This document shows positions 1 through 64,000 of a stretch of 64,000 nt of DNA, in pieces. Where the stretch lies: NCBI RefSeq assembly GCF_014199525.1, contig NZ_JACHNU010000005.1:124001-188000 (forward strand). Reading direction: 5' to 3'. The translations under genes were made by a program, and so were the position numbers. The stretch comes from Conexibacter arvalis. Lineage in GTDB: Bacteria; Actinomycetota; Thermoleophilia; Solirubrobacterales; Solirubrobacteraceae. Under the pieces are notes generated by a model. That model was not told the DNA's origin and searched no databases. It was given only the letters and a program-made list of their open reading frames with translations. How positions within the stretch are numbered: the stretch's first letter is position 1; the number at the start of each line of letters is the position of its first letter.

Positions 1-81
1 GGCCAGCTCCCGGCCCGACCAATCGCGCCGCGTCTGCAGCAGCGCGAGCAGCTTCAGCAGTCGTCCCGAGGTCTCGGTCAT
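1..81 (-). CDS. WYL/YafY-type HTH transcriptional regulator, N-terminus only
   Basis: Only the first 27 codons lie in the window, read leftwards from ATG at 81. They begin MTETSGRLLKLLALLQTRRD and continue WSGRELA, the standard opening of DeoR-type winged-helix regulators with a WYL ligand domain. The DNA-binding helix and the WYL part lie outside the window. The gene is divergent from the DrrA-like ABC exporter, and a dyad lies between them, so it probably regulates itself and the exporter. Family recognition rests on this short stretch alone. Confidence 0.7.
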   Translation of the reverse strand, partial: MTETSGRLLKLLALLQTRRDWSGRELA

Positions 82-83
82 TG

Positions 84-104
84 CTGACCTGCAAGATGTC
101 AGGT
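84..104. promoter_or_regulatory. Overlapping dyads between the WYL regulator and the ABC exporter
   Basis: Two overlapping perfect inverted repeats occupy this 21-bp stretch: CTGAC (84-88) with GTCAG (98-102), and ACCTG (87-91) with CAGGT (100-104). They sit just upstream of the regulator ATG and about 30 bp upstream of the exporter -10 box. That is a reasonable place for an autoregulatory operator. The assignment is inference from position and symmetry. Confidence 0.45.
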
Positions 105-134
105 ATTGCGGTCGCGACCTGGCCTAAACCCTCC

Positions 135-140
135 GTAGCC
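135..140 (+). promoter_or_regulatory. -10 box TAGCCT of the ABC exporter operon
   Basis: TAGCCT ends 8 nt before the ATG at 149. Transcription starting about 7 nt downstream of the box would begin close to the start codon, giving a leaderless mRNA. This is one of many similar arrangements in the window. No good ribosome site precedes the ATG. Confidence 0.5.
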
Positions 141-148
141 TGCTCCGC

Positions 149-1167
<1,019 letters not shown>

Positions 1168-1171
<4 letters not shown>

Positions 1172-1935
1172 GGCGGCTGGTGTCCGACACGATGGTGATC
1201 GCGGAGCGCAACCTCGTGCGCCTGCCGCGCTCGCCCGACCTGCTGCTCGCGTTCACCGTCCAGCCGGTGATGTTCGTGCTGCTGTTCGTCTACGTCTTCG
1301 GCGGCGCGATCAGCACGCCCGGCTACGACTACGTCGACTTCCTGATCCCGGGCATCATCGTCCAGAACATCGCCTTCGGCGGGTTCACGACGGCGCTCGG
1401 GCTCTCCGAGGACATGACGAAGGGCCTGATCGACCGCTTCCGCTCGCTGCCGATGGCGCGCGCCGCGGTGCTCGCCGGGCGGACGCTCGCCGACGTCGCG
1501 ACCAACCTGCTGTCGTGCGCGGTGCTGCTGATCACCGGCCTGATCATCGGCTTCTCGTTCGACGCGAGCATCGGCGAGATCGTGCTCGGCTTCCTGCTCC
1601 TGCTGCTGTTCGGGTACGCCTTCTCGTGGATCTTCGCACTGCTGGGGCTGGGGGTCTCCTCGCCGGAGGCGGCCAACTCGCTCGGCTTCATCGCCGTCTT
1701 CCCGCTGACGTTCATCTCCTCGGCGTTCGTGCCGGCGGAGTCGATGCCGGCGGCGCTGGAGTGGTTCGCCGAGATCAACCCGTTCACGATCGTCGTCGAC
1801 GCGATGCGCTCGCTGTGGCTCGGCGCGCCGGCCGGCAACAGCGTCTGGGGCGCGTTCGCGTGGGCGTTCGCGCTGATCGCGATCTTCGCCCCGCTGGCCG
1901 TCGCGCGCTACCGCCGCGCGGCCGGCAGAGCGTGA
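1168..1935 (+). CDS. DrrB-type ABC-2 family permease
   Basis: This is the 255-residue membrane partner of the upstream ATPase. Its ATG overlaps the ATPase stop codon, so the two are translationally coupled. It has about six hydrophobic segments. The first follows the cytoplasmic amphipathic N-terminus (near residues 25-50), and others fall near 55-80, 105-130, 140-165, 175-195 and 225-250. The layout matches ABC2_membrane/DrrB proteins in length and order. Together the two proteins should form a homodimeric exporter in the cytoplasmic membrane. The substrate cannot be told from sequence. A strong hairpin follows the stop. Confidence 0.85.
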
Positions 1936-1945
1936 GCTGAGCGGA

Positions 1946-1978
1946 GCCGGCCGCCCCGCGGACCGCGGGGCGGCCGGT
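1946..1978 (+). terminator. Hairpin terminator after the DrrAB-like operon
   Basis: A perfect 14-bp stem (1947-1960 with 1964-1977) closes a 3-nt loop, starting 11 bp after the permease stop. There is no U-tract, as is common in high-GC actinobacteria. Confidence 0.7.
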
Positions 1979-2033
1979 GTCCGTCTGAAAACACCGATGG
2001 GTCTGCATCTGGAAGTGCATTGACGATGCGGAC

Positions 2034-2039
2034 TACGGT
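2034..2039 (+). promoter_or_regulatory. -10 box TACGGT of the penicillin-acylase-family gene
   Basis: TACGGT ends 7 nt before the ATG at 2047. This gives a leaderless start and argues against the in-frame TTG at 2020 and ATG at 2026, which lie upstream of the expected transcription start. Confidence 0.5.
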
Positions 2040-2046
2040 CGCGTTC

Positions 2047-4509
2047 ATGAGATGTCGTCGCCCCGTCGCGCGCGCCGCTGCGATCTGCGCCGCCGCCCTC
2101 CTCGCCCTCTCCGCGAACGCCGCCGCGAAGGACTACGCCGGCACCGCGCTCAACATCATCCCGTCGGGCCAGTGGGGCAGCGCGGGAGCGCCGCCGGCCG
2201 CCAGCGAGCAGGCGGAGATGTACGACGGGCTCACGCCGCTGTTCGACCAGGTCGGCGCCGCCGACCTGAGGCGGTTCTTCAAGCCGCAGACCTTCGGGAC
2301 CAGAGGCCAGTGCCCGTGCACGGTCGAGAGAGTGCCGCGCAGAGGCGTGAGAATCGTGCGCGACAGATACAACGTCCCGCACATCACCGGGCGAAACCGG
2401 CTCGACCTCGACTGGGCGGCCGGCTGGGTGCTGGCGACCGACCGCGCGCTGCTGATGAGCCTCGGCCGCTACCCGGCCCGCTTCGCCGCGCTCGACGCGC
2501 CCGGCGTCGACGCCTTCAGCCTCGTCACGAGCCTCTCCAGCGTGCAGGTGACCGCGCAGGCCGACCGCATCATCGAGCGCGAGCAGACGCGGGCGCTGAG
2601 GGCGCGCGGCAGAGAGGGCCGCGCGCTGCTGCGCGACATCGACGAGTACGTCAAGGGGATCAACGCCCGCCTGCGGCACGACGGCTCGACGCAGGCGCCG
2701 TGGAGACGGGTCGACGTCTACGCGATCAACGCGCTCGCCGGCCAGATCTTCGGCCAGGGCGGGGGAGACGAGACACGTCGCTCGATGCTGCTCGACGGGC
2801 TGACGAGAAAGCTCGGCGCCGCCGCCGGCAGACGGGTCTTCGACGACCTCTCCCAGCGCGTCGACGACGACACGTCGGTGACGATCGGCAAGCGCTTCCC
2901 GTACGGCGCGGTGCCGAAACGGGCGCCGGGCAGCGCCGTCGTCGACAACGGCTCGATGAGCCCGACCGCGCTCGCCGCGACCGCCAACGCGACGGTCGCC
3001 CACAGAGACATGTCGAACTTCCTGATCGTCTCGGGCAGACGCTCGACCAACGGCCACCCGCTGTTCGTCGCCGGCCCCCAGATCGGCTACTTCTATCCCG
3101 GCCTGACGCTCGAGATGGATTTGAGAGCGCCGGGGATCCAGGCCCGCGGCGCGGCGATGCCGGGCGGCGCCGGCAACCTCCTGATCGGCCGCGGCCCGGA
3201 CTTCGCCTGGTCGCTCACCTCGGCGGGCTCGGACACCAACGACCAGTTCGTCGAGACGCTCTGCGGCGGCTCGGACGCCAAGTACCTCTACAGGGGCAGA
3301 TGCCGCCGGATGGGCTTCGTCGACGCCGGCACGATCGTCGGCAGAGGCGCCGTCAAGTACCGCACGACCGTCCACGGCCCGGTGCTCGGCTACGCGACGG
3401 TGAAGGGGCGACGGGTCGCGATCTCCTTCCAGCGCTCCAGCCGCGGCAAGGACATCCTCTGGCAGCTCGCCTTCAAGCGCTTCACCGACGGCCGCGTGAC
3501 CGGCGTCAGATCGTTCTTCGCCGCCGCCGCGACCTCGCCGTTCACCTTCAACGTCGGCTACGCCGACGACCGCGACATCGCGATGTACTCGACCGGCCTG
3601 CTGCCGATCCGCGACAGACGGACCGACCCACGCCTGCCGACGATCGGCACCGGCAGATACGAGTGGAAGGGCTGGCTGCCGGCCAGAGCCCACCCGCAGG
3701 TCGTCAACCCGCGCTCCGGCCAGCTCGTCAACTGGAACAACAAGCCGGCCGCCGGCTTCCCGTCGGCCGACGACAACTGGTCGCAGGGCTCGACCCAGCG
3801 CAACCAGATGCTGGAGGCCGGCCTGAAGCAGAGATCGAAGCACGACCTCGCCTCCGTCACCGCGGCGATGAACGCGGCGGCGACCCAGGACCTGCGCGTC
3901 CAGGGCACGCTGCTCGACGGGATCGGCGCCGTGCTCGCCGGCTCGCCGGCGCCGAGCGCCCGCTCCCAGCAGCTGCTCGACCTGCTCGTGAGATGGCGCG
4001 CCGCAGGCGCCAGCCGGCTCGACCGCGACCTCGACGGGCTGATCGACGCCGGCCCGGCCGCGGCGATCGTCGACGAGCTCTACCCGCGGATCGCCGACAA
4101 GGTCTTCGAGTCGCTGCTCGGCGCCGACCTGACCGCCCAGCTGACGTCGCTGACCGGCCGCACGAACGGGCCGGCCAGCGGCTTCACCGGCGGTCGCATC
4201 AACTACCTCGACAAGGACCTGCGGGCGCTGACCGGCACGAGATTCCGCTCGCCGTTGGGCACGCGCTTCTGCGGATCGGGCGACCTGGCGGCCTGTCGCG
4301 CGTCGATCTGGCAGGCGTTCGAGGAGGCCGGCGCGGCGCTCGCCGCGGCGAGAGGCTCCGAGGACCCGGCGCAGTGGACCTCCGACGCGACGCGCGAGCG
4401 GATCAGATTCGCCCCAGGCCTGCTGCCGACGACGATCCGCTACACCAACCGCCCGAGCGGCATCCAGCAGGTGATCACCTTCACCGGCCACCGCAGGATC
4501 CGCAGGTAG
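2047..4509 (+). CDS. Secreted penicillin acylase family hydrolase
   Basis: This is an N-terminal-nucleophile hydrolase precursor of 820 residues, expected to self-cleave into alpha and beta subunits. It opens with an Arg-rich, Ala-rich signal peptide (MRCRRPVARAAAI...LSANAAAKD), so it is exported. The probable nucleophile is Ser323 in HRDMSNFLIVSG, which matches the S-N-x-W/F start of beta subunits in this family; the RSTNGHPLF stretch follows as expected. The family includes penicillin, cephalosporin, aculeacin and acyl-homoserine-lactone acylases. The substrate is unknown. The gene stands alone between two hairpin terminators. It uses AGA for arginine more than 20 times, unusual for DNA this GC-rich. 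Confidence 0.85.
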   Translation: MRCRRPVARAAAICAAALLALSANAAAKDYAGTALNIIPSGQWGSAGAPPAASEQAEMYDGLTPLFDQVGAADLRRFFKPQTFGTRGQCPCTVERVPRRGVRIVRDRYNVPHITGRNRLDLDWAAGWVLATDRALLMSLGRYPARFAALDAPGVDAFSLVTSLSSVQVTAQADRIIEREQTRALRARGREGRALLRDIDEYVKGINARLRHDGSTQAPWRRVDVYAINALAGQIFGQGGGDETRRSMLLDGLTRKLGAAAGRRVFDDLSQRVDDDTSVTIGKRFPYGAVPKRAPGSAVVDNGSMSPTALAATANATVAHRDMSNFLIVSGRRSTNGHPLFVAGPQIGYFYPGLTLEMDLRAPGIQARGAAMPGGAGNLLIGRGPDFAWSLTSAGSDTNDQFVETLCGGSDAKYLYRGRCRRMGFVDAGTIVGRGAVKYRTTVHGPVLGYATVKGRRVAISFQRSSRGKDILWQLAFKRFTDGRVTGVRSFFAAAATSPFTFNVGYADDRDIAMYSTGLLPIRDRRTDPRLPTIGTGRYEWKGWLPARAHPQVVNPRSGQLVNWNNKPAAGFPSADDNWSQGSTQRNQMLEAGLKQRSKHDLASVTAAMNAAATQDLRVQGTLLDGIGAVLAGSPAPSARSQQLLDLLVRWRAAGASRLDRDLDGLIDAGPAAAIVDELYPRIADKVFESLLGADLTAQLTSLTGRTNGPASGFTGGRINYLDKDLRALTGTRFRSPLGTRFCGSGDLAACRASIWQAFEEAGAALAAARGSEDPAQWTSDATRERIRFAPGLLPTTIRYTNRPSGIQQVITFTGHRRIRR

Positions 4510-4586
4510 CCCGACGGGGTCGGCGGGCGCTCGGGTGCCTGCCGGCACGGCCTTCCCGCCGCGCGCTGCCGCGGTGACGGATCACG

Positions 4587-4610
4587 GCCGCGGCGCTTCG
4601 GCGCCGCGGC
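4587..4610 (+). terminator. Hairpin terminator with TTCG loop
   Basis: A perfect 10-bp GC stem (4587-4596 with 4601-4610) closes a TTCG tetraloop about 80 bp after the acylase stop. UUCG loops are exceptionally stable, so this is a convincing terminator. Confidence 0.75.
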
Positions 4611-4672
4611 GCTCGCACGTGGTCGGTCGTGTGACCGATCTCGCTCTTTGGCGCCGTCGCGCTCACATCTGC

Positions 4673-4720
4673 TTGACATCTCGGTCTAGATGTCTATACA
4701 AATGCGGACGTTGTCTAGAC
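4673..4720 (+). promoter_or_regulatory. Promoter and triple operator of the GntR regulator gene
   Basis: TTGACA (4673-4678) and TATACA (4695-4700) are separated by 16 bp, close to the sigma-70 consensus. Three GTCTAxAy units overlap this promoter: GTCTAGAT (4684-4691) and GTCTATAC (4692-4699) in tandem, then the perfect palindrome GTCTAGAC (4713-4720). GT-x-TA-x-AC cores are typical of HutC-subfamily GntR operators. The sites cover the -10 box and the transcript start, which suggests autorepression and control of the operon downstream. Confidence 0.7.
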
Positions 4721-4728
4721 CTTTGGTG

Positions 4729-5442
4729 ATGGCTTCCGTTCCCGCACACCAGCAGATCCGCGACGAGCTGATCGCAGAGATCGAGTCCGGCGCCCTTGGG
4801 CCCGGAGCGAGACTGCCCGGCGAGATCGCGCTCGCCAAGCGCTTCGGCGTCACGCGCATGACGCTGCGCCAGGCGCTCGCCGCGATGGTCAACGACGGGA
4901 TGCTCGTCCGCCGTCAAGGCGTCGGCACGTTCGTCGCCCAGGACGCCGCGAGGCGCCGCAACATGACGCGCCTCACGGGCTTCCGCGAGGACATGCGCAA
5001 CGAGGGGCGCCCGGTCGAGACGCGCATGCTCGCGCAGGAGATCCGGCCGGCGACCGCCGAGGTCGCCACCCCGCTCGGACTCGAGGAGGGGGCGCACGTG
5101 ACGCTCGTCGAGCGGCTGCGGCTCGTCGGCGGGGAGCCGGTCGTGATCCAGCGCTCGTGGATCCCCTACGAGCGCTGTCCCGAGCTGTGGCGCGAGCCGC
5201 TCGTCGAGGGATCGCTGTACGCGACGCTCCAGACCCGCTGGGCCGTCGAGCTGCGGCGGGCGGACCAGTCCTTCAGCGCCGTGGAGGCGAGCAGCGAGCA
5301 GGCCGCCCTGCTCGACGTCGCGCCCGGCGCGCCACTGCTGCAGGTCGAGCGGCTCACGCTCGACGACGCCAACGTGCCCGTCGAGGTCGCGCAGAGCTGG
5401 ATGCGGCCCGGGTTCGGCATCACCACGCACATCGAACGATGA
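4729..5442 (+). CDS. GntR family (HutC subfamily) transcriptional regulator
   Basis: This is a 237-residue repressor-type protein. A winged-helix domain covers about residues 5-70 (AHQQIRDELIAEIESG, then LAKRFGVTRMTLRQALAAM). A UTRA effector domain covers about 85-235, with the usual VVIQRSWIPY and AEVEASS-type blocks. ATG at 4729 is chosen because in-frame ATGs further upstream lie at or before the -10 box and could not be translated. The gene overlaps the start of the ThDP enzyme (ATGA) and heads the run to 16.3 kb. The effector is probably the imported substrate or an intermediate; its identity is unknown. Confidence 0.88.
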   Translation: MASVPAHQQIRDELIAEIESGALGPGARLPGEIALAKRFGVTRMTLRQALAAMVNDGMLVRRQGVGTFVAQDAARRRNMTRLTGFREDMRNEGRPVETRMLAQEIRPATAEVATPLGLEEGAHVTLVERLRLVGGEPVVIQRSWIPYERCPELWREPLVEGSLYATLQTRWAVELRRADQSFSAVEASSEQAALLDVAPGAPLLQVERLTLDDANVPVEVAQSWMRPGFGITTHIER

Positions 5443-7166
5443 ATGGAGTTCCCCTGTCCACCAAGACCCTGACCGGCGGCGAGCTCGTCGTGGAGACCCT
5501 TGCCGCGCTCGGCGTCGAGGCCGTGTTTGGCGTGCCGGGAGGCCAGACGCTCGCGATCACCGACGCGATCCTCGACCGCTCGGACATGCGCTTCGTGACC
5601 GCACGCCACGAGGGCGCCGCGGCGTGCATGGCCGACGCCGTCGGTCGCATGACCGGCAGACCGGGCGTCTGCATCGCCACCACCGGCCCCGGCGCCACGA
5701 ATCTGCTGACCGGCGTCGGCGGCGCGTTCCGGGACTCCAGCCCGGTCCTCGTGCTGACGTGCAACAACCGCCTGCCGGATCTCGGCCGCGATGACGCCCA
5801 GAACGCCGACCACGTCGCGATCTTCCAGTCGCTGGTCAAGTGGGCCAAGCTCGTCTCCCACCCCAACACGATCGTGCAGATCGTGCAGGAGGCGTTCCTC
5901 AAGGCGACGACCGGGAACCCGGGCCCCGTGCTGATCGACTTCGCCCGCGACGTGATCGAGGCGGAGCTGGACCCGTCGATGCTCGACGCGGTCGCTCCGA
6001 CGGCCGCGATGACCGCGCTCGAGCGCGAGCGCAGCGCCGGCGACCCGGCACGCGTGCGGCTCGCCGCCGAGCAGCTCGCGGCCGCCGAGCGCCCCGTCAT
6101 CTGGCTCGGCAACGGCGCCAAGCTGTCGGGCGCCGGCGAGGCCGCGCTGCAGCTCGCCGAGCAGCTCGACGCGCCGGTCATCACGACCTTCAACGGGATG
6201 GGCGTCGTCCCGACCACGCACCCCAACGTCTACGGCGCGCTGACGCGCATGGGCACCGAGCTCTCCTCGCGCGCGCTGGCCGGCGCCGACCTGCTGCTGG
6301 CCGTCGGCAACTCGATGAACGCGATCTCAACCGGCCGCTGGTCGATGCAGCTGCCGGAGCGGATCCTCCAGGTCGACGTCGACGCCTTCACCGTCGGCCG
6401 CTACTACGGTCCGCGCACGACGAGCGTGCTCGGCGACGCGCGCGCGGTGCTCGAGCAGCTGACCGCGGCGACCACCGGCGCCCCCGGCGACGCGGCCGCC
6501 AAGCGCAAGGCGCGCCTGGCCGAGCTCGCCGCGGCGCGCGCCGACTGGCTGGAGCGCACCGCCACCACCGCCACGGCGCAGCCGAACACCGTCGGCCCCG
6601 ACGCGATCATGCGCGTCGTCCGCGAGGCGGTCCCGGACGAGACGGTCGCCGTCTTCGACGCCGGCAACCCGGGCGTCTGGTCGTACCTGTGGCCGATCCG
6701 CGCGGTCGACACGTACCTCAAGCCGGTCGGCTTCGGCAACATGGGCTTCGCCGTCCCGGCCGCCGTCGGCGCCTCGACCGTCGCGCCCGAGACGCCGATC
6801 GTCGCCTTCGTCGGCGACGGCTCGCTCGGCATGAGCCTCGGCGAGCTGGAGACGCTCGCGCGCGAGCAGACCAACGCCGTGATCGTCGTGATGAACGACA
6901 GCGGCTACGGCAACATCCGCCAGGAGCAGGTCGTCCACTACGGCGACACGCGCACGATCGGCGTCGACTTCGGCGACGTCGACTACGCGGCCGTGGCGCG
7001 CGCCTGCGGGGTCGACGCGGTCCGCGTCACCGACGAGCAGGCGCTCGCCGACGCCGTCCGCGCGGCGATCGCCAAGCCCGGCCCGTACGTCGTCGAGGTC
7101 GTCCAGGACCCCGAGATCAACGCCTGGACCTACCCGCTGTTCAAGTCCTACGAGCTGGAGGACTAG
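5439..7166 (+). CDS. Thiamine diphosphate-dependent enzyme, acetolactate synthase-like superfamily
   Basis: This 575-residue protein has the three-domain ThDP fold: PYR domain (about 10-180), central domain (about 200-340) and PP domain (about 370-560). The cofactor-activating Glu is in RHEGAA (Glu58). The ThDP/Mg motif runs from GDGS (459-462) to NDSGYGN (486-492). The superfamily includes decarboxylases, carboligases and C-C hydrolases. The sequence does not clearly fit oxalyl-CoA decarboxylase, IolD or sulfoacetaldehyde acetyltransferase. Its place between a GntR gene and a CoA transferase, in a unit with a sugar importer and a kinase, suggests it cleaves or decarboxylates a 2-oxo or cyclic diketo intermediate. 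The start overlaps the GntR stop. Confidence 0.8.
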   Translation: MNGVPLSTKTLTGGELVVETLAALGVEAVFGVPGGQTLAITDAILDRSDMRFVTARHEGAAACMADAVGRMTGRPGVCIATTGPGATNLLTGVGGAFRDSSPVLVLTCNNRLPDLGRDDAQNADHVAIFQSLVKWAKLVSHPNTIVQIVQEAFLKATTGNPGPVLIDFARDVIEAELDPSMLDAVAPTAAMTALERERSAGDPARVRLAAEQLAAAERPVIWLGNGAKLSGAGEAALQLAEQLDAPVITTFNGMGVVPTTHPNVYGALTRMGTELSSRALAGADLLLAVGNSMNAISTGRWSMQLPERILQVDVDAFTVGRYYGPRTTSVLGDARAVLEQLTAATTGAPGDAAAKRKARLAELAAARADWLERTATTATAQPNTVGPDAIMRVVREAVPDETVAVFDAGNPGVWSYLWPIRAVDTYLKPVGFGNMGFAVPAAVGASTVAPETPIVAFVGDGSLGMSLGELETLAREQTNAVIVVMNDSGYGNIRQEQVVHYGDTRTIGVDFGDVDYAAVARACGVDAVRVTDEQALADAVRAAIAKPGPYVVEVVQDPEINAWTYPLFKSYELED

Positions 7167-7170
7167 GACG

Positions 7171-8355
7171 ATGCCGGGGCCCCTCGACGGGATTCGCGTG
7201 CTCGACCTCTCCCGCTTCATCGCGGGCCCGTTCTGCGCGCAGATGCTCGGCGACATGGGCGCCGACGTGATCAAGGTCGAGCGCCCCAGCGGCGAGGACG
7301 CACGCCACCACGCGCCGTTCTACAAGGGCGAGAGCGTCTACACGATGGTCTTCAACCGCAACAAGCGCGGGGTGACGCTGAGCACGCGCCACCCGCGGGC
7401 GCAGCGCCTCCTCGAGGGGCTCGTGAAGTCCTCCGACGTGCTGGTGGAGAACTTCCGTCCCGGCACGCTGGAGGCGATGGGCTTCGGCTACGAGCGGCTG
7501 CGCGAGCTCAACCCGCGGCTGGTGATCACCTCGATCTCCGGCTTCGGGCAGACCGGGCCGCTCGCCGAGCGGGCCCTCTTCGACGCGATCGCGCAGGCGA
7601 CGTCGGGCCTGATGTCGATGACCGGCGCGGCGGGCAACCCGACGTTGACCGGCACCTACGTCGCCGACTACATCGCGGGGCTGCACGGCGTGATCGGCAC
7701 GCTGCTCGCGCTCCAGCACCGCGAGCGCACCGGCGAGGGCCAGGTCGTCGACGTCGGCTCGCTCGACGCGCTCTTCTCGTGCCTGGGCACCGCGCCCTCG
7801 GCGCAGGCGATGCTCGGCGAGATCCCGACCCGCACCGCCAGCTCGCGCGACGTGCTGACCGGCCCGGCGAACGTCTTCGCCGCCCGCGACGGGCACATCT
7901 ACCTGCACGCCGGCACCAACCCGCTGTTCCCGCGCCTCTGCGAGGTGATGGGACGGCCCGAGCTGGCCGCCGACGAGCGCTTCAGAGACGTGCCCAGCCG
8001 GATGGCCAACATCGACGCGATCGAGGCCGAGGTGAGCGCGTGGCTGGCGGAGCGCACCGTCGAGGAGGCGGGCGAGGAGCTGACGCGCGTCGGCATCCCA
8101 TGGGGCAGAGTGGCGACGATCGAGGAGGTCGTCGCCTCGCCGCAGATCGCCGCGCGCGAGATGCTCGTCGAGGTCGAGCACCCGACGCTCGGGCCGCTGA
8201 CCGTGCCCGGCATCCCGGTCAAGCTCAGCGACAGCCCCGGCACGGTGCGCAAGGCGCCGCCGCTGGTCGGCGAGGACACCGACGAGGTCTACCGCGAGCT
8301 GCTGGGCCTCGACGACGCCGAGCTGGCGCGGCTGCGCGAGGACGGCGCGATATGA
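7171..8355 (+). CDS. CaiB/BaiF (class III) CoA transferase
   Basis: This is a 394-residue cytoplasmic enzyme that moves CoA between carboxylates through a covalent aspartyl-CoA intermediate. The N-terminus LDGIRVLDLSRFIAGPFC and the block DVLVENFRPG are family hallmarks. The catalytic Asp is probably Asp166 in TYVADYIAGL. It starts 4 bp after the ThDP enzyme, with AGGACG as ribosome site, and overlaps the following cyclase gene. A formyl-CoA transferase role was considered, because class III transferases pair with oxalyl-CoA decarboxylases, but the neighbours do not otherwise suggest oxalate use. Donor and acceptor are unknown. Confidence 0.85.
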   Translation: MPGPLDGIRVLDLSRFIAGPFCAQMLGDMGADVIKVERPSGEDARHHAPFYKGESVYTMVFNRNKRGVTLSTRHPRAQRLLEGLVKSSDVLVENFRPGTLEAMGFGYERLRELNPRLVITSISGFGQTGPLAERALFDAIAQATSGLMSMTGAAGNPTLTGTYVADYIAGLHGVIGTLLALQHRERTGEGQVVDVGSLDALFSCLGTAPSAQAMLGEIPTRTASSRDVLTGPANVFAARDGHIYLHAGTNPLFPRLCEVMGRPELAADERFRDVPSRMANIDAIEAEVSAWLAERTVEEAGEELTRVGIPWGRVATIEEVVASPQIAAREMLVEVEHPTLGPLTVPGIPVKLSDSPGTVRKAPPLVGEDTDEVYRELLGLDDAELARLREDGAI

Positions 8356-9191
8356 GCCTGCCGGTCTCGCTCGAGGCGCTCGCGCTGCCCAGACGAGGCG
8401 TCATGTACGACCTCAGCTCGGGCTGGTGGCCCGGCATGCCGCTCGCCGAGGGGCACCCGCCGTTCCAGGTGCTGACCTACCGCTCGCCGGCCGGTCAGCG
8501 CAACCAGGGAGACGTCTCGTTCCTGCAGGACAACCCGCTCAACTTCGGGTGGGTCTCCGAGCTGCTGATGTGCACGATGCACACCGGCACGCACATCGAC
8601 GCGCTCGCGCACACCACCTGCGGCCCGGACGCCGCCTGGCACGGAGGCCACAGCTCGCACACCGAGCTGGGCGACTTCGGGCCGATGAGCAAGGACGCGT
8701 CCGAGCTGCCGCCGATGGTCGCGCGGGGCGTCTCGCTGGACATCCCCGGCGCGCTGGGCGTCGAGCAGCTCGAGTCCGGCCAGCCGGTCGGCGTCGAGCA
8801 GCTGGAGGCCGCCTGCGCGCGCCAGCGGGTCGAGATCCGCAGGGGCGACGTCGCCCTGATCCGGACCGGCACGATGCTGCACTGGCCCGACGTCGAGCGG
8901 ATGCCGGTCGGCGCCGGCCTCGATCACGACGGCGCCCTCTGGCTCGCCGAGCGCGGGATCGCCGCCGTCGGCGGCGACACGGCCGTCGTGGAGGCGCAGC
9001 CCTCCGGCCGCCGGGGCGACCCCCAGCCCGTCCATCGCGCGTTGATCTTCGAGCGCGGCATCCCGATCGTCGAGTGGGTGAGCCAAGAGGAGCTCGCGCG
9101 CGACGGGGTGTCCGAGTTCCTGTTCGTCTGTCTGCCCTTGAGCATCAAGGGCGCCACTGGCTCGCTGGTCCGGCCTCTGGCCATCGCCTAG
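8352..9191 (+). CDS. Cyclase family (KynB-like) metal-dependent hydrolase
   Basis: This 279-residue protein belongs to the 'cyclase' family, which includes kynurenine formamidase and isatin hydrolase. These enzymes hydrolyse cyclic or N-formyl amides and lactones with bound metal. The metal motif HTGTHIDALAH lies at residues 77-87. A C-terminal block (FLFVCLPLSIKGATGSLVRP) matches the family end. ATG at 8352 overlaps the CoA transferase stop. It is the first of two cyclase genes in this unit; the second (13062) is shorter and differs, so they probably act on different intermediates. A lactonase or amidohydrolase role is inference. Confidence 0.82.
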   Translation: MSLPVSLEALALPRRGVMYDLSSGWWPGMPLAEGHPPFQVLTYRSPAGQRNQGDVSFLQDNPLNFGWVSELLMCTMHTGTHIDALAHTTCGPDAAWHGGHSSHTELGDFGPMSKDASELPPMVARGVSLDIPGALGVEQLESGQPVGVEQLEAACARQRVEIRRGDVALIRTGTMLHWPDVERMPVGAGLDHDGALWLAERGIAAVGGDTAVVEAQPSGRRGDPQPVHRALIFERGIPIVEWVSQEELARDGVSEFLFVCLPLSIKGATGSLVRPLAIA

Positions 9192-9223
9192 CGGCGAGCC
9201 GTACCCCCGGAGGAGGGAGAGAA

Positions 9224-10393
9224 GTGCGAAGCAATTCCGTTCATTCGGCCGCTCGTCGGCTCGGCGGCGTCGTCGCCACCGCGACGACGATCGCCCTGCT
9301 GGCCGCCGGCTGCGGCTCGTCGGACGACGACGGCGCCAGCACGACGCCGGCCGGCAGCGGCGGCGGCGCGACGTCGGCCGGCCTCGACGAGGCCCGCACC
9401 CCGACGCCGAACGCCTACGAGGGCCCGACCGACCCGGTCAGAAAGCCGGCGAGGCTGACGATCGGCATCGTCACCTGCTCGTCGCAGCTGTCGGGCTGCG
9501 TGTCGGCCGCCGACGGCATCGAGGAGGCCGCCAGAGCGGCCGGCTTCACCCCGCGCATGTACGACGGCGGCGGCACGCCGCAGAAGCAGAACGCGGCGAT
9601 CCTCGACGCGATCTCGGCCGGCGCCGACGTCGTCGCCACGACCGCGATCGACCCCAACCTCGTGCAGCAGGGGCTGCGCGCCGCCAGAAGAGCCGGCGTG
9701 CTCGTCGTCTCGGGCTCCAACGGCATCGACTCCCCGAACCCGGTGAGAGAGCCGGAGGCCGGCAAGCTCGGCTACGCCTTCGACGTCGCGCCCGACTACG
9801 CCGAGCTGGGCCGCAAGGCGGCCGCGTGGATCATCGGCGACTCCGACGGCAAGGCCAACGTCGGCCTCTTCTCCGACCGCCAGTTCCCGTCGGTGATCGC
9901 CTTCGAGGAGGGCCTGCTGGAGGGCCTCGAGCAGTGCGGCGACTGCACGGTCTCCGAGCCGCAGACCTTCAACGGCACGCAGGTCGGCACGACGCTCGGC
10001 AACCAGACGACCGGCTTCCTGCGCTCCAACCCCGACGTCGACTACGTCTTCTCGCCCTACGACCCGGCGGCGGCCGCGCAGGTCACCGCGATCGCGCAGG
10101 CGGGGATGGCCAACAGAGTCAAGATCGTCGGCGTCCTCGGCTCCCAGCAGAACCTCGAGTTCATCCGCCAGGGCCAGGTGCAGGCCGCCGACGCCGCCTA
10201 CGACAACCGCTACATGGGCTACATGGTCGTCGACGGCATCATCCGGACGCTCGCGAGAGCACCGCTGTTCAGACCACACGGCGGCAACCTGCCGGGGGTC
10301 ATCCTCGACGAGACCAACCTGCCCGAGGCCGGCAGAGACTGGACGGCCGACTTCGACTACGTGTCGGAGTTCACCTCCCTCTGGAGAGGCTGA
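9224..10393 (+). CDS. Sugar-type ABC transporter substrate-binding lipoprotein (RbsB/Peripla_BP_4 type)
   Basis: This is the extracytoplasmic receptor of the importer, 389 residues. The start is GTG behind a strong AGGAGGGAG site at about 9210. A lipoprotein signal ends in LLAAGC with Cys30 as the lipidation site, followed by a Ser/Gly/Thr-rich tether. The two-lobed periplasmic-binding fold follows, with sugar-family blocks such as the DAISAGADVVATTAIDP region and the YVFSPYDPAAAAQ region. It precedes its ATPase and permease directly. The class usually binds pentoses, polyols or related compounds. The exact ligand is unknown. Confidence 0.86.
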   Translation: MRSNSVHSAARRLGGVVATATTIALLAAGCGSSDDDGASTTPAGSGGGATSAGLDEARTPTPNAYEGPTDPVRKPARLTIGIVTCSSQLSGCVSAADGIEEAARAAGFTPRMYDGGGTPQKQNAAILDAISAGADVVATTAIDPNLVQQGLRAARRAGVLVVSGSNGIDSPNPVREPEAGKLGYAFDVAPDYAELGRKAAAWIIGDSDGKANVGLFSDRQFPSVIAFEEGLLEGLEQCGDCTVSEPQTFNGTQVGTTLGNQTTGFLRSNPDVDYVFSPYDPAAAAQVTAIAQAGMANRVKIVGVLGSQQNLEFIRQGQVQAADAAYDNRYMGYMVVDGIIRTLARAPLFRPHGGNLPGVILDETNLPEAGRDWTADFDYVSEFTSLWRG

Positions 10394-10399
10394 CGGACC

Positions 10400-12019
10400 A
10401 TGCCGGTCGCCGTCCAGGGCATTCGCAAGGCGTTCCCGGGCACGCTGGCGCTCGACGGCGTCGACCTGACGGTCGGCGCCGGCGAGGTGCACGCGCTGCT
10501 GGGCGCCAACGGGAGCGGCAAGTCGACGCTCGTCAAGACGCTGACGGGCGTCTACCAGCCGGACGCGGGCACGATCGACGTCGGCGACCGGCAGCTGCGC
10601 GCGATCGGCTCGCCGACCGAGGCCGGCGAGCTCGGCATCGCGGTCGTCCACCAGGAGTCGCCGCTGGTCGACATGCTGACCGTCAGCGAGTGCGTCGCGC
10701 TCTTCCGCGGCTATCCGACGACGGGCGGCCGCGTGCGCTGGAAGCAGCTGCACTGCGAGACGGCGCAGCTGCTGGAGCGCTTCGACGTGCGCGTCGACCC
10801 GCGCGCGCTGGCCGGCCTGCTGTCGCCGGCCGAGCGCGCGCTCGTGACGCTCGCGATCGCGCTCGACCGCGTCAGCGCCGGCCTCCAGCTGCTCGTGCTC
10901 GACGAGGTCACCGCCGCGCTTCCCGAAGACCAGGCGCAGACCTACCTCGAGCGCGTCGGCGAGCTCGCGCGGGCCGGCACGCCGGTGCTGACCGTCACCC
11001 ACCGGCTCGGCGAGCTGCACGGGCTGGCGACGCACGTGACGGTGCTGCGCGACGGCCGCGTCGTCCACCAGGATCGCGCCGGCGCGGTCGACGACGAGGC
11101 GCTCGTGCGGCTGATGGTCGGCGGCGATCCGGCGGCCGCGGCGCAGGCCGCGCCGGCCGGGAAGGCGGGCGACGGAGCCGGGGAGGCCGGCGCGACCGAC
11201 GTCCCGACCGCGACGGCCGCCGGGGTCCCGACCGCGACGGCCGCCGGCGGCGCGCGCCCGGCGGCCGGCGAGGGGGCGCGGCTGTGGACCGGCCGGCGCG
11301 GGCGCGGCGGCGAGCGGGTGCTCGCCGTGCGCGCGCTCGCCGGCGAGGTCGTGCGCGACGCCAGCTTCGAGCTGCGCGCCGGCGAGATCGTCGGCGTCGG
11401 CGGCCTCGCGGAGGCCGGCGTCGCCGAGCTGCCGCAGCTGCTGTCGGGCGCCGCGCGGCGCACCGGCGGCTCGATCGAGGTCGACGGGCGGCCGCTGCCG
11501 CCCGGCCCCGACCCGCGCGCGGCGATCGACGCCGGGCTGGCGCTGCTGCCGGCCGACCGGCTGCGCTCGGGCGGCGTCGCCTCGCTGCCGGTGCGCGAGA
11601 ACGTCGTGCTGCCCGACGCCGGCCGCTACTGGCACCGCCGCCGCGCCGAGCGCACCGCCCTGCGGCACGTGATCGAGGACCTCGACGTGCGCCCGCCGTC
11701 GGCCGACGCGCTGTTCGGCGCGCTCTCGGGCGGCAACCAGCAGAAGATCCTGCTGGCCAAGTGGCTGCTCGTCGGTCCGTCGGTGCTCGTGCTCGACGAC
11801 CCGACCCAGGGCGTCGACCCCGGGGCGCGCGCGACGATCTTCTCCCTCCTGCGCGCCGCCGCCGCGGAGGGCCTCGCAGTCCTGCTGTTCTCGACCGAGC
11901 TGGAGCAGCTCGTCTCGATGTGCTCGCGCGTCCTCGTCCTGCGGGACGGGACGGTCGCCAAGCAGCTGTCGGGCGACGAGCTGACCCGCGAAACCGTCTC
12001 GAAGTGGTGCTACGCATGA
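10400..12019 (+). CDS. Sugar ABC transporter ATP-binding protein with two ATPase domains (RbsA type)
   Basis: This is a 539-residue double-domain ATPase. Domain 1 has Walker A GANGSGKST (35-43) and Walker B LLVLDE, but its signature reads LSPAE instead of LSGGE. Domain 2 has the usual degenerate P-loop (GVGGLAEAGV) with an intact LSGGNQQK signature near residue 444 and a VLVLDDP Walker B. This pattern is normal for RbsA/XylG/MglA proteins. The linker between domains is long and rich in Ala, Pro and Thr, and contains a tandem 24-bp duplication (11201-11248). The stop overlaps the permease start. Confidence 0.87.
   Translation: MPVAVQGIRKAFPGTLALDGVDLTVGAGEVHALLGANGSGKSTLVKTLTGVYQPDAGTIDVGDRQLRAIGSPTEAGELGIAVVHQESPLVDMLTVSECVALFRGYPTTGGRVRWKQLHCETAQLLERFDVRVDPRALAGLLSPAERALVTLAIALDRVSAGLQLLVLDEVTAALPEDQAQTYLERVGELARAGTPVLTVTHRLGELHGLATHVTVLRDGRVVHQDRAGAVDDEALVRLMVGGDPAAAAQAAPAGKAGDGAGEAGATDVPTATAAGVPTATAAGGARPAAGEGARLWTGRRGRGGERVLAVRALAGEVVRDASFELRAGEIVGVGGLAEAGVAELPQLLSGAARRTGGSIEVDGRPLPPGPDPRAAIDAGLALLPADRLRSGGVASLPVRENVVLPDAGRYWHRRRAERTALRHVIEDLDVRPPSADALFGALSGGNQQKILLAKWLLVGPSVLVLDDPTQGVDPGARATIFSLLRAAAAEGLAVLLFSTELEQLVSMCSRVLVLRDGTVAKQLSGDELTRETVSKWCYA
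11201..11248. repeat. Tandem 24-bp duplication in the ATPase linker
   Basis: Two copies of a 24-bp unit (11201-11224 and 11225-11248) differ only at the last base. They encode VPTATAAG twice, in frame, within the inter-domain linker. This looks like replication slippage tolerated in a flexible segment. Confidence 0.85.
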
Positions 12020-13059
12020 ACTCAACGAAGAGCCACGCCCCCGCCGCCGCGGGCGACGCCCCGGCGGCTGCGGCGCCCGCGGCCCTCGGCGCGCGCCGGG
12101 CGCCGTCGCCGCGCTCGATCGCGACGACGATCTTCAGCAGATACGCGACCGTGCTGCTGCTGATCGTGCTGATCGTCGTCTTCAGCCTGGCGACCGACAA
12201 GTTCCTCACGACGCAGAACTGGCAGAACCTGATCGTCACCCAGGCGGTCGTCGCCTGCCTGGCGCTGGCGGCGATCCTGCCGCTGGTGGCGGGCGAGTTC
12301 GACCTCTCGCTCGGCTACCTCGTCGGCGCGCTGGCGATGCTCGGCGCCTACCTCGCCAAGCACGGAGCCGGCATCGTGGCGATCGTCGCCGCGATGCTCG
12401 CCGCCGGTCTGCTGATGGGCCTCTTCAACGGCATGCTGACCGTCTGGTTCAAGATCAGCTCGTTCATCGCGACGCTCGGCGTCGGCATCCTGCTGTCGGG
12501 CGTGACGCTCGGCCTCTCCGACGGCGAGGTGCTGTTCTCCGGCATCCCGACGACCCTGACCGACCTTGGCTCCGGCTCGTTCCTCGGCATCGGCACGACC
12601 GTCTGGCTGGCGCTGCTGCTCGCCGCGATCCTGCTGTACGTGCTCGAGCACACGCCGTTCGGCCGCCGCCTCTACGCGGTCGGCGGCTCCGAGCGCGTCG
12701 CCTTCCTCGCCGGCGTGCGGACCGGGCGCGTGAAGATGATCGCCTTCGGCGGCGCCGGCCTGCTCGTCGCCGTCGGCGCGATCTTCTCGCTCGCCCAGAG
12801 CGGCGCGGCCAACCCCGGCTTCGGCGCCGACCTGCTGCTGCCCGCCTACGCGGCCGCCTTCCTCGGCGTCACGACCTACCGCCCGGGCTACTACAACGTG
12901 CCCGGCACGATCGTCGCGATCATCCTGCTGGCGGTCGGCTTCAACGGCCTCAACCTGCTCGGCGCGCCCTTCTGGGTCCAGCCGATCTTCAACGGCGCGG
13001 TCCTGCTGATCGCGGTCATCACGGCGCGCGCAGAGTCGCGCGCGGTCAAGGTCGGGTAG
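12016..13059 (+). CDS. Sugar ABC transporter permease (RbsC type)
   Basis: This 347-residue membrane protein has an Ala/Pro-rich cytoplasmic N-terminus of about 40 residues, then eight to ten hydrophobic segments. The conserved LPLVAGEFDLSLG stretch (about residues 90-105) is the BPD_transp_2 hallmark in which RbsC, XylH and AraH have a G-x-DLS motif. ATG at 12016 overlaps the ATPase stop, giving strict order RbsB-RbsA-RbsC. It should form the pore for the ligand of the binding protein. Confidence 0.87.
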   Translation: MNSTKSHAPAAAGDAPAAAAPAALGARRAPSPRSIATTIFSRYATVLLLIVLIVVFSLATDKFLTTQNWQNLIVTQAVVACLALAAILPLVAGEFDLSLGYLVGALAMLGAYLAKHGAGIVAIVAAMLAAGLLMGLFNGMLTVWFKISSFIATLGVGILLSGVTLGLSDGEVLFSGIPTTLTDLGSGSFLGIGTTVWLALLLAAILLYVLEHTPFGRRLYAVGGSERVAFLAGVRTGRVKMIAFGGAGLLVAVGAIFSLAQSGAANPGFGADLLLPAYAAAFLGVTTYRPGYYNVPGTIVAIILLAVGFNGLNLLGAPFWVQPIFNGAVLLIAVITARAESRAVKVG

Positions 13060-13061
13060 AC

Positions 13062-13793
13062 GTGGCCGGCACGACCTCGATCGACGCGATCGCCGCGGCG
13101 TTCGCCGGCAGCCGCCTCGTCGACCTGACGCGGCGGCTGGAGCCGGGGATCCCGTCGTATCCGACCCATCCCAAGTACCACCAGATGCCGTGGCCGGCGA
13201 TGGGCGACCCGGCCGAGATGAATCAGCTCGTGCTCGGCGAGCACACCGGCACCCACGTCGACGCGCCCTCGCACTTCGTCGCCGAGGGCGACCCGGCCCG
13301 GCGCCACATCGACGAGCTCGCGCTGGAGGGCTTCATGGGCCGCGCGGTGACGATGCGCTTCGGTCCATTCAAGCCGACCGACGCGATGGTCACGCGCGCC
13401 GAGATCGAGGCGTGGGAGGCCGAGCACGTCGCGGTCCGCGCCGGCGACATCGTGCTCGTCGACTTCCAGTGGGAGGGGCGCTGGCGGCGCGTGCCGGAGG
13501 GCTTCGACTTCCTCGACCGCTGGCCGGGCCTCTCACGCGACGCCGCCGAGCTGCTGCGCGACCGCGGCGTCAAGGCCGTCGGGACCGATTGCGTCAGCCT
13601 CGATCCGGGCAACGGCGGGGAAGGCCTCGCCGCGCACTACACGCTGCTGGCGGCGGGCGTCCTGATCATGGAGAACGTCGCCAACATGGCGCAGCTGCCC
13701 GACGAGAGCTACCTGATCGCGCTGCCGCTGCCGATCGCCAACGGCACCGGCTCGCCGGTGCGGGCCGTGGCGCTGGTGCCGGACGCCTCGTGA
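13062..13793 (+). CDS. Second cyclase family metal-dependent hydrolase
   Basis: This 243-residue protein carries the metal motif HTGTHVDAPSHF (61-72), the canonical HxGTHxDxPxH form of kynurenine formamidase-like cyclases. The C-terminal TDCVSLDPGN and LPIANGTGSPVRAVAL blocks also fit. The start is GTG, 2 bp after the permease stop. The stop overlaps the kinase start (GTGA). It has the more canonical motif and family length of the two cyclases here. A ring-opening hydrolysis of a lactone or cyclic amide is the most natural guess, as inference. Confidence 0.82.
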   Translation: MAGTTSIDAIAAAFAGSRLVDLTRRLEPGIPSYPTHPKYHQMPWPAMGDPAEMNQLVLGEHTGTHVDAPSHFVAEGDPARRHIDELALEGFMGRAVTMRFGPFKPTDAMVTRAEIEAWEAEHVAVRAGDIVLVDFQWEGRWRRVPEGFDFLDRWPGLSRDAAELLRDRGVKAVGTDCVSLDPGNGGEGLAAHYTLLAAGVLIMENVANMAQLPDESYLIALPLPIANGTGSPVRAVALVPDAS

Positions 13794-15268
13794 GCGGTCC
13801 GGTGGGGGCGGGCGCCGCAACGCCCGCCGTGATCGCCGTCGACGCCGGCAGCTCGCGGCTGCGGGTCTCGCTCGTCGCGCTGGAGGACGGCGCCGTGCTC
13901 GCCTCCGAGGCGGTGCCGACGCGCTCGGCCGACGGGGAGCTCGACGCCGACGCCGCCTGGCGCGACCTGGTCGGCCTGCTCGGCGTGCTCGACCGCGCCG
14001 GCGCCGACGTGCAGGCGCTCGGCGTCGCCGCCCAGCTCGGCACCGTGCTCGTCGACGAGCGCGGCGTGCCGGTGCGCCCGGCGATGCTGTGGGGCGACGT
14101 GCGCGCCGTGGCGGAGGCGCGGGAGCTGGAGGAGCTGCTCGACGACGAGCTGCGCGCCGCGATCGGCCGCCGGCCGACCGCCGAGCTGCCCGTCGCCAAG
14201 CTGCGGCGCCTCGCCGTGCGCGAGCCGGAGGCGCTGGCGCGGGCGCGCTGGGCGCTCTCGTTCAAGGACGCGCTCGTCCACCGGCTCACCGGCCGGGCGG
14301 TCTCCGACGCGGCGCACGCCTCCTACAGCGGCCTCTTCGACGTGCGGGCGCGCGCGTGGGCGCCGGCGGTCGCCGCGGCGGCCGGGGTCGACCCGGCGCT
14401 GCTGCCCCCGACCGCGCCCGGCGCGGCCGTCGCCGGCGGCCTCGACGCCGAGGTCGCGCGCGCGACCGGCCTCGCTGCCGGGCTGCCGGTCGCCGTCGGC
14501 GGTCCGGACGGGACGCTCGGCGCGCTCGGGGCCGGCGCCGCGCGCGCCGGCGTGACCGTCGACGTCGCCGGCACGACCGACGTGCTGCTGCACACGCTCG
14601 ACCGCCCGCTCGCCGACCCGGCGCGCGCGGTCGTGCTCAACGCGCACGTCGTCGAGGGGCTGTGGACGGTCGGCGGCCCGACCGGCCCGACCGGCGGCGC
14701 GGTCGAGTGGACGGCGCGGCTGCTCGGCTACGACGACGCCGCCGCGGCGCACGCCGCGCTCGGCGCGGCGGCCGAGGCGGTCGCGCCCGCGGCGGCGCCG
14801 CTGTTCGTCACCTCGCTGGCGGGGAGCCGCTTCCCGACGTGGCGGACCGAGGACACCGGCCTGCTCGCCGGCATGCGCTTCGAGCACGGCCCGGCCCACG
14901 TGCTGCGCGCCGCTCAGGAGGGCGCCGCGCAGACGGTCGGCGCCGGCATCGACGCGCTGCGCGAGCTGGGCGTCGAGATCGGCGAGGTCGTCGTCGTCGG
15001 CGGCGCCGCGGCGCGTCCGGCGACCCTGCAGCTGCGCAGCGACGCCTGGGGCCTGCCCGTCGTCGGCCTCGCCAACCGCGAGGCGACGACGGTCGGCGCC
15101 GCCATGCTCGCGGCGGTCGCGGCCGGCCGGTTCGCGACGCTCGCGCAGGCCGCCGACGCGCTCGTGCGGCGCGCGGGGCGCCACACGCCGCGGCCGGAGA
15201 CGGCGGCGGCCTGCGAGGCGGCGCGGCTGCGCTGGCGCGACGTGCAGCGCCGCCACTTCGGACCATGA
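13790..15268 (+). CDS. FGGY family carbohydrate kinase
   Basis: This is a 492-residue ATP-dependent sugar or polyol kinase with the actin-like two-domain fold. The N-terminal phosphate loop DAGSSRLR starts at residue 18, the GGPDGTLGALGAGAA region is the hinge, and DVAGTTDVL is the second phosphate-binding segment. The C-terminal VVVGGAAARPATLQLRSDAW matches the family adenosine motif. GTG at 13790 overlaps the upstream stop. A kinase of this type beside an RbsBAC importer implies that a sugar, polyol or keto-sugar is phosphorylated after uptake. The exact substrate is not evident. Confidence 0.85.
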   Translation: MSGPVGAGAATPAVIAVDAGSSRLRVSLVALEDGAVLASEAVPTRSADGELDADAAWRDLVGLLGVLDRAGADVQALGVAAQLGTVLVDERGVPVRPAMLWGDVRAVAEARELEELLDDELRAAIGRRPTAELPVAKLRRLAVREPEALARARWALSFKDALVHRLTGRAVSDAAHASYSGLFDVRARAWAPAVAAAAGVDPALLPPTAPGAAVAGGLDAEVARATGLAAGLPVAVGGPDGTLGALGAGAARAGVTVDVAGTTDVLLHTLDRPLADPARAVVLNAHVVEGLWTVGGPTGPTGGAVEWTARLLGYDDAAAAHAALGAAAEAVAPAAAPLFVTSLAGSRFPTWRTEDTGLLAGMRFEHGPAHVLRAAQEGAAQTVGAGIDALRELGVEIGEVVVVGGAAARPATLQLRSDAWGLPVVGLANREATTVGAAMLAAVAAGRFATLAQAADALVRRAGRHTPRPETAAACEAARLRWRDVQRRHFGP

Positions 15269-15297
15269 GAGCTGAGACGAGCAGCGAGGAGAGAGCA

Positions 15298-16302
15298 GTG
15301 ACGATCGGACGGAACCTGACCGATCCCTCGCGCGCACTGGCGCGCGTCGAGCTCGAGGCGGGCCTGAAGGAGCCCGTCTACGAGCAGATCGAGATCCCGG
15401 AGGCGTTCGGCCCCGTCGACGTGCTCGTCGACGACCTCAAGATCAAGCGCTTCGCCTTCGTCGCCGACGACTTCGGCGACTGGTACCTGAACGACAGCCC
15501 GTGGGGAACGCGGATCGGCCAGCCCGGCCTGCTGGCAAACGACCTGCTGCAGCTGTTCACGACGCGGTACGCGCCGAGCAGGGTCGTCGGCCTGCACACG
15601 GTCGAGGAGCTGTGGTGGGAGCAGCCGGTCCGGCTCGGCCAGGTCGTGCGGCTGAGCGGCCGCTACACCGACCGCTACGAGCAGCGCGGCCAGGGGTCGG
15701 TCGTGATGGAGGCCGAGGCCCGCGACCTCGACGGCACGGTGCTGATCAGGCATCGCGGCGTCGAGATCATGCGGACGGTGCCGGGCGAGGTCGGCGGCCG
15801 CGGCAGCACCGGCGGGGGCGGCGGCGCGGCCGACCGCCGCATCACCGGCGAGGTCGACCCGTCGCTGCCGCCGGTCGAGCGGCTCGGCGCCGACGCCGTC
15901 GCCGGGCAGGGCCTCGCGCCGCTGGCCAAGGAGGTCACGTTCGAGCAGATGGCCGTCTTCTCGCGGCTCGGCGAGTTCGTGCGCAACATCCACAACGACC
16001 TCGAGAAGGCGCGCGAGGAGGCGCAGCTCGACGTGCCGATCGTCCAGGGCCAGCAGCAGGTCTGCTACCTCGCCGAGCGGGCGGTGCGCGCGCTCGGCGC
16101 CGGCTGGTTCACGACCGGCCACCTGAAGGCGAAGTTCCTGCGCCCGGTGCGCGCCTTCGAGACGATCGAGGTCGCCGGCGTCGTGCGCGACGTCGCCCGC
16201 ACCGACCGCGGCGCGCGCGTCGACCTCGACCTCTGGATCCGCGACGCGGAGGGCAGGCTCGTCACGGTCGCGTGGGCCGACGGCGAGCTGCTGGGCGCCT
16301 GA
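15298..16302 (+). CDS. Double-hotdog MaoC-like protein
   Basis: This 334-residue protein has two hotdog-like halves, roughly 30-150 and 190-330, joined by a Gly-rich linker (RGSTGGGGGAA). The halves resemble FAS1-type dehydratase/MaoC domains, which hydrate or dehydrate acyl-CoA thioesters. It is the last gene of the catabolic unit. Two starts are possible: ATG 15265, which overlaps the kinase stop, or GTG 15298, which follows AGGAG with a 6-nt gap. The latter is preferred for its ribosome site. An acyl-CoA (de)hydratase role fits the CoA transferase upstream, but no clear catalytic Asp/His pair was identified. Confidence 0.72.
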   Translation: MTIGRNLTDPSRALARVELEAGLKEPVYEQIEIPEAFGPVDVLVDDLKIKRFAFVADDFGDWYLNDSPWGTRIGQPGLLANDLLQLFTTRYAPSRVVGLHTVEELWWEQPVRLGQVVRLSGRYTDRYEQRGQGSVVMEAEARDLDGTVLIRHRGVEIMRTVPGEVGGRGSTGGGGGAADRRITGEVDPSLPPVERLGADAVAGQGLAPLAKEVTFEQMAVFSRLGEFVRNIHNDLEKAREEAQLDVPIVQGQQQVCYLAERAVRALGAGWFTTGHLKAKFLRPVRAFETIEVAGVVRDVARTDRGARVDLDLWIRDAEGRLVTVAWADGELLGA

Positions 16303-16321
16303 GCGGACGGCGGCGCGCGGC

Positions 16322-16357
16322 CGGGCGCCGGCGGGCGCGACGCGCGCCGGCGCGCCC
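16322..16357 (+). terminator. Imperfect GC hairpin ending the catabolic unit
   Basis: A GC-only imperfect dyad (GGGCGCCGGCG paired with CGCCGGCGCGCCC) lies about 20 bp after the double-hotdog gene. It is the only terminator-like structure before the sigma-factor promoter. Confidence 0.45.
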
Positions 16358-16420
16358 CCGGGCGGTGTCAGCGCGCTCGGCGGGCGTCGCCGCGGACTTC
16401 ACGCCGCCGGCGCGAGCCCC

Positions 16421-16426
16421 TAGCAT
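16421..16426 (+). promoter_or_regulatory. -10 box TAGCAT of the ECF sigma gene
   Basis: TAGCAT ends 7 nt before the ATG at 16434, the usual leaderless spacing in this window. The in-frame ATG at 16425 overlaps the box and is therefore rejected. Confidence 0.5.
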
Positions 16427-16433
16427 GGGCCAG

Positions 16434-17432
16434 ATGGAGGGAACCGTCGCCCACATCAGCGCCGACTTCGGCGCGCTCGAGCGCCACCGCCGCGAGCTGA
16501 CGGCGTACTGCTACCGGATGCTCGGCTCGCCGTTCGAGGCCGAGGACGCGGTCCAGGAGACGCTGCTGCGGGCGTGGAGAGCGCTCGACCGCTTCGAGGG
16601 CCGCTCGGCGGTCCGCTCGTGGCTCTACCGGATCGCGACCAACGTCTGCCTCGACATGCTCGACGGCCGCAAGCGCCGTGCGCTGCCGATGGACCTTGGC
16701 CCGGCGCGCGATCCCGGCGGCCCGGTCGGCGGCACGCGCGCCGCGATCGAGTGGGTCGAGCCGGCCCCCGACGAGCTGCTCGTCGCGCCCGACGGCGACC
16801 CGGCCGAGGTCGCGGAGGCGCGCGAGACGATCCGGCTCGCCTTCGTCGCCGCGCTCCAGCACCTGCCGCCGCGCCAGCGCGCCGTGCTGATCCTCTGCGA
16901 GGTGCTGCGCTGGAAGGCGGCCGAGGCGGCCGAGCTGCTCGACACGAGCGTCGCGTCGGTCAACAGCGCGCTGCAGCGGGCGCGCGCGACGCTGGAGCAG
17001 AGCGACCTGAACGCCGTCAGCTCCCCGCGGCCAACCGAGCTGGGCGACGAGGAGAGAGCGCTGCTGGCCCGCTACGTCGAGGCGTTCGAGGGCTACGACA
17101 TGGAGGCGCTCGCGTCGCTGATCCAGGAGGACGCGGAGCAGTCGATGCCGCCGTACGAGCTGTGGCTGAGCGGCCGCGACGACATCCTGCGCTGGTGGAA
17201 CGGCCCCGGCATCGGCTGCAAGGGCTCGCGCGTGATCCCGACGATCGCCGCCAACGGCGCGCCGGCCTTCGGCCAGTACCGCGTCAGCCAGAGCGGCAGC
17301 GGCCACGACCCGTGGGCGCTGCAGGTGCTGGAGCTCGACGCCGGCAGGATCGTCGGCTTCACCTTCTTCCTCGACACCGACGCGGTCTTCCCGCTGTTCG
17401 GGCTGCCGGCGCACCTGCCGCCGGGCTCCTGA
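16434..17432 (+). CDS. ECF RNA polymerase sigma factor with C-terminal SnoaL-like domain
   Basis: This 332-residue sigma-70 family factor has region 2 at about residues 15-85 (YCYRMLGSPFEAEDAVQETLLRAWR, then SWLYRIATNVCLDML). Region 4 is at about 140-195 (LPPRQRAVLILCEVLRWKAAEAAELL). A long C-terminal NTF2/SnoaL-like domain follows (about 205-325). Such tails occur in several actinobacterial ECF groups and tune sigma activity in place of a separate anti-sigma factor. No anti-sigma gene is adjacent on the same strand; the STAS protein downstream is convergent. Target promoters are unknown. Confidence 0.85.
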   Translation: MEGTVAHISADFGALERHRRELTAYCYRMLGSPFEAEDAVQETLLRAWRALDRFEGRSAVRSWLYRIATNVCLDMLDGRKRRALPMDLGPARDPGGPVGGTRAAIEWVEPAPDELLVAPDGDPAEVAEARETIRLAFVAALQHLPPRQRAVLILCEVLRWKAAEAAELLDTSVASVNSALQRARATLEQSDLNAVSSPRPTELGDEERALLARYVEAFEGYDMEALASLIQEDAEQSMPPYELWLSGRDDILRWWNGPGIGCKGSRVIPTIAANGAPAFGQYRVSQSGSGHDPWALQVLELDAGRIVGFTFFLDTDAVFPLFGLPAHLPPGS

Positions 17433-17472
17433 CCGGCAGCGCCGACGCGCGGCCGCACGCCGCGCGCCGGCG

Positions 17473-17763
17473 TCACTCCAGCAGCACGTCGCGCAAGCCC
17501 ATGAACGCGACCAGCTCGCGCAGCGGCGCAGAGGCGTTGCAGAGGCGGACGGTGCAGCCGTTGCGGCGCGCGGCGAGCTGCATCCGCGCGAGCGCGTCGA
17601 CGGCGACGGCGTCGGCGCGGACGCCGCCGACGTCGCAGAGGACCAGCTCGGGCTGCGAGGCGGTGACCGCCGCGCAGAAGCGCTCGTACAGCGAGGGCAG
17701 ATCGGCGCGCTCCAGCGGCCCCCGGATCGCGAAGGAGATCGTCCTCGGCAGCGTGTCGGTCAT
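17473..17763 (-). CDS. STAS domain protein (anti-sigma factor antagonist-like)
   Basis: This is a 96-residue single-domain STAS protein. The pattern LVLCDVGGVRADAVAVDALARMQ matches the strand-helix core, where anti-sigma antagonists carry a phosphorylatable Ser/Thr just before the helix. Here that position appears to be Ala or Gly (GVRADAVAV), so regulation by phosphorylation is doubtful. It is convergent with the ECF sigma gene, 40 bp apart. The link to that sigma factor is suggestive only, since STAS antagonists usually serve SigB/F-type systems. Confidence 0.7.
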   Translation of the reverse strand: MTDTLPRTISFAIRGPLERADLPSLYERFCAAVTASQPELVLCDVGGVRADAVAVDALARMQLAARRNGCTVRLCNASAPLRELVAFMGLRDVLLE

Positions 17764-17873
17764 CGACGGTAGGACGGCCGCCGCGGGTGGAAGTCATCGG
17801 TCGGGCTGGCGCGTCGCCGGTCGCGCCGTCGCCCGCGCTTGCGCTTTCATCGCCCGACCGATGAGTCGCGGGG

Positions 17874-17894
17874 GCTCCCTTCGTTGAAGGGAGC
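17874..17894 (+). other. Hairpin in the 5' leader of the VOC gene
   Basis: A perfect 9-bp stem (GCTCCCTTC, 17874-17882, with GAAGGGAGC, 17886-17894) closes a 3-nt loop, about 45 bp before the VOC start codon and 29 bp before its ribosome site. A 9-codon frame (ATG 17861 to TGA 17887, MSRGGSLR) ends inside the hairpin. It may be a leader structure; no function can be assigned. Confidence 0.4.
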
Positions 17895-17938
17895 AGGAGG
17901 CCGGGCAGCCGGCCAGAACGACAGAAGGAGGCAGCACC

Positions 17939-18361
17939 ATGGAGTTCAAGCTCGAGCTGATCGTCGTCCCGGTCTCGGACGTCGACGTGTCGAAGGCGTT
18001 CTACGTCGAGCAGGCCGGCTTCCAGCTCGACGTCGACCACAGCGCCGGGGAGGAGTTCCGCGTCGTCCAGCTGACGCCGCCCGGGTCCGCCTGCTCGATC
18101 ACGATCGGCAAGGGGATCCAGAGATCGCCGCCGGGCTCGGCACATGGGCTGCACCTCGTCGTGCGCGACATCGAGGCCGCGCGCTCGGAGCTCGTCGCAC
18201 GCGGCCTCGACGTCAGCGACTTCTTCCACTTCGGCCCGAGCGGGCAGACCAGCGGTCTCGATCCCGAGCGCCGCGACTACGGCACGTTCGCGACGTTCAG
18301 CGACCCGGACGGCAACAGCTGGCTGCTGCAGGAGGTCAGAAGAGCGGCCGTACGCGACTGA
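17939..18361 (+). CDS. VOC (glyoxalase/bleomycin resistance) family protein
   Basis: This 140-residue protein has the paired beta-alpha-beta-beta-beta modules of the VOC superfamily. The first covers about 1-60 (LELIVVPVSDVDVSKAFYVEQAGFQ), the second about 70-135 (HLVVRDIEAARSELVARG, ending FSDPDGNSWLLQE). The terminal DPDGN-x-W-x-L-x-E motif supplies a typical metal-ligand Glu. A strong AAGGAGG site lies 9 nt before the ATG. It stands alone. Family members range from lyases and dioxygenases to drug-binding proteins, so the role is open. Its 3' end overlaps the small convergent gene by 26 bp. Confidence 0.82.
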   Translation: MEFKLELIVVPVSDVDVSKAFYVEQAGFQLDVDHSAGEEFRVVQLTPPGSACSITIGKGIQRSPPGSAHGLHLVVRDIEAARSELVARGLDVSDFFHFGPSGQTSGLDPERRDYGTFATFSDPDGNSWLLQEVRRAAVRD

Positions 18362-18602
18362 CCGGGTCGCAGCTGAGCCGGGCGGCCTGCGTGACGCGCT
18401 GGAGGTCGTGCGCGGCGGCCTCCTCGCGGTCGAGCGCGGCGCGGTAGGCGGCGTGCGCTCCGGCGCGCTGGGCCGGGGCGGCGTCGCACCAGGCGTGGAA
18501 CGCCTCGTGGCAGAGCAGCTGGGCGGCCTGCCATGACTGGAAGACCTCGTCGATCAGGCGGGTGCCGATCGCGACGAGGTCGTCGGCGGTGGCGGCGGGC
18601 AT
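18336..18602 (-). CDS. Small hypothetical protein, 88 residues
   Basis: No family is recognised. The protein is mostly helical in character (DLVAIGTRLIDEVFQSWQAAQLLCHEAFHAWC), with heptad-like spacing of hydrophobics and a small His/Cys cluster (LLCHEAFHAWC). GAGGAG precedes the ATG by 5 nt, which is the main evidence that it is translated. It follows a second small gene by 9 bp, so the two probably form an operon. It overlaps the end of the VOC gene on the other strand. Confidence 0.6.
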   Translation of the reverse strand: MPAATADDLVAIGTRLIDEVFQSWQAAQLLCHEAFHAWCDAAPAQRAGAHAAYRAALDREEAAAHDLQRVTQAARLSCDPVSRVRPLF

Positions 18603-18611
18603 CGTCGCTCC

Positions 18612-18821
18612 TCAGCGGCCGTCGTCGGCGTCGCCGGTCGTCGGCTCGGGCGGACATCGCACGAGCGACGCGACGACGCGGTCGCGCTGGCTGGCGCGCT
18701 CCGCGCGGCTGCGCGTCCACGCCGTGCGCGCACCCGCGCCTCCGGTCCCGGTCGGCGTCTCCGCCCACCTCCGCGTCGGCCCGCGCGCCGTCTTCGGTTC
18801 GGTCTCCTCCATCGGATGCAT
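18612..18821 (-). CDS. Small basic hypothetical protein, 69 residues
   Basis: No family is recognised. It starts MHPMEETEPKTARGPTRRWAE and is rich in Thr, Arg and Glu, probably disordered. GGGAGG lies about 7 nt before the ATG, and the next small gene begins 9 bp after its stop. A longer in-frame reading exists but lacks a ribosome site. Coding status is moderate because high-GC DNA often has long open frames. Confidence 0.45.
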   Translation of the reverse strand: MHPMEETEPKTARGPTRRWAETPTGTGGAGARTAWTRSRAERASQRDRVVASLVRCPPEPTTGDADDGR

Positions 18822-18926
18822 GTTCCGACCTCCCGATCGGCTCGAAGTCCCGGGGGCAGGGGTCCCTCCGGGCCGGTCGCCAGACGTTGTAGAGGCGATG
18901 CCGTTACGCCAGCGTTTCACGGGCGC

Positions 18927-18955
18927 TTGTGGGCTCGTCGGCGATCGCCTACGGT
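18927..18955 (+). promoter_or_regulatory. Promoter of the GAF/winged-helix regulator
   Basis: TTGTGG (18927-18932) and TACGGT (18950-18955) are 17 bp apart. Transcription would begin near 18962, leaving a leader of about 13 nt that contains GGAGGAG before the GTG at 18975. Confidence 0.55.
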
Positions 18956-18974
18956 GGCCCGGAGGAGCACGGTT

Positions 18975-20489
18975 GTGAGTTCGTATCCGTGGCTGGCGCT
19001 CGACGCGGGAACGCCGCCGTCCGAACACGCTCGTCGACTACGGGCTGCATGGGAGCGTTTCCTGGACGTCGGTGACGCGCCTTACGTGCGCGAGCCGATC
19101 GCCGCGTCGTGGGCCCGGTCGCTGGCGGCGGGCGTCGACCCGCGGTGCGGCCGCGCGGCGCCGCTGGGCGCCGACCTCCACGAGGTCGCCGCCCGCTGGG
19201 AGGCCCATCCGCTCGCGACGGCGATGCCGCAGATCCGCGCGCTGCTCGGCCCGGTCGCGGGCGAGACGGCGCATCTGATCGCGGTCAGCGACGCCGACGG
19301 GCTGCTGCTGTGGGTCGCGGGCGAGCCGCGCGACCGCATCCGCGCCGCCGACGCGCTCAACTTCGCCGAGGGCGCGGTCTGGAGCGAGGGCGGGACGGGC
19401 ACGAACGCGATCGGCACCGCGATCGCGGCCGACCACGCCGTCCAGGTGTTCGCCGCCGAGCACTTCAACGAGCTGATCCAGGGCTGGACGTGCGCGGCGG
19501 CGCCGGTGCACGACCCCGACACGCGCGAGGTCGTCGGCGCGGTCGACCTCACGGGCCACATGAGCGCGGTCCATCCCTTCGCGTTCGCGTGCGCCGCGGT
19601 GACGGCCGAGGCGATCGAGTCGCATCTGCGCGGGCTCCTGCACGCGCGCGACGCGCGCCTGCGCTCGCGCTACGAGGAGCGGGTCGGCGGCACGCACGGG
19701 CCGTGCGCCCTGGTGACGCCGAGCGGGCGCGTGATCGGCGGCCGCGGCGCCTGGCCGGAGCGGGAGCGGCTGGAGATCGCGCCGGGCGGGGGCGAGCTGG
19801 TGCTCCCGTCGGGCGTGCGGGCGGTCGCCGAGCCGCTCGGCCGCGAGGAGGCGTTCCTCGTCCGCAGAGTCGACGCGATCCGGTCGGCCCACCGGCCGCT
19901 GCTGAAGCTGTGCATGCTCGGGCGCGACCAGGCCAGCGTCTCGGTCGCCGACCGCCCGCTGACGGTCAGCCGCCGCGACACCGAGATCCTCGCGCTGCTG
20001 ATCGCGAGTCCGGCCGGGATGACGAGCGAGGAGCTGGCCGCCGACCTGTACGGCGACGACGGACAGCCCGGCACCGCGCGCGTGCAGATCCACCGGCTGC
20101 GCAGAGCGCTCGGGCGGTGGATCGACACCGACCCGTATCGCCTGACGACGGCGGTCGAGTCCGACGTCGCGCGCGTGCAGGGGCTGCTCGACCGCGGCGC
20201 CGTGCGCGACGCGGCCGAGCGCTACGACGGCCCGCTGCTGCCGCGCTCGGAGGCGCCCGGGGTCCGGCGCGAGCGGGAGCGGCTGGAGAGCTGGCTGCGC
20301 CAGGCGGTGATGACCGCGGAGGAGCCGGAGGCGCTGTGGGCCTGGGTCCAGACGCCGTCGGGCGAGGAGGAGATGCCGGCATGGAAGCGGCTGCTCGCCG
20401 ACCTCGACTTCGAGGACCCGCGCCGCGCCCTCGCCGCCGCCCGCGTCAACTCGCTGCGGGCGGCGTATCCGGGCGGGCGGGCCGGCTAG
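18975..20489 (+). CDS. GAF-domain sensor fused to a C-terminal winged-helix DNA-binding domain
   Basis: This is a 504-residue regulator. The N-terminal half resembles the sensory part of AcoR-type activators: a short helical lead (about 20-60) and a GAF domain (about 70-215, with WSEGGTGTNAIGTAI and WTCAAAPVHDPDTREVVGAVDLTG). It lacks the sigma-54 AAA+ module. Instead, about residues 330-400 hold a SARP/OmpR-like winged helix (LTVSRRDTEILALLI, then ARVQIHRLRRALG), then a helical tail. GTG at 18975 follows GGAGGAG. The ligand and targets are unknown; relatives often sit beside aldehyde or alcohol dehydrogenase genes, which are absent here. It is convergent with a crotonase and shares 3 bp with it. 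Confidence 0.78.
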   Translation: MSSYPWLALDAGTPPSEHARRLRAAWERFLDVGDAPYVREPIAASWARSLAAGVDPRCGRAAPLGADLHEVAARWEAHPLATAMPQIRALLGPVAGETAHLIAVSDADGLLLWVAGEPRDRIRAADALNFAEGAVWSEGGTGTNAIGTAIAADHAVQVFAAEHFNELIQGWTCAAAPVHDPDTREVVGAVDLTGHMSAVHPFAFACAAVTAEAIESHLRGLLHARDARLRSRYEERVGGTHGPCALVTPSGRVIGGRGAWPERERLEIAPGGGELVLPSGVRAVAEPLGREEAFLVRRVDAIRSAHRPLLKLCMLGRDQASVSVADRPLTVSRRDTEILALLIASPAGMTSEELAADLYGDDGQPGTARVQIHRLRRALGRWIDTDPYRLTTAVESDVARVQGLLDRGAVRDAAERYDGPLLPRSEAPGVRRERERLESWLRQAVMTAEEPEALWAWVQTPSGEEEMPAWKRLLADLDFEDPRRALAAARVNSLRAAYPGGRAG

Positions 20490-21202
20490 CCGGAGGCCTG
20501 CGCGGCGAGCAGGCGGTCGACCGTCACCTCGGCGGCGATCGCCTCGCGCACGGCGCTCAGCGCCTCCGCACGGGCGCGCAGCTTCGTCGCCGCGTGCGCG
20601 GCCGGGCTCAGCTGCGCGAGCGTGGCGGCCGTCTCGTGCGCGGCGGCGTCGAGCTCGGCGGGCGCGACGACCTGGTCGAGGAAGCCGGCCGCGACCGCCG
20701 CGCGCGGCTCGTACAGCGTCGCGCTGACGACCGCGCGGTCGAAGTGGGCGGGGGCGAGCCGCTGGCGCGCCAGCTCGATCGCCCACGCCGGGACGGTGAT
20801 GCCGATCTGCACCTCGTTGAGCCCGATCCGGAAGGGGCCCTCGGCGCCGATGCGGGCGTCGGCGGCGAGCAGGAAGAACGAGCCGGCCGCGATCGCGTGG
20901 CCGCTGCAGGCGACGACCACCGGCGTCGGGAAGGCGAGGACCCGCTCGGCGAGCGTCGCCCCGAGCCGCACCATCTCCAGCGCCTGCCGCTCGTCGCCGG
21001 AGGCGAAGACGCCGAGGTCGAAGCCGGCCGAGAAGCGGCCTTCGCGGCCTTTCAGCACGACCACCGCCTCGTCGCGCTCGGCTTGGTCGAGCGCCTCGTG
21101 GAGCGTGCGCAGCATCGCGATCGACAGCGCGTTCGCCTTGCCGTCGTCGAGCGCCACGGTCGCGATCCGCCCTTCGAGCGCGTAGGTCGCCAACTCGGTC
21201 AT
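20486..21202 (-). CDS. Crotonase (enoyl-CoA hydratase/isomerase) family protein, probable isomerase type
   Basis: This 238-residue crotonase has the oxyanion segment RFSAGFDLG (57-64) and the second loop GHAIAAGSFFLLAAD (101-115). The first catalytic Glu of true hydratases (Glu144 in the rat enzyme) is replaced here by Phe. The second Glu remains at Glu130 (GLNEVQIG). One-Glu crotonases are often delta3,delta2-enoyl-CoA isomerases, so that role is favoured by inference. GGGAG precedes the ATG. The gene is divergent from a TetR regulator with a good dyad between them. Confidence 0.82.
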   Translation of the reverse strand: MTELATYALEGRIATVALDDGKANALSIAMLRTLHEALDQAERDEAVVVLKGREGRFSAGFDLGVFASGDERQALEMVRLGATLAERVLAFPTPVVVACSGHAIAAGSFFLLAADARIGAEGPFRIGLNEVQIGITVPAWAIELARQRLAPAHFDRAVVSATLYEPRAAVAAGFLDQVVAPAELDAAAHETAATLAQLSPAAHAATKLRARAEALSAVREAIAAEVTVDRLLAAQASG

Positions 21203-21247
21203 CGTCGTCTCCCATCGGGTGTCGGGCTTGTCGGCAGAGTAAACGTA

Positions 21248-21267
21248 ACACTGTTCCGAAACAATGT
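21248..21267. promoter_or_regulatory. 20-bp operator-like dyad between crotonase and TetR genes
   Basis: ACACTGTTCC followed directly by GAAACAATGT forms a 20-bp palindrome with 8 of 10 matched pairs. A partial repeat (CACGAAACAG) follows at 21269-21278. It lies upstream of both divergent genes, and the TetR -10 box TAGGAT is at 21281-21286. It is the probable TetR binding site. Confidence 0.6.
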
Positions 21268-21295
21268 CACGAAACAGCGGTAGGATTCGCGGCCG

Positions 21296-21889
21296 ATGCC
21301 CCGCCCGAAGACCCGGACCCCCGAGCTGCGCGACCGCGTGCTGGCCGTCGCGATCGAGCTGCTTTCGCGGGAGGGCGCGGGCGCGCTGACCGCGCGTGCC
21401 GTCGCGCAGGGCGCCGGGACCTCGACGCCCGCCGTCTACGAGCTGTTCGGCGACAAGGGCGGCCTCGTGCGCGCCGTCTTCTTCGAGGGCTTCCGCCGGC
21501 TCCACCGCCGGCTGCGGGCGCTGCCCGAGAGCGGCGACCCGCGCGCCGACCTCGTCGCGCTCGCCGCCGGCTACCGCGCCTTCGTCGTCGAGAATCCGAT
21601 CCTGGCCGAGGTGATGCTGTCGCGGCCGTTCACCGACTTCTCGCCGGGGCCGGAGGAGGCCGGGGCGAGCGGCTCGGTGCGGACGCTGATCGTCGAGCGC
21701 GTCAACCGGGCGATCGAGGCCGGCGCGATCGCCGGCGATCCGATCGACGTCGCGCACACGCTGGTCGCGCTCGTGCAAGGGCTCGCGGCCGCCGAGAACG
21801 GGCAGCGGCTCGGCACGACGCCGGCCTCGGTCGACCGCCGCTGGGCGCTTGCCGTCGAGGCGCTGCTCGACGGGCTCGCGGCGACGTAG
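21296..21889 (+). CDS. TetR family transcriptional regulator
   Basis: This is a 197-residue repressor. The N-terminal helix-turn-helix covers about residues 8-55 (VLAVAIELLSREGAGALTAR, then STPAVYELFGDKGGLVRAVF). The all-helical ligand domain follows and resembles TetR_C_33-type proteins with a WHG-like segment. The ATG follows the -10 box TAGGAT by 9 nt, so the message is nearly leaderless. It is divergent from the crotonase and probably represses it; an acyl-CoA or fatty acid is a reasonable effector. Confidence 0.87.
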   Translation: MPRPKTRTPELRDRVLAVAIELLSREGAGALTARAVAQGAGTSTPAVYELFGDKGGLVRAVFFEGFRRLHRRLRALPESGDPRADLVALAAGYRAFVVENPILAEVMLSRPFTDFSPGPEEAGASGSVRTLIVERVNRAIEAGAIAGDPIDVAHTLVALVQGLAAAENGQRLGTTPASVDRRWALAVEALLDGLAAT

Positions 21890-21956
21890 ATGGACCGCCG
21901 CGGCGCGCCGCGATTGGCCCTTTCGCACGATCGTCGGGGGCGTTACGTTCGGCTCC

Positions 21957-22205
21957 ATGGCGACGCCGGACCTCAGCGGCCTGGGGATCGCGCTCGCCGC
22001 CTCCGTGCGCTGGGCGGCGCTGCGCGCCGGCGCGCTCGCCGCGGCGACGGCGGCCGTCGGCTTCCACGCCGTCAACCACTGGGTCGACCTCGGCGCCGAG
22101 GAACCCGGCACCCACGCCGGCGTGATCGGCGCGCTGTCGCAGACCTCGCTGGCGATCGTCTGCGCCGTCCTGCTCGTCGTCGTCATCCGCCAGCACCCGC
22201 GCTGA
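21957..22205 (+). CDS. Small membrane protein, 82 residues
   Basis: No named family is recognised. There are two hydrophobic stretches: about residues 14-38 (rich in Ala, with GFHAVNHWVDLG at its end) and about 50-76 (ALSQTSLAIVCAVLLVVVI). That suggests a two-pass membrane protein with a conserved-looking His-x3-His-Trp loop between. TACGTT (21944-21949) ends 7 nt before the ATG, the leaderless spacing seen throughout the window. Resembles parts of DUF2238/DoxX-like small proteins only loosely. Confidence 0.68.
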   Translation: MATPDLSGLGIALAASVRWAALRAGALAAATAAVGFHAVNHWVDLGAEEPGTHAGVIGALSQTSLAIVCAVLLVVVIRQHPR

Positions 22206-22272
22206 CCGGCGCGGCGACGTGCGCTCAAGCGGTGCATGCCGGCCGCGCCGCGCTGCCGTCGGAAGCCCGCGC

Positions 22273-22278
22273 TACGGT
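22273..22278 (+). promoter_or_regulatory. -10 box TACGGT of the LigD-type polymerase gene
   Basis: TACGGT ends 7 nt before the GTG at 22286. The alternative in-frame GTG at 22277 overlaps this box and is rejected. Confidence 0.5.
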
Positions 22279-22285
22279 GAGCAGC

Positions 22286-23260
22286 GTGGAACCGAGAGCG
22301 GGCGACGAGCGGCGCGGCGCCGTCGAGCTGACCAACCTCGACCAGCCGCTGTTCGACGGCGCCGAGGCGACGAAGGGCGACCTCGTCGACTACCTCGACA
22401 GCGTCGCCGAGCGGCTGATCGGCGAGCTGCGCGGCCGCCCGCTCTCGGTGATGCGGGCGCTGCGCGGCCGCAAGCCGTTCATGCAGAAGAACGTCCCCAG
22501 AAACGTCCCGCCGTGGGTCGAGACGGTCGCGATCTGGGCCGAGGCGTCGAAGCGCGAGGTCGTCTACGCGCTCTGCGACGACCGCGAGACGCTGCGCTGG
22601 TTCGCCAACCAGCGCGCGGTCGAGTACCACCCGACGCTCGTCCGCCTCGACCTGCCCGACCATCCGCAGACCCACCTCGTGCTCGACCTCGACCCGCCGG
22701 CGGGCGCGCCGTTCGCCGCCGTCGTCGAGACGGCGCGGCTCGTGCGCCGGGCGCTCGCGGAGGCGGGGCTCGCCGGCGCGGTCAAGACCAGCGGCGCGAA
22801 GGGCCTCCACGTCGTCGTCCCGATCGCGCAGCCGGCGACCGGCGAGGAGATCGCCGCCGCGACCCGCGCGCTGGCGGCGCGCGCCGAGCGGCTCGACCCC
22901 GCGACCGCGACGACCGCCTATGTGCTCGCCGACCGCGGCGGCAAGGTCTTCGTCGACGCGACCCGCGCCGGCGGCGCCACGGTCGTCGCCGCCTACAGCC
23001 CGCGGATCCGGCCCGGCACCACGGTCTCGTTCCCGGTCGCGTGGGACGAGCTCGAGCGGGTCGTCCCGTCGGACTTCACGATCCGCACCGTCCCGGCGCT
23101 GCTCGGCGACGGCGACCCGTGGGCCGCGCAGCTGCCCGCGCCGCAGCCGCTTCCGGGCGAGCTGGTCGAGGAGGGGCGCGCGATCCCGGTCGCCCGCGTC
23201 GCCGCGATGCACGAGGGCAAGCGCCGCGCCCGCGCGCGGCGCAAGGCCGAGGGCGGGTGA
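22286..23260 (+). CDS. Stand-alone LigD-type DNA polymerase/primase (NHEJ PrimPol) domain protein
   Basis: This 324-residue protein matches the polymerase domain of bacterial LigD, an archaeo-eukaryotic primase-type enzyme that fills ends during non-homologous end joining. The catalytic metal pair is in LVLDLDPP (Asp134 and Asp136). The conserved TSGAKGLHVVVPI stretch (about 168-180) supplies nucleotide-binding residues. No ligase or nuclease domain is attached, as in many actinobacteria where these are separate genes. No Ku or ligase gene lies nearby. A 9-bp hairpin follows the stop. Confidence 0.85.
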   Translation: MEPRAGDERRGAVELTNLDQPLFDGAEATKGDLVDYLDSVAERLIGELRGRPLSVMRALRGRKPFMQKNVPRNVPPWVETVAIWAEASKREVVYALCDDRETLRWFANQRAVEYHPTLVRLDLPDHPQTHLVLDLDPPAGAPFAAVVETARLVRRALAEAGLAGAVKTSGAKGLHVVVPIAQPATGEEIAAATRALAARAERLDPATATTAYVLADRGGKVFVDATRAGGATVVAAYSPRIRPGTTVSFPVAWDELERVVPSDFTIRTVPALLGDGDPWAAQLPAPQPLPGELVEEGRAIPVARVAAMHEGKRRARARRKAEGG

Positions 23261-23280
23261 GCGCCGGGCGCGGCGCCCGG
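23260..23280 (+). terminator. GC hairpin after the LigD-type gene
   Basis: GCCGGGCGC (23261-23269) pairs with GCGCCCGGC (23271-23279). The stem is short-looped but perfect, immediately after the stop, and would also serve the convergent gene. Confidence 0.55.
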
Positions 23281-23306
23281 CGTCCGTGCGCCCCGCGCGG
23301 CGGCGC

Positions 23307-25523
23307 TCACCCCGTGTATCTCGGCCGCGGACCGGGGCGGCGGATGCTCAGCACCGCGCTCGCTCTGTTGTTGCGCAGGTTCGGCTCGGCGGAGGAGGTC
23401 GAGACGGCGACGTGGTTGACGAGGCGGCCGCGCCGCGGCGCGATCGCGATCGCGGTCAGGACGACGCGTCTGCCCGGTCGCAGCGCGCGCACGTGGCAGG
23501 TGATCGGCCGTCTGCCGGTGTCGCACCGCCCGCGTGAGATGCGCACGCTGACGATCTCCCTGGCGCGCGGGCCGATCTCGACGCCCGAGACGTTGCGGGC
23601 TGTGTGGGGGCCGCGGTTGCTGACGACGATCGTGTAGCGGACGCGCTGGCCGGGCCGCGCGACCGGCGTCGAGACGCGCTTGGTGACGCGCAGGTCGGCG
23701 CGCGGTCGGTTGGCTCTGGCGAGCCCGAGCACGCCGCCCTGCGGCGGAACGGTCGCCGGCGGTGTCGGCGCGATCGGCGGGAAGACGATCGGCGGCTGCT
23801 CGGCGGTTGCTCTCATGCGGTTGGTGAAGGTGCAGTCGAGCACCGGCTCGCGGGCCGTCAGCGCGACGTCGATCCGGCCGCGCCCGCTGCCGACGGGAAC
23901 GCCGTTGCAGACGACGGACTCGATCGCCCACGAGCCGTCGGCCGCCGGCTCGGGGCCGGTCTCGACGATCGTGTAGTCGCCGAGCGGGAGGCCGGTCGTG
24001 TCGTCGCCGGTCGCGCGCACGGTCGTCCCGGGTGCGCGGGTCGTCGCCCGCTGCTGCCAGCTGCGCGAGAGGTCGTCGTCGCGCGTGACCTCGAAGCCGA
24101 ACGTGCCGACGCCGCCGACCGTCCGCTTGCCGATCCGGATCGCGCCGGCCGCTTGGAAGCGGTTGGTCAGCTGGCAGGCGCTGCCCTGGGCGTCCGCGAG
24201 CGTGATCGACACGGGCAATCCGGTGCCGCGCTCTTCGCCGTCGCAGACGATCGAGCTGAGCGACCAGCTGCCGGCCGCCGTCGCCTCGGGCACGGTCTCG
24301 TCGATCGCGTAGCTCCCGGGCGCCAGCGTCAGCGGCGGCGCCGCGACCGCGACGCCCGGCGCCTCGGTCCGGATCGTCTGGCGCTGCGTGGCGTCGCCTC
24401 CGCTGACGGCGAGACCGAAGCTGTCGACGGCCCCGAGCGTCAGCTTCGACAGCAGCAGCGTCGCCGCCGGTGGCGGCGCGAGCGCGTTGACGTACGTGCA
24501 CGTGACGGTGTCGCCGGCGGCCAGTCTGATGCTCGCCGCCGCGGTGGCGACGTCGGTCGCCGCGACGCTCTCGCCGGAGCTCGAGATGCACGACAGGTCG
24601 GTCAGCCGCCAGCCTGGCGGCTGCTCCTCGCGGATCGTCCACGGCTCGTCGCCGGCGCGGGTCGCGGCCCGGTAGAAGGTCGCCTCGCCGGACAGCCCGT
24701 GCGTCGCGCTGAGCGTGAAGTCCCGCGCGGGCGTGAAGGAGACGTTGCCGACGAAGCGGAAGCTCTGCGTCGCGCTCGCCTGCGGGTCGTCGACGACCTT
24801 CCGCACGACGATCGTGCCGCTCGTCGGCGGCGGCTTGACGTAGTAGGCGTAGCAGAAGACGTGCCGCGCGCCGCTCGGATAGCTGATCCACTCGACGTTG
24901 TCGCCGTTGTAGTTGTCGGTCGCGCAGCGCAGCGCGCCGAAGCCGTACTCGGAGGGATACGTCCGGTCGAGGACCGGATCGTCGGGCGTCCCGCCCTGCA
25001 GCCACAGCGAGCTGCCGGTCGCGGCGCGTCTCGCCTGCTCGCGCGTCAGCTCGATCGTGACCGCGCCGGCGAGGCTCTGGCCGGTCGGCTGGCCCGCGAC
25101 GTCGAGCAGCGGGGTGGCCGCTCTCGTGACGATGCGCGTGTCGAACGGGTCGACGACGCGCGCGAGCGCGCCCCACGGGCCGACGACCGCCCTGGTCGCG
25201 TAGCTGCGGCCGAGCGTGAAGCTCCAGTCCGGCAGCGGCGTGCAGCGCGCCTGGCCCAGCTGCTCCTTGAGCGGCTCGGTTGCCTCGCCGGCGACGTAGA
25301 GCGAGTCGGGACCGAGGTCGCGCAGGCTCTCCTGGATGTTGTTGCGCGCGCGGTTGGCGCTGATGTCGGGGTAGTCCGGGCACCAGCGCGCCGCGAAGGT
25401 GACGAGCCGCACCGGCTCCTGCGCGCTCGCCGCGGCGGCGCCGACCGCTCCGGCCGCCGCGACGGCGATCGCGAGCCAACCGGCCAGCACGACGACGGAT
25501 CCTGCCCGACCGCGAGATCCCAT
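23307..25523 (-). CDS. Secreted repeat protein with SpaA/prealbumin-like modules and a DUF11 domain
   Basis: This 738-residue protein has a signal peptide (GSVVVLAGWLAIAVAAAGAVG...ASAQ). A unique N-terminal region of about 200 residues has few Cys (WCPDYPD, ALRCATDN). Three similar modules start near SGTIVVRKVV, ATLLLSKLTLG and GAIRIGKRTVGG; each carries a YxI-x-E-type segment and a conserved Cys pair. They resemble SpaA/Cna-B-like folds. A Pro-rich linker and a DUF11 domain follow (ADLRVTKRVSTPVARPGQRVRYTIVVSN). There is no LPXTG or C-terminal membrane segment, so it is probably released. TAGACC lies 7 nt before the ATG. Adhesive or structural role is inference. Confidence 0.75.
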   Translation of the reverse strand: MGSRGRAGSVVVLAGWLAIAVAAAGAVGAAAASAQEPVRLVTFAARWCPDYPDISANRARNNIQESLRDLGPDSLYVAGEATEPLKEQLGQARCTPLPDWSFTLGRSYATRAVVGPWGALARVVDPFDTRIVTRAATPLLDVAGQPTGQSLAGAVTIELTREQARRAATGSSLWLQGGTPDDPVLDRTYPSEYGFGALRCATDNYNGDNVEWISYPSGARHVFCYAYYVKPPPTSGTIVVRKVVDDPQASATQSFRFVGNVSFTPARDFTLSATHGLSGEATFYRAATRAGDEPWTIREEQPPGWRLTDLSCISSSGESVAATDVATAAASIRLAAGDTVTCTYVNALAPPPAATLLLSKLTLGAVDSFGLAVSGGDATQRQTIRTEAPGVAVAAPPLTLAPGSYAIDETVPEATAAGSWSLSSIVCDGEERGTGLPVSITLADAQGSACQLTNRFQAAGAIRIGKRTVGGVGTFGFEVTRDDDLSRSWQQRATTRAPGTTVRATGDDTTGLPLGDYTIVETGPEPAADGSWAIESVVCNGVPVGSGRGRIDVALTAREPVLDCTFTNRMRATAEQPPIVFPPIAPTPPATVPPQGGVLGLARANRPRADLRVTKRVSTPVARPGQRVRYTIVVSNRGPHTARNVSGVEIGPRAREIVSVRISRGRCDTGRRPITCHVRALRPGRRVVLTAIAIAPRRGRLVNHVAVSTSSAEPNLRNNRASAVLSIRRPGPRPRYTG

Positions 25524-25611
25524 GTCCCGCGGTCTACCCGAAAGCGGTGCGACATTGACGCGGCGAGTCAGCCGCTCGACCTGTGCGGGCCGGTGCGGCG
25601 CCGGCGTCCGC

Positions 25612-26565
25612 TCAGCGCGGCCGCGCGCCGGAGCCGACGACGTCGACGCCGGCCAGCCCGCGGACGGTCCGCTGGATCAGCTTGCGCAGCGTCGGGCTCG
25701 CTACGCGCGCGAAGGTCGTCGGGTTGCGGCTGCAGCCCGAGCGCTTCCACGTCGACTTGGCGTAGTTGGTGATGCCGACGAGGCGGAAGGCGGGGCCGCC
25801 CGCGGTGCGGACCGGCACCGCCCAGCCGCTGCCGCTGTCGCCGCGGCAGGTGCCGCGGCCGCGCGGCGTGCCGGAGGCGCAGACCTTGATCGCGCCGAGC
25901 CAGGTCGCCGTGCGACGGGCGCAGGCGGCGTCGCCGAGCCGCCGCATCGAGACCGACAGCAGGCGGTCGGACGGTCTCGCCCGCCGCGGCTCGAAGTAGC
26001 CCCAGCTGGCGACGACCCCGGTCCGGCCCGGTCGCCACGTCGCCGCCTCGCGCGGCCCGGCGAGCTTGATCGGCACGGCGGCGGCCGGCGCCGCGAGCCG
26101 CAGCAGCGCGACGTCGTAGTGCGCGCGTCTGCGGTCGAACAGCGGCCTGCCGCCGCGCGTGACGAAGGCGAGCCGTCCGCCGCGGCGGACGAGGTAGTGG
26201 ACCGACAGGACGCCGATCGCCTGCCCCTCGGCGCTCGACAGCGTCCCGCGGCCGACGATCGCCTCGATCCGCGCCCCCTGCGCGAAGCCGAGCCGTCTGA
26301 ACGGCGTGCGGTGGACGCAGTGGGCGGCGGTGAGGACGACGGTCGGCGCGATCAGCGTGCCGCCGCACAGGTAGCGCTGCCGGCCGTCGCCGCCGTAGCG
26401 CGCGCCGTTGTACGCGAGCGCGACGCTCCACGACGCCTTCTCGATCGCGATCGCTCTGCCGCCGAGGACGGCGGGGGCGGGGGCGGGGGCGAGCAGCAGG
26501 GCGATGGCGGCGAGCGCCGCGGCGGCCGCGCAGCGCAGCGCGGCGGGGATCTCAGTCCAGGTCAC
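25612..26565 (-). CDS. Secreted trypsin-like serine protease (S1 family)
   Basis: This 317-residue enzyme has an N-terminal Ala/Leu-rich signal sequence. The complete triad is His82 (LTAAHC), Asp151 (YDVALL) and Ser244 (CRGDSGSG). It begins with a short pro-segment and the usual GGR-x-I entry. The GTG at 26565 is chosen because TACCGT (26573-26578, complement) ends 7 nt before it; an in-frame GTG 9 nt upstream overlaps the box. It lies just upstream of the secreted repeat protein on the same strand, so the two may be co-regulated. Substrate unknown. Confidence 0.84.
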   Translation of the reverse strand: MTWTEIPAALRCAAAAALAAIALLLAPAPAPAVLGGRAIAIEKASWSVALAYNGARYGGDGRQRYLCGGTLIAPTVVLTAAHCVHRTPFRRLGFAQGARIEAIVGRGTLSSAEGQAIGVLSVHYLVRRGGRLAFVTRGGRPLFDRRRAHYDVALLRLAAPAAAVPIKLAGPREAATWRPGRTGVVASWGYFEPRRARPSDRLLSVSMRRLGDAACARRTATWLGAIKVCASGTPRGRGTCRGDSGSGWAVPVRTAGGPAFRLVGITNYAKSTWKRSGCSRNPTTFARVASPTLRKLIQRTVRGLAGVDVVGSGARPR

Positions 26566-26572
26566 CGCGGGC

Positions 26573-26578
26573 ACGGTA
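26573..26578 (-). promoter_or_regulatory. -10 box TACCGT of the protease gene
   Basis: The box reads TACCGT on the minus strand and ends 7 nt before the GTG at 26565, the typical leaderless spacing. Confidence 0.5.
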
Positions 26579-26662
26579 ACGATCGTTCACGCCCGGAGGC
26601 ACGCCGAGGCGCCAGCAGGTCGGCGCTCGGACACCTGCCGCGACCGCTAGTTTCAAACGCCC

Positions 26663-26992
26663 ATGGAAGAAGAGCTGCCCACCTTCTCCTACGTGATCGA
26701 ACCGCTGCCGCCGAGCCAGCTCGGCCGCCGCTGGCGCTGGCAGCTCTACCGCGGCGAGCGCCTCCTCGCCGCCGGCTGGCACTACGGCCAGCGCCAGGCG
26801 CTCGGCGCGCTGCGCACCGCGACCTCCCGCGCGCTGCACGAGCTCGCGGGCATCGTCGCGCTGCGCCCGGAGCGCGCGACGACCGAGGGCCGCTTCGCCG
26901 CCGGCCTCACCGTCCAGCTCACCTGCGGCGAGCTGCGCTGCATCCTCGCGCCCCGCCTGGAGCCGACGGCCGCCGCCGCGCGCTCGGCGTGA
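26663..26992 (+). CDS. Hypothetical protein, 109 residues
   Basis: No family is recognised. The protein is soluble and Arg/Leu-rich. It opens [17 protein letters not shown] and has the aromatic segment [14 protein letters not shown], then two predicted helices. TAGTTT (26648-26653) lies 9 nt before the ATG with no ribosome site, so the transcript is close to leaderless. It is divergent from the protease and convergent with the UvrA-like gene. Codon composition matches neighbouring real genes. Confidence 0.6.
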
Positions 26993-27014
26993 CGGCGCGG
27001 CAGCGGCGGTCCGG

Positions 27015-29405
<2,391 letters not shown>

Positions 29406-29420
29406 CGCGTCTCGTTCACC

Positions 29421-29831
29421 TCAGTCCTTCTGCTGGATGCGGATCATGTTGCCGGCGGGGTCGCGGACGGCGCAGTCGCGCACCCCGTACGGCTGGTCGG
29501 TCGGCTCCTGCACGATCTCGACGTCGCCGGCCTGCAGCCGCTCGAAGGTGCCGTCGAGGTCGGGGGTCGCGAGCAGCAGGGAGGCGTAGGTGCCCTTCGC
29601 CATCATCGCGGCGATCATCTGGCGCTCGTCGTCGGTGATGCCGGGATCGGCGCCGGGCGGGTTGAGGACGATCGACGTGCCGGGCTGGTCGACCGGGCCG
29701 ACCGTGATCCAGCGCATGCCCTCATAGCCGACGTCGTTGCGGACCTCGAAGCCGAGCAGGTCGCGGTAGAAGGCGAGCGACGCCTCCGCGTCGTTGTGCG
29801 GGAGGAAGCTCGCGTGAATGGTGATGTCCAT
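29421..29831 (-). CDS. VOC (glyoxalase/bleomycin resistance) family protein
   Basis: This 136-residue protein has the two-module VOC fold. The start MDITIHASFLPHNDAEASLAFYRDLLG and the end VRDPAGNMIRIQQKD are typical. ATG at 29831 is favoured over GTG 29840 because TAGCGT (29839-29844, complement) ends 7 nt before it. It lies 15 bp upstream of the UvrA-like gene. AraC-VOC-UvrA-like groupings occur in actinobacteria and suggest drug binding and removal, as inference. Confidence 0.82.
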   Translation of the reverse strand: MDITIHASFLPHNDAEASLAFYRDLLGFEVRNDVGYEGMRWITVGPVDQPGTSIVLNPPGADPGITDDERQMIAAMMAKGTYASLLLATPDLDGTFERLQAGDVEIVQEPTDQPYGVRDCAVRDPAGNMIRIQQKD

Positions 29832-29841
29832 GGCGGTCACG

Positions 29842-30281
<440 letters not shown>

Positions 30282-30285
<4 letters not shown>

Positions 30286-31376
30286 CTGCGAGATCGTGGC
30301 AGATACGGCCTCAGCCGGTGGCGCGGGAGCGGCTGCTGGACGGCCGGGCGGTCGAACTCGTCGTCGATCGGGCCGACGATCTGCTCCAGCACGTCCTCGA
30401 GCGCGACGAGCCCGGCCGGGACGCCGTCGTCGCGCTCGACGACGGCCACCTGGGCCCGGTGCGCGCGCAGGCGGTCGAGCACGTCGTCGAGCAGCGTCGC
30501 GGCCGGCACGCGCTCGACCGGGCGCGACAGCGCGGCCGGCGGGCGGTCGCGGCGCTCGGCCAGCAGCAGGTCCTTCGCGTGCAGGATCCCGACGACCCGT
30601 TCGCGCCCGCCCGCGCGCGTGCAGACGGGGAGGCGCGTGCGGCCGCAGTCGCGGATCGCGCCGATCGCCTCCTCCCAGGTCGCGTCGGAGGCGACGCGGT
30701 GCACCTCCCGCCACGGGACCATCGCCTCGTCCGCGCGGATGTCGCCGAACGTGAAGACGTTGTCGGTGAACTGCTGCTCCTCGGGGGCGATCATGCCCTC
30801 CCGGCCGCTCTCGGCGACGAGCGCGCGCAGCTCGGTCTCGCTGTGCGGCGAGTGGCCGGCCTCCCGCGCGGGCGGGATGCCGAACGGCCGCAGCAGCAGG
30901 TTGCCGAGGCCGTTGAGGAGGTCGACGAGCGGGCGCGTGACCGCGTAGAAGGCGCGCATCGGCGGCGCGACGAGCAGCACGATCCGCTCGGTGCGCGCGA
31001 TCGCGACGCTCTTGGGGGAGAGCTCGCCGACGACCACGTGCAGCATGGTGATCAGCAGGAAGGCCAGCCCCGCGGAGAGGCCGATCCCGCCGAGGCGCGC
31101 GTGGTCGCCGAGCAGCGGCGCGAGCAGCCGCTCGAAGGCGCGCTCGCCGAGCGCGCCGAGCCCGAGCGAGGCGACCGTGATGCCGAGCTGGCAGGCTGCG
31201 AGGTAGGCGTCGATCCGCTCGACCGCGTGCCGCACCGACCGCGCGCCGGGGCGCCCGCTGCGCTCGAGCTCGTCGACGCGTGTCGGGCGCAGGCGCGTCA
31301 GCGAGAACTCCGCGGCGACGAAGAACCCGTTGGCGAGGAGCAGCAGCAGCGCGAGGACGAGCTGGACGGCGGGCAT
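30282..31376 (-). CDS. CNNM/CorC family membrane protein with CBS domains
   Basis: This 364-residue protein has an N-terminal DUF21 membrane domain (about 1-160, with LANGFFVAAEFSLTRLRPTR and LGITVASLGLGALGE, both hallmarks). A linker with EEQQFTDNVFTFGDIRADEAMVPW leads into a CBS pair (about 215-330). Family members are ion (Mg2+/Co2+) exporters or regulators, often labelled hemolysins. No C-terminal CorC-HlyC domain is present, which shortens it. The gene ends in overlap with the AraC start. A TAGCTC box lies 14 nt before the ATG. Confidence 0.83.
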
Positions 31377-31442
31377 CGGCGGTCACGTGCGAGCTACCCG
31401 CAACGGCGCGCCGGCTGACGCCGACCGGGCCGATCGGCCCCC

Positions 31443-31895
31443 TCACCTCGCGAGCAGTGCGGAGACGGTGAAGCAGGTGGTCGACGCGGCGGTTATCAGC
31501 GTCGGCCCGTAGAACCAGAATCGCAGCGAGATCGCCAGATAGACGGCGGGGAAGGCGATCGTGAGCGGGCGCAGGCCGCCGACCTCGCCGATCAGGGCGA
31601 AGTCGTGGGTGGCGAGCATGAGGCAGAGCAGCCCGAACGTGAACGCGCCGATGCCGTGGCTGAGATGGATGCCGAGCCACATCCGCCACATCGACGGCTT
31701 CGCGCCGCCCACACCGAACATCCGCACCAAGCGGACGCCGGAGCCCTCCATCGCGCGGACGACGGAGCGGTCGGCGGGGGCGAAGAAGGTCAGGCGGACC
31801 GTGTCGAGCAGCGTCGCGAGCGCGTGTCCGCCGCCGGCCGCCATCAACGGGATCGTCCCCGCGACGAACCACGCCTGGGCGGCGCCCGCGCTCAC
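31443..31895 (-). CDS. Conserved-looking membrane protein, 150 residues
   Basis: No named family is certain. Four hydrophobic segments are visible: about 8-28, 70-92 (WLGIHLSHGIGAFTFGLLCLML), 100-120 and 122-145. That pattern suits a small four-pass membrane protein; the LSHGIGAF segment resembles LIC_13387-type proteins. The start is GTG, which overlaps the stop of a 16-codon upstream frame (31942-31892) that has its own -10 box. It is divergent from the thioesterase gene. Confidence 0.68.
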   Translation of the reverse strand: MSAGAAQAWFVAGTIPLMAAGGGHALATLLDTVRLTFFAPADRSVVRAMEGSGVRLVRMFGVGGAKPSMWRMWLGIHLSHGIGAFTFGLLCLMLATHDFALIGEVGGLRPLTIAFPAVYLAISLRFWFYGPTLITAASTTCFTVSALLAR

Positions 31896-31942
31896 GGACG
31901 GCGCCTGACGTCGCGCATCAAACCGGAACGGGGATCGTTCAT
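31892..31942 (-). other. Possible 16-residue leader peptide ahead of the membrane protein
   Basis: TATAGT (31949-31954, complement) ends 6 nt before an ATG at 31942 that encodes MNDPRSGLMRDVRRRP. The TGA overlaps the GTG of the membrane protein (GTGA). If transcription starts where the box predicts, this frame is translated first and couples to the next gene. It may equally be an untranslated leader. Confidence 0.4.
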
Positions 31943-32004
31943 CGCTCCACTATACGGGTGTGTTCAGATGCGGTGGCGTCGCCGTCGTCGCGCATACTCG
32001 GCGC

Positions 32005-32070
32005 ATGAATCCGAACGATCCGAGTGCGCGCGCGGCGCGCGGCCGCTCCGAGGTGGCATGCGATGGCTGA
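32005..32070 (+). other. Possible 21-residue leader peptide ahead of the thioesterase
   Basis: CATACT (31993-31998) ends 6 nt before an ATG at 32005 encoding [20 protein letters not shown] plus Gly. Its stop lies 8 bp inside the thioesterase gene, in another frame. It mirrors the divergent frame at 31942. Confidence 0.35.
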
Positions 32071-32473
32071 GTTCGTCCACACGCTGCGCGTCCGCTACGC
32101 GGAGTGCGACATGCAGGGGCACGCCTTCAACGCGCAGTACTTCACCTGGCTCGACATCGCGCATACGGAGCTGTGGCGCGCGACCGTCGGGCCGTATCAG
32201 GAGCTGGTCGCGGCGGGCTTCGAGATCGTCGTCGCGGAGGCGTCGGCGCGCTTCCGCAGCCCCGCTCGCTTCGACGACGAGATCGACATCGCGGTCGCGG
32301 TCGAGGCGCTGAGCAGATCGTCGATGACGACCGGTCACACGATCCGGCGCGGCGGCGACCTGCTCGCCGAGTGCTCGCTGCGGCACGTCTGCGTCGACGC
32401 GCGGGAGCTGCGCAAGACGCCGTGGCCGGACGCGGTGCGCAGCGCCTTCGAGCCGCTGCTCGCCGCCGGGTAG
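32063..32473 (+). CDS. Acyl-CoA thioesterase (4-hydroxybenzoyl-CoA thioesterase-like hotdog)
   Basis: This 136-residue hotdog protein hydrolyses acyl-CoA thioesters in the cytoplasm. The motif VRYAECDMQGHAFNAQYFTWLD (about residues 9-30) contains the 4HBT signature with the catalytic Asp in the ECDMQGH stretch. ATG at 32063 follows GAGGTGG. It is divergent from the membrane protein. Such genes are common near beta-oxidation loci, and it precedes the LivK operon by 120 bp, but a separate promoter for that operon is likely. Confidence 0.83.
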   Translation: MAEFVHTLRVRYAECDMQGHAFNAQYFTWLDIAHTELWRATVGPYQELVAAGFEIVVAEASARFRSPARFDDEIDIAVAVEALSRSSMTTGHTIRRGGDLLAECSLRHVCVDARELRKTPWPDAVRSAFEPLLAAG

Positions 32474-32511
32474 CCGGGCGCCTCCGCCCGTCCATCCGTC
32501 AGTCCCGAACA

Positions 32512-32574
32512 CCGGTTGGGGTGAGCCCGGCCGGTTGGGATCGTCGCCGCGGCACTGGGTTCGACCCCAATCGG
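32512..32574. promoter_or_regulatory. Repeated CCGGTTGGG motifs upstream of the LivK operon
   Basis: CCGGTTGGG occurs at 32512-32520 and 32531-32539, exactly 19 bp apart. A related inverted copy (CCCCAATCGG) is at 32565-32574. The repeats lie just upstream of the LivK gene and may be regulator sites. Confidence 0.45.
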
Positions 32575-32593
32575 CGACGGAGGAGTGACAGTG

Positions 32594-33820
32594 ATGGAGT
32601 CAAGAGTGCTCGCGCGACGGACGCGCGGCGTCATCGCGGCGCTGGCGACCGGTGCGCTGCTCGTCACCGCGGGCTGCGGGTCGAGCGACGGCGGCGCTGA
32701 GACCGGCGGCTCGGCGAGCGAGAAGGGCGAGATAGTGCTCGGCGCGACCGGTCCGCTGACCGGGCCGGCGGCGTCGCTCGGCGAGCTCTACAAGGGCATG
32801 CAGGCCAAGTTCGACGAGATCAACAGAGCCGGCGGCATCGACGGCAACACGATCAAGCTGGCGATCAAGGACGACCAGCTCAACCCGGCGACGACGCCGG
32901 GCGTCGCGCGGCAGCTGGTCGAGGGCGACGACATCTCGATGATGTGCGGCACCGCGGGCTCGCCGACGACCGTCTCGATCATGCCGTACCTGAAGGCGCG
33001 CAACATCGCGCTCGTCGCCGCCGCGGGCTCCTCGGAGCTGACCGACGACAACGCCTACCTGCCGCTGCCGACCTATCCGTCGCTGGCCGCCGGCGTCACC
33101 AAGCACGGCGTCGAGGAGATGGGCAAGAGAAGCGTCGCGATCGCCTACACCGACGACGCCGTCGGCAACCCGACGCTCGCCGGCGCGACGTGGCAGCTCG
33201 AGCAGATGGGGATCGAGCCGGTCGCCACCGTCAAGTTCAACGGCGTGGCGCCCGACCAGAGCGCGACCGTCGCGAAGCTCAAGAGCTCCGGCGCCGACTT
33301 CGTCGTGATCAACAACACGGCGCCGATCGTCGCCGGCATCATCCGCGCCGCGGCGAAGATCGGCTACAAGCCGCAGTGGGGCGTCCTGTGGCCGGCGCTC
33401 AACCGCAACCTGGTCGAGCTCAGCGGCGGGACGATCGACGACAACGTGATCTTCGCCTCGCCCTTCCTGCTCGGCGACGACGACAGGGCGAGCGGCTTCC
33501 GCGAGGCGCTGAAGGCCTCCAGCCCCAACGCCGACGCGACCGACAGCATCGTGATGCTCGGCTGGGTCACCGCGACGGCCTGCGCCGAGGTGATCGAGCG
33601 CGCGGTCGAGGCGGCCGGCGGCGGCAAGCCCTCGCGCGAGCAGATCGTCGAGGCGATGCCGGGCCTGACGTACTCCGACGACTACATCTCCAACCTCAGA
33701 TGGACCGAGGAGAACCACACGGTCAGAGGCGAGGCGCTGATCGTCGGCATCGAGGGCGGCAGATTCAAGGCGCTGACCGACTTCCAGCCGCTGCCGGACG
33801 CCCCCGAGCACGAGGGCTGA
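32594..33820 (+). CDS. Branched-chain amino acid-type ABC substrate-binding lipoprotein (LivK-like)
   Basis: This 408-residue receptor has a lipoprotein signal ending LLVTAGC (Cys28) and a Ser/Gly tether. The Peripla_BP_6 fold follows (EIVLGATGPLTGPAASLGELYKGMQAKFDEINRAGGIDG). GGAGGAG (32579-32585) is 8 nt before the ATG, which is preferred over the upstream in-frame GTGs. It heads a complete LivKHMGF importer. In soil actinobacteria this class often carries aromatic or other carboxylic acids rather than amino acids, which suits the catabolic genes downstream (inference). Confidence 0.86.
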   Translation: MESRVLARRTRGVIAALATGALLVTAGCGSSDGGAETGGSASEKGEIVLGATGPLTGPAASLGELYKGMQAKFDEINRAGGIDGNTIKLAIKDDQLNPATTPGVARQLVEGDDISMMCGTAGSPTTVSIMPYLKARNIALVAAAGSSELTDDNAYLPLPTYPSLAAGVTKHGVEEMGKRSVAIAYTDDAVGNPTLAGATWQLEQMGIEPVATVKFNGVAPDQSATVAKLKSSGADFVVINNTAPIVAGIIRAAAKIGYKPQWGVLWPALNRNLVELSGGTIDDNVIFASPFLLGDDDRASGFREALKASSPNADATDSIVMLGWVTATACAEVIERAVEAAGGGKPSREQIVEAMPGLTYSDDYISNLRWTEENHTVRGEALIVGIEGGRFKALTDFQPLPDAPEHEG

Positions 33821-33844
33821 GCGCCGCCTGACAGGGAGCAGATC

Positions 33845-34717
33845 ATGGACCTCTTCGAAACGAGCCTGATCTCAGGCGTCGTCAGCGGGCTGCTCTACGC
33901 GCTCGCCGGCGTCGGCCTGGTGGTCATCTACCGGGTCTCCGGCTACGTCAGCTTCGCCCAGGGCGACATCGCCGCGGTCGCGCTCTACCTCGGCTTCTGG
34001 CTCCATCAGGGCGGCGTCCCGTACCTGCTCGTCGCGGTCGCGGTGGTGGTGGCGGGCGCGGCGCTCGGCGGCCTGATCGGCCGCTTCGTCGTCGTCCCGA
34101 TGGAGCGGTTCGGGATCCTCGCGGCGGCGATGGCGACGATCGCCGTCGGAATCACGATCCAGGGCCTCGAGAACGCCTTCATCGGCGGCGAGGCCCGTCC
34201 CTTCCCGTCCGCGGGCGAGGGCGCGGCGCTGACGATCGGCTCGGTCACGCTGACATGGGCCGACGTGATCTCGTTCGTCGTCTGCGGCGCGATCGTCGCG
34301 GTGCTCGCCGCCGGCTTCAAGCGCACGCGCGTCGGGATCGCGATGCGCGCGGTCCACGACAACCCGAGCGCCGCCGAGCTGCTCGGCGTCGCGTCGATCT
34401 CGCTGAAGCGGATGAGCTGGATCGTCTCCGGCGCGCTCGCCGGCGTGACCGGCCTCTTCATCGCGCCGATCTACTCGCTGACGCCGACGAGCGTCAACGC
34501 GATTGTCGTCTTCGGCTTCGCGGCGATCGTCGTCGGCGGCTTCGACTCGATCGCGGGCGCCGTCGTCGCCGGCATCGCGATCGGCATCGCGACCAACCTG
34601 ACGGCCGCCTACATCAGCACCGACCTCGTGACGCTGTCGCTGTTCCTGATGCTCGTCACCGTCCTGCTGGTGCGCCCGCAGGGGCTGTTCGGCCGACGAC
34701 CGATGGCACGGGTGTAG
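33845..34717 (+). CDS. Branched-chain amino acid-type ABC permease LivH-like
   Basis: This 290-residue membrane protein has about eight hydrophobic segments. The start LISGVVSGLLYALAGVGLVVIYRVSGYVSFAQGDIA is the LivH hallmark, where substrate-pathway helices meet the F-A-QG motif. GGGAGCAG precedes the ATG. It sits second in the Liv operon, directly after the receptor. Confidence 0.87.
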   Translation: MDLFETSLISGVVSGLLYALAGVGLVVIYRVSGYVSFAQGDIAAVALYLGFWLHQGGVPYLLVAVAVVVAGAALGGLIGRFVVVPMERFGILAAAMATIAVGITIQGLENAFIGGEARPFPSAGEGAALTIGSVTLTWADVISFVVCGAIVAVLAAGFKRTRVGIAMRAVHDNPSAAELLGVASISLKRMSWIVSGALAGVTGLFIAPIYSLTPTSVNAIVVFGFAAIVVGGFDSIAGAVVAGIAIGIATNLTAAYISTDLVTLSLFLMLVTVLLVRPQGLFGRRPMARV

Positions 34718-34726
34718 GAGGAGCAG

Positions 34727-35773
34727 ATGAGCACGACGAACGCCGCCGCGACGTCCCCCAACGGACGCGCGCCGCAGATGGCGCGGATCGCGGCCTCCGT
34801 GCGGACCGGCCGAGGAGCGCTGCTCCCCGGCCGCCTGCTGCTGCTCGCCGTCGTCGCCGCGGTCGTGCTGCTCGCCGGCATGACCGGCGACAGCCCGCTG
34901 ACGTACTCGCTGGTGATCGGGACGATCTACGGGATCGCGATCCTCGGCAACAACGCGATCACCGCGACGCTCGGCGAGATCAACCTGAGCGCCGGCGCCT
35001 TCATGGCGATCGGCGCCTACACCGCCGCGTACACGCTGAGAGAGGGGTGGGCGCTGCCCGCCGTCGTGCTCGCGGTCGTCGTCGTGAGCATCGTGCTCGG
35101 CGCGCTGATCGCGATCCCGACCGTGCGGCTGACCGGCCTCTTCACGGCGCTGGCGACCTTCGCGCTCGCCTACGCGATCCCCGACCTCACGATCGCGCTG
35201 TCGAGCATCACCGGCGGCGACGCCGGGACCGCGATCACCCCGCCGATCGTCGGCGGCACGCTGATCGACGGCTCCTCGACGACGCTGCTCGCGATCGTGG
35301 TGATCCTCTTCGTCGCGCTCGCCGCCGTGAGCCTGTGGATGTTCAGCCGCTCGGTCGGCAGCAGGCTGCTGACCGTCGGCGAGTCGCCGCACGCGGCGCG
35401 CAGCTTCGGGCTGCGCTCGACGCTGCTGAAGATCGGCGTCTGGACCTGGGCGGCGCTGCTCGGCGGCATCGCCGGGCTCTGCTACGCGCTCGCGGTCGGC
35501 TTCCTCAACCCGACCGTGTTCACGCTCTTCCTGTCGATCTCGCTGCTGGCGGGCGGCCTCGTCGGCGGCTCGCGGAGCGTCGTCGGCGCGTGGCTGGGAG
35601 GGCTGCTGGTCGGGACGCTGCCGCCGAACATCCAGTCGGTCGTGCCGGCCTCCGCGAGCGGGATCGTCTTCGGCGTCGTCCTGCTGCTCGCGCTGCTGGC
35701 GGGCAGCGGAGGCCTCGGACAGGTGCTCGAACGGTGGCTGGTCGCACCGCTGATGCGGAGGAAGGGACGATGA
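34727..35773 (+). CDS. Branched-chain amino acid-type ABC permease LivM-like
   Basis: This 348-residue protein has an approximately 40-residue polar N-terminus, then eight or so hydrophobic segments. The motif LGEINLSAGAFMAIGAYTAA matches the LivM stretch L-G-x-x-N-L-G-x-G. It follows LivH by 9 bp with GGAGGAG. Its stop overlaps the LivG start (ATGA). LivH and LivM form the heterodimeric channel. Confidence 0.87.
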   Translation: MSTTNAAATSPNGRAPQMARIAASVRTGRGALLPGRLLLLAVVAAVVLLAGMTGDSPLTYSLVIGTIYGIAILGNNAITATLGEINLSAGAFMAIGAYTAAYTLREGWALPAVVLAVVVVSIVLGALIAIPTVRLTGLFTALATFALAYAIPDLTIALSSITGGDAGTAITPPIVGGTLIDGSSTTLLAIVVILFVALAAVSLWMFSRSVGSRLLTVGESPHAARSFGLRSTLLKIGVWTWAALLGGIAGLCYALAVGFLNPTVFTLFLSISLLAGGLVGGSRSVVGAWLGGLLVGTLPPNIQSVVPASASGIVFGVVLLLALLAGSGGLGQVLERWLVAPLMRRKGR

Positions 35774-36537
35774 CGACGGAGATGCTGCGCGGAGAGGGCG
35801 TCTGCATGCGCTTCGGCGGCGTGCACGCGCTGAGAGAGGTCGACGTCGCGCTGGCGCCGGGACGGCGGCTCGGCCTGATCGGGCCCAACGGCTCCGGGAA
35901 GACGACGCTGCTGAACGTGCTGAGCGGCGTCTACCGCGCCAGCGCGGGCGCGATCCGCTTCGGGGAGCGGCCGATCGAGCGGCTGGGGCCCGGTGCGCGG
36001 GCGCGGCTCGGGATCGTCCGCACCTTCCAGCACCCACAGCTCGCCGCCAGCCTCACGATCGCGGAGAACGTCCGCCTCGGCGCGGCGCTGGGACGGCGGG
36101 TCCGCGGCTCCTCGGCGGCCGAGGAGGCCGCGCGCAGCGAGGCGGCGCTCGAGCGGTTCGGCTGCGCCGCCTATGCGGAGGGCCTGCCGGACGAGGTCCC
36201 GTACGGCGTGCGCAAGATGGCCGAGGTGGCGCGCGGCGCGGCGGCCGATCCGGCCGTGCTGCTGCTCGACGAGCCGGCGGCCGGGCTCAGCCGCGAGGAG
36301 CGCGCCGAGCTGATCGCCGCGATCGAGGCGTACTGCGGCGACCATCCGCAGGTCGCGGTCTGCCTCGTCGAGCACGACGTCCCGCTCGTCACCGCGCTCT
36401 GCCCGGAGCTGCTCGTGCTGGCTGCCGGCCAGGCGCTGGCCTCCGGGCCGGCCGAGGAGGTCGTCCGCGACGAGCAGGTCCGCGTCGCCTACCTCGGCGA
36501 GAACGTGCAGGTCGGCTCCAAGGAAGAGGTCCGCTGA
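35770..36537 (+). CDS. ABC transporter ATP-binding protein LivG-like
   Basis: This is a 255-residue ATPase with Walker A GPNGSGKTT (about 38-46), the LivG-type insert RTFQHPQLAASLTIAENV, Walker B VLLLDEPAAGLS and a His switch in CLVEHDV. The signature motif is degenerate: the usual LSGGQ position reads VPYGVRKMAEVARG, a YG-x-K/R form seen in some LivG proteins. It overlaps LivM at its start and LivF at its end (TGATG). Confidence 0.86.
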   Translation: MTTEMLRGEGVCMRFGGVHALREVDVALAPGRRLGLIGPNGSGKTTLLNVLSGVYRASAGAIRFGERPIERLGPGARARLGIVRTFQHPQLAASLTIAENVRLGAALGRRVRGSSAAEEAARSEAALERFGCAAYAEGLPDEVPYGVRKMAEVARGAAADPAVLLLDEPAAGLSREERAELIAAIEAYCGDHPQVAVCLVEHDVPLVTALCPELLVLAAGQALASGPAEEVVRDEQVRVAYLGENVQVGSKEEVR

Positions 36538-37235
36538 TGCTTCGCGCCGTCAACCTCCATGCCGGCTACCGCAGCGGCGTCCCAGTGCTGCACGGCATCG
36601 ACCTCGACGTCGGCGCCGGCGCGGCGCTCGGCGTGATCGGGCGCAACGGCGCCGGCAAGACCTGCCTGGCGCAGACGCTCACGGGCGCGCTGCGCGCGAT
36701 CGACGGCAGCGTGCTGCTCGGCGGCGACGACGTGACCGCGAAGGACAGCCGCGCGCGGGTGCGCGCCCGGCTGTCGCACGTCCCCGAGGGGCGGATGATC
36801 TTCGCCGACCTCTCCGTCCAGGAGAACCTCGAGGTCGCCGCCTACGGCGCCGGCGTCAAGCTCGGCGCGGCGGAGCTGCGCGCGGTCCAGGAGCGCTTCC
36901 CGATCCTCGAGCGCAAGGCGCACGACCGCGCCGGCTCGCTGAGCGGCGGCGAGCAGCAGTGGCTGGCGATCGGCCGGGCGCTCGTGCAGCAGCCGCGTGC
37001 GATCGTGCTCGACGAGCCGTCGCTGGGGCTCTCGCCGGTCGCGATCGACGGGCTCGCGGAGGCGCTCGTCGGCATCCGCCAGACGGGTGTCGCGCTGATC
37101 CTGATGGAGCAGAACCCGTACCTGCTGAAGGCGGTCTGCGACGAGGTGCTGCTGCTCGACCAGGGGCGCGTCACCCGCTCGCTCGACGGCGAGGCCGGCG
37201 AGCAGCTGGTCGCCGAGGCCTACTTCGGCGGCTGA
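36537..37235 (+). CDS. ABC transporter ATP-binding protein LivF-like
   Basis: This is a 232-residue ATPase with Walker A GRNGAGKT (about 38-45), the LivF hallmark HVPEGRMIFADLSVQENL, signature LSGGEQQ and Walker B AIVLDEPSLGLS. It is the last gene of the Liv operon. The two ATPases drive uptake of the compound bound by the LivK-like receptor. A 17-bp hairpin follows 4 bp after the stop. Confidence 0.87.
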   Translation: MLRAVNLHAGYRSGVPVLHGIDLDVGAGAALGVIGRNGAGKTCLAQTLTGALRAIDGSVLLGGDDVTAKDSRARVRARLSHVPEGRMIFADLSVQENLEVAAYGAGVKLGAAELRAVQERFPILERKAHDRAGSLSGGEQQWLAIGRALVQQPRAIVLDEPSLGLSPVAIDGLAEALVGIRQTGVALILMEQNPYLLKAVCDEVLLLDQGRVTRSLDGEAGEQLVAEAYFGG

Positions 37236-37238
37236 GCG

Positions 37239-37276
37239 CGCCGCCGTGGCGCGCCCGGCGGCGCGCCACGGCGGCG
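37239..37276. terminator. Strong bidirectional hairpin terminator
   Basis: A perfect 17-bp stem (37239-37255 with 37260-37276) closes a 4-nt loop between the convergent LivF and phosphotransferase genes. Confidence 0.8.
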
Positions 37277-37282
37277 GGGCGG

Positions 37283-38389
37283 TCAGCGGGCCGCCCGCGC
37301 CTCGCGCAGCGCCCGGCGCGCCAGCTCGGGCACGCCGCTCTCCAGCGCGAGCGCGTAGGGGTCGTCGGTCGTGCCGCGGACGGCCTGCGCGTAGATCGTC
37401 TCCAGCCCGATCGCGCCGCGCCAGAACGCGAACGTCGTGTACCAGCCGACGTCGCGGAGCGGCCGGCCCGATCCGGCGGCGTAGCGCTCGGCCAGCTCGG
37501 CGCGGCCGGGGAAGTCGCCGCCGGCGACCGCGCCGGCGAGCGAGAGGATCGCGCCGTCGTCGTCGCCGGGCTCCGGCCACGACGCCAGCAGCCAGCCGAG
37601 GTCGACGAGCGGGTCGCCGACGGTCGCGATCTCCCAGTCGAGGATCGCGGCCAGCCGCGCCGGCGCCTCCGGCGCGAAGACGACGTTGCCGAGGCGGTAG
37701 TCGCCGTGGACGACGGTCGTGTCGGCCTGGCGCGGGCGGTTGGCGGCCAGCCACGCCAGCACCTGCTCGACCTCGGGGAGGTCGCGCGCGCGGCGCTGCT
37801 CCCAGATGCGGCTCCAGCGCCGCAGCTGCCGCTCCAGGAACCGCTCGCCGTCGCCGAAGGCGGCGATCGCCGGCGCGCGCGCGTCGACGCGGTGGAGCTC
37901 GACGAGGCCGTCGACCAGCTCGTCGGCGATCCGGCGCCGCTGCGCAGGCGGGTCGAGCGCGGAGGGCAGCGTCGAGGTGATCACATGCCCCTCGACCTTC
38001 GCCATCACGTAGAACGGCACGTCGAGCAGCTCGCGGTCGTCGGCGGTCAGCAGCACCTCGGGCGCGCGCGCCCCGGTGCCGTCGAGCGCGGCCAGGAACC
38101 GCGCCTCGCGCAGCACGTCGTGGGCGCCGGGGGCGAACGGCGGGCGCGGCGGACGGCGCAGCACCGCCTCCGTCCCGCCGCGCCGCAGCAGGAAGGTCAC
38201 GTTCGAGTGGCCCTCGCCGAGCAGCTCGGCCTCGAGCGGGCCGCTGCCGATCCCGTGCTCGTCGAGCAGCCGCTCCAGCGGCTCGCGCACCAGCAGCGGC
38301 GGCAGCGGCAGGCCGGCGGCCTCGGCGTGCGTGTCGACGACGACGCGCGAGCGCGCGGCCGCCTCCGGCGCGCGGTCAGCGGCGCTCAC
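37283..38389 (-). CDS. APH-fold phosphotransferase (ACAD10/11 N-domain or LvaA-like), copy 1
   Basis: This 368-residue protein has an aminoglycoside phosphotransferase-like kinase fold. The N-lobe has GEGHSNVTFLL (58-68) and the Arg-rich RRPPRPP segment. The catalytic loop is HGDYRLGN (228-235), and the metal-binding DWE lies at 251-253. It resembles the kinase part of mammalian ACAD10/11 and bacterial LvaA, which phosphorylates the hydroxyl of 4-hydroxyacyl-CoA. It overlaps the end of an acyl-CoA ligase gene by 14 bp. Two paralogous pairs follow in this window. Target (hydroxyacyl-CoA) is inference. Confidence 0.82.
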   Translation of the reverse strand: MSAADRAPEAAARSRVVVDTHAEAAGLPLPPLLVREPLERLLDEHGIGSGPLEAELLGEGHSNVTFLLRRGGTEAVLRRPPRPPFAPGAHDVLREARFLAALDGTGARAPEVLLTADDRELLDVPFYVMAKVEGHVITSTLPSALDPPAQRRRIADELVDGLVELHRVDARAPAIAAFGDGERFLERQLRRWSRIWEQRRARDLPEVEQVLAWLAANRPRQADTTVVHGDYRLGNVVFAPEAPARLAAILDWEIATVGDPLVDLGWLLASWPEPGDDDGAILSLAGAVAGGDFPGRAELAERYAAGSGRPLRDVGWYTTFAFWRGAIGLETIYAQAVRGTTDDPYALALESGVPELARRALREARAAR

Positions 38390-39926
38390 GCGCCGGCACC
38401 AGCAGGAACTTCTGGACCTTCCCGGAGGTCGTGCGGGGAAGCGGCTCCTGCCGGATCTCCCACTCGTGCGGGACCTTGAAGTTGGCGAGCCGCTCGCGGC
38501 AGAGCGCCTCGAGCTCGCCCTGGTCGACCGCGTCGGGCTCCTCGACGACGACGATCGCGCGGCCGACCTCGCCGTAGCGGTCGTGCGGGACGCCGACGAC
38601 GGCGGCCTCCCTGACCGCCGGATGGGCGCCGAGGACGCGCTCGATCTCGGCCGGGTAGACGTTCAGGCCGCCGCTGATGATCATGTCCTTCACGCGGCCC
38701 GCGATGTAGAGGAAGCCGTCGTCGTCGACCCAGCCGCGGTCGCCGGTGTGCAGCCAGCCGTCGACGAGCGTCGTGCCGGTCGCGTCGCGGCGGCCGAGGT
38801 AGCCGTGGGTGACGGCCGGCGAGCGGCAGATGATCTGCCCGGGCTCGCCGGGCGGCGTGTCGGCGCCGTGCTCGTCGACGACCCGCACGACCGCGCTGAT
38901 CGAGGCGCGCCCGGCCGAGCCGCGCTTGGAGATCGCGTGCTCGCCGTCGAGGTAGGTCATGATCGTCGGGAACTCGGTCAGCCCGTAGCCCTGCAGGAAC
39001 TGGCATCTCGGGAGCCGGCGCTGGAGGTCCTCGATCGCCTCGATCGGGACGTGCTCGCCGCCGCAGAGGATCAGCCGCAGCGACGACATGTCGCGCCGCT
39101 CGAGGCTGTCGCCTTCGAGCACGAGGCGCAGCACGGAGGGGACGAGCAGGACGATCGAGATCCGATGGCGCTCGACCAGCTCGCAGAACTCCTCGCCGCT
39201 GAAGCCGCCGCTGCGCCGCAGCACGACCGTGCCGCCCCGCCACCAGGTCGCGACCGTGTAGTCGTGGAAGCCGGCGCCCCAGCAGAGCGCCGGCACGACG
39301 AGGTGGACGTCCTGCTCGGTCATCGAGAACTCGGCGACCTGGGTCAGCGCGTTGAAGAGGATGTTGCCGTGCGAGTGCATCGCGGCCTTCGGGAGGCCGG
39401 TCGTGCCGGAGGTGTACTGGAGCAGGAAGAGGTCCTCGGGGGAGGTCGGCGCGATCGGCGCGTCGGCCGCCGCGCCGGCGGCGACGAGCTCCTCGTAGCG
39501 GAGCGCGTCGGTCGCGCCGTCGGTCAGCGAGATCGTCCGCAGGTCGGGGGAGAGGTCGTCGGCGATCGCGTCGACGACGTCGTCGAAGGCCGGCTCGTGG
39601 ACGAGCCAGCGGGCGCCCGAGTCGTCGAGCGCGTAGGCGATCTCCGGGCCCTTCAGGAAGTAGTTGAGCGGCACCGCGACGCCGCCGAGATGGGCGATCG
39701 CGTAGTACAGCTCGACGTACTCGGGGCGGTTGTAGAGCAGGATCGCGCAGCGATCCTCCGCTCTGAAGCCGGCGTTCGCGAGCCCCGTCGCGAGCCGGCG
39801 CACGCGCGCTTCGAGCTCGCCGTAGCTGATGCTGCGGTCCTCGAAGACCAGGGCGGCGCGGTCGGCGTCGCCCTGGCGTGCCAGGCGGTTGCGATACAGC
39901 GAGTCGGCAAGCCCGTAGAGGCCCAT
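38376..39926 (-). CDS. AMP-dependent acyl-CoA ligase, copy 1 (paired with kinase)
   Basis: This 516-residue ANL-family ligase makes acyl-CoA from a carboxylate, ATP and CoA. The P-loop is YTSGTTGLPK, the A5 motif GYGLTEFPTI, the A7 region LHTGDRGWVDDDGFLYIAGRVKD, and the acceptor Lys is in SGKVQKFLL. A leader AAGGAGGAG lies 5 nt before the ATG; an upstream in-frame extension is rejected for lacking one. Members of this branch take medium-chain or aromatic acids. It precedes and overlaps its kinase partner. Confidence 0.86.
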   Translation of the reverse strand: MGLYGLADSLYRNRLARQGDADRAALVFEDRSISYGELEARVRRLATGLANAGFRAEDRCAILLYNRPEYVELYYAIAHLGGVAVPLNYFLKGPEIAYALDDSGARWLVHEPAFDDVVDAIADDLSPDLRTISLTDGATDALRYEELVAAGAAADAPIAPTSPEDLFLLQYTSGTTGLPKAAMHSHGNILFNALTQVAEFSMTEQDVHLVVPALCWGAGFHDYTVATWWRGGTVVLRRSGGFSGEEFCELVERHRISIVLLVPSVLRLVLEGDSLERRDMSSLRLILCGGEHVPIEAIEDLQRRLPRCQFLQGYGLTEFPTIMTYLDGEHAISKRGSAGRASISAVVRVVDEHGADTPPGEPGQIICRSPAVTHGYLGRRDATGTTLVDGWLHTGDRGWVDDDGFLYIAGRVKDMIISGGLNVYPAEIERVLGAHPAVREAAVVGVPHDRYGEVGRAIVVVEEPDAVDQGELEALCRERLANFKVPHEWEIRQEPLPRTTSGKVQKFLLVPARERR

Positions 39927-40004
39927 CGCTCTCCTCCTTGTCAGCGGGGCGTCGACGCTATCCGTCACCTCGGCGGCGCTCCAACCGCCTTTCGGATATC
40001 TCGC

Positions 40005-40052
40005 ATGCCGCTGGCGCGGCGGCGGTCGGGCGGCGACGCTCACCGGCGATGA
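40005..40052 (+). other. Possible 15-residue leader frame upstream of the frameshifted MBL gene
   Basis: The frame MPLARRRSGGDAHRR ends in TGA overlapping the ATG of the MBL gene (ATGA). A weak -10-like sequence (GATATC, ending 4 nt before) precedes it. The promoter evidence is weaker than at 31942 and 32005. Confidence 0.25.
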
Positions 40053-41045
40053 ACGGATTGCGGTCGCGCTTTCACCGCGTCGAGCTGGAGTCGGGATATG
40101 CGGTCGGCTCGGTCAACGCCTGGCTGGTCGACGGCGACCCGTTCACGCTGATCGACGCCGGCAGCCTGCTGCCGGGCGCGATCGGCCGCCTGGAGGCGGC
40201 GTGCGCCGGGCTCGGCCGCACCGTCGAGCAGATCGAGCAGGTGGTGATCACCCACCACCACGTCGACCACGTCGGGCTGGCCGCCGAGGTCGTGCGCCGC
40301 TCCGGCGCGACCGTGGCGGCGCTGGAGCAGGTCGCGCTATCTCGGCGACTACGACGCCCAGGTGGCGCGGGACGTCGCGTTCGCGCGCGTCGCGCTGTCG
40401 GTCCACGGCTTCCCCGCCGAGATCGCGCACGAGACCGGCTCGCGGCTGGGGGCGGAGGCCCGCTGGGCCGCGGGTGTGCGGGTCGACCGGCCGCTGGCGG
40501 CCGGCGACGCCGTGACGATCGGCGGGGGCGTGTTCGAGGCGCTCCACCGGCCCGGCCACAGCGAGAGCGACACCGTCTTCCTCGACGCCGCGAACGGCAT
40601 CGTGATCAGCGGCGACCACCTGATGCGCGACCACGCCTCGATGCCGATGCTCGACCGTCCGATGGACTGCGCGTCGGGCTACGCCGAGGAGGCCGCCCGC
40701 TGCGAGCGGCTGGTGCGCTACCGCCGCTCGCTGACCGCGTCGCTCGCCGACCTCGACGGCTTCGTCGTCCCCGGCCACGGGCCGCCGTTCGAGCGGCCGC
40801 GCGAGGCGATCGCGAGCCATCTCGCCTTCCAGGACGAGCAGGCGCGGCGGGTGCTCGACCTGTTCGCGCCGGGCGAGGCGCTGAGCGCCTGCGCGGTCGC
40901 CCGGCGGCTGTGGCCGAGAACGGCCTTCTCCTGGCCGTGGCTCAGCGCGAGCACGATCGTCGGCCTGCTCGGGCGGCTCGCGGCCGACGAGCTGCTCGTG
41001 CCGACGCCGCTCGCGGACGGCGTGACCGGCTACCGGCCGAGATAG
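40049..41045 (+). pseudogene. MBL-fold metallo-hydrolase, frameshifted
   Basis: The N-terminal part (ATG 40049) carries the metal motif HHHVDH and is readable to about 40336. Homology then continues in another frame: YLGDYDAQVARDVAF, the PGHSESD ligand, GDHLMRD and VPGHGPP, through to the stop at 41045. The shift equals loss of 2 nt in the GC run near 40333-40337 (a GCGCGC turned to GCGC). Together the parts make a complete protein of about 331 residues related to the intact MBL gene at 50744. It may be a real pseudogene or a base-calling error; the sequence alone cannot tell. Confidence 0.75.
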
Positions 41046-41116
41046 TCGGATGGGCCTCGCGACGTCGGCGATGCTGTGGTCGTGTGCGTCGCGTTGACAA
41101 CCCCGGGAGGAGAGGC

Positions 41117-41533
41117 ATGAGCGCCACCGCACCTTCGCTGACCGACGAGCAGATCTTCAAGGCGACCCGCGACTGCATCGCCGCGTGGAACAGCCTCGAC
41201 GTCGAGGCGACGCTCGCGACCTACACCGACGACGTCGTCTACAACGACCCGAAGACGCGCGGCAGGATCGTCGGCAAGGACGACCTGCGCCGGTACCTGA
41301 CGAAGTTCTTCAAGGTCTGGGACATGCAGTTCACGGTCGTCGAGGAGCATCGCCTCGCCGGCCAGGACGCCCAGCTGTGCATGTGGGACTGCAGAATCAC
41401 CCATCGCGCCGGCGGCGAGACGATCACGGTCAGCGGCATGGACATCTGCGGCGTGCGCGGCAACCAGCTCTGCCGCGACGAGGCGTTCATGGACACGCTG
41501 CCGCTCGAGCCGCTGATCGCGGCGCAGCGGTAG
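41117..41533 (+). CDS. SnoaL/NTF2-like protein
   Basis: This 138-residue cone-fold protein starts with the SnoaL pattern (CIAAWNSLDVEATLATYTDDVVYNDP). GGAGGAGAGG lies directly before the ATG. The family contains ketosteroid isomerase-like hydratases, isomerases and binding proteins, so no reaction can be assigned. It sits 10 bp upstream of the AttH-like gene and is probably co-transcribed with it. Confidence 0.78.
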   Translation: MSATAPSLTDEQIFKATRDCIAAWNSLDVEATLATYTDDVVYNDPKTRGRIVGKDDLRRYLTKFFKVWDMQFTVVEEHRLAGQDAQLCMWDCRITHRAGGETITVSGMDICGVRGNQLCRDEAFMDTLPLEPLIAAQR

Positions 41534-41543
41534 GGAGGAGGCC

Positions 41544-42563
41544 ATGACCACCCTGACCGTCGACCAGGACCTGCTGATCGGCGAGCCGCCGGTCGGCAGC
41601 AGCGAGCGGTTCTTCGACCGCTTCTACTTCAACCTCCACGGCCCGGAGCCGACGCCGCTGATCATGATCGGCGCGGGCTCGTATCCCAACCGGCAGGTCG
41701 TCGACGGCTACCTGATCCGCGTCGACGGCGGCAGGCAGCGCAACGTCCGCTTCTCGAACGAGAGCGGCCGGCTGCCGGCGACCGGCGTCGGGCCGCTGTC
41801 GTGGGAGATCGTCGAGCCGCTGAGGGCGTGGCGGCTCGTCGTCGGCGAGAACCCGGCCGGCTTCGAGCTCGACGTCGTCTGGCGGGCGCGCACGAACCCG
41901 TGGGAGACCGAGCGGATCGTGCTCGACGACGGGCGCGGCGGCGTCAGCGACTTCGCCCACTTCTTCCAGTCCGGCAGCTACGAGGGCACGCTGGTGCTCG
42001 ACGGGGAGCGGCGCGACGTCACCGGCTGGCTCGGCCAGCGCGACCGCTCGCGCGGCGTGCGGCTGGTCTCCGAGCGCGGCGGCCTGCACACCTGGATCCA
42101 GGCCCAGTTCCCCGACTGCTCGGTCGCCGTCCTCTTCAACCTCGACCGGGAGAACGCGGTCACCCACTGCGACGGCGCGGTGCTGGGCGTCGACGGCGTC
42201 GACGATCCGCTCGTCTCCGGCCGCCACGCGGTCGAGATCGACGACGGCCTCGACTGCCCGCGCGCGGCGTTCGAGTTCACGACCGCCTCCGGGCGGACCC
42301 TGCGGCTCGACGTCGACGCGACGCCCGGCGGCGGCTTCCTCTCCGGCGGCGGCTACGGCGGCTGGCACGGCAGGCGGCGCGGAGCCGACGTGGTCGAGCA
42401 CGAGACGTGGACGCTCGACGGCACCGTCACGCCGCGCACGCTCGACACGCCGATGACCGACCGCCCGGCGCGGTTCGTCCTCGACGGCGCGACGGAGGGA
42501 GTCGGCGTCTTCGAGTTCGCCGTGACCCGCAGCCCGAGATACGTCTACCGGCCGTCGCTCTGA
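41544..42563 (+). CDS. AttH/CrtC-like lipocalin-fold protein
   Basis: This 339-residue protein has two tandem lipocalin-like beta domains, one in each half, with features of the AttH/hydroxyneurosporene synthase-like (DUF7064/7065) family. Segments such as FYFNLHGPEPTPLIMIGAGSYPN and HTWIQAQFPD are typical. No signal peptide is seen, so it is cytoplasmic. GGGAGGAGG lies 4 nt before the ATG. Relatives are carotenoid hydratases or proteins of unknown role near steroid/terpenoid genes. A binding or hydration role is inference. Confidence 0.65.
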   Translation: MTTLTVDQDLLIGEPPVGSSERFFDRFYFNLHGPEPTPLIMIGAGSYPNRQVVDGYLIRVDGGRQRNVRFSNESGRLPATGVGPLSWEIVEPLRAWRLVVGENPAGFELDVVWRARTNPWETERIVLDDGRGGVSDFAHFFQSGSYEGTLVLDGERRDVTGWLGQRDRSRGVRLVSERGGLHTWIQAQFPDCSVAVLFNLDRENAVTHCDGAVLGVDGVDDPLVSGRHAVEIDDGLDCPRAAFEFTTASGRTLRLDVDATPGGGFLSGGGYGGWHGRRRGADVVEHETWTLDGTVTPRTLDTPMTDRPARFVLDGATEGVGVFEFAVTRSPRYVYRPSL

Positions 42564-42598
42564 CGGCCGGGCCGCCGCCCACCGAGCGGAACGAGAAG

Positions 42599-42620
42599 CG
42601 CCCCGCTCCGGCGGGGCCTT
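42599..42620 (+). terminator. Hairpin terminator with TCCG loop
   Basis: GCCCCGC (42600-42606) pairs with GCGGGGC (42611-42617), followed by CTT. It lies 37 bp after the AttH-like stop and upstream of a convergent gene. Confidence 0.65.
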
Positions 42621-42697
42621 CGCCCTGCGCTCAGCGGGGCGGGCGGGCGGGCGGCGCGGGCCGGCGCGGGCCAGCGCGGCGCGGCGGGGGCCGGCGC

Positions 42698-43783
42698 CTA
42701 CCGCGCCGCGGCGACGGCCTGCTGGGCGCGCTCGGCGAGCTCGGGCACGCCGTGCTCGAGCCGATGGATGAACGGGTCGGTCGTCGTGCCGGCGAGCGCG
42801 CGCTTGTAGAACGACTCGAGCCCGACCGCGGCGCGCCAGAACGCGAACGCCGTGTACCAGGCGAGGTCCGCCACCGAGCGGCCGGAGCGCTCGGCGTAGC
42901 GCTCGGCGAGCGCGGCGCGGCCGGGGAAGCCGCCCTTGCCGATGCCGCGCGCCTCCGACAGCAGCGTGCCGGTGGCGTCGCCCTCCTCGGGCCAGGTCGA
43001 CAGCAGCCAGCCGACGTCGCACAGCGGGTCGCCGAGCGTCGCCAGCTCCCAGTCGAGCACGCCGGCGATCGTCGCCGGCGCGCGGCGCGCCCACATCACG
43101 TTCGCGGGCCGGAAGTCGCCGTGCACGAGCGCGACGTCGTTGGAGCGCGGGCGCTGCGCGACCAGCCAGTCGCCGACGCGCTCGATCGCCTCGATGTCGC
43201 GGGTCCGATGGCGGTCCCAGATCGCGAGGAAACGGCGCAGCTGGCGGTCGAGGTAGCCGTCGGGGCGCCCGAGCGCCGCCAACTCCGGCCGGCGCACGTC
43301 GAGCGCGTGGAGGTCGGCGAGCGTGTCGACCATGCGGTCGGCGATCCCGGCGCGGCCGGCGGGGTCGTCGAGCTGCGCCGGGACCTCCGCGGTGATCACG
43401 TCGCCCTCCAGCTCGGCCATCACGTAGAACGGCACGCCGAGCACGTCGCTCTCCTCGCGGACGAGCAGGACCTCCGGGACCGGGACGGCCGTCGGCGCGA
43501 GCGCCCGCGCGATCCGCGCCTCGCGCACCATGTCATGCGCGCTCTCCTGGTAGGGCGGCCGCGGCGGCCGCCGCAGGACGGCGCGGAAGCCCTCCCGGGC
43601 GATCAGGAAGGTGACGTTCGAGTGGCCGTTGCCGATCTCGCGCGCCTCCAGCGGGCCCGTGCCGAGGCCGTGCTCGTCGAGCAGCGCCTCGAGCGGCCGC
43701 CGCACGAGCAGCGGCGCCAGCGGCAGCGCGGCCGCCTGCTCCGGCGTGTCGACGATCGACGGGACGGCGGCGCCGGCGGTCAC
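42698..43783 (-). CDS. APH-fold phosphotransferase (ACAD10/11 N-domain or LvaA-like), copy 2
   Basis: This is a 361-residue paralog of the kinases at 37283 and 47864. The N-lobe has GNGHSNVTFL (51-60), the catalytic loop HGDFRPAN (221-228) and DWE (244-246). GTG at 43783 overlaps the stop of the upstream ligase (GTGA), so the two are translationally coupled. The Tyr-to-Phe change in HGDF and differences around the substrate pocket suggest a different acyl substrate from copy 1. Confidence 0.82.
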   Translation of the reverse strand: MTAGAAVPSIVDTPEQAAALPLAPLLVRRPLEALLDEHGLGTGPLEAREIGNGHSNVTFLIAREGFRAVLRRPPRPPYQESAHDMVREARIARALAPTAVPVPEVLLVREESDVLGVPFYVMAELEGDVITAEVPAQLDDPAGRAGIADRMVDTLADLHALDVRRPELAALGRPDGYLDRQLRRFLAIWDRHRTRDIEAIERVGDWLVAQRPRSNDVALVHGDFRPANVMWARRAPATIAGVLDWELATLGDPLCDVGWLLSTWPEEGDATGTLLSEARGIGKGGFPGRAALAERYAERSGRSVADLAWYTAFAFWRAAVGLESFYKRALAGTTTDPFIHRLEHGVPELAERAQQAVAAAR

Positions 43784-45345
43784 GCGCCACCGACGCGGGT
43801 CGCGGTGCCCTGCCAGTAGCGCTCGCGCAGGACCGTGCGCTGGAGCTTCCCGGCGCCGCTGCGCGGGAGCGCGTCGACCGCCTCGACCGAGGTCACCTTC
43901 TTCACCGGGCCGACCCGCTCGCGGGTGTGCGCGATCAGCGCCTGCTCGTCGAGCTCGGCGCCGGGCGCCAGCACGACGACGGCCTTCGGCGTCTCGCCCC
44001 AGCGCGGGTGCGGCACGCCGATCACGCACGCCTCGGCGATCGAGGGATGCTCGGCGAGCGCCGCCTCCAGCTCGGCCGGCCAGATGTTGTAGCCGCCCGA
44101 GATGATCATGTCGTCCTTGCGGTCGGCGAGGTAGAGGAAGCCGTCCTCGTCGAGGTAGCCCATGTCGCGCGTCAGGACGCTGCCGTCGGGCAGGCGCCGG
44201 GCGCGCGTCGCCTCCTCGTCGCCCCAGATCCCGCTCATCGCGCCGGGCGAGCGGACCGCGACCTCGCCGAGCTCGCCGACGGGCAGGTCGCGGCCCTCGT
44301 CGTCGACGATCCGGATCGCGACGGTCGGATGCGGCCGGCCGGCCGAGCGCAGCCGGCGCCGCTCGCGCTCGCTGCCGTCGGGGCGGTGCTGGTGGGGCAG
44401 CAGCATCGTCACCGGCGCGACCTCGCTCTGCGCGTACATCTGGTGGAGGCAGTCGCCGAACAGCTCGACGGCGCGCCGCATCGTCTCCGGGGCGATCGGC
44501 GAGCCGGCGTAGGTGAGGCAGCGCAGGCTCGTGAGGTCGCGCTCCCAGGCGCTCGGCTCGTCGAGCACCATCGCGATCATCGTCGGGACCATCGCGGCGT
44601 AGGTCGCGCGGCGCTCCTCGACGAGCTCGGCGAAGCGCGCGGCGTCGAAGCTCGGCATCGGCGCCACGGTCGCGCCGACCATCAGCATGCCCCACAGGTA
44701 GGCGACGGCCAGGTGGGCGAGCGAGCCGGCGGCGAGGTAGCAGTCGCGCTCGTCGATCGTCGGCGTCATCCAGCGCCAGCCGTCGTTGTAGCGCAGCCAC
44801 GCGTCGACGGTGTGGTACATCGCCTTCGGCCGGCCAGTTGTGCCGCTGGAGAAGCGGATGATGTGGACGTCGTCGCCGCGCACCTCGACCCGCGGGTCGC
44901 GCGCCTGCGAGGAGGCGAGCAGCGCGTCGTAGGAGATCGTCCCCGGCCCGCCGTCGCCGCCCAGCACGACGATCGCCGCGAGGCCCGCGAGCTCGTCGCG
45001 GTGCGGCTCGATCCGCTCCAGCAGCCGGTGGTCGACGATCAGCACGCGCGCGTCGAGCAGGCGCAGCAGGTAGGCGTTGGTCTCGCCGGTGTAGTACGTG
45101 TACAGCGTCGCGACCGGCGTGTTGCCGAGCGCGCAGGCCGCGGCGATCTCGACCGTCTCGAAGACGTTGTCGGAGAGCACGGCGACCCGGTCGGAGGGCC
45201 GCACGCCGAGATCGCTCAGCCCGCAGGCGAGCCGACAGGCGCGTTCGTACAGCTCGGCGTAGGTGAGCGTCCGCCCCTCGAACCAGACCGCGTCGTTGGC
45301 GGCGTAGCTGCGTGCGGAGGTCCGTACCACCGTGGCGAAGTCCAT
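43780..45345 (-). CDS. AMP-dependent acyl-CoA ligase, copy 2 (paired with kinase)
   Basis: This 521-residue ANL ligase opens MDFATVVRTSARSYAANDAV. The P-loop is FSSGTTGRPK, with Ser replacing the more common Thr of the first half. The A5-like motif is MYAQSEVAPVT and the C-terminal Lys is in SGAGKLQRTVL. TATCCT (45353-45358, complement) ends 7 nt before the ATG, giving a leaderless start. It couples to kinase copy 2. The carboxylate substrate is unknown; the sequence is most like fatty-acid/long-chain-type ligases in catabolic clusters. Confidence 0.84.
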   Translation of the reverse strand: MDFATVVRTSARSYAANDAVWFEGRTLTYAELYERACRLACGLSDLGVRPSDRVAVLSDNVFETVEIAAACALGNTPVATLYTYYTGETNAYLLRLLDARVLIVDHRLLERIEPHRDELAGLAAIVVLGGDGGPGTISYDALLASSQARDPRVEVRGDDVHIIRFSSGTTGRPKAMYHTVDAWLRYNDGWRWMTPTIDERDCYLAAGSLAHLAVAYLWGMLMVGATVAPMPSFDAARFAELVEERRATYAAMVPTMIAMVLDEPSAWERDLTSLRCLTYAGSPIAPETMRRAVELFGDCLHQMYAQSEVAPVTMLLPHQHRPDGSERERRRLRSAGRPHPTVAIRIVDDEGRDLPVGELGEVAVRSPGAMSGIWGDEEATRARRLPDGSVLTRDMGYLDEDGFLYLADRKDDMIISGGYNIWPAELEAALAEHPSIAEACVIGVPHPRWGETPKAVVVLAPGAELDEQALIAHTRERVGPVKKVTSVEAVDALPRSGAGKLQRTVLRERYWQGTATRVGGA

Positions 45346-45352
45346 GGCGCGC

Positions 45353-45358
45353 AGGATA
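45353..45358 (-). promoter_or_regulatory. -10 box TATCCT of ligase copy 2
   Basis: The box reads TATCCT on the minus strand and ends 7 nt before the ATG at 45345. Confidence 0.5.
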
Positions 45359-45383
45359 TGCCCGGCCTCCGAGCCGGCCATCG

Positions 45384-45404
45384 GCGTCCGGCAGTGCCGG
45401 ACGC
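45384..45404. promoter_or_regulatory. Perfect 21-bp palindrome upstream of ligase copy 2
   Basis: GCGTCCGGCA and TGCCGGACGC flank a single G. The arms contain GTCCGG and CCGGAC half-sites, similar to those of the TGTCCGGACA motif found elsewhere in the region but set apart. It lies about 40 bp upstream of the ligase start and about 105 bp upstream of the LivK-like gene, suggesting an operator for one or both. Confidence 0.55.
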
Positions 45405-45509
45405 TCGGGCGCGCGCCGACCTGTCCGCCACTCACGGACGCCGTTTGGCCCCGGCCGCGCCCCGCCGCGACGGTCGGTCGCCGTCGATCCCCTACGACGG
45501 AGGAGAAAG

Positions 45510-46712
45510 ATGCGAGGACGGAAGTCGGCCGTGTGCGGACTCCTGGTCGGCGCGGCGTTCGCGGCCGGCTGCGGGTCCGGCGAGGAGAGCTCGTCGACCG
45601 GCGGCGGGGACGGGGAGATCGTCGTCGGCACGATCATGCCGCTGTCGGGCCCGCAGCAGGCGCTCAGCAACTCCTACGCCGGCATGCGCGCGGCCTTCGC
45701 CGACGTCAACGACAGGGGCGGCATCGGCGGCCACAGGGTCAAGATCGTCGTCCGCGACGACCAGTTCAAACCCGCGCAGACGCCGAAGGCGGCGCGCGAG
45801 CTGGTCGAGGGCGAGAACGTCGTGATGCTCTGCTCCAACCAGGGTTCCGGCGGGCTGACGGCGATCGCGCCGTACCTCCAGGCCAAGCGGGTGGGGAGCG
45901 TCGCCCAGAGCGGCGAGCCGGCGCTGTTCCCGCCCGACTCGACCGCCTTCCAGATGCTGACGCCGTACGGCATGGCGGCGGCGCGGCTGGTCGACCACTT
46001 CACCGGCGAGCGCGGGCTGAGGAAGGTCGCGATCGCCTACACCGAGGACGGCGTCGGCCTGCCGTTCCGCGAGGGCGCGGAGCTGCAGCTGGAGCGCGCC
46101 GGCCTGAAGCCGGCGGCGGTCGTGAAGTTCAACGCGGCCGCCACCGACCTCGCGCCGGCCGCCGCCAAGCTGAAGGCGTCGGGCGCCGACGTCGTCGTCG
46201 TCAACCACGTCGCGCCCGTGATCGGCCAGCTCGCCCGCGCGACCGCCCGCGTCGGCTACACGCCGCAGTGGGGCCTCACGTTCGCGGCGCAGAACAGACA
46301 GCTGCTCGAGCTGGGCGGCGCGGCGCTCGACGGCAAGGTCGTGTTCGCGACGCCCTTCCCGACCGCCGACGACCCCGTGCTCGCCGACTACCGCGCCTCG
46401 ATGGAGAGACGCTTCCCGGAGGTCGACGCCGAGGACTTCCTCAGCATCGAGGGCTTCGCGGCCGGCAAGGTCTGCGCCGGCGTGCTCGAACAGGCGGTCG
46501 AGGCAGCGGGCGGCAAGACGCCCTCGCGCGAGCAGGTGCTCGACGCGCTCGCGTCGTTCTCGCTCGACGAGGGCGGCGTGCGCGGGCTGAGATGGACCGC
46601 GGAGGACCACACCGGCCCGCGCGGCCTGCAGTTGATCGAGCCCGACGGCGACGGCTTCAGACAGGTCTCGCCGTTCGAGAACGCGCCTGAGGTCCCGGTC
46701 GGCGACCACTGA
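45510..46712 (+). CDS. Second LivK-like ABC substrate-binding lipoprotein
   Basis: This 400-residue receptor has a lipoprotein signal ending FAAGC (Cys21), then a Ser/Gly tether. The Peripla_BP_6 fold follows (EIVVGTIMPLSGPQQALSNSYAGMRAAFADVNDRGGIGG). GGAGGAG precedes the ATG. No permease or ATPase genes follow it, so it probably shares the Liv machinery at 33.8-37.2 kb or another copy. It is divergent from ligase copy 2, which hints at a common substrate. Confidence 0.85.
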   Translation: MRGRKSAVCGLLVGAAFAAGCGSGEESSSTGGGDGEIVVGTIMPLSGPQQALSNSYAGMRAAFADVNDRGGIGGHRVKIVVRDDQFKPAQTPKAARELVEGENVVMLCSNQGSGGLTAIAPYLQAKRVGSVAQSGEPALFPPDSTAFQMLTPYGMAAARLVDHFTGERGLRKVAIAYTEDGVGLPFREGAELQLERAGLKPAAVVKFNAAATDLAPAAAKLKASGADVVVVNHVAPVIGQLARATARVGYTPQWGLTFAAQNRQLLELGGAALDGKVVFATPFPTADDPVLADYRASMERRFPEVDAEDFLSIEGFAAGKVCAGVLEQAVEAAGGKTPSREQVLDALASFSLDEGGVRGLRWTAEDHTGPRGLQLIEPDGDGFRQVSPFENAPEVPVGDH

Positions 46713-47012
46713 CGCACCGCGACCTGTCGCGCGCCGCGGGGGAAGATGGCGCGCGACAGGCACGCCGGACTTAATGACCGGACACGCTGTCTGATACGAT
46801 CGCCGGCATGTGGAGGAGGGAGCTTGGAGAGCTGCCGATCCGCTGCCGTCCCAGCGACGGTCGCACCCCGCTGCGGCTGCGATGGCGGCGGGTCCCGGGC
46901 GACGCCGTTGGCCCCTCGTGGGCGTCGCGGCCGGGATGTTCGCACATGTTGTCCGGTCAGGAAGTTCCGTGCGGGCGGTCGAAGGCCCGCGCCGGAGGAG
47001 AGGAGAGAGTCG
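46713..47012 (+). promoter_or_regulatory. Promoter and 205-nt leader of the IclR gene
   Basis: This 300-bp gap holds TGACCGGACA (46775-46784), one mismatch from the regional motif, and -10 box TACGAT (46795-46800). It also holds a second variant, TGTCCGGTCA (46950-46959). An ATG 7 nt after the -10 box (46808) opens a 107-codon frame that runs into the IclR gene in another frame; it has no recognisable homology. The leader is long for a simple regulator gene and may contain control elements. No other gene is seen. Confidence 0.5.
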
Positions 47013-47798
47013 GTGCTCAACACTGTCGCCCGGGTCGGCAAGGTGCTGAAGCTGTTCACGACCGACAGGCCGGAGTGGGGGGTGACGGAGGTTTCCCTCG
47101 CCCTCTCGCTGCCGAAGTCGAACGCCCATGACATGCTCGCGAGCCTGGCCGGGATCGGCCTGCTCGAGCGGCTTCCGAGCGGTCGCTACCGGCTCGGCTG
47201 GCGGCTGCTGGCGATGAGCCGCAACCTCGTCGAGGCCGACGGCTTCCAGCGCCACGCCGACGCCGTGACGCGGCAGATGGCGCACCGCCTCGGCCAGGCG
47301 TCGAGCGTGGCGACCTGGGACGGCCGGCGCCTCGTCTGCGTCGCCGTCGCGGGGCGCCCGGCCGGCATCGGCCTGCCCGAGCGCACGCCCGGCGTGCGGC
47401 TGCCCGGCCACTCGACGGCGCTCGGCAAGATGCTGCTCGCCCATCGGCGCTGGGACGAGGTCGAGGAGCGCGCCACGACCGACGGGCTGCCCGCCTTCAC
47501 GCGCGCGACCGTCGGCTCGGTCCGGGAGCTGCAGGCGCAGCTCGAGGCGGCCCGCAGGGACGGCGTCGCGTTCGACTTCGAGGAGAACCACGCCGGGCTC
47601 TCGTGCGTGGCGGCGCCGGTGCGCGACGCCAGCTCGCGCGTCGTCGCGGCGCTGAGCGTCTCGATGCCGACGCAGCTGCTGCGCCGCGCCGAGCCGCAGT
47701 ACGCGCGCGCCGTCAGCGTCGCGGCGCAGCGCCTCACCGGCATGCTCAGCGCCGAGAGCGCCGAGAGCGCGGGCGACTCGCTCTCGATCCCCGCGTAG
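47013..47798 (+). CDS. IclR family transcriptional regulator
   Basis: This 261-residue regulator has an N-terminal winged helix (about 1-65: VARVGKVLKLF, LALSLPKSNAHDMLASLAGIGLLER) and a C-terminal GAF-like effector domain (about 80-245: GQASSVATWDGRRLVCVAV, LPGHSTALGKMLLAH, FDFEENHAGLSCVAAPV). The GTG follows GGAGGAGAGGAG. Its promoter carries near-matches to TGTCCGGACA, so it is a candidate binder of that site and of its own promoter. IclR proteins often control aromatic or acid catabolism. The ligand is unknown. Confidence 0.85.
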   Translation: MLNTVARVGKVLKLFTTDRPEWGVTEVSLALSLPKSNAHDMLASLAGIGLLERLPSGRYRLGWRLLAMSRNLVEADGFQRHADAVTRQMAHRLGQASSVATWDGRRLVCVAVAGRPAGIGLPERTPGVRLPGHSTALGKMLLAHRRWDEVEERATTDGLPAFTRATVGSVRELQAQLEAARRDGVAFDFEENHAGLSCVAAPVRDASSRVVAALSVSMPTQLLRRAEPQYARAVSVAAQRLTGMLSAESAESAGDSLSIPA

Positions 47799-47809
47799 GC
47801 GCCGTCACG

Positions 47810-47852
47810 CCGCGCGCGGCGCGTCGCGCCGCGGGCGTCGCGCCGCGCGCGG
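47810..47852. terminator. 14-bp dyad between convergent IclR and kinase genes
   Basis: A perfect 14-bp inverted repeat (47810-47823 with 47839-47852) with a 15-nt loop lies between the two stop codons and could end transcription from both sides. Confidence 0.55.
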
Positions 47853-47863
47853 AGGCCTGGGCC

Positions 47864-48958
47864 TCACGCCGCGCGCGTCGCGTCGCGGGCGCGGTCGGCG
47901 AGCTCCGGCACGCCGACCGCGAGCTCGCGCAGGAAGGCGTCCTCGACGGCGCCGTCGAGGGCGCGCTCCAGCAGCGCCTCCAGGCCGATCGCCGTCCGCC
48001 ACAGCGCGAGCGTCATGTACCAGCCGAGCCCGGCGACCGACCGGCCCGATCGCTCCGCGTAGCGCGCCGCCATCTCCGCGCGCGTGGGGAAGCCGCCGGC
48101 CGCGACCGTCCCCGCCATCGTCAGCAGCGTGCCGGCCTCGTCGCCGGGGTCGGGCCAGGTCGTCAGCATCCAGGCCAGGTCGCAGAGCGGATCGCCGATC
48201 GTCGCCAGCTCCCAGTCGAGGACGGCGCGCAGCCGCGTCGCGGGACCGGCCGAGAAGACGACGTTCGCGAGCCGGTAGTCGCCGTGGACGAGCGTCGCGG
48301 GGGCGGCCGGCTCGGGCCGGTTGGCCTGCAGCCAGCGCGTCACCTCGTCGAGCGCCGGGACCTCGCGGGTGCGGTGGCGCTCCCAGATCCCGGCCCAGCG
48401 GCGCAGGTGGCGCTCGAGGAAGTCGGCCGCCCTCCCGATCTCCCGCAGGCCGGTCGACTCCAGCTCCAGCGCGTGCAGCTCCACGAGCGCATCGACCAGC
48501 TCGTCGGCGATCGCGTCGCGCGCGCCGGGCCGGTCGAGCTCGGCCGGGAGCGCCGAGGTGATGACCGCGCCCGGGACCTCCTCCATCACGTAGAAGGGGG
48601 CGCCGATCACCGACGCGTCGGGGCAGGCGAGCAGCAGCCGCGGCGCGCGCGCCGCGGTCGGCCCGAGCAGCTCCAGCAGGCGCGCCTCGTGCAGCACGCC
48701 GCGCCGTCCCCGCAGCCCCAAGGAGCGCGGCGGCCGGCGCAGCACGGCCCGCGCCCCGTGCCGGCGGAGCGCGAGCGTCACGTTCGACTCGCCCTCGCCG
48801 ATCACGACGACGTCGAGCGGCCCGCTGCCGATGCCGTGGCGGTCGAGCAGCGCCTCCAGCGGCCGCCGGACGATCAGGGGCGGGCTCGGCAGCGCCGCCG
48901 CCTGCTGCGGGGTGTCGACGACCGTCGCCGGCGTCGCGGGCTGCGAAGGCGGGCTCAC
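47864..48958 (-). CDS. APH-fold phosphotransferase (ACAD10/11 N-domain or LvaA-like), copy 3
   Basis: This is a 364-residue paralog of the kinases at 37283 and 42698. It has GEGESNVTLAL (54-64, with Glu for His in the loop), catalytic HGDYRLAN (225-232) and DWE (248-250). GTG at 48958 overlaps the upstream ligase stop (GTGA). The N-lobe differs most in the region after RRPPRS, implying another substrate. Confidence 0.82.
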   Translation of the reverse strand: MSPPSQPATPATVVDTPQQAAALPSPPLIVRRPLEALLDRHGIGSGPLDVVVIGEGESNVTLALRRHGARAVLRRPPRSLGLRGRRGVLHEARLLELLGPTAARAPRLLLACPDASVIGAPFYVMEEVPGAVITSALPAELDRPGARDAIADELVDALVELHALELESTGLREIGRAADFLERHLRRWAGIWERHRTREVPALDEVTRWLQANRPEPAAPATLVHGDYRLANVVFSAGPATRLRAVLDWELATIGDPLCDLAWMLTTWPDPGDEAGTLLTMAGTVAAGGFPTRAEMAARYAERSGRSVAGLGWYMTLALWRTAIGLEALLERALDGAVEDAFLRELAVGVPELADRARDATRAA

Positions 48959-50652
48959 GCGGGGCTGCTCAGCCGCTCCTGCGCCCGCGTCACGAGGCGG
49001 AACTTCTGGACCTTCCCCGTCGGCGTCATCGGCAGCTCCTCGGCGCTCGCGAACAGCACGTGCTTGGGCACCTTGAAGCGCGCCAGTCTCTGCTTGCACA
49101 AGGCGATCACCTCCTCCTCGGTGACGGTCGCGCCGGGCGCGCGCACGATCCAGACCAGCCCGATCTCGCCCCAGCGGTCGTCGGGCACGCCGATCGCGAA
49201 CGCCTGGCTGATGCCGTCGTGGGCGCACAGCAGCTCCTCGATCTCCTTCGGCATCACCAGCTCGCCGCCGCTCTTGTAGAGCTCCTTGCTGCGCCCGGTC
49301 ACCTGGAGGTAGCCGTCGGGCGTGATGCGGCCGAGGTCGCCCGAGAAGACCCAGCCGTCGCGCAGCGTCTGCGCCGTCTCCTCGGGTTTGCCCCAGAAGG
49401 CGGTCATCATCGTCGGGCCGCGGGAGATCAGCTCGCCCTCCTCGCCGTCCGCGAGCCGGGCGCCGGTCGCCGGGTCGGCGACGGCGTACTCGACGAGCGC
49501 GCCGCCGCGCTCCGGCAGCCCGGCGGCGCCGGCGAGCTTCGGGCGGCCGACGGTCGTCACGTGCCGCTCGATCGGGTCCTCGGGCAGCGTCAGCGTCATC
49601 GCCCCGCCGCACTCGGTCATGCCGTAGCCGGTCGTCATCTCCGTCACGCCGAGGTCGTCGCGGCAGCGCTCGTAGAGCCACGCGGGGGCGGGCGCGGCGC
49701 CCGACAGCAGCGCGGTCAGCGAGGAGAGGTCGCGCCGCTTGCGGTCGGGGTGCTCGAGCAGCGCGACGGTCATCGTCGGCACGCACAGCATGTCGTCGGC
49801 GCGGTGCTGCTCGATCGCGCGCAGGTACTCGCCGGGGTCGAAGCCGGTCTGCATCACGACGGCGCCGCCGACGAGCATCGTCGCGAGCAGCCCCTCGACG
49901 TAGCCGAACATGTGGTAGCAGGGCAGCGAGAACAACACGCGGCGGCCGTCCTGGAAGGCGCGCGTGAGGGCGCTGCCGTAGGCGGTCCGCTGGACGGCGT
50001 CGTGGGTCACGAGGACGCCCTTGGGGCTGCCGGTCGTGCCGGACGTGTAGAGCATGTCGCCGACGTCGCCGGGGGCGCGCCGGCCGGCCGCGCTGGCGCC
50101 GGGGTTGCGGTCGCCGAGCTGCGCGAGCTCGTCGAGCGTCATCGCCCCGTCGCGTTCCCGGCCATCGGTCGACAGCACGACGACGTGTCTGAGGTCGGGC
50201 AGCGCCTCGCCGCCGCCCCGCTCCCAGCCGGGCGCGATCTCGTCGAGCATCGCGAGGTAGTCCATCCCGTCGAAGCCGGTCATCGTGATCAGCACCGAGC
50301 ACTGCGACTGGCGCAGCACGTACGCCAGCTCCTCCCTGCGGTAGCGGAAGTTGAGCGGCACGCTGATCGCGCCCGTCCGCGCGGCGGCGAACTTCGCCGG
50401 CACGAACTCGGGGTAGTTGGTCATCAGGATCCCGACGCGATGCTCGGGGCCGATGCCGAGCGCGGCGAGGCCGTCGGCGAGCCGGACGGAGAGGTCGCGG
50501 ACCTGCGCGTAGGTCCAGGTGACGTCGTCGGTGACGACCAGCGGGCGGTCCGCGTAGCGGTCGGCGCACCGGTCGAGGCGCGCGTCGAGCGCCATCGGCT
50601 CCCACGGCGTGAAGCGGGTCTCCAGCTCTTGGCGGCGCGCGGCGATCTCCAT
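48955..50652 (-). CDS. AMP-dependent acyl-CoA ligase, copy 3 (paired with kinase)
   Basis: This 565-residue ANL ligase has the P-loop YTSGTTGSPKG, the A5 motif TGYGMTECGGAM, the A7 region GWVFSGDLGRITPDGYLQVTGR and the acceptor Lys in PTGKVQKFRL. It ends in coupling overlap with kinase copy 3. GGAGG lies 5 nt before the ATG. TGTCCGGACG, one mismatch from the regional palindrome, lies about 65 bp upstream on this strand. The substrate is unknown. Confidence 0.85.
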   Translation of the reverse strand: MEIAARRQELETRFTPWEPMALDARLDRCADRYADRPLVVTDDVTWTYAQVRDLSVRLADGLAALGIGPEHRVGILMTNYPEFVPAKFAAARTGAISVPLNFRYRREELAYVLRQSQCSVLITMTGFDGMDYLAMLDEIAPGWERGGGEALPDLRHVVVLSTDGRERDGAMTLDELAQLGDRNPGASAAGRRAPGDVGDMLYTSGTTGSPKGVLVTHDAVQRTAYGSALTRAFQDGRRVLFSLPCYHMFGYVEGLLATMLVGGAVVMQTGFDPGEYLRAIEQHRADDMLCVPTMTVALLEHPDRKRRDLSSLTALLSGAAPAPAWLYERCRDDLGVTEMTTGYGMTECGGAMTLTLPEDPIERHVTTVGRPKLAGAAGLPERGGALVEYAVADPATGARLADGEEGELISRGPTMMTAFWGKPEETAQTLRDGWVFSGDLGRITPDGYLQVTGRSKELYKSGGELVMPKEIEELLCAHDGISQAFAIGVPDDRWGEIGLVWIVRAPGATVTEEEVIALCKQRLARFKVPKHVLFASAEELPMTPTGKVQKFRLVTRAQERLSSPA

Positions 50653-50715
50653 CGGTTCCTCCGGGTCGGGGGCGGTCGCGCCAGGCTCCCAACCGCGGCT
50701 GGGGAGCGCACAGCC

Positions 50716-50725
50716 CGTCCGGACA
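50716..50725. promoter_or_regulatory. CGTCCGGACA site upstream of ligase copy 3
   Basis: Nine of ten bases match TGTCCGGACA. It lies in the gap between ligase copy 3 and the MBL gene, both on the minus strand, 64 bp from the ligase ATG. Confidence 0.45.
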
Positions 50726-50743
50726 TCATGGACGCCGGGTTCG

Positions 50744-51760
50744 TCAGCTGCGGTGGAAGCGGACGACGTCGCCGCTGCGGTCCTCGGCGACGACGCCGTC
50801 GGCGATCAGCAGGCCGAGGTGGCCGAGCACCTCCGACAGCGTCAGGAACGCCTGGGTGATCGCGATCGGCCCCCAGCGGGCGGTCGCCAGCTCATGCGCC
50901 GACAACGGCCCGCCGGCGAGCAGGTCGTGGAAGTGGGCGGCCCGTCGCTCCTGCGCGCGCAGCCGCTCGTCGATCAGCTCGCGATGGCCGGTCACGGGCT
51001 CCCCGTGGCCGCCGAGCCCGACCTCGAAGGCCAGCTCGCGCGTCGCCTTCAGGGACGCGCGGTACTGCAGCAGCGGCTCGGGCCGGCGACCGTCCCACGC
51101 GCCGAGCGGGCGCGTGATGACGGCGTTGGAGGAGACGCCGCTGAGCAGGTGGTCGCCGGTCAGCGCGATCCCGCCCTCGGCGTCGTGCAGGACGATGTCC
51201 GACGGCGAGTGGCCGGGCCGGTGGAGCACCGTGAACGCGCGGTCGCGCAGCGCGAGCCGCTCGCCGTCGCGCAGCGGCCGGTGGACCGGCGCCGAGCAGC
51301 CGTAGCCGCGCACGACGTCGGCGACCGCCCGCAGCGCGTCGGCGACGTGGGGCTCGACGCCGTGGTGGAGCATCAGCCGCCGCGCGTCGTCGTCGTCGAG
51401 CACGCCGTGCTCGTCCCATCTGCTCAGCACCGGCGCGAGCGCGTCGAGGCACGCGATCTCGACGTCGGCGCGCTCGGCGATCGCGCGCGCGAGGCCGGTG
51501 TGGTCGATGTGCTGGTGGGTGACGACGACGAGGCCGAGGCCGGCGAGCCGGTGGCCGCGCGCGGCGAGCAGCCGCTCGAGCAGCCCGAGCCCGGTCGCGA
51601 CGTTGGGGCCGCAGTCGACCAGCGTCAGCGGCTCGTCCTCGATCAGGTAGACGTTGACCGGGCCGACGCCGAACGGGGTCGGCAGGACGAGCGCGTGGAT
51701 GCCGGCCGCGGCGGCGACGGCGTTGGCCTCCGCTGTGAATGATACGTTCTGTCCGGACAC
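50744..51760 (-). CDS. MBL-fold metallo-hydrolase
   Basis: This 338-residue protein is the intact relative of the frameshifted gene at 40049. The metal ligands are in HQHIDH, PGHSPSD, GDHLLSG and GGHGEPV. Catabolic MBL proteins of this branch are often thioesterases or lactonases; the reaction here is unknown. The start is uncertain: GTG at 51760 is used, but it lies upstream of a plausible -10 box (TATCAT), and no standard start lies after that box for many codons. A start using GGAGG near 51730 would need a rare codon. It is divergent from the racemase gene across the operator at 51750. Confidence 0.72.
   Translation of the reverse strand: MSGQNVSFTAEANAVAAAAGIHALVLPTPFGVGPVNVYLIEDEPLTLVDCGPNVATGLGLLERLLAARGHRLAGLGLVVVTHQHIDHTGLARAIAERADVEIACLDALAPVLSRWDEHGVLDDDDARRLMLHHGVEPHVADALRAVADVVRGYGCSAPVHRPLRDGERLALRDRAFTVLHRPGHSPSDIVLHDAEGGIALTGDHLLSGVSSNAVITRPLGAWDGRRPEPLLQYRASLKATRELAFEVGLGGHGEPVTGHRELIDERLRAQERRAAHFHDLLAGGPLSAHELATARWGPIAITQAFLTLSEVLGHLGLLIADGVVAEDRSGDVVRFHRS
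51739..51759. promoter_or_regulatory. Divergent promoters and exact TGTCCGGACA operator
   Basis: TGTCCGGACA (51750-51759) is an exact 10-bp palindrome. Overlapping -10 boxes flank it: TACGTT (51743-51748) for the racemase on the plus strand and TATCAT (51739-51744) for the MBL gene on the minus strand. A repressor bound here would cover both. Confidence 0.65.
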
Positions 51761-51776
51761 GATGTCTGGAGAGGAT

Positions 51777-52916
51777 ATGGCACAGGCAGGCCCGTTGGAA
51801 GGCGTCCGCGTCGTCGAGATCGGCTCGATCGGCCCCGGGCCGTTCGCGGCGATGCTGCTCGCGGACATGGGCGCCGACGTGGTGCGGCTGGAGCGGCCCG
51901 CTGGAGACGGGCTCGGCAGCGGCGCCTGGAACCTGACCAACCGCAACCGCCGCTCGGTCGGAATCGACCTGAAGGCCGACGGCGCGGCCGAGCTCGTGCT
52001 GCGGCTCTGCGCGGGCGCCGACGCCCTCATCGAGGGCTTCCGCCCGGGCGTGATGGAGCGGCTCGGGCTCGGTCCCGAGGCGGTCCACGCGCGCAATCCG
52101 CGGCTCGTCTACGGCCGCATGACCGGCTACGGCCAGGAGGGGCCGCTGAGCCAGGTCGCCGGCCACGACGTCAACTACATCGCGGTCGCGGGCGCGCTCG
52201 GCGCGATGCGGCGCAGCGGCGAGCGCCCGCTCCCGCCGCTCAACCTCGTCGGCGACTACGGCGGCGGCGCGATGTTCCTCGCCTTCGGACTGGTCTGCGG
52301 GATCGTCGAGGCGCGCGCCTCGGGCCGCGGGCAGGTCGTCGACGCGGCGATGGTCGACGGCACGGCCGTGCTGACGACGATCGTCCACGCGCTGCGCGCC
52401 GGCGGCCAGTGGCCGGGGGCGCCCGGCGAGAACCTGCTCGACTCCGGCGCCCACTTCTACGAGGTCTACGAGACGGCCGACGGCGAGCACGTCGCGGTCG
52501 GGGCGATCGAGCCGCAGTTCTACGCCCGCCTGCTGGAGCTGCTCGAGCTGCCGGCGGAGGAGATGCCGCAGCACGACCGCGCCCGCTGGCCGGAGCTCAA
52601 GGAGCGGATCGCCGCCGTGATCGGGAGCCGCACGCGCGCCGAGTGGGCCGAGCTGCTGGAGGGCGAGGAGGCGTGCGCGACCGCCGTCTACCGGCCCGAG
52701 GAGGCGCCGGCCCACCCGCACAACGTCGCGCGGTCGACCTTCGCCGAGTTCGCGGGCGTGGTGCAGCCGGCGCCCGCGCCGCGCTTTAGCCGCACGCCGG
52801 GGACGCTGCGGATCCCGCCGCGGCAGCCCGGCGCCGACACCGACGCTGCGCTGGCCGAGTGGGGGGTGAGCGCCGATGAGATCGCAGGGCTTCGCGATGC
52901 CGGCGTCGTCGGCTGA
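51777..52916 (+). CDS. Alpha-methylacyl-CoA racemase-like CaiB family protein
   Basis: This 379-residue CaiB/BaiF protein carries the racemase pair His130 (AGHDVNYIAVAG) and Asp160 (NLVGDYGGGAMFLA), 30 residues apart as in M. tuberculosis MCR. It also has the FYEVYETADGEHVAVG block with the catalytic Glu. It should epimerise 2-methylacyl-CoA, a step needed before beta-oxidation of methyl-branched chains such as steroid side chains and terpenoids. GGAGAGG precedes the ATG. It is the first of three plus-strand genes; its last 41 bp overlap the SnoaL-like gene. Confidence 0.85.
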   Translation: MAQAGPLEGVRVVEIGSIGPGPFAAMLLADMGADVVRLERPAGDGLGSGAWNLTNRNRRSVGIDLKADGAAELVLRLCAGADALIEGFRPGVMERLGLGPEAVHARNPRLVYGRMTGYGQEGPLSQVAGHDVNYIAVAGALGAMRRSGERPLPPLNLVGDYGGGAMFLAFGLVCGIVEARASGRGQVVDAAMVDGTAVLTTIVHALRAGGQWPGAPGENLLDSGAHFYEVYETADGEHVAVGAIEPQFYARLLELLELPAEEMPQHDRARWPELKERIAAVIGSRTRAEWAELLEGEEACATAVYRPEEAPAHPHNVARSTFAEFAGVVQPAPAPRFSRTPGTLRIPPRQPGADTDAALAEWGVSADEIAGLRDAGVVG

Positions 52917-53319
52917 GGCGCTCAGACGGGCGGTCGAGCGGCTCTACGAGGCGCTCGGCGGCGGCGACGGCGAGGTCGTCCTGTCGCTGCTGGCGCCGGA
53001 GTTCGAGGGCCGCATCGCCGCTGGCATGCCCGCCGGCGCGGGCGTCCACCGCGGCGCCGAGGCGATGGTGCGCGACGGCTGGTGGTCGATCGGGCGCGCC
53101 TTCAAGGTCGTCGCGGAGCCGCAGGAGTGGGTGCCGTGCGCCGACGGGAGGCTGCTCGTCACCGGCGCCTACCGCGGCGTCGCGCGCGGGACCAGCGCCC
53201 GCGTCGACGCGCGCTTCGCGCATCTGTGGAGCGGCGGCGCCGGCGGCCTGACGGCGCTGGAGCAGTGGACCGACACGGCGCTGTGGCGCGTCGCGCTGAG
53301 CGAGGGAGGGGATCGATGA
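52876..53319 (+). CDS. SnoaL/NTF2-like protein
   Basis: This 147-residue cone-fold protein carries the YEALGGGDGEVVLSLLAPEFEG start and the WTDTALW end typical of SnoaL_2 proteins. ATG at 52876 follows a GGGGTGAG-like site; an in-frame ATG at 52897 is the alternative, with a weaker site. Its stop overlaps the crotonase start (ATGA). No catalytic pair is confirmed, so isomerase, hydratase and binding roles stay open. Confidence 0.72.
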   Translation: MRSQGFAMPASSAEALRRAVERLYEALGGGDGEVVLSLLAPEFEGRIAAGMPAGAGVHRGAEAMVRDGWWSIGRAFKVVAEPQEWVPCADGRLLVTGAYRGVARGTSARVDARFAHLWSGGAGGLTALEQWTDTALWRVALSEGGDR

Positions 53320-54107
53320 GCGCGTCGGAGGTCGTCTCGCTCCGCTTCGAGGACGGGCTCGCGCGCCTCCGCCTGCGGCGGCCCGAGGCCCGCAACGCGA
53401 TCGACCGCGCGATGGCCTACCAGCTGCTCGACGCGGCGTCGGCGTGCGCGGCCCGCGCCGGCCTGCGCGCCGTCCTCATCGAGGCGGACGGCCCCGACTT
53501 CACCGTCGGCGGCGACCTGCGCCACCTGCACGGCGTCGGCGACGAGCTGCCGACCGAGCTGCAGCGGATGATCTCCCGCTATCACGCCGCGCTGGCGCAG
53601 CTCGGCGCGCTGGAAGCCCCCGTCGTCACCGCGGTGCAGGGCGCCGCGGCCGGCGGCGGGCTGGGGCTGCTGTGGTGCGCCGACCTCGTGATCGCCGCCG
53701 ACGACGCGCGGTTGGCCTCGGGCTTCGCGCGGCTGGGGATGAGCGGCGACGGCGGCAGCTCGTGGGCGGTCACGCGGCTCGCCGGCGCGCGGCGGGCGTG
53801 GGAGTTCCTCGCCGAGGGCCGGGTGCTGACGGCGGCCGAGGCGGCCGACTGGGGACTTGTCAGCCGCGTCGTGCCCGCGGCAGAGTTGGCCGCCGAGGCT
53901 GAGCGGACCGCACGGCGGCTGGCGGAGGGCCCGACGCGCGCCTTCGCCCACCTGCGCCGTCTGATCGGCGCGGCGAGCGCCAGCTCGTGGGCGGAGCAGC
54001 TCGACACCGAACGGCGGGTGATGGCCGAGCTGGCGCTGACAGCCGACGTGCGCAACGGCATCGCCGCCTTCGTCGAGCGGCGCGAGCCGCGCTTCGGCGG
54101 GCGCTGA
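53316..54107 (+). CDS. Crotonase family protein, PaaG/isomerase type
   Basis: This 263-residue crotonase has the oxyanion segment DFTVGGDLR (61-69). The first catalytic Glu of hydratases is replaced by Gly (GGGLGLLW). The second position falls in FARLGMSGDGGSSW, where the Asp145-Gly-Gly pattern matches PaaG-type isomerases and related ring-processing crotonases. A delta3,delta2-isomerase or ring-oxepin isomerase is more likely than a hydratase. It ends the racemase-SnoaL-crotonase run. Confidence 0.82.
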   Translation: MSASEVVSLRFEDGLARLRLRRPEARNAIDRAMAYQLLDAASACAARAGLRAVLIEADGPDFTVGGDLRHLHGVGDELPTELQRMISRYHAALAQLGALEAPVVTAVQGAAAGGGLGLLWCADLVIAADDARLASGFARLGMSGDGGSSWAVTRLAGARRAWEFLAEGRVLTAAEAADWGLVSRVVPAAELAAEAERTARRLAEGPTRAFAHLRRLIGAASASSWAEQLDTERRVMAELALTADVRNGIAAFVERREPRFGGR

Positions 54108-54114
54108 TCGCGAC

Positions 54115-54753
54115 CTACGCGCCGGTGCGGACCGGCGCGTAGAGCGTGTTCCAGACGATCGCCGTGTACGCGTCGATCTGGGTGCGCAGCTGCGCCGGTC
54201 TGAGGCCGCGCAGGAAGACGTGGAAGGCGCGCTCGGCCATCCACGTCAGCCACTGCGCCGTCTCGGCCGGCGGCAGGTCGGGGTCGATGAACCCGGCCGC
54301 CTGGCCGTTGCGGATGTGCTTGCGCAGGCTGGCGATGTTCGCACCCATCATCGCGTTGACCAGCTCGCGCACGCTCGGGTCGTACTCGGCGGCGTCGTAG
54401 GTCGCGGCCATCAGCGGGGCGTGGGGGTGGTAGACCTCGACGACCCTCGCCAGCGCGGCGCGCAGGTCCTCGCGCGAGGAGTCGGCGTCGATCTCCCACC
54501 AGCCCGACACCGCCGCGGCGATCTCGCTCTCGATCTCGCCGAACCAGGCGCGCAGCAGGTCGCCCTTGTCCTCGAAGTAGACGTAGTAGGTCGAGCGCGA
54601 CATGCCGGCCTCCTGGACCATCCGCTCGACGCTGATCTCGGTGAAGCTCTCGCCGTCGTCCAGCAGGCGCTGGACGACCTCGAGGAGGCGGTCGCGGATG
54701 GCCTCGCGCCGGGCGGCGCGTCTGCTCTGCGGCTTGCGTGTCGCGGACGGCAT
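54115..54753 (-). CDS. TetR family transcriptional regulator (EthR-like)
   Basis: This is a 212-residue repressor. The N-terminal helix-turn-helix (about 15-65: AIRDRLLEVVQRLLDDGE, ISVERMVQEAGMSRSTYYVYFEDKGDLL) resembles EthR-type proteins. The ligand domain contains the Trp-rich WEID segment and Tyr/Phe-rich helices for hydrophobic ligands. Its -10 box TAGACT (54763-54768, complement) overlaps the end of the acyl-CoA dehydrogenase gene. A dyad AAGACcgtacGTCTT (54770-54784) next to it could be its own operator, different from TGTCCGGACA. It remains a candidate for the regional repressor. Confidence 0.84.
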   Translation of the reverse strand: MPSATRKPQSRRAARREAIRDRLLEVVQRLLDDGESFTEISVERMVQEAGMSRSTYYVYFEDKGDLLRAWFGEIESEIAAAVSGWWEIDADSSREDLRAALARVVEVYHPHAPLMAATYDAAEYDPSVRELVNAMMGANIASLRKHIRNGQAAGFIDPDLPPAETAQWLTWMAERAFHVFLRGLRPAQLRTQIDAYTAIVWNTLYAPVRTGA

Positions 54754-54765
54754 CGCCGCGACAGT

Positions 54766-55926
54766 CTAAAGACCGTACGTCTTCGCGATCACATCAAGCA
54801 TGATCTCGTCCGCGCCGGCGCCGATCCGGTACAGCCGCAGGTCGCGCATGATCCGCTCGACCGGGTACTCGCTGACGTAGCCGGCGCCGCCGTGGATCTG
54901 CACGCACTCGTCGGCGACCATCCAGGCGACCTGCGCCGCCTTCAGCTTGCTCATCGAGATCTCGCGGACGTTGTACCTGCCGGCGGCGTAGTCGGCGGCG
55001 GTCGCGTAGATCAGGCGGCGGGTCGCCTCCAGCTCCATCGCCATCCGCGCGAACTTGTGGCGGATCGCCTGGTGGCTGCCGAGCGGCTTGCCGAAGGTCC
55101 GGCGCTCGAGCGCGTACTGGAGCGTCAGGTCGAAGGCGCGCTGGGCGTAGGCGAGGCAGCCGGCGGAGGCGATCGCGCGCTCGGCCTGCAGCTCCCACAT
55201 GATCTGGTGGAAGCCGCGGCCGACCTCGCCGAGCACCGCCTCCGGGCCGACGCGCACGTCCTGGAGCGCGATCAGCGCGGTGTCGGAGGCGTGCATGCCC
55301 ATCTTCTGGAGCGGCTTCTCCAGCACGATCCCGGGCGTGTCCATCGGGATCAGGAAGGTCGTGAAGCCGTCGTAGCCGGCGTCGGGGTCGGTCTTGACGA
55401 CCGTCAGCATCATGCCGGCGCGATGGCCGTTGGTGATGTAGGTCTTGGCGCCGTTGATGACCCAGTCGTCGCCGTCGCGGACCGCGCGGGTCGTGATCGC
55501 CGCGACGTCGGAGCCGGCGTCGGGCTCGGTGATCCCGAGCGCGAAGATCGTCTCGCCGGCGATCCCGGCCGGGAGCCAGCGCCGCTTCTGCTCCTTGGTG
55601 CCGAACTCGAGCAGCGGCGGCATCACCATGTCGGTGTGGACGGAGAGCCCCATCAGCAGGCCGCCGGAGCCGCCGCGCGCGATCTCCTCGGCGAGCACGA
55701 TGTTGGTGAAGTAGTCGCCGCCCTGGCCGCCGTACTCCTCGGGCATCGACAGCCCGAGGAAGCCCAGCTCGCCCATCCGCCGCACGATCGCGTCCGGGTA
55801 GGTCGTCTGCTCCCAGGCCGCGGCGTGCGGCGCGATCTCGCGGTCGACGAACGAGCGGATCGACTCGCGCAGCTGGTCGTGGACGTCGCTGAAGATCGAC
55901 GTCGAGGGATGCTCGAGGGTGCTCAT
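54766..55926 (-). CDS. Acyl-CoA dehydrogenase
   Basis: This 386-residue flavoprotein oxidises acyl-CoA to 2-enoyl-CoA and hands electrons to ETF. FAD-binding blocks are ALGITEPDAGSD (129-140), WVINGAKTYITNG and RRTFGKPLGSHQAI. The usual C-terminal base (the Glu of YEGT) is absent: the sequence there is RIGAGADEI. The base is probably Glu249 in LQAERAIASAG, the position used by isovaleryl-CoA and long-chain dehydrogenases. TACGAT ends 6 nt before the ATG. It is divergent from the 3-hydroxyacyl-CoA dehydrogenase, sharing an exact TGTCCGGACA site. Confidence 0.88.
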   Translation of the reverse strand: MSTLEHPSTSIFSDVHDQLRESIRSFVDREIAPHAAAWEQTTYPDAIVRRMGELGFLGLSMPEEYGGQGGDYFTNIVLAEEIARGGSGGLLMGLSVHTDMVMPPLLEFGTKEQKRRWLPAGIAGETIFALGITEPDAGSDVAAITTRAVRDGDDWVINGAKTYITNGHRAGMMLTVVKTDPDAGYDGFTTFLIPMDTPGIVLEKPLQKMGMHASDTALIALQDVRVGPEAVLGEVGRGFHQIMWELQAERAIASAGCLAYAQRAFDLTLQYALERRTFGKPLGSHQAIRHKFARMAMELEATRRLIYATAADYAAGRYNVREISMSKLKAAQVAWMVADECVQIHGGAGYVSEYPVERIMRDLRLYRIGAGADEIMLDVIAKTYGL

Positions 55927-55932
55927 CGGTTG

Positions 55933-55987
55933 ATCGTACAGTATGTCCGGACACTATGAATGAGCAGAGTGCCCGATGCGGTACCGT
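55933..55987. promoter_or_regulatory. Divergent promoters with exact TGTCCGGACA operator
   Basis: TGTCCGGACA (55944-55953) lies 18 bp upstream of the acyl-CoA dehydrogenase start. TACGAT (55933-55938, complement) is its -10 box. On the plus strand TACCGT (55982-55987) ends 7 nt before the 3-hydroxyacyl-CoA dehydrogenase ATG. A regulator at this site would act on the dehydrogenase promoter directly and lie just upstream of the other's -35 region. Confidence 0.65.
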
Positions 55988-55994
55988 CGCCGCC

Positions 55995-57578
55995 ATGGCT
56001 ATCCCGAACACGATCGGCGTCGTCGGCGCGGGCACGATGGGCGCGGGCATCGCGCAGCTCGCCGCGCAGGCCGGCGCCCGGACGCTGCTGCACGACCCCG
56101 TCCCGGAGGCGCTCGAGCGCGGGCTCGCGACGATCGCCGCGGGTCTCGACCGGCAGGTCTCCAGAGGGCGGCTCGACGCCGCCGAGGCGGCGGCGATCCG
56201 CGCCCGCGTCGAGCCGGCCGCCTCGCTCGATGCGCTCGCGCCGTGCGGGCTGGTGATCGAGGCGGCGCCCGAGCGCCTCGAACTGAAGCTCGACCTGTTC
56301 GCGCGGCTCGCCGAGATCACCGCTCCCGACTGCGTCTTCGCGACCAACACCTCGTCGCTGTCGGTCGCCGAGATCGCGGCGGGGACGCCGCGGCCGGAGC
56401 GCGTCGTCGGCCTGCACTTCTTCAACCCCGCGCCGGTGATGCGGCTCGCCGAGGTCGTCCCCGGCGTCGCGACCGCGCCGGAGGTCGTCGCGACCGCGCG
56501 CGCGGTCGGCGAGGCGATGGGCAAGCGCGTGATCGACGCCGCCGACGTCGCCGGCTTCCTCGTCAACCGCGTCAACCGACCGTTCTTCCTGGAGGCGCTG
56601 CGGGTCGTCCAGGACGGCCAGGCGACGGTCGAGCAGGTCGACCGCGCGATGCGGATGGGCGGCGGCTTCCGGATGGGCCCGTTCGAGCTGATGGACCTGA
56701 TCGGGATCGAGACCAACCACGCCGTCGCCGAGGGCTTCTACCGCCAGACGCTGGAGCCGCGCTACCGGCCCTCGCCGCTCGCGGCGCGGATGGTCGCCGC
56801 CGGGCGCCTCGGCCGCAAGACGGGGCAGGGCTGGTACCGCTACGGCGACGGGGATGGCCGCCCGGCCGACCCCGAGCCGCCGGCCGCCGGCGGCGGCGAC
56901 GGCCGTCCGCTCGCGATCGACGGCGACGGTCCGGCGCTCGACGCGCTGCGCACGGCCGCGCGCGCCGCCGGCTGGGACGTCGGCGCGCACGCCGAGCCGT
57001 ACCTCGCGATCGCCGCGGCTGGCGCGGCTGGCGCGGCGGGTGCGGGCGGCGCGGCTGGCGCGGGCGGCGCGGCGGGTGCGGGCGGCGCGGCTGGCGCGGG
57101 CGGGACCGCCCCGCGCGCGCTGTTCCTCGCCGGCGCCTCGCTCCACCTCAGCGACCCGCGCGCGGTCGGGATCCACCTGCTGGCGCCCTTCGACGGCGCG
57201 CGGCTGGTCGAGCTGACGCGCACGGAGGCGAGCGATCCGGTCGCCGCCGAGCGCGCCGAGGAGCTGGTGCGGACGCTCGGCCGCCATCCCGAGTGGGTCG
57301 GCGACGGGCCGGGCCTCGTGCTCGGCCGCGTCGTCGCGCAGCTCGTCAACGAGGCCGCCTTCCTGATCGGCGAGGGCAACGGCGCGCCGGAGGACGTCGA
57401 CGCCGGGATGGAGCTGGGCGTCAACCACCCGCGCGGGCCGGTCGCCTGGTCGGCGGCGCTCGGAGGCGCGCACGTGCTCGCGATCCTCGACGGGCTCCAG
57501 CAGGAGCTGCGGGAGGAGCGCTACCGCGCCGCGCCGCTGCTGCGCCGGCGCGCGGCGCTCGGGCTCGCGCTCGCGTGA
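55995..57578 (+). CDS. 3-Hydroxyacyl-CoA dehydrogenase
   Basis: This 527-residue NAD-dependent enzyme of beta-oxidation has a Rossmann start IGVVGAGTMGAGIAQ, the catalytic His in GLHFFNPAPVM, and NTSSLSVAEIA. A first 3HCDH_C domain (about 180-285) is followed by a low-complexity Gly/Ala linker and a second, diverged C-terminal domain (about 400-520). Such double-C-domain proteins resemble PaaH. The ATG at 55995 is preferred over 55956 because TACCGT lies 7 nt before it. It is divergent from the acyl-CoA dehydrogenase and acts two steps later in the same spiral. Confidence 0.87.
   Translation: MAIPNTIGVVGAGTMGAGIAQLAAQAGARTLLHDPVPEALERGLATIAAGLDRQVSRGRLDAAEAAAIRARVEPAASLDALAPCGLVIEAAPERLELKLDLFARLAEITAPDCVFATNTSSLSVAEIAAGTPRPERVVGLHFFNPAPVMRLAEVVPGVATAPEVVATARAVGEAMGKRVIDAADVAGFLVNRVNRPFFLEALRVVQDGQATVEQVDRAMRMGGGFRMGPFELMDLIGIETNHAVAEGFYRQTLEPRYRPSPLAARMVAAGRLGRKTGQGWYRYGDGDGRPADPEPPAAGGGDGRPLAIDGDGPALDALRTAARAAGWDVGAHAEPYLAIAAAGAAGAAGAGGAAGAGGAAGAGGAAGAGGTAPRALFLAGASLHLSDPRAVGIHLLAPFDGARLVELTRTEASDPVAAERAEELVRTLGRHPEWVGDGPGLVLGRVVAQLVNEAAFLIGEGNGAPEDVDAGMELGVNHPRGPVAWSAALGGAHVLAILDGLQQELREERYRAAPLLRRRAALGLALA
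57016..57110. repeat. Tandem Gly/Ala-coding repeat in the 3-hydroxyacyl-CoA dehydrogenase linker
   Basis: GCGGGCGGCGCGGCTGGC-type units of 18 bp recur about four times, alternating between CTG- and GGG-containing versions, to give a 36-bp higher-order period. They encode (GAAGAG)n in frame, consistent with a flexible linker prone to slippage. Confidence 0.75.
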
Positions 57579-57608
57579 GGCGGCGGCCGCGGCGCTCGCC
57601 TCGCCGCC

Positions 57609-58409
57609 TCAGCGGCCGGTGAAGCGCGGGCGGCGCTTCTCCTTGAAGGCGGCGACGCCCTCGGCGTAGTCGGCGGTCGTCGCGTGCCGCTGCTGGACGC
57701 GGGCCTCCAGCTCCAGCAGCGGCTCCAGCTCGCCGCCGAGCGAGGCGTTGACGATCTCCTTGATCGACGCGAGCGCTGTCGTCGGCATCGCGGCGAGGCG
57801 GGCGGCGAGCCGCTCGCCGGCGGCGCGCAGCTCGTCGTCGGCGACGACCTCGTTGACGATGCCCCACTCGTGCGCGGTCGCCGCCGGCAGCTTCTCGCCG
57901 AGCATCGCGAGCTGGGCGGCGCGGGCCGGCCCGACGCGCGCGACGAGGTGGGGGAGGACGCCGCCGTCCGGCATCACGGCGATGTGGATGAACGCCAGCA
58001 GGAAGGTCGCCGACTCGGCCGCGACGACGAGGTCGCAGGCGAGCGCGAGCGAGCAGCCGAGGCCGGCGGCGGCGCCGTGGACGGCGGCGACGGCCGGCTT
58101 CGGCATCCGCCGCAGCTCCAGCACGATCGGGTTGTAGATCTGCTCCAGGCGGCTGTGCAGGTCGGGCGACCCGTCCGGCTCCAGCTCGCGCGGGACCTTC
58201 ACGTCGGCGCCGGCGCAGAAGGCGCGGCCGGCGCCGGTGATCAGCACGGCGCGGACCGCGTCGTCGGTCGCGGCGGAGCGCAGCGCGGCAAGCAGCTCGC
58301 GGCCCATCTCCGGGGTCCAGGCGTTGAGCGCCTCGGGGCGGTTCAGCTCGATGTGGGCGACGGCCCCGGCGCGCTGAACGCGGATGTCGGTGGCGTGTAC
58401 GGGATGCAC
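57609..58409 (-). CDS. Crotonase family protein, PaaG/isomerase type
   Basis: This 266-residue crotonase has the oxyanion segment AFCAGADVK (63-71). The first Glu of hydratases is replaced (GLGCSLALACD). The second site reads FIHIAVMPDGG with Asp148, like PaaG-type isomerases. GTG at 58409 is chosen because TACAAT (58417-58422, complement) ends 7 nt before it. It is divergent from the HMGCS-like/DUF35 gene, with a TGTCCGGACg site between. Confidence 0.84.
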   Translation of the reverse strand: MHPVHATDIRVQRAGAVAHIELNRPEALNAWTPEMGRELLAALRSAATDDAVRAVLITGAGRAFCAGADVKVPRELEPDGSPDLHSRLEQIYNPIVLELRRMPKPAVAAVHGAAAGLGCSLALACDLVVAAESATFLLAFIHIAVMPDGGVLPHLVARVGPARAAQLAMLGEKLPAATAHEWGIVNEVVADDELRAAGERLAARLAAMPTTALASIKEIVNASLGGELEPLLELEARVQQRHATTADYAEGVAAFKEKRRPRFTGR

Positions 58410-58416
58410 GGACGCA

Positions 58417-58448
58417 ATTGTACGGCCTGTCCGGACGCTGTGTACGGT
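58417..58448. promoter_or_regulatory. Divergent promoters around a TGTCCGGACg site
   Basis: TGTCCGGACG (58428-58437) has one mismatch to the regional palindrome. TACAAT (58417-58422, complement) is the -10 of the crotonase and TACGGT (58443-58448) the -10 of the HMGCS-like gene. The site sits between the two boxes, ideally placed to block both. Confidence 0.65.
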
Positions 58449-58454
58449 CTGTGT

Positions 58455-59819
58455 ATGGCTCACGGAATCCTCTCCTACGGCGCCTACGTGCCCCGGCACC
58501 GCCTGCGCCACGCCGAGCTCGGCGCAGCGCTCGGGAGCGGCGGCGGCAGCGGCGCCCGCGCGGTGGCGTCCTACGACGAGGACAGCACCACGATGGGCGT
58601 CGAGGCGGCGCGCGCGGCGCTCGCGAACGGCGCCGCGCCGACGGCGATCCACTTCGCCACCACGGCGCCCGCCTACGCCGACAAGACCAACGCGACCGCG
58701 ATCCACGCGGCGCTCGACCTCGACCGCCAGGGGTTCGCGGTTGACCTCGTCGGCTCGGCCCGCGGCGCGGTCGGCGCGCTGCGCCAGGCGGCGGCCGGCG
58801 GCGGGCTCGCCGTGCTCAGCGACCTGCGCACCGGCCGTCCCGGCTCGGCCGACGAGCGGGCCGGCGGCGACGCGGCGGCGGCCTTCCTGTTCGGCGCCGG
58901 CGAGCCGATCGCGACCGTGCTGGCGGAGGCGTCGGCGACCGCCGAGTTCCTCGACCGCTGGCGCAGGCCCGGCGAGCTGGCGAGCGGGCAGTGGGAGGAG
59001 CGCTTCGGCGTCGAGGCCTACCTGCCGCTGATCGCCGACGCCGTCGGCCGCGCGCTCGCCGAGGCGGGGGTCGAGGAGCCCGATCGCGTGATCGTCTCCT
59101 CGCCGCACGCGCGCGCGGCCGCGACCGCCGCCAAGCGGCATCCCGGGCGGATCGCGGAGGAGGCGCCGGCGATCGGCTACAGCGGCGCCGCCGACCCGGG
59201 GCTGCGGCTCGCCGCGGCGCTCGACCGCGCCCGACCGGGGGAGACGATCCTGCTGGTCGTCGCCGCCGACGGCTGCGACGCGACGGTGCTGCGCGTCGAG
59301 CCGGCGATCGAGCGCGCGCGGCCGGCCAGGACGGTCGCGCAGCTGGTCGAGGGCGGGCGCGACCTGCGGTACGCGACCTACCTGACGTGGCGCGGGCTGC
59401 TCGAGCGCGAGCCGCCGCGCCGGCCCGAGCCGGGCCGCCCGGCCGGGCCGCCCTCCCACCGCTCCGAGCGCTGGAAGTTCGCGTTCGTCGGCTCGCGCTG
59501 CACCGCCTGCGGGCAGGTCCACGTCCCGCCGCGGCGCGTCTGCGTCAACTGCCGGGCGGTCGACGCGATGGAGCGCGCGCCGCTGTCGCGGCAACCCGGC
59601 CGCGTCGCGACCTACACGGTCGACCGGCTCGCCTTCTCGCCCTCGCCGCCGATGATCGACGTCGTCGTCGACTTCGAGGGCGGCGGCCGCTACACGCTCG
59701 AGGCCGCCGACGCGTCGCCGGAGGAGATCGAGATCGGGACGCCGCTGGAGCTGACCTTCCGCCGGCTCTACACCAGCGGCGGCGTGCACAACTACTTCTG
59801 GAAGGCGAGGCCAGCCTGA
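58455..59819 (+). CDS. HMG-CoA synthase-like/KAS III-like domain fused to a DUF35 OB-fold
   Basis: This 454-residue fusion has a thiolase-fold N-terminal part (about 1-310), recognised by PAYADKTNATAIHAAL and the FAVDLVGSARGAVGAL segment. The catalytic Cys of HMG-CoA synthases is not present there: the best-aligned residue is Ser101. The C-terminal part (about 330-450) is a DUF35 protein with a rubredoxin-like zinc knuckle (Cys349, Cys352, Cys363, Cys366) and an OB-fold. The stop overlaps the thiolase ATG (TGATG). Archaeal complexes join HMG-CoA synthase and thiolase through DUF35; this fusion recalls them. Role is inference. Confidence 0.75.
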   Translation: MAHGILSYGAYVPRHRLRHAELGAALGSGGGSGARAVASYDEDSTTMGVEAARAALANGAAPTAIHFATTAPAYADKTNATAIHAALDLDRQGFAVDLVGSARGAVGALRQAAAGGGLAVLSDLRTGRPGSADERAGGDAAAAFLFGAGEPIATVLAEASATAEFLDRWRRPGELASGQWEERFGVEAYLPLIADAVGRALAEAGVEEPDRVIVSSPHARAAATAAKRHPGRIAEEAPAIGYSGAADPGLRLAAALDRARPGETILLVVAADGCDATVLRVEPAIERARPARTVAQLVEGGRDLRYATYLTWRGLLEREPPRRPEPGRPAGPPSHRSERWKFAFVGSRCTACGQVHVPPRRVCVNCRAVDAMERAPLSRQPGRVATYTVDRLAFSPSPPMIDVVVDFEGGGRYTLEAADASPEEIEIGTPLELTFRRLYTSGGVHNYFWKARPA

Positions 59820-61015
59820 TGGCGAGCAGAGGCATCAAGGATCGCGTCGCGATCGTCGGCATGGGCTGCACGGCGTTCGGCGAGCACTGGGACAGAAGCG
59901 CCGACGACCTGCTCGTCGACGCGACGCAGCAGTGCTTCGCCTCGACGCCCGCGCTGCCGAAGGAGGAGGTCGACGCCTACTGGCTCGGGACGATGAACTC
60001 GGGCCAGTCGGGGACCGTGCTGTCGAAGCCGCTCGGGATCGACTACAAGCCCGTCACGCGCGTGGAGAACATGTGCGCGACCGGCTCGGAGGCGTTCCGC
60101 AACGCTTGCTACGCCGTCGCCGCCGGCGCCTACGACCGCGTGATGGCGGTCGGCGTCGAGAAGCTGAAGGACACCGGCTACTCCGGCCTCGTCCGCTCCA
60201 ACGTCGCCGGCGACGGCACCGCGCCGGAGGAGACGCTGACCGCGCCGGCGGCCTTCTCGCTGCTCGACCCGGCCTACTGCCGCAAGTACGACGTCGACCC
60301 GGCGGCGATGCGCGACGCGATGACCCACGTCGCGTGGAAGAACCACGTCAACGGGGCGAAGAACGAGCGGGCGCAGTTCCGCAAGGAGGTGCCGAAGGAG
60401 AAGATCGACGCCGGCGCCGGCCGCGTCGCCGGCCGGCTCGGGGTGATGGACTGCTCGGGCGTCTCCGACGGCGCCGCCTGCGCGCTGATCGTGCGCGCCG
60501 AGGACGCCTACAGATACACCGACAGGCCGATGTTCGTGAAGGCGCTGTCGGTGATCGCGGGACCGGCCAGTGGACCGATCGACCCCGGCTACGACTACAC
60601 GACCTTCGACGAGGTCGTCGCCTCGGCGCGGGACGCCTACGCGCAGGCCGGCATCACCGACCCGCGCCGGCAGCTGTCGCTCGCCGAGGTCCACGACTGC
60701 TTCACGCCGACCGAGCTGGTGCTGATGGAGGACATGGGCTTCTCCGCGTGCGGGGAGGCGTGGAGAGACGAGCTCGACGGCGCCTTCGACCTCGACGGCG
60801 AGCTGCCGGTCAACCCCGACGGCGGGCTGAAGTCGTTCGGGCACCCGGTCGGCGCGAGCGGCCTGCGGATGCTGTTCGAGTGCTGGCTGCAGTTCCGCGG
60901 CGAGGCCGGCGCACGGCAGATCGCCGACGCCAGGCTCGGCCTCACGCACAACCTCGGCGGGCGCCCCGGCACGTGCGTCTCGTTCATCTCGATCGTCGGG
61001 GCGGAGCTGGGATGA
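59819..61015 (+). CDS. Lipid-transfer (SCP-x/Ltp) type thiolase
   Basis: This 398-residue thiolase-fold enzyme has nucleophile Cys86 in ENMCATGSEA, the HDCFTPTE segment (His of the second site) and GHPVGASG (the terminal motif). The HDCF form places it with SCP-x and Ltp proteins, which cleave 3-oxoacyl-CoA or 3-hydroxyacyl-CoA with tertiary carbons in steroid side-chain degradation, rather than with degradative thiolase FadA. Ltp2-type aldolases need a DUF35 partner, and the fused gene directly upstream provides one. Substrate unknown. Confidence 0.84.
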   Translation: MASRGIKDRVAIVGMGCTAFGEHWDRSADDLLVDATQQCFASTPALPKEEVDAYWLGTMNSGQSGTVLSKPLGIDYKPVTRVENMCATGSEAFRNACYAVAAGAYDRVMAVGVEKLKDTGYSGLVRSNVAGDGTAPEETLTAPAAFSLLDPAYCRKYDVDPAAMRDAMTHVAWKNHVNGAKNERAQFRKEVPKEKIDAGAGRVAGRLGVMDCSGVSDGAACALIVRAEDAYRYTDRPMFVKALSVIAGPASGPIDPGYDYTTFDEVVASARDAYAQAGITDPRRQLSLAEVHDCFTPTELVLMEDMGFSACGEAWRDELDGAFDLDGELPVNPDGGLKSFGHPVGASGLRMLFECWLQFRGEAGARQIADARLGLTHNLGGRPGTCVSFISIVGAELG

Positions 61016-61785
61016 GCGCCTCCGCGCCGCTGCTGACCGAGCGCCGCGGGCCGGTGCTCGTGATCACGCTCAACCGCCCGGAGGTCCGCAACGCGGTCGA
61101 CCGTCCGCTCGCGGAGGGGATCGCCGCCGCGCTCGACCGGCTCGACGCCGAGGACGACCTGCGCGTCGGCGTGCTGACCGGCGCCGGCAGAGGGTTCTGC
61201 GCCGGCATGGACCTGAAGCGGTTCGCCGAGACCGGCGAGCGGCCGTGGGTCGGCGACCGCGGCTTCGGCGGGATCGTCCGCCGGGCCTCGGAGAAGCCGC
61301 TGATCGCCGCGCTGGAGGGGTTCGCCGTCGCCGGCGGCCTCGAGATCGCGCTCGCCTGCGACCTGCTCGTCGCCGCCCGTGGCACCAAGCTCGGGATCCC
61401 AGAGTCCAAGCGCGGCCTCGTCGCCGCCGGCGGCGGGCTGCGGCGGCTGCCGCGCCTGCTGCCCTCCGCGCTGGCGATGGAGCTGGCGCTGACCGGCGGG
61501 CTGATCACCGCCGAGCGCGCGTGGGAGGTCGGCGCGCTCAACCGCCTCACCGAGCCCGGCGAGGCGCTCGCGACCGCGCTCGAGCTGGCCGCCGAGATCG
61601 GCGCGAACGCGCCGCTGGCGCTGATCGGCGCCAAGCGGATCCTGCAGCGGCAGTGGTCGTGGGACGACGCCGAGTTCTGGGAGCGCCAAGCCGAGATCGT
61701 CGAGCCGATCGCAACCTCCAAGGACGCCCGCGAGGGCGCCCGCGCCTTCACCGAGAAGCGCCCGCCGGTCTGGCGCGGACGCTGA
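61012..61785 (+). CDS. Enoyl-CoA hydratase
   Basis: This 257-residue crotonase retains both catalytic Glu residues: Glu111 (GGLEIALACD) and Glu131 (GIPESKRGL), with oxyanion segment GFCAGMDLK (61-69). It is the only crotonase in the window with the full hydratase pair, so it is the probable 2-enoyl-CoA hydratase of the region. ATG at 61012 overlaps the thiolase stop. FAD oxidoreductase and CaiB genes follow in the same run. Confidence 0.87.
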   Translation: MSASAPLLTERRGPVLVITLNRPEVRNAVDRPLAEGIAAALDRLDAEDDLRVGVLTGAGRGFCAGMDLKRFAETGERPWVGDRGFGGIVRRASEKPLIAALEGFAVAGGLEIALACDLLVAARGTKLGIPESKRGLVAAGGGLRRLPRLLPSALAMELALTGGLITAERAWEVGALNRLTEPGEALATALELAAEIGANAPLALIGAKRILQRQWSWDDAEFWERQAEIVEPIATSKDAREGARAFTEKRPPVWRGR

Positions 61786-61805
61786 CGCAGAGAGACGGGA
61801 GAGCA

Positions 61806-63086
61806 ATGTCTGAGCACACGGACGTACTGGTGATCGGGGCCGGGATGGGCGGCGTCTGCGCCGCCGCGCGGCTCGCCGCCGCCGGCCGCAGACCGCTGCT
61901 GGTCGAGCGCGCCGATCGCGTCGGCGGCCGCGCCTCCTCGTTCGAGCAGGACGGCTACACGATCAACACCGGCGCGGTCGCGATCGAGTACGGCGGCGCG
62001 ATGGAGGAGACCTTCAGGGAGGTCGGCGCCGAGTTCGCGCTGCGCTTCCCCGACCCGGCGAACGTCTTCCGCGTCGGCGGCAAGACGGTCAACCCGGCGA
62101 AGGGCGGCTGGGCCTTCCTGCTCGACCGGATCACGAAGAAGGGCGCGAAGGTCCTCACCCAGCTCGGCAGCGCCAAGCGCGGCGACTACCCCGAGGAGCA
62201 GCTGACGCTCGAGCAGTGGATCGCCAGAGCGACCTCCAACGAGACGGTCCACCGCCTCTTCCGCAACCTCGCCGCCGCGATCTTCGCCGTCAACGCCGAC
62301 GAGATCCCGGCGAAGGCGTTCCTGACGTACTTCATGGAGAAGGGGGCCTTCCGCAAGTTCGGCTTCCACCCCGACGGGACGATCGGCGTCTGCCGGGCGC
62401 TCGCCGACGTCGTCGAGCGCGACGGCGGCCGCATCTGGCTGGAGAGCGAGGTCGTCGCGCTGCACAGCGAGGAGGGCCGCGTCACCGGCGCGACGATCCG
62501 CCGCGGCGGCGAGGAGATCGAGGTCGGCTGCGCCGCCGTCGTCTCCAACGCCGGCCCCGACGCGACGATCGCGCTCGCCGGCGAGGAGGCGCTCGGCGCC
62601 GACTACGTCGCCTCGATCCGCAGGCTGTCGAAGCCGACCGCCAACTTCATCATCCACGTCGCCAGCGACGAGCCGCTGCTCGACACGCCCGGGCTGATCG
62701 TCTTCTCCAACACCGAGCGCGTCTGCAACGCCGGCAACATGACCGCGACCTGCCCCGAGCTGGCGCCGGAGGGCAAGCACCTGACCGTCGTCTACGCGGT
62801 GCCGCGGCCGGCGGTCGGCCCGTTCGACGCGGAGCGCGAGCTGCAGCTGTCGCTCGACGAGCTGCGCGCCGAGCTGCCGGGGATGGCCGAGGCGGAGGTG
62901 ATCGACGCGCGCGTCATGCAGGGCGACTGGCCGGCGCAGCGGGCGCTCTCCGGCTACGAGATGCCGCGCGAGACACCGCTCGACAACCTCTGGAACGTCG
63001 GCGACGGCGTGCGCGACTATGGCAGCGGCGGCACCCAGTCGTGCGCGGAGACCGCGCGCGACGTCGTCGCGGAGATCCTTGGATGA
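61806..63086 (+). CDS. NAD(P)/FAD-dependent oxidoreductase (phytoene desaturase-like)
   Basis: This 426-residue flavoprotein has an N-terminal dinucleotide motif VLVIGAGMGGVCAAARLA, the following RVGGRASSF stretch of amine-oxidase/phytoene-desaturase families, and a C-terminal LWNVGDGVRDYGSGGTQSC FAD block. These enzymes desaturate or reduce hydrophobic rings and chains. In a cluster with crotonases and a thiolase it may act on a lipid-like intermediate. It starts 20 bp after the hydratase and overlaps the CaiB gene at its end (ATGA). Confidence 0.8.
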   Translation: MSEHTDVLVIGAGMGGVCAAARLAAAGRRPLLVERADRVGGRASSFEQDGYTINTGAVAIEYGGAMEETFREVGAEFALRFPDPANVFRVGGKTVNPAKGGWAFLLDRITKKGAKVLTQLGSAKRGDYPEEQLTLEQWIARATSNETVHRLFRNLAAAIFAVNADEIPAKAFLTYFMEKGAFRKFGFHPDGTIGVCRALADVVERDGGRIWLESEVVALHSEEGRVTGATIRRGGEEIEVGCAAVVSNAGPDATIALAGEEALGADYVASIRRLSKPTANFIIHVASDEPLLDTPGLIVFSNTERVCNAGNMTATCPELAPEGKHLTVVYAVPRPAVGPFDAERELQLSLDELRAELPGMAEAEVIDARVMQGDWPAQRALSGYEMPRETPLDNLWNVGDGVRDYGSGGTQSCAETARDVVAEILG

Positions 63087-64000
63087 GCGGCGTGCTGTCG
63101 GGCATGCGCGTCGTCGAGGGCTCCGCGTTCGTCGCGGCGCCGCTCGGCGGCATGACGCTCGCCCAGCTCGGCGCCGACGTGATCCGCTTCGACCAGATCG
63201 GCGGCGGCCTCGACCGCGACCGCTGGCCCCTCGCCCCCGACGGTCAGAGCCTCTTCTGGGCCGGGTTGAACAAGGGGAAGCGGTCGATCCAGCTCGACCT
63301 CCGCTCCGACGAGGGGCGCGAGCTGGCGCAGGCGCTGATCACCGCGTCGGGCGAGGACGCCGGCCTCTTCCTGACCAACTTCCCCGCGCGCGGCTGGCTC
63401 GCCCACGACGTGCTGCAGGCGCGCCGCCGCGACCTCGTGATGGTCGCGCTGACCGGCAACCCGGACGGCTCCAGCGAGGTCGACTACACCGTCAACCCCG
63501 CGACCGGGTTCCCGTGGGCGACCGGCCCGCGCAACCTCGCCGAGCCGCTCAACAGCGTGCTGCCGGCGTGGGACGTGGCGATGGGCACGCTGGCGACGAC
63601 CGGACTGCTCGCCGCCGAGCGGCGGCGAGCGCGGACCGGGGAGGGGACGCTGGTGCGGCTGGCGCTCTCCGACGTCGCCTTCGCGATGGTCGGCAACCTC
63701 GGCCGCATCGCCGAGGCGCAGCTCGGCGGCCGCGACCAGCCCAAGGACGGCAACTACCTCTACGGCGCCTTCGGCCACGACTTCGAGACCCGCGACGGCC
63801 GGCGCGTGATGGTCGTCGCGCTGACGGCGCGGCAGTGGCGGGCGCTGCAGGACGTGACCGGGCTCCACGAGGCGTGTGCGAGCGTCGAGCGGGCGACGGG
63901 GTACGACCTCGGCACCGAGGCCGGTCGCTTCGAGGGGCGGGACCTGATCGCCGCGCTGCTACGGCCGTGGTTCGCGCAGCGCGAGATGCGCGAGATCCGC
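63083..64000 (+). CDS. CaiB/BaiF CoA transferase, 3'-truncated by the window
   Basis: The first 306 codons are visible and stay open to the window end. It begins MSGVLSGMRVVEGSAFVAAP, typical of the family, with the conserved GADVIRFDQIGGG and KRSIQLDLRSDEG blocks. The usual catalytic-Asp site falls near PAWDVAMGTLATTGLLAAE. It does not show the His/Asp racemase spacing of the gene at 51777. It overlaps the FAD oxidoreductase stop. The C-terminus lies outside the window. Confidence 0.84.
   Translation, partial: MSGVLSGMRVVEGSAFVAAPLGGMTLAQLGADVIRFDQIGGGLDRDRWPLAPDGQSLFWAGLNKGKRSIQLDLRSDEGRELAQALITASGEDAGLFLTNFPARGWLAHDVLQARRRDLVMVALTGNPDGSSEVDYTVNPATGFPWATGPRNLAEPLNSVLPAWDVAMGTLATTGLLAAERRRARTGEGTLVRLALSDVAFAMVGNLGRIAEAQLGGRDQPKDGNYLYGAFGHDFETRDGRRVMVVALTARQWRALQDVTGLHEACASVERATGYDLGTEAGRFEGRDLIAALLRPWFAQREMREIR

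What the first reader, a model, noticed from the sequence alone, without database searches (positions are those of the whole stretch)
58455..61015. HMGCS-like/DUF35 fusion without the catalytic Cys, coupled to an SCP-x type thiolase
The fusion joins a thiolase-fold domain with no Cys in its first half (Ser101 at the expected place) to a zinc-knuckle DUF35 domain, and it overlaps a lipid-transfer thiolase gene. Archaeal HMG-CoA synthase, thiolase and DUF35 form a complex, and steroid aldolases of the Ltp2 type need DUF35 partners. A non-catalytic synthase-like scaffold fused to DUF35 would be a new variant.
Basis: partly seen in the sequence, partly recalled or inferred. Interest (0 to 1): 0.68.

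Follow-up and report, generated by a model that had tools for sequence, protein, structure and literature searches.

The report
Fused dead-synthase scaffold beside thiolase
This gene encodes a worn-out copy of a known enzyme (HMG-CoA synthase, with all three catalytic residues gone) joined to a zinc-binding DUF35 domain; it is always found next to one working thiolase, so it is probably a non-catalytic partner that helps the thiolase cut carbon-carbon bonds during breakdown of CoA-linked compounds.

Summary
Window 58455-59819 (+) encodes 454 aa: an HMG-CoA-synthase-like thiolase-fold domain followed by a DUF35 zinc-ribbon/OB domain. It overlaps a thiolase gene (59819-61015) by 1 nt. The nucleophile position is Ala102, not Ser101; the Glu and His of HMG-CoA synthase are lost too. 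The loss holds in all 82 close relatives and in 34 more distant fusions. The fusion is a large family (460 encoding stretches in one scan; 68 of 396 genomes across the phylum have a match), and its thiolase follows it in every locus where it could be checked. That thiolase keeps Cys86, HDCF and GHP in all 80 close copies, so it is a real Cys-thiolase, not an Ltp2/Sal-type aldolase. Nearest solved relatives of all three parts are the archaeal thiolase/HMG-CoA synthase/DUF35 complex (6ESQ) and PhlABC, whose PhlA subunit is already known to be a dead synthase. Best reading: a PhlA-PhlB-like non-catalytic scaffold fused in one chain, serving a degradative thiolase. In the window's clade it sits with a Rieske dioxygenase and beta-oxidation genes. 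New variant of a known kind; complex formation and substrate are inferred, not shown.

The parts
58455..59819 (+). Fusion protein, 454 aa: HMG-CoA-synthase-like domain plus DUF35
   Evidence: N-terminus matches the start of the conserved family
58464..59402 (+). HMG-CoA-synthase-like (thiolase-fold) domain, residues 4-316, catalytically degenerate
   Evidence: PRK04262 E 2e-41; 6esq_I, PhlA; VIA Z 42.5 to 6esq_J over 318 residues
58758..58760 (+). Codon of Ala102, equivalent of the catalytic Cys of HMG-CoA synthase
   Evidence: A45 V23 G7 P3 I2 S1 T1 of 82 relatives, never Cys
59484..59558 (+). Zinc ribbon zf-ChsH2, Cys349/352/363/366
   Evidence: PF12172 35.9 bits, cut-off 23.2
59589..59762 (+). 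OB-fold OB_ChsH2_C, followed by the invariant C-terminal motif HxYFWK
   Evidence: PF01796 32.1 bits, cut-off 27.1; A1 invariant columns
59819..61015 (+). Thiolase (PRK06157 type), 398 aa, catalytic Cys86, HDCF 292-295, His342
   Evidence: NF004810 595 bits; motifs invariant in 80 of 80; 1-nt overlap with the fusion
61012..61785 (+). Enoyl-CoA hydratase, 4-nt overlap with the thiolase gene
   Evidence: PRK08252 356 bits, above cut-off
61806..63086 (+). FAD-dependent oxidoreductase (phytoene-desaturase/amine-oxidase fold)
   Evidence: PF01593 94 bits; also found in 21 of the 80 fusion loci
57612..58397 (-). Divergent enoyl-CoA hydratase/isomerase, PaaG-like
   Evidence: TIGR02280 263 bits, below the equivalog cut-off of 345
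55956..57578 (+). 3-hydroxyacyl-CoA dehydrogenase, PaaH-like, 540 aa
   Evidence: PRK08268 499.6 bits, cut-off 508
54766..55926 (-). Acyl-CoA dehydrogenase
58396..58454 (+). Three imperfect TGTACGG-N2-TGT repeats between the divergent promoters, candidate operator
   Evidence: related site at 55935-55948

Best explanation
The fusion is a catalytically dead HMG-CoA-synthase-like subunit joined to its DUF35 bridge. It is a PhlA-PhlB equivalent in one chain that binds the adjacent Cys-dependent thiolase (PhlC equivalent) and completes its oligomer and its substrate/CoA pocket, without doing chemistry itself. The thiolase performs the C-C bond cleavage (thiolysis) of a beta-ketoacyl-CoA, presumably bulky or ring-derived, made by the neighbouring acyl-CoA dehydrogenase, enoyl-CoA hydratases and 3-hydroxyacyl-CoA dehydrogenase. 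In the window's clade this module belongs to a pathway that also uses a two-subunit Rieske dioxygenase, i.e. aromatic-type CoA-thioester catabolism. Shown by sequence or model: fold, fusion, loss of the triad, intact thiolase, invariable adjacency, co-divergence, operon context. Inferred: physical complex, lack of activity, direction of reaction, substrate.
For: Cys, Glu and His all absent in 82 of 82 close fusions and in the 34 distant fusions aligned, down to about 30% identity. The Cys position drifts (A/V/G/L/P/I/T/S/Q) while Asp97 (82/82) and Arg103 (81/82) beside it do not. The thiolase triad is invariant in 80 of 80 partners. Mean pairwise identity over 77 loci: synthase-like domain 52%, DUF35 61%, thiolase 73%, so constraint is strongest in the thiolase. 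Thiolase next to the fusion in all 80 loci, 77 of them within 310 nt, and beside every more distant fusion where the downstream sequence is held. Mirror-tree r 0.94 over 114 pairs against at most 0.16 in 1000 permutations. Structure: Z 42.5 to the 6ESQ synthase, 39-40 to PhlA. DUF35 nearest is 6esq_E, 58 bits against 25 for the next; thiolase 6esq_A is second best. Precedent: only PhlC residues act in PhlABC, and PhlA lacks the Cys and Glu (PMC6392133). A Rieske alpha and/or beta gene of one subfamily (alpha mostly 62-69% identical, one 82%) lies in 31 of 56 full-length loci and at G000:C5:190599-192373, just past the window end. The window's fusion sits in a 29-row clade (SH-aLRT 96) with Rieske in 21 and without it in 1 of those that could be judged.
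Against: No interaction or activity was measured, and a heterocomplex could not be folded with these tools. The synthase-like domain keeps many invariant polar residues (Asp41-Glu42, Lys77, Asn79, Asp97, Arg125, Asp133-Glu134, Asp139, Glu164, Arg168, Trp180-Glu181), which is more than a bare scaffold needs and could mean ligand binding or another chemistry. The Rieske link is absent in other clades of the family (25 of 56 full loci), so the pathway varies.
Confidence: 0.72

Rival explanations
1. The synthase-like domain is not dead: it binds CoA or acyl-CoA and does Cys-independent chemistry (hydrolysis, decarboxylation, aldol/retro-aldol or acyl hand-over) on the product or substrate of the thiolase.
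For: Many invariant polar residues unlike those of HMG-CoA synthase at the same columns (N79 for T, R125 for A, D133 for L, D139 for A, R168 for F).
Against: Cys, Glu and His are replaced and the Cys position is free to drift. The domain diverges faster than the thiolase. PhlA, with the same losses, takes no part in the acyl transfer (PMC6392133).
Confidence: 0.15
2. The module is a steroid or bile-acid side-chain aldolase of the Ltp2-ChsH2 or Sal-Shy type, or an IpfD-IpfE type aryl side-chain cleaving enzyme.
For: Same DUF35 plus thiolase-superfamily pairing; a Rieske dioxygenase 43% identical to that of the ibuprofen plasmid pIBU218 is in the window's operon.
Against: The thiolase keeps Cys86, HDCF and GHP, whereas Ltp2 and Sal use YDHF and YDCY without thiolase chemistry (PMC12329534) and IpfD has no Cys and an FYDAF motif. 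IpfE is an unfused 132-aa DUF35 protein.
Confidence: 0.06
3. The complex runs in the synthetic direction or as a C-acyltransferase (PhlABC-like), not as a degradative thiolase.
For: Closest architectural precedent with a dead synthase subunit is PhlABC.
Against: Neighbours are beta-oxidation and ring-oxidation genes in the window, Rhodococcus, Variovorax and Mycobacterium. The thiolase is closer to 6esq_A (166 bits) than to PhlC (94 bits).
Confidence: 0.07

Closest known systems
PhlABC (PpATase) of Pseudomonas protegens, PDB 5M3K/5MG5
   Same: HMG-CoA-synthase fold subunit without catalytic Cys and Glu, DUF35 bridge, thiolase subunit with catalytic Cys and His; fold match Z 39-40 for PhlA
   Different: PhlA and PhlB are separate chains; here they are one. 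Thiolase of another subfamily (PRK06157) in catabolic operons rather than an antibiotic cluster. Identity to PhlA about 27%
[quoted passage not shown]
   Same: Nearest solved structure of the synthase-like domain (Z 42.5) and of DUF35; second nearest by sequence for the thiolase
   Different: Its synthase is active (Cys114, Glu82) and unfused; the triad is lost here
Ltp2-ChsH2 and Sal-Shy steroid side-chain aldolases
   Same: DUF35 domain paired with a thiolase-fold enzyme
   Different: Aldolase active sites (YDHF, YDCY); DUF35 carried on a MaoC hydratase, no synthase-like domain
IpfD-IpfE of ibuprofen degradation (pIBU218)
   Same: DUF35 and thiolase-fold pair next to a Rieske dioxygenase whose alpha subunit is 43% identical to the one in this operon
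   Different: IpfE is an unfused DUF35 of 132 aa; IpfD lacks the Cys and has FYDAF
BbsAB benzoylsuccinyl-CoA thiolase (7PXP)
   Same: DUF35 plus thiolase acting on an aryl beta-ketoacyl-CoA
   Different: No synthase-like subunit; thiolase match weaker (106 bits)

Membership tests
HMG-CoA synthase (catalytic) | Cys, Glu and His catalytic residues | tested here: not met
   A102, T70, S215; absent in all 82 close relatives
HMG-CoA synthase (catalytic) | Curated equivalog score | tested here: not met
   PRK04262 142 bits, cut-off 244; TIGR00748 83, cut-off 353
PhlABC-type multicomponent complex | Synthase-fold A subunit lacking Cys and Glu | tested here: met
   PMC6392133
PhlABC-type multicomponent complex | DUF35 B component and thiolase C component with catalytic Cys and His | tested here: met
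PhlABC-type multicomponent complex | A and B are separate polypeptides | tested here: not met
   one 454-aa chain, in all relatives of the family
PhlABC-type multicomponent complex | A2C2/B4 hetero-oligomer, cofactor-free acyl transfer to phenols | not testable with these tools
   needs purified protein
Archaeal thiolase/HMGCS/DUF35 channelling complex | Active synthase that uses the thiolase product | tested here: not met
   catalytic triad lost
Ltp2/Sal steroid aldolase with DUF35 | Thiolase Cys replaced, YDHF or YDCY motif | tested here: not met
   Cys86 and HDCF 80 of 80
IpfD/IpfE | Unfused DUF35 and IpfD-type thiolase fold without Cys | tested here: not met
SCP-x thiolase | SCP2 sterol-carrier domain fused to thiolase | tested here: not met
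   398 aa, only thiolase-superfamily domains found by Pfam
DUF35 (zf-ChsH2 plus OB_ChsH2_C) | Both Pfam domains above gathering score, four zinc Cys | tested here: met
   35.9 and 32.1 bits; Cys349/352/363/366

The most novel reading that the evidence does not exclude
The fused dead-synthase/DUF35 protein is a distinct, ancient class of thiolase partner that shapes or gates the thiolase pocket for bulky ring-derived beta-ketoacyl-CoAs, or carries an unrecognised Cys-free activity, in an undescribed Rieske-dioxygenase-dependent CoA pathway for aromatic or alicyclic acids that is widespread in Actinobacteria.
Probability: 0.2. Interest if true: 0.6.

Novelty: new variant of a known kind. Interest (0 to 1): 0.42.

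Why it matters
It extends the dead-synthase scaffold known from PhlABC to a large, mostly actinobacterial family of catabolic thiolases in which the two non-catalytic components are covalently joined, which fixes their stoichiometry. Database labels (hydroxymethylglutaryl-CoA synthase, OB-fold protein, acetyl-CoA acetyltransferase) hide this, so these genes may be wrongly counted as mevalonate genes. It also gives a genetic handle (one fusion, one thiolase) for asking why so many thiolase-fold enzymes need DUF35 partners, and points to an uncharacterised Rieske-linked CoA pathway.

Tried and rejected
A natural single-chain fusion of the synthase-like/DUF35 protein with the thiolase was looked for as direct proof of contact: none among the 80 loci. 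Two long frames (L128 1121 aa, L129 1163 aa) have no recognised domain in the extra N-terminal part and are probably just long open frames. Ibuprofen (ipf) identity of the pathway was considered because Patulibacter medicamentivorans I11 carries two copies, but the held stretches of its two loci show no Rieske gene and IpfD/IpfE differ. Steroid-aldolase identity was rejected on motifs. Literature searches found no description of this fusion with its thiolase, though only open-licence PMC papers were searched; the 6ESQ and Ltp2 papers themselves were not held. The model's coordinates were not readable by script, so conserved residues could not be mapped in 3D.

Full report
The observation. The reading frame at 58455-59819 (+) gives a 454-residue protein. 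Its first 317 residues match archaeal-type HMG-CoA synthase (PRK04262, E 2e-41, 142 bits, under the curated cut-off of 244), and residues 344-436 match the two DUF35 Pfam domains above cut-off. The stop codon overlaps the ATG of a 398-residue thiolase by one base. The thiolase scores 595 bits with NCBIfam PRK06157 and holds no SCP2 domain. No Cys occurs before residue 274 of the fusion.

The loss is general and complete. In 82 close members (80 loci from named genomes, the window, and the second copy in the same genome) the Cys position is A, V, G, P, I, S or T; the Glu position is T, S or A; the His position is S, A, V, T or C. Thirty-four more distant fusions, down to about 30% identity, agree, with L, Q, A, V and others at the Cys position. 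Neighbouring residues Asp97 and Arg103 are fixed (82/82 and 81/82), so the column is aligned securely and free to drift.

Fold. AlphaFold2 with a 53-row alignment gives mean pLDDT 90.7 and pTM 0.92, with a weak linker at about 320-340. VIA-align ranks the synthase of the archaeal complex first (6esq_J, Z 42.5, rmsd 1.9 over 318 residues), then PhlA (Z 39-40, rmsd 2.7-2.8 over 326-327) and MucA of MucABC (Z 37). By sequence, DUF35 is nearest to the DUF35 chain of the same archaeal complex (58 bits, next 25). The thiolase is nearest to ST0096 (179 bits) and to the archaeal complex thiolase (166 bits), ahead of PhlC (94 bits).

Family and partner. One scan found 460 encoding stretches in species genomes, in Actinobacteria, Chloroflexi, Rokubacteria and Acidobacteria; plasmid relatives add Proteobacteria. 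Sampling 396 genomes across the phylum gave matches in 68. In all 80 loci the thiolase lies next to the fusion (77 within 310 nt, one at 503, two at 1.3-2.0 kb). The more distant fusions also have it where the sequence is long enough. Pairwise identities of fusion and thiolase correlate at r 0.94 over 114 pairs, against at most 0.16 in 1000 permutations. Shared ancestry explains much of that, so it shows co-inheritance, not contact. The thiolase keeps Cys86, His-Asp-Cys-Phe 292-295 and His342 in 80 of 80, so it should be an ordinary Cys-dependent thiolase. Mean pairwise identity is 52% for the synthase-like domain, 61% for DUF35 and 73% for the thiolase.

Phylogeny. On a tree of the synthase-like domain the fused proteins fall on one side (SH-aLRT 82) and the unfused ones (archaeal synthase, PhlA, two unfused actinobacterial subunits) on the other. 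That fits a single fusion, but the support is moderate and the root is only a midpoint.

Context. The window holds a TetR gene, an acyl-CoA dehydrogenase, a PaaH-like dehydrogenase, a divergent PaaG-like hydratase, the fusion, the thiolase, another hydratase (4-nt overlap) and an FAD oxidoreductase. Just past the window end (window base 64000 = contig C5 base 188000) come another hydratase, Rieske dioxygenase alpha and beta subunits and an NAD(P)/FAD reductase. A Rieske alpha and/or beta gene of the same subfamily is present in 31 of 56 full-length loci. The window's fusion lies in a 29-row clade in which 21 have it and one is known to lack it. R. opacus PD630, M. avium and Variovorax SRS16 plasmids show the same set. 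In Variovorax the Rieske alpha subunit is 69% identical although the fusion is only about 37% identical, so different fusion/thiolase pairs occur in similar pathways. Other clades have other surroundings, such as MaoC/CoA ester lyase in Sphingobium. The pair is therefore a portable module and the Rieske link belongs to this clade.

Mechanism. In PhlABC only PhlC residues take part in acyl transfer; PhlA lacks the key Cys and Glu, and both PhlA and PhlB are needed for an active complex (PMC6392133). The most economical reading is the same division of labour with A and B fused: the synthase-like domain and DUF35 build the oligomer and part of the pocket, and the thiolase cleaves the C-C bond of a beta-ketoacyl-CoA. 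The last step and the substrate are inferred from gene context only.

Against known families. It is not an HMG-CoA synthase (triad and score fail), not an Ltp2/Sal aldolase (motifs fail), and not IpfD/IpfE (unfused DUF35; IpfD has no Cys). It works like PhlABC but differs in being fused and catabolic. A 2010 structure paper already notes DUF35 fused to thiolase-superfamily domains and an inactive partner in phlABC (PMC2954200), so the claim is a new variant, not a new kind.

Noticed in passing
G000:C1:229973-231364 (-), L002/L094: Second fusion in the same genome, 51% identical, also followed by its own thiolase, near a CoA ligase, an SDR and transporter genes; no Rieske gene seen in 20 kb.
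   Followed up: partly
L037, L038, L041, L046, L056, L059, L065-L069, L079, L081: Thirteen relatives, those with a named origin from Acidimicrobiia or Candidatus Microthrix, have lost all four zinc-ribbon Cys of DUF35 together (C/C/C/C to D/S/S/G) while keeping the rest of the domain: a zinc ribbon without zinc ligands.
   Followed up: partly
window 58396-58454 and 55935-55948: Three imperfect TGTACGG-N2-TGT repeats (spacing 22-23 nt) between the divergent hydratase and fusion genes, and a related site between the divergent acyl-CoA dehydrogenase and PaaH-like genes; candidate operators for the TetR regulator at 54115-54753.
   Followed up: partly
L095:10897-12084 (pIBU218, IpfD): IpfD, described as part of a thiolase for ibuprofen, lacks the thiolase Cys and has FYDAF in place of HDCF; it may be an aldolase-type lyase rather than a thiolase.
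   Followed up: no
L132, L133: Unfused synthase-like subunits without the catalytic Cys, followed by thiolases with a YNSF motif: another, separate type of dead-synthase/thiolase pair.
   Followed up: no
L007 and L073 (Patulibacter medicamentivorans I11): This ibuprofen-degrading strain carries two copies of the fusion/thiolase pair; a role in ibuprofen breakdown is untested.
   Followed up: no
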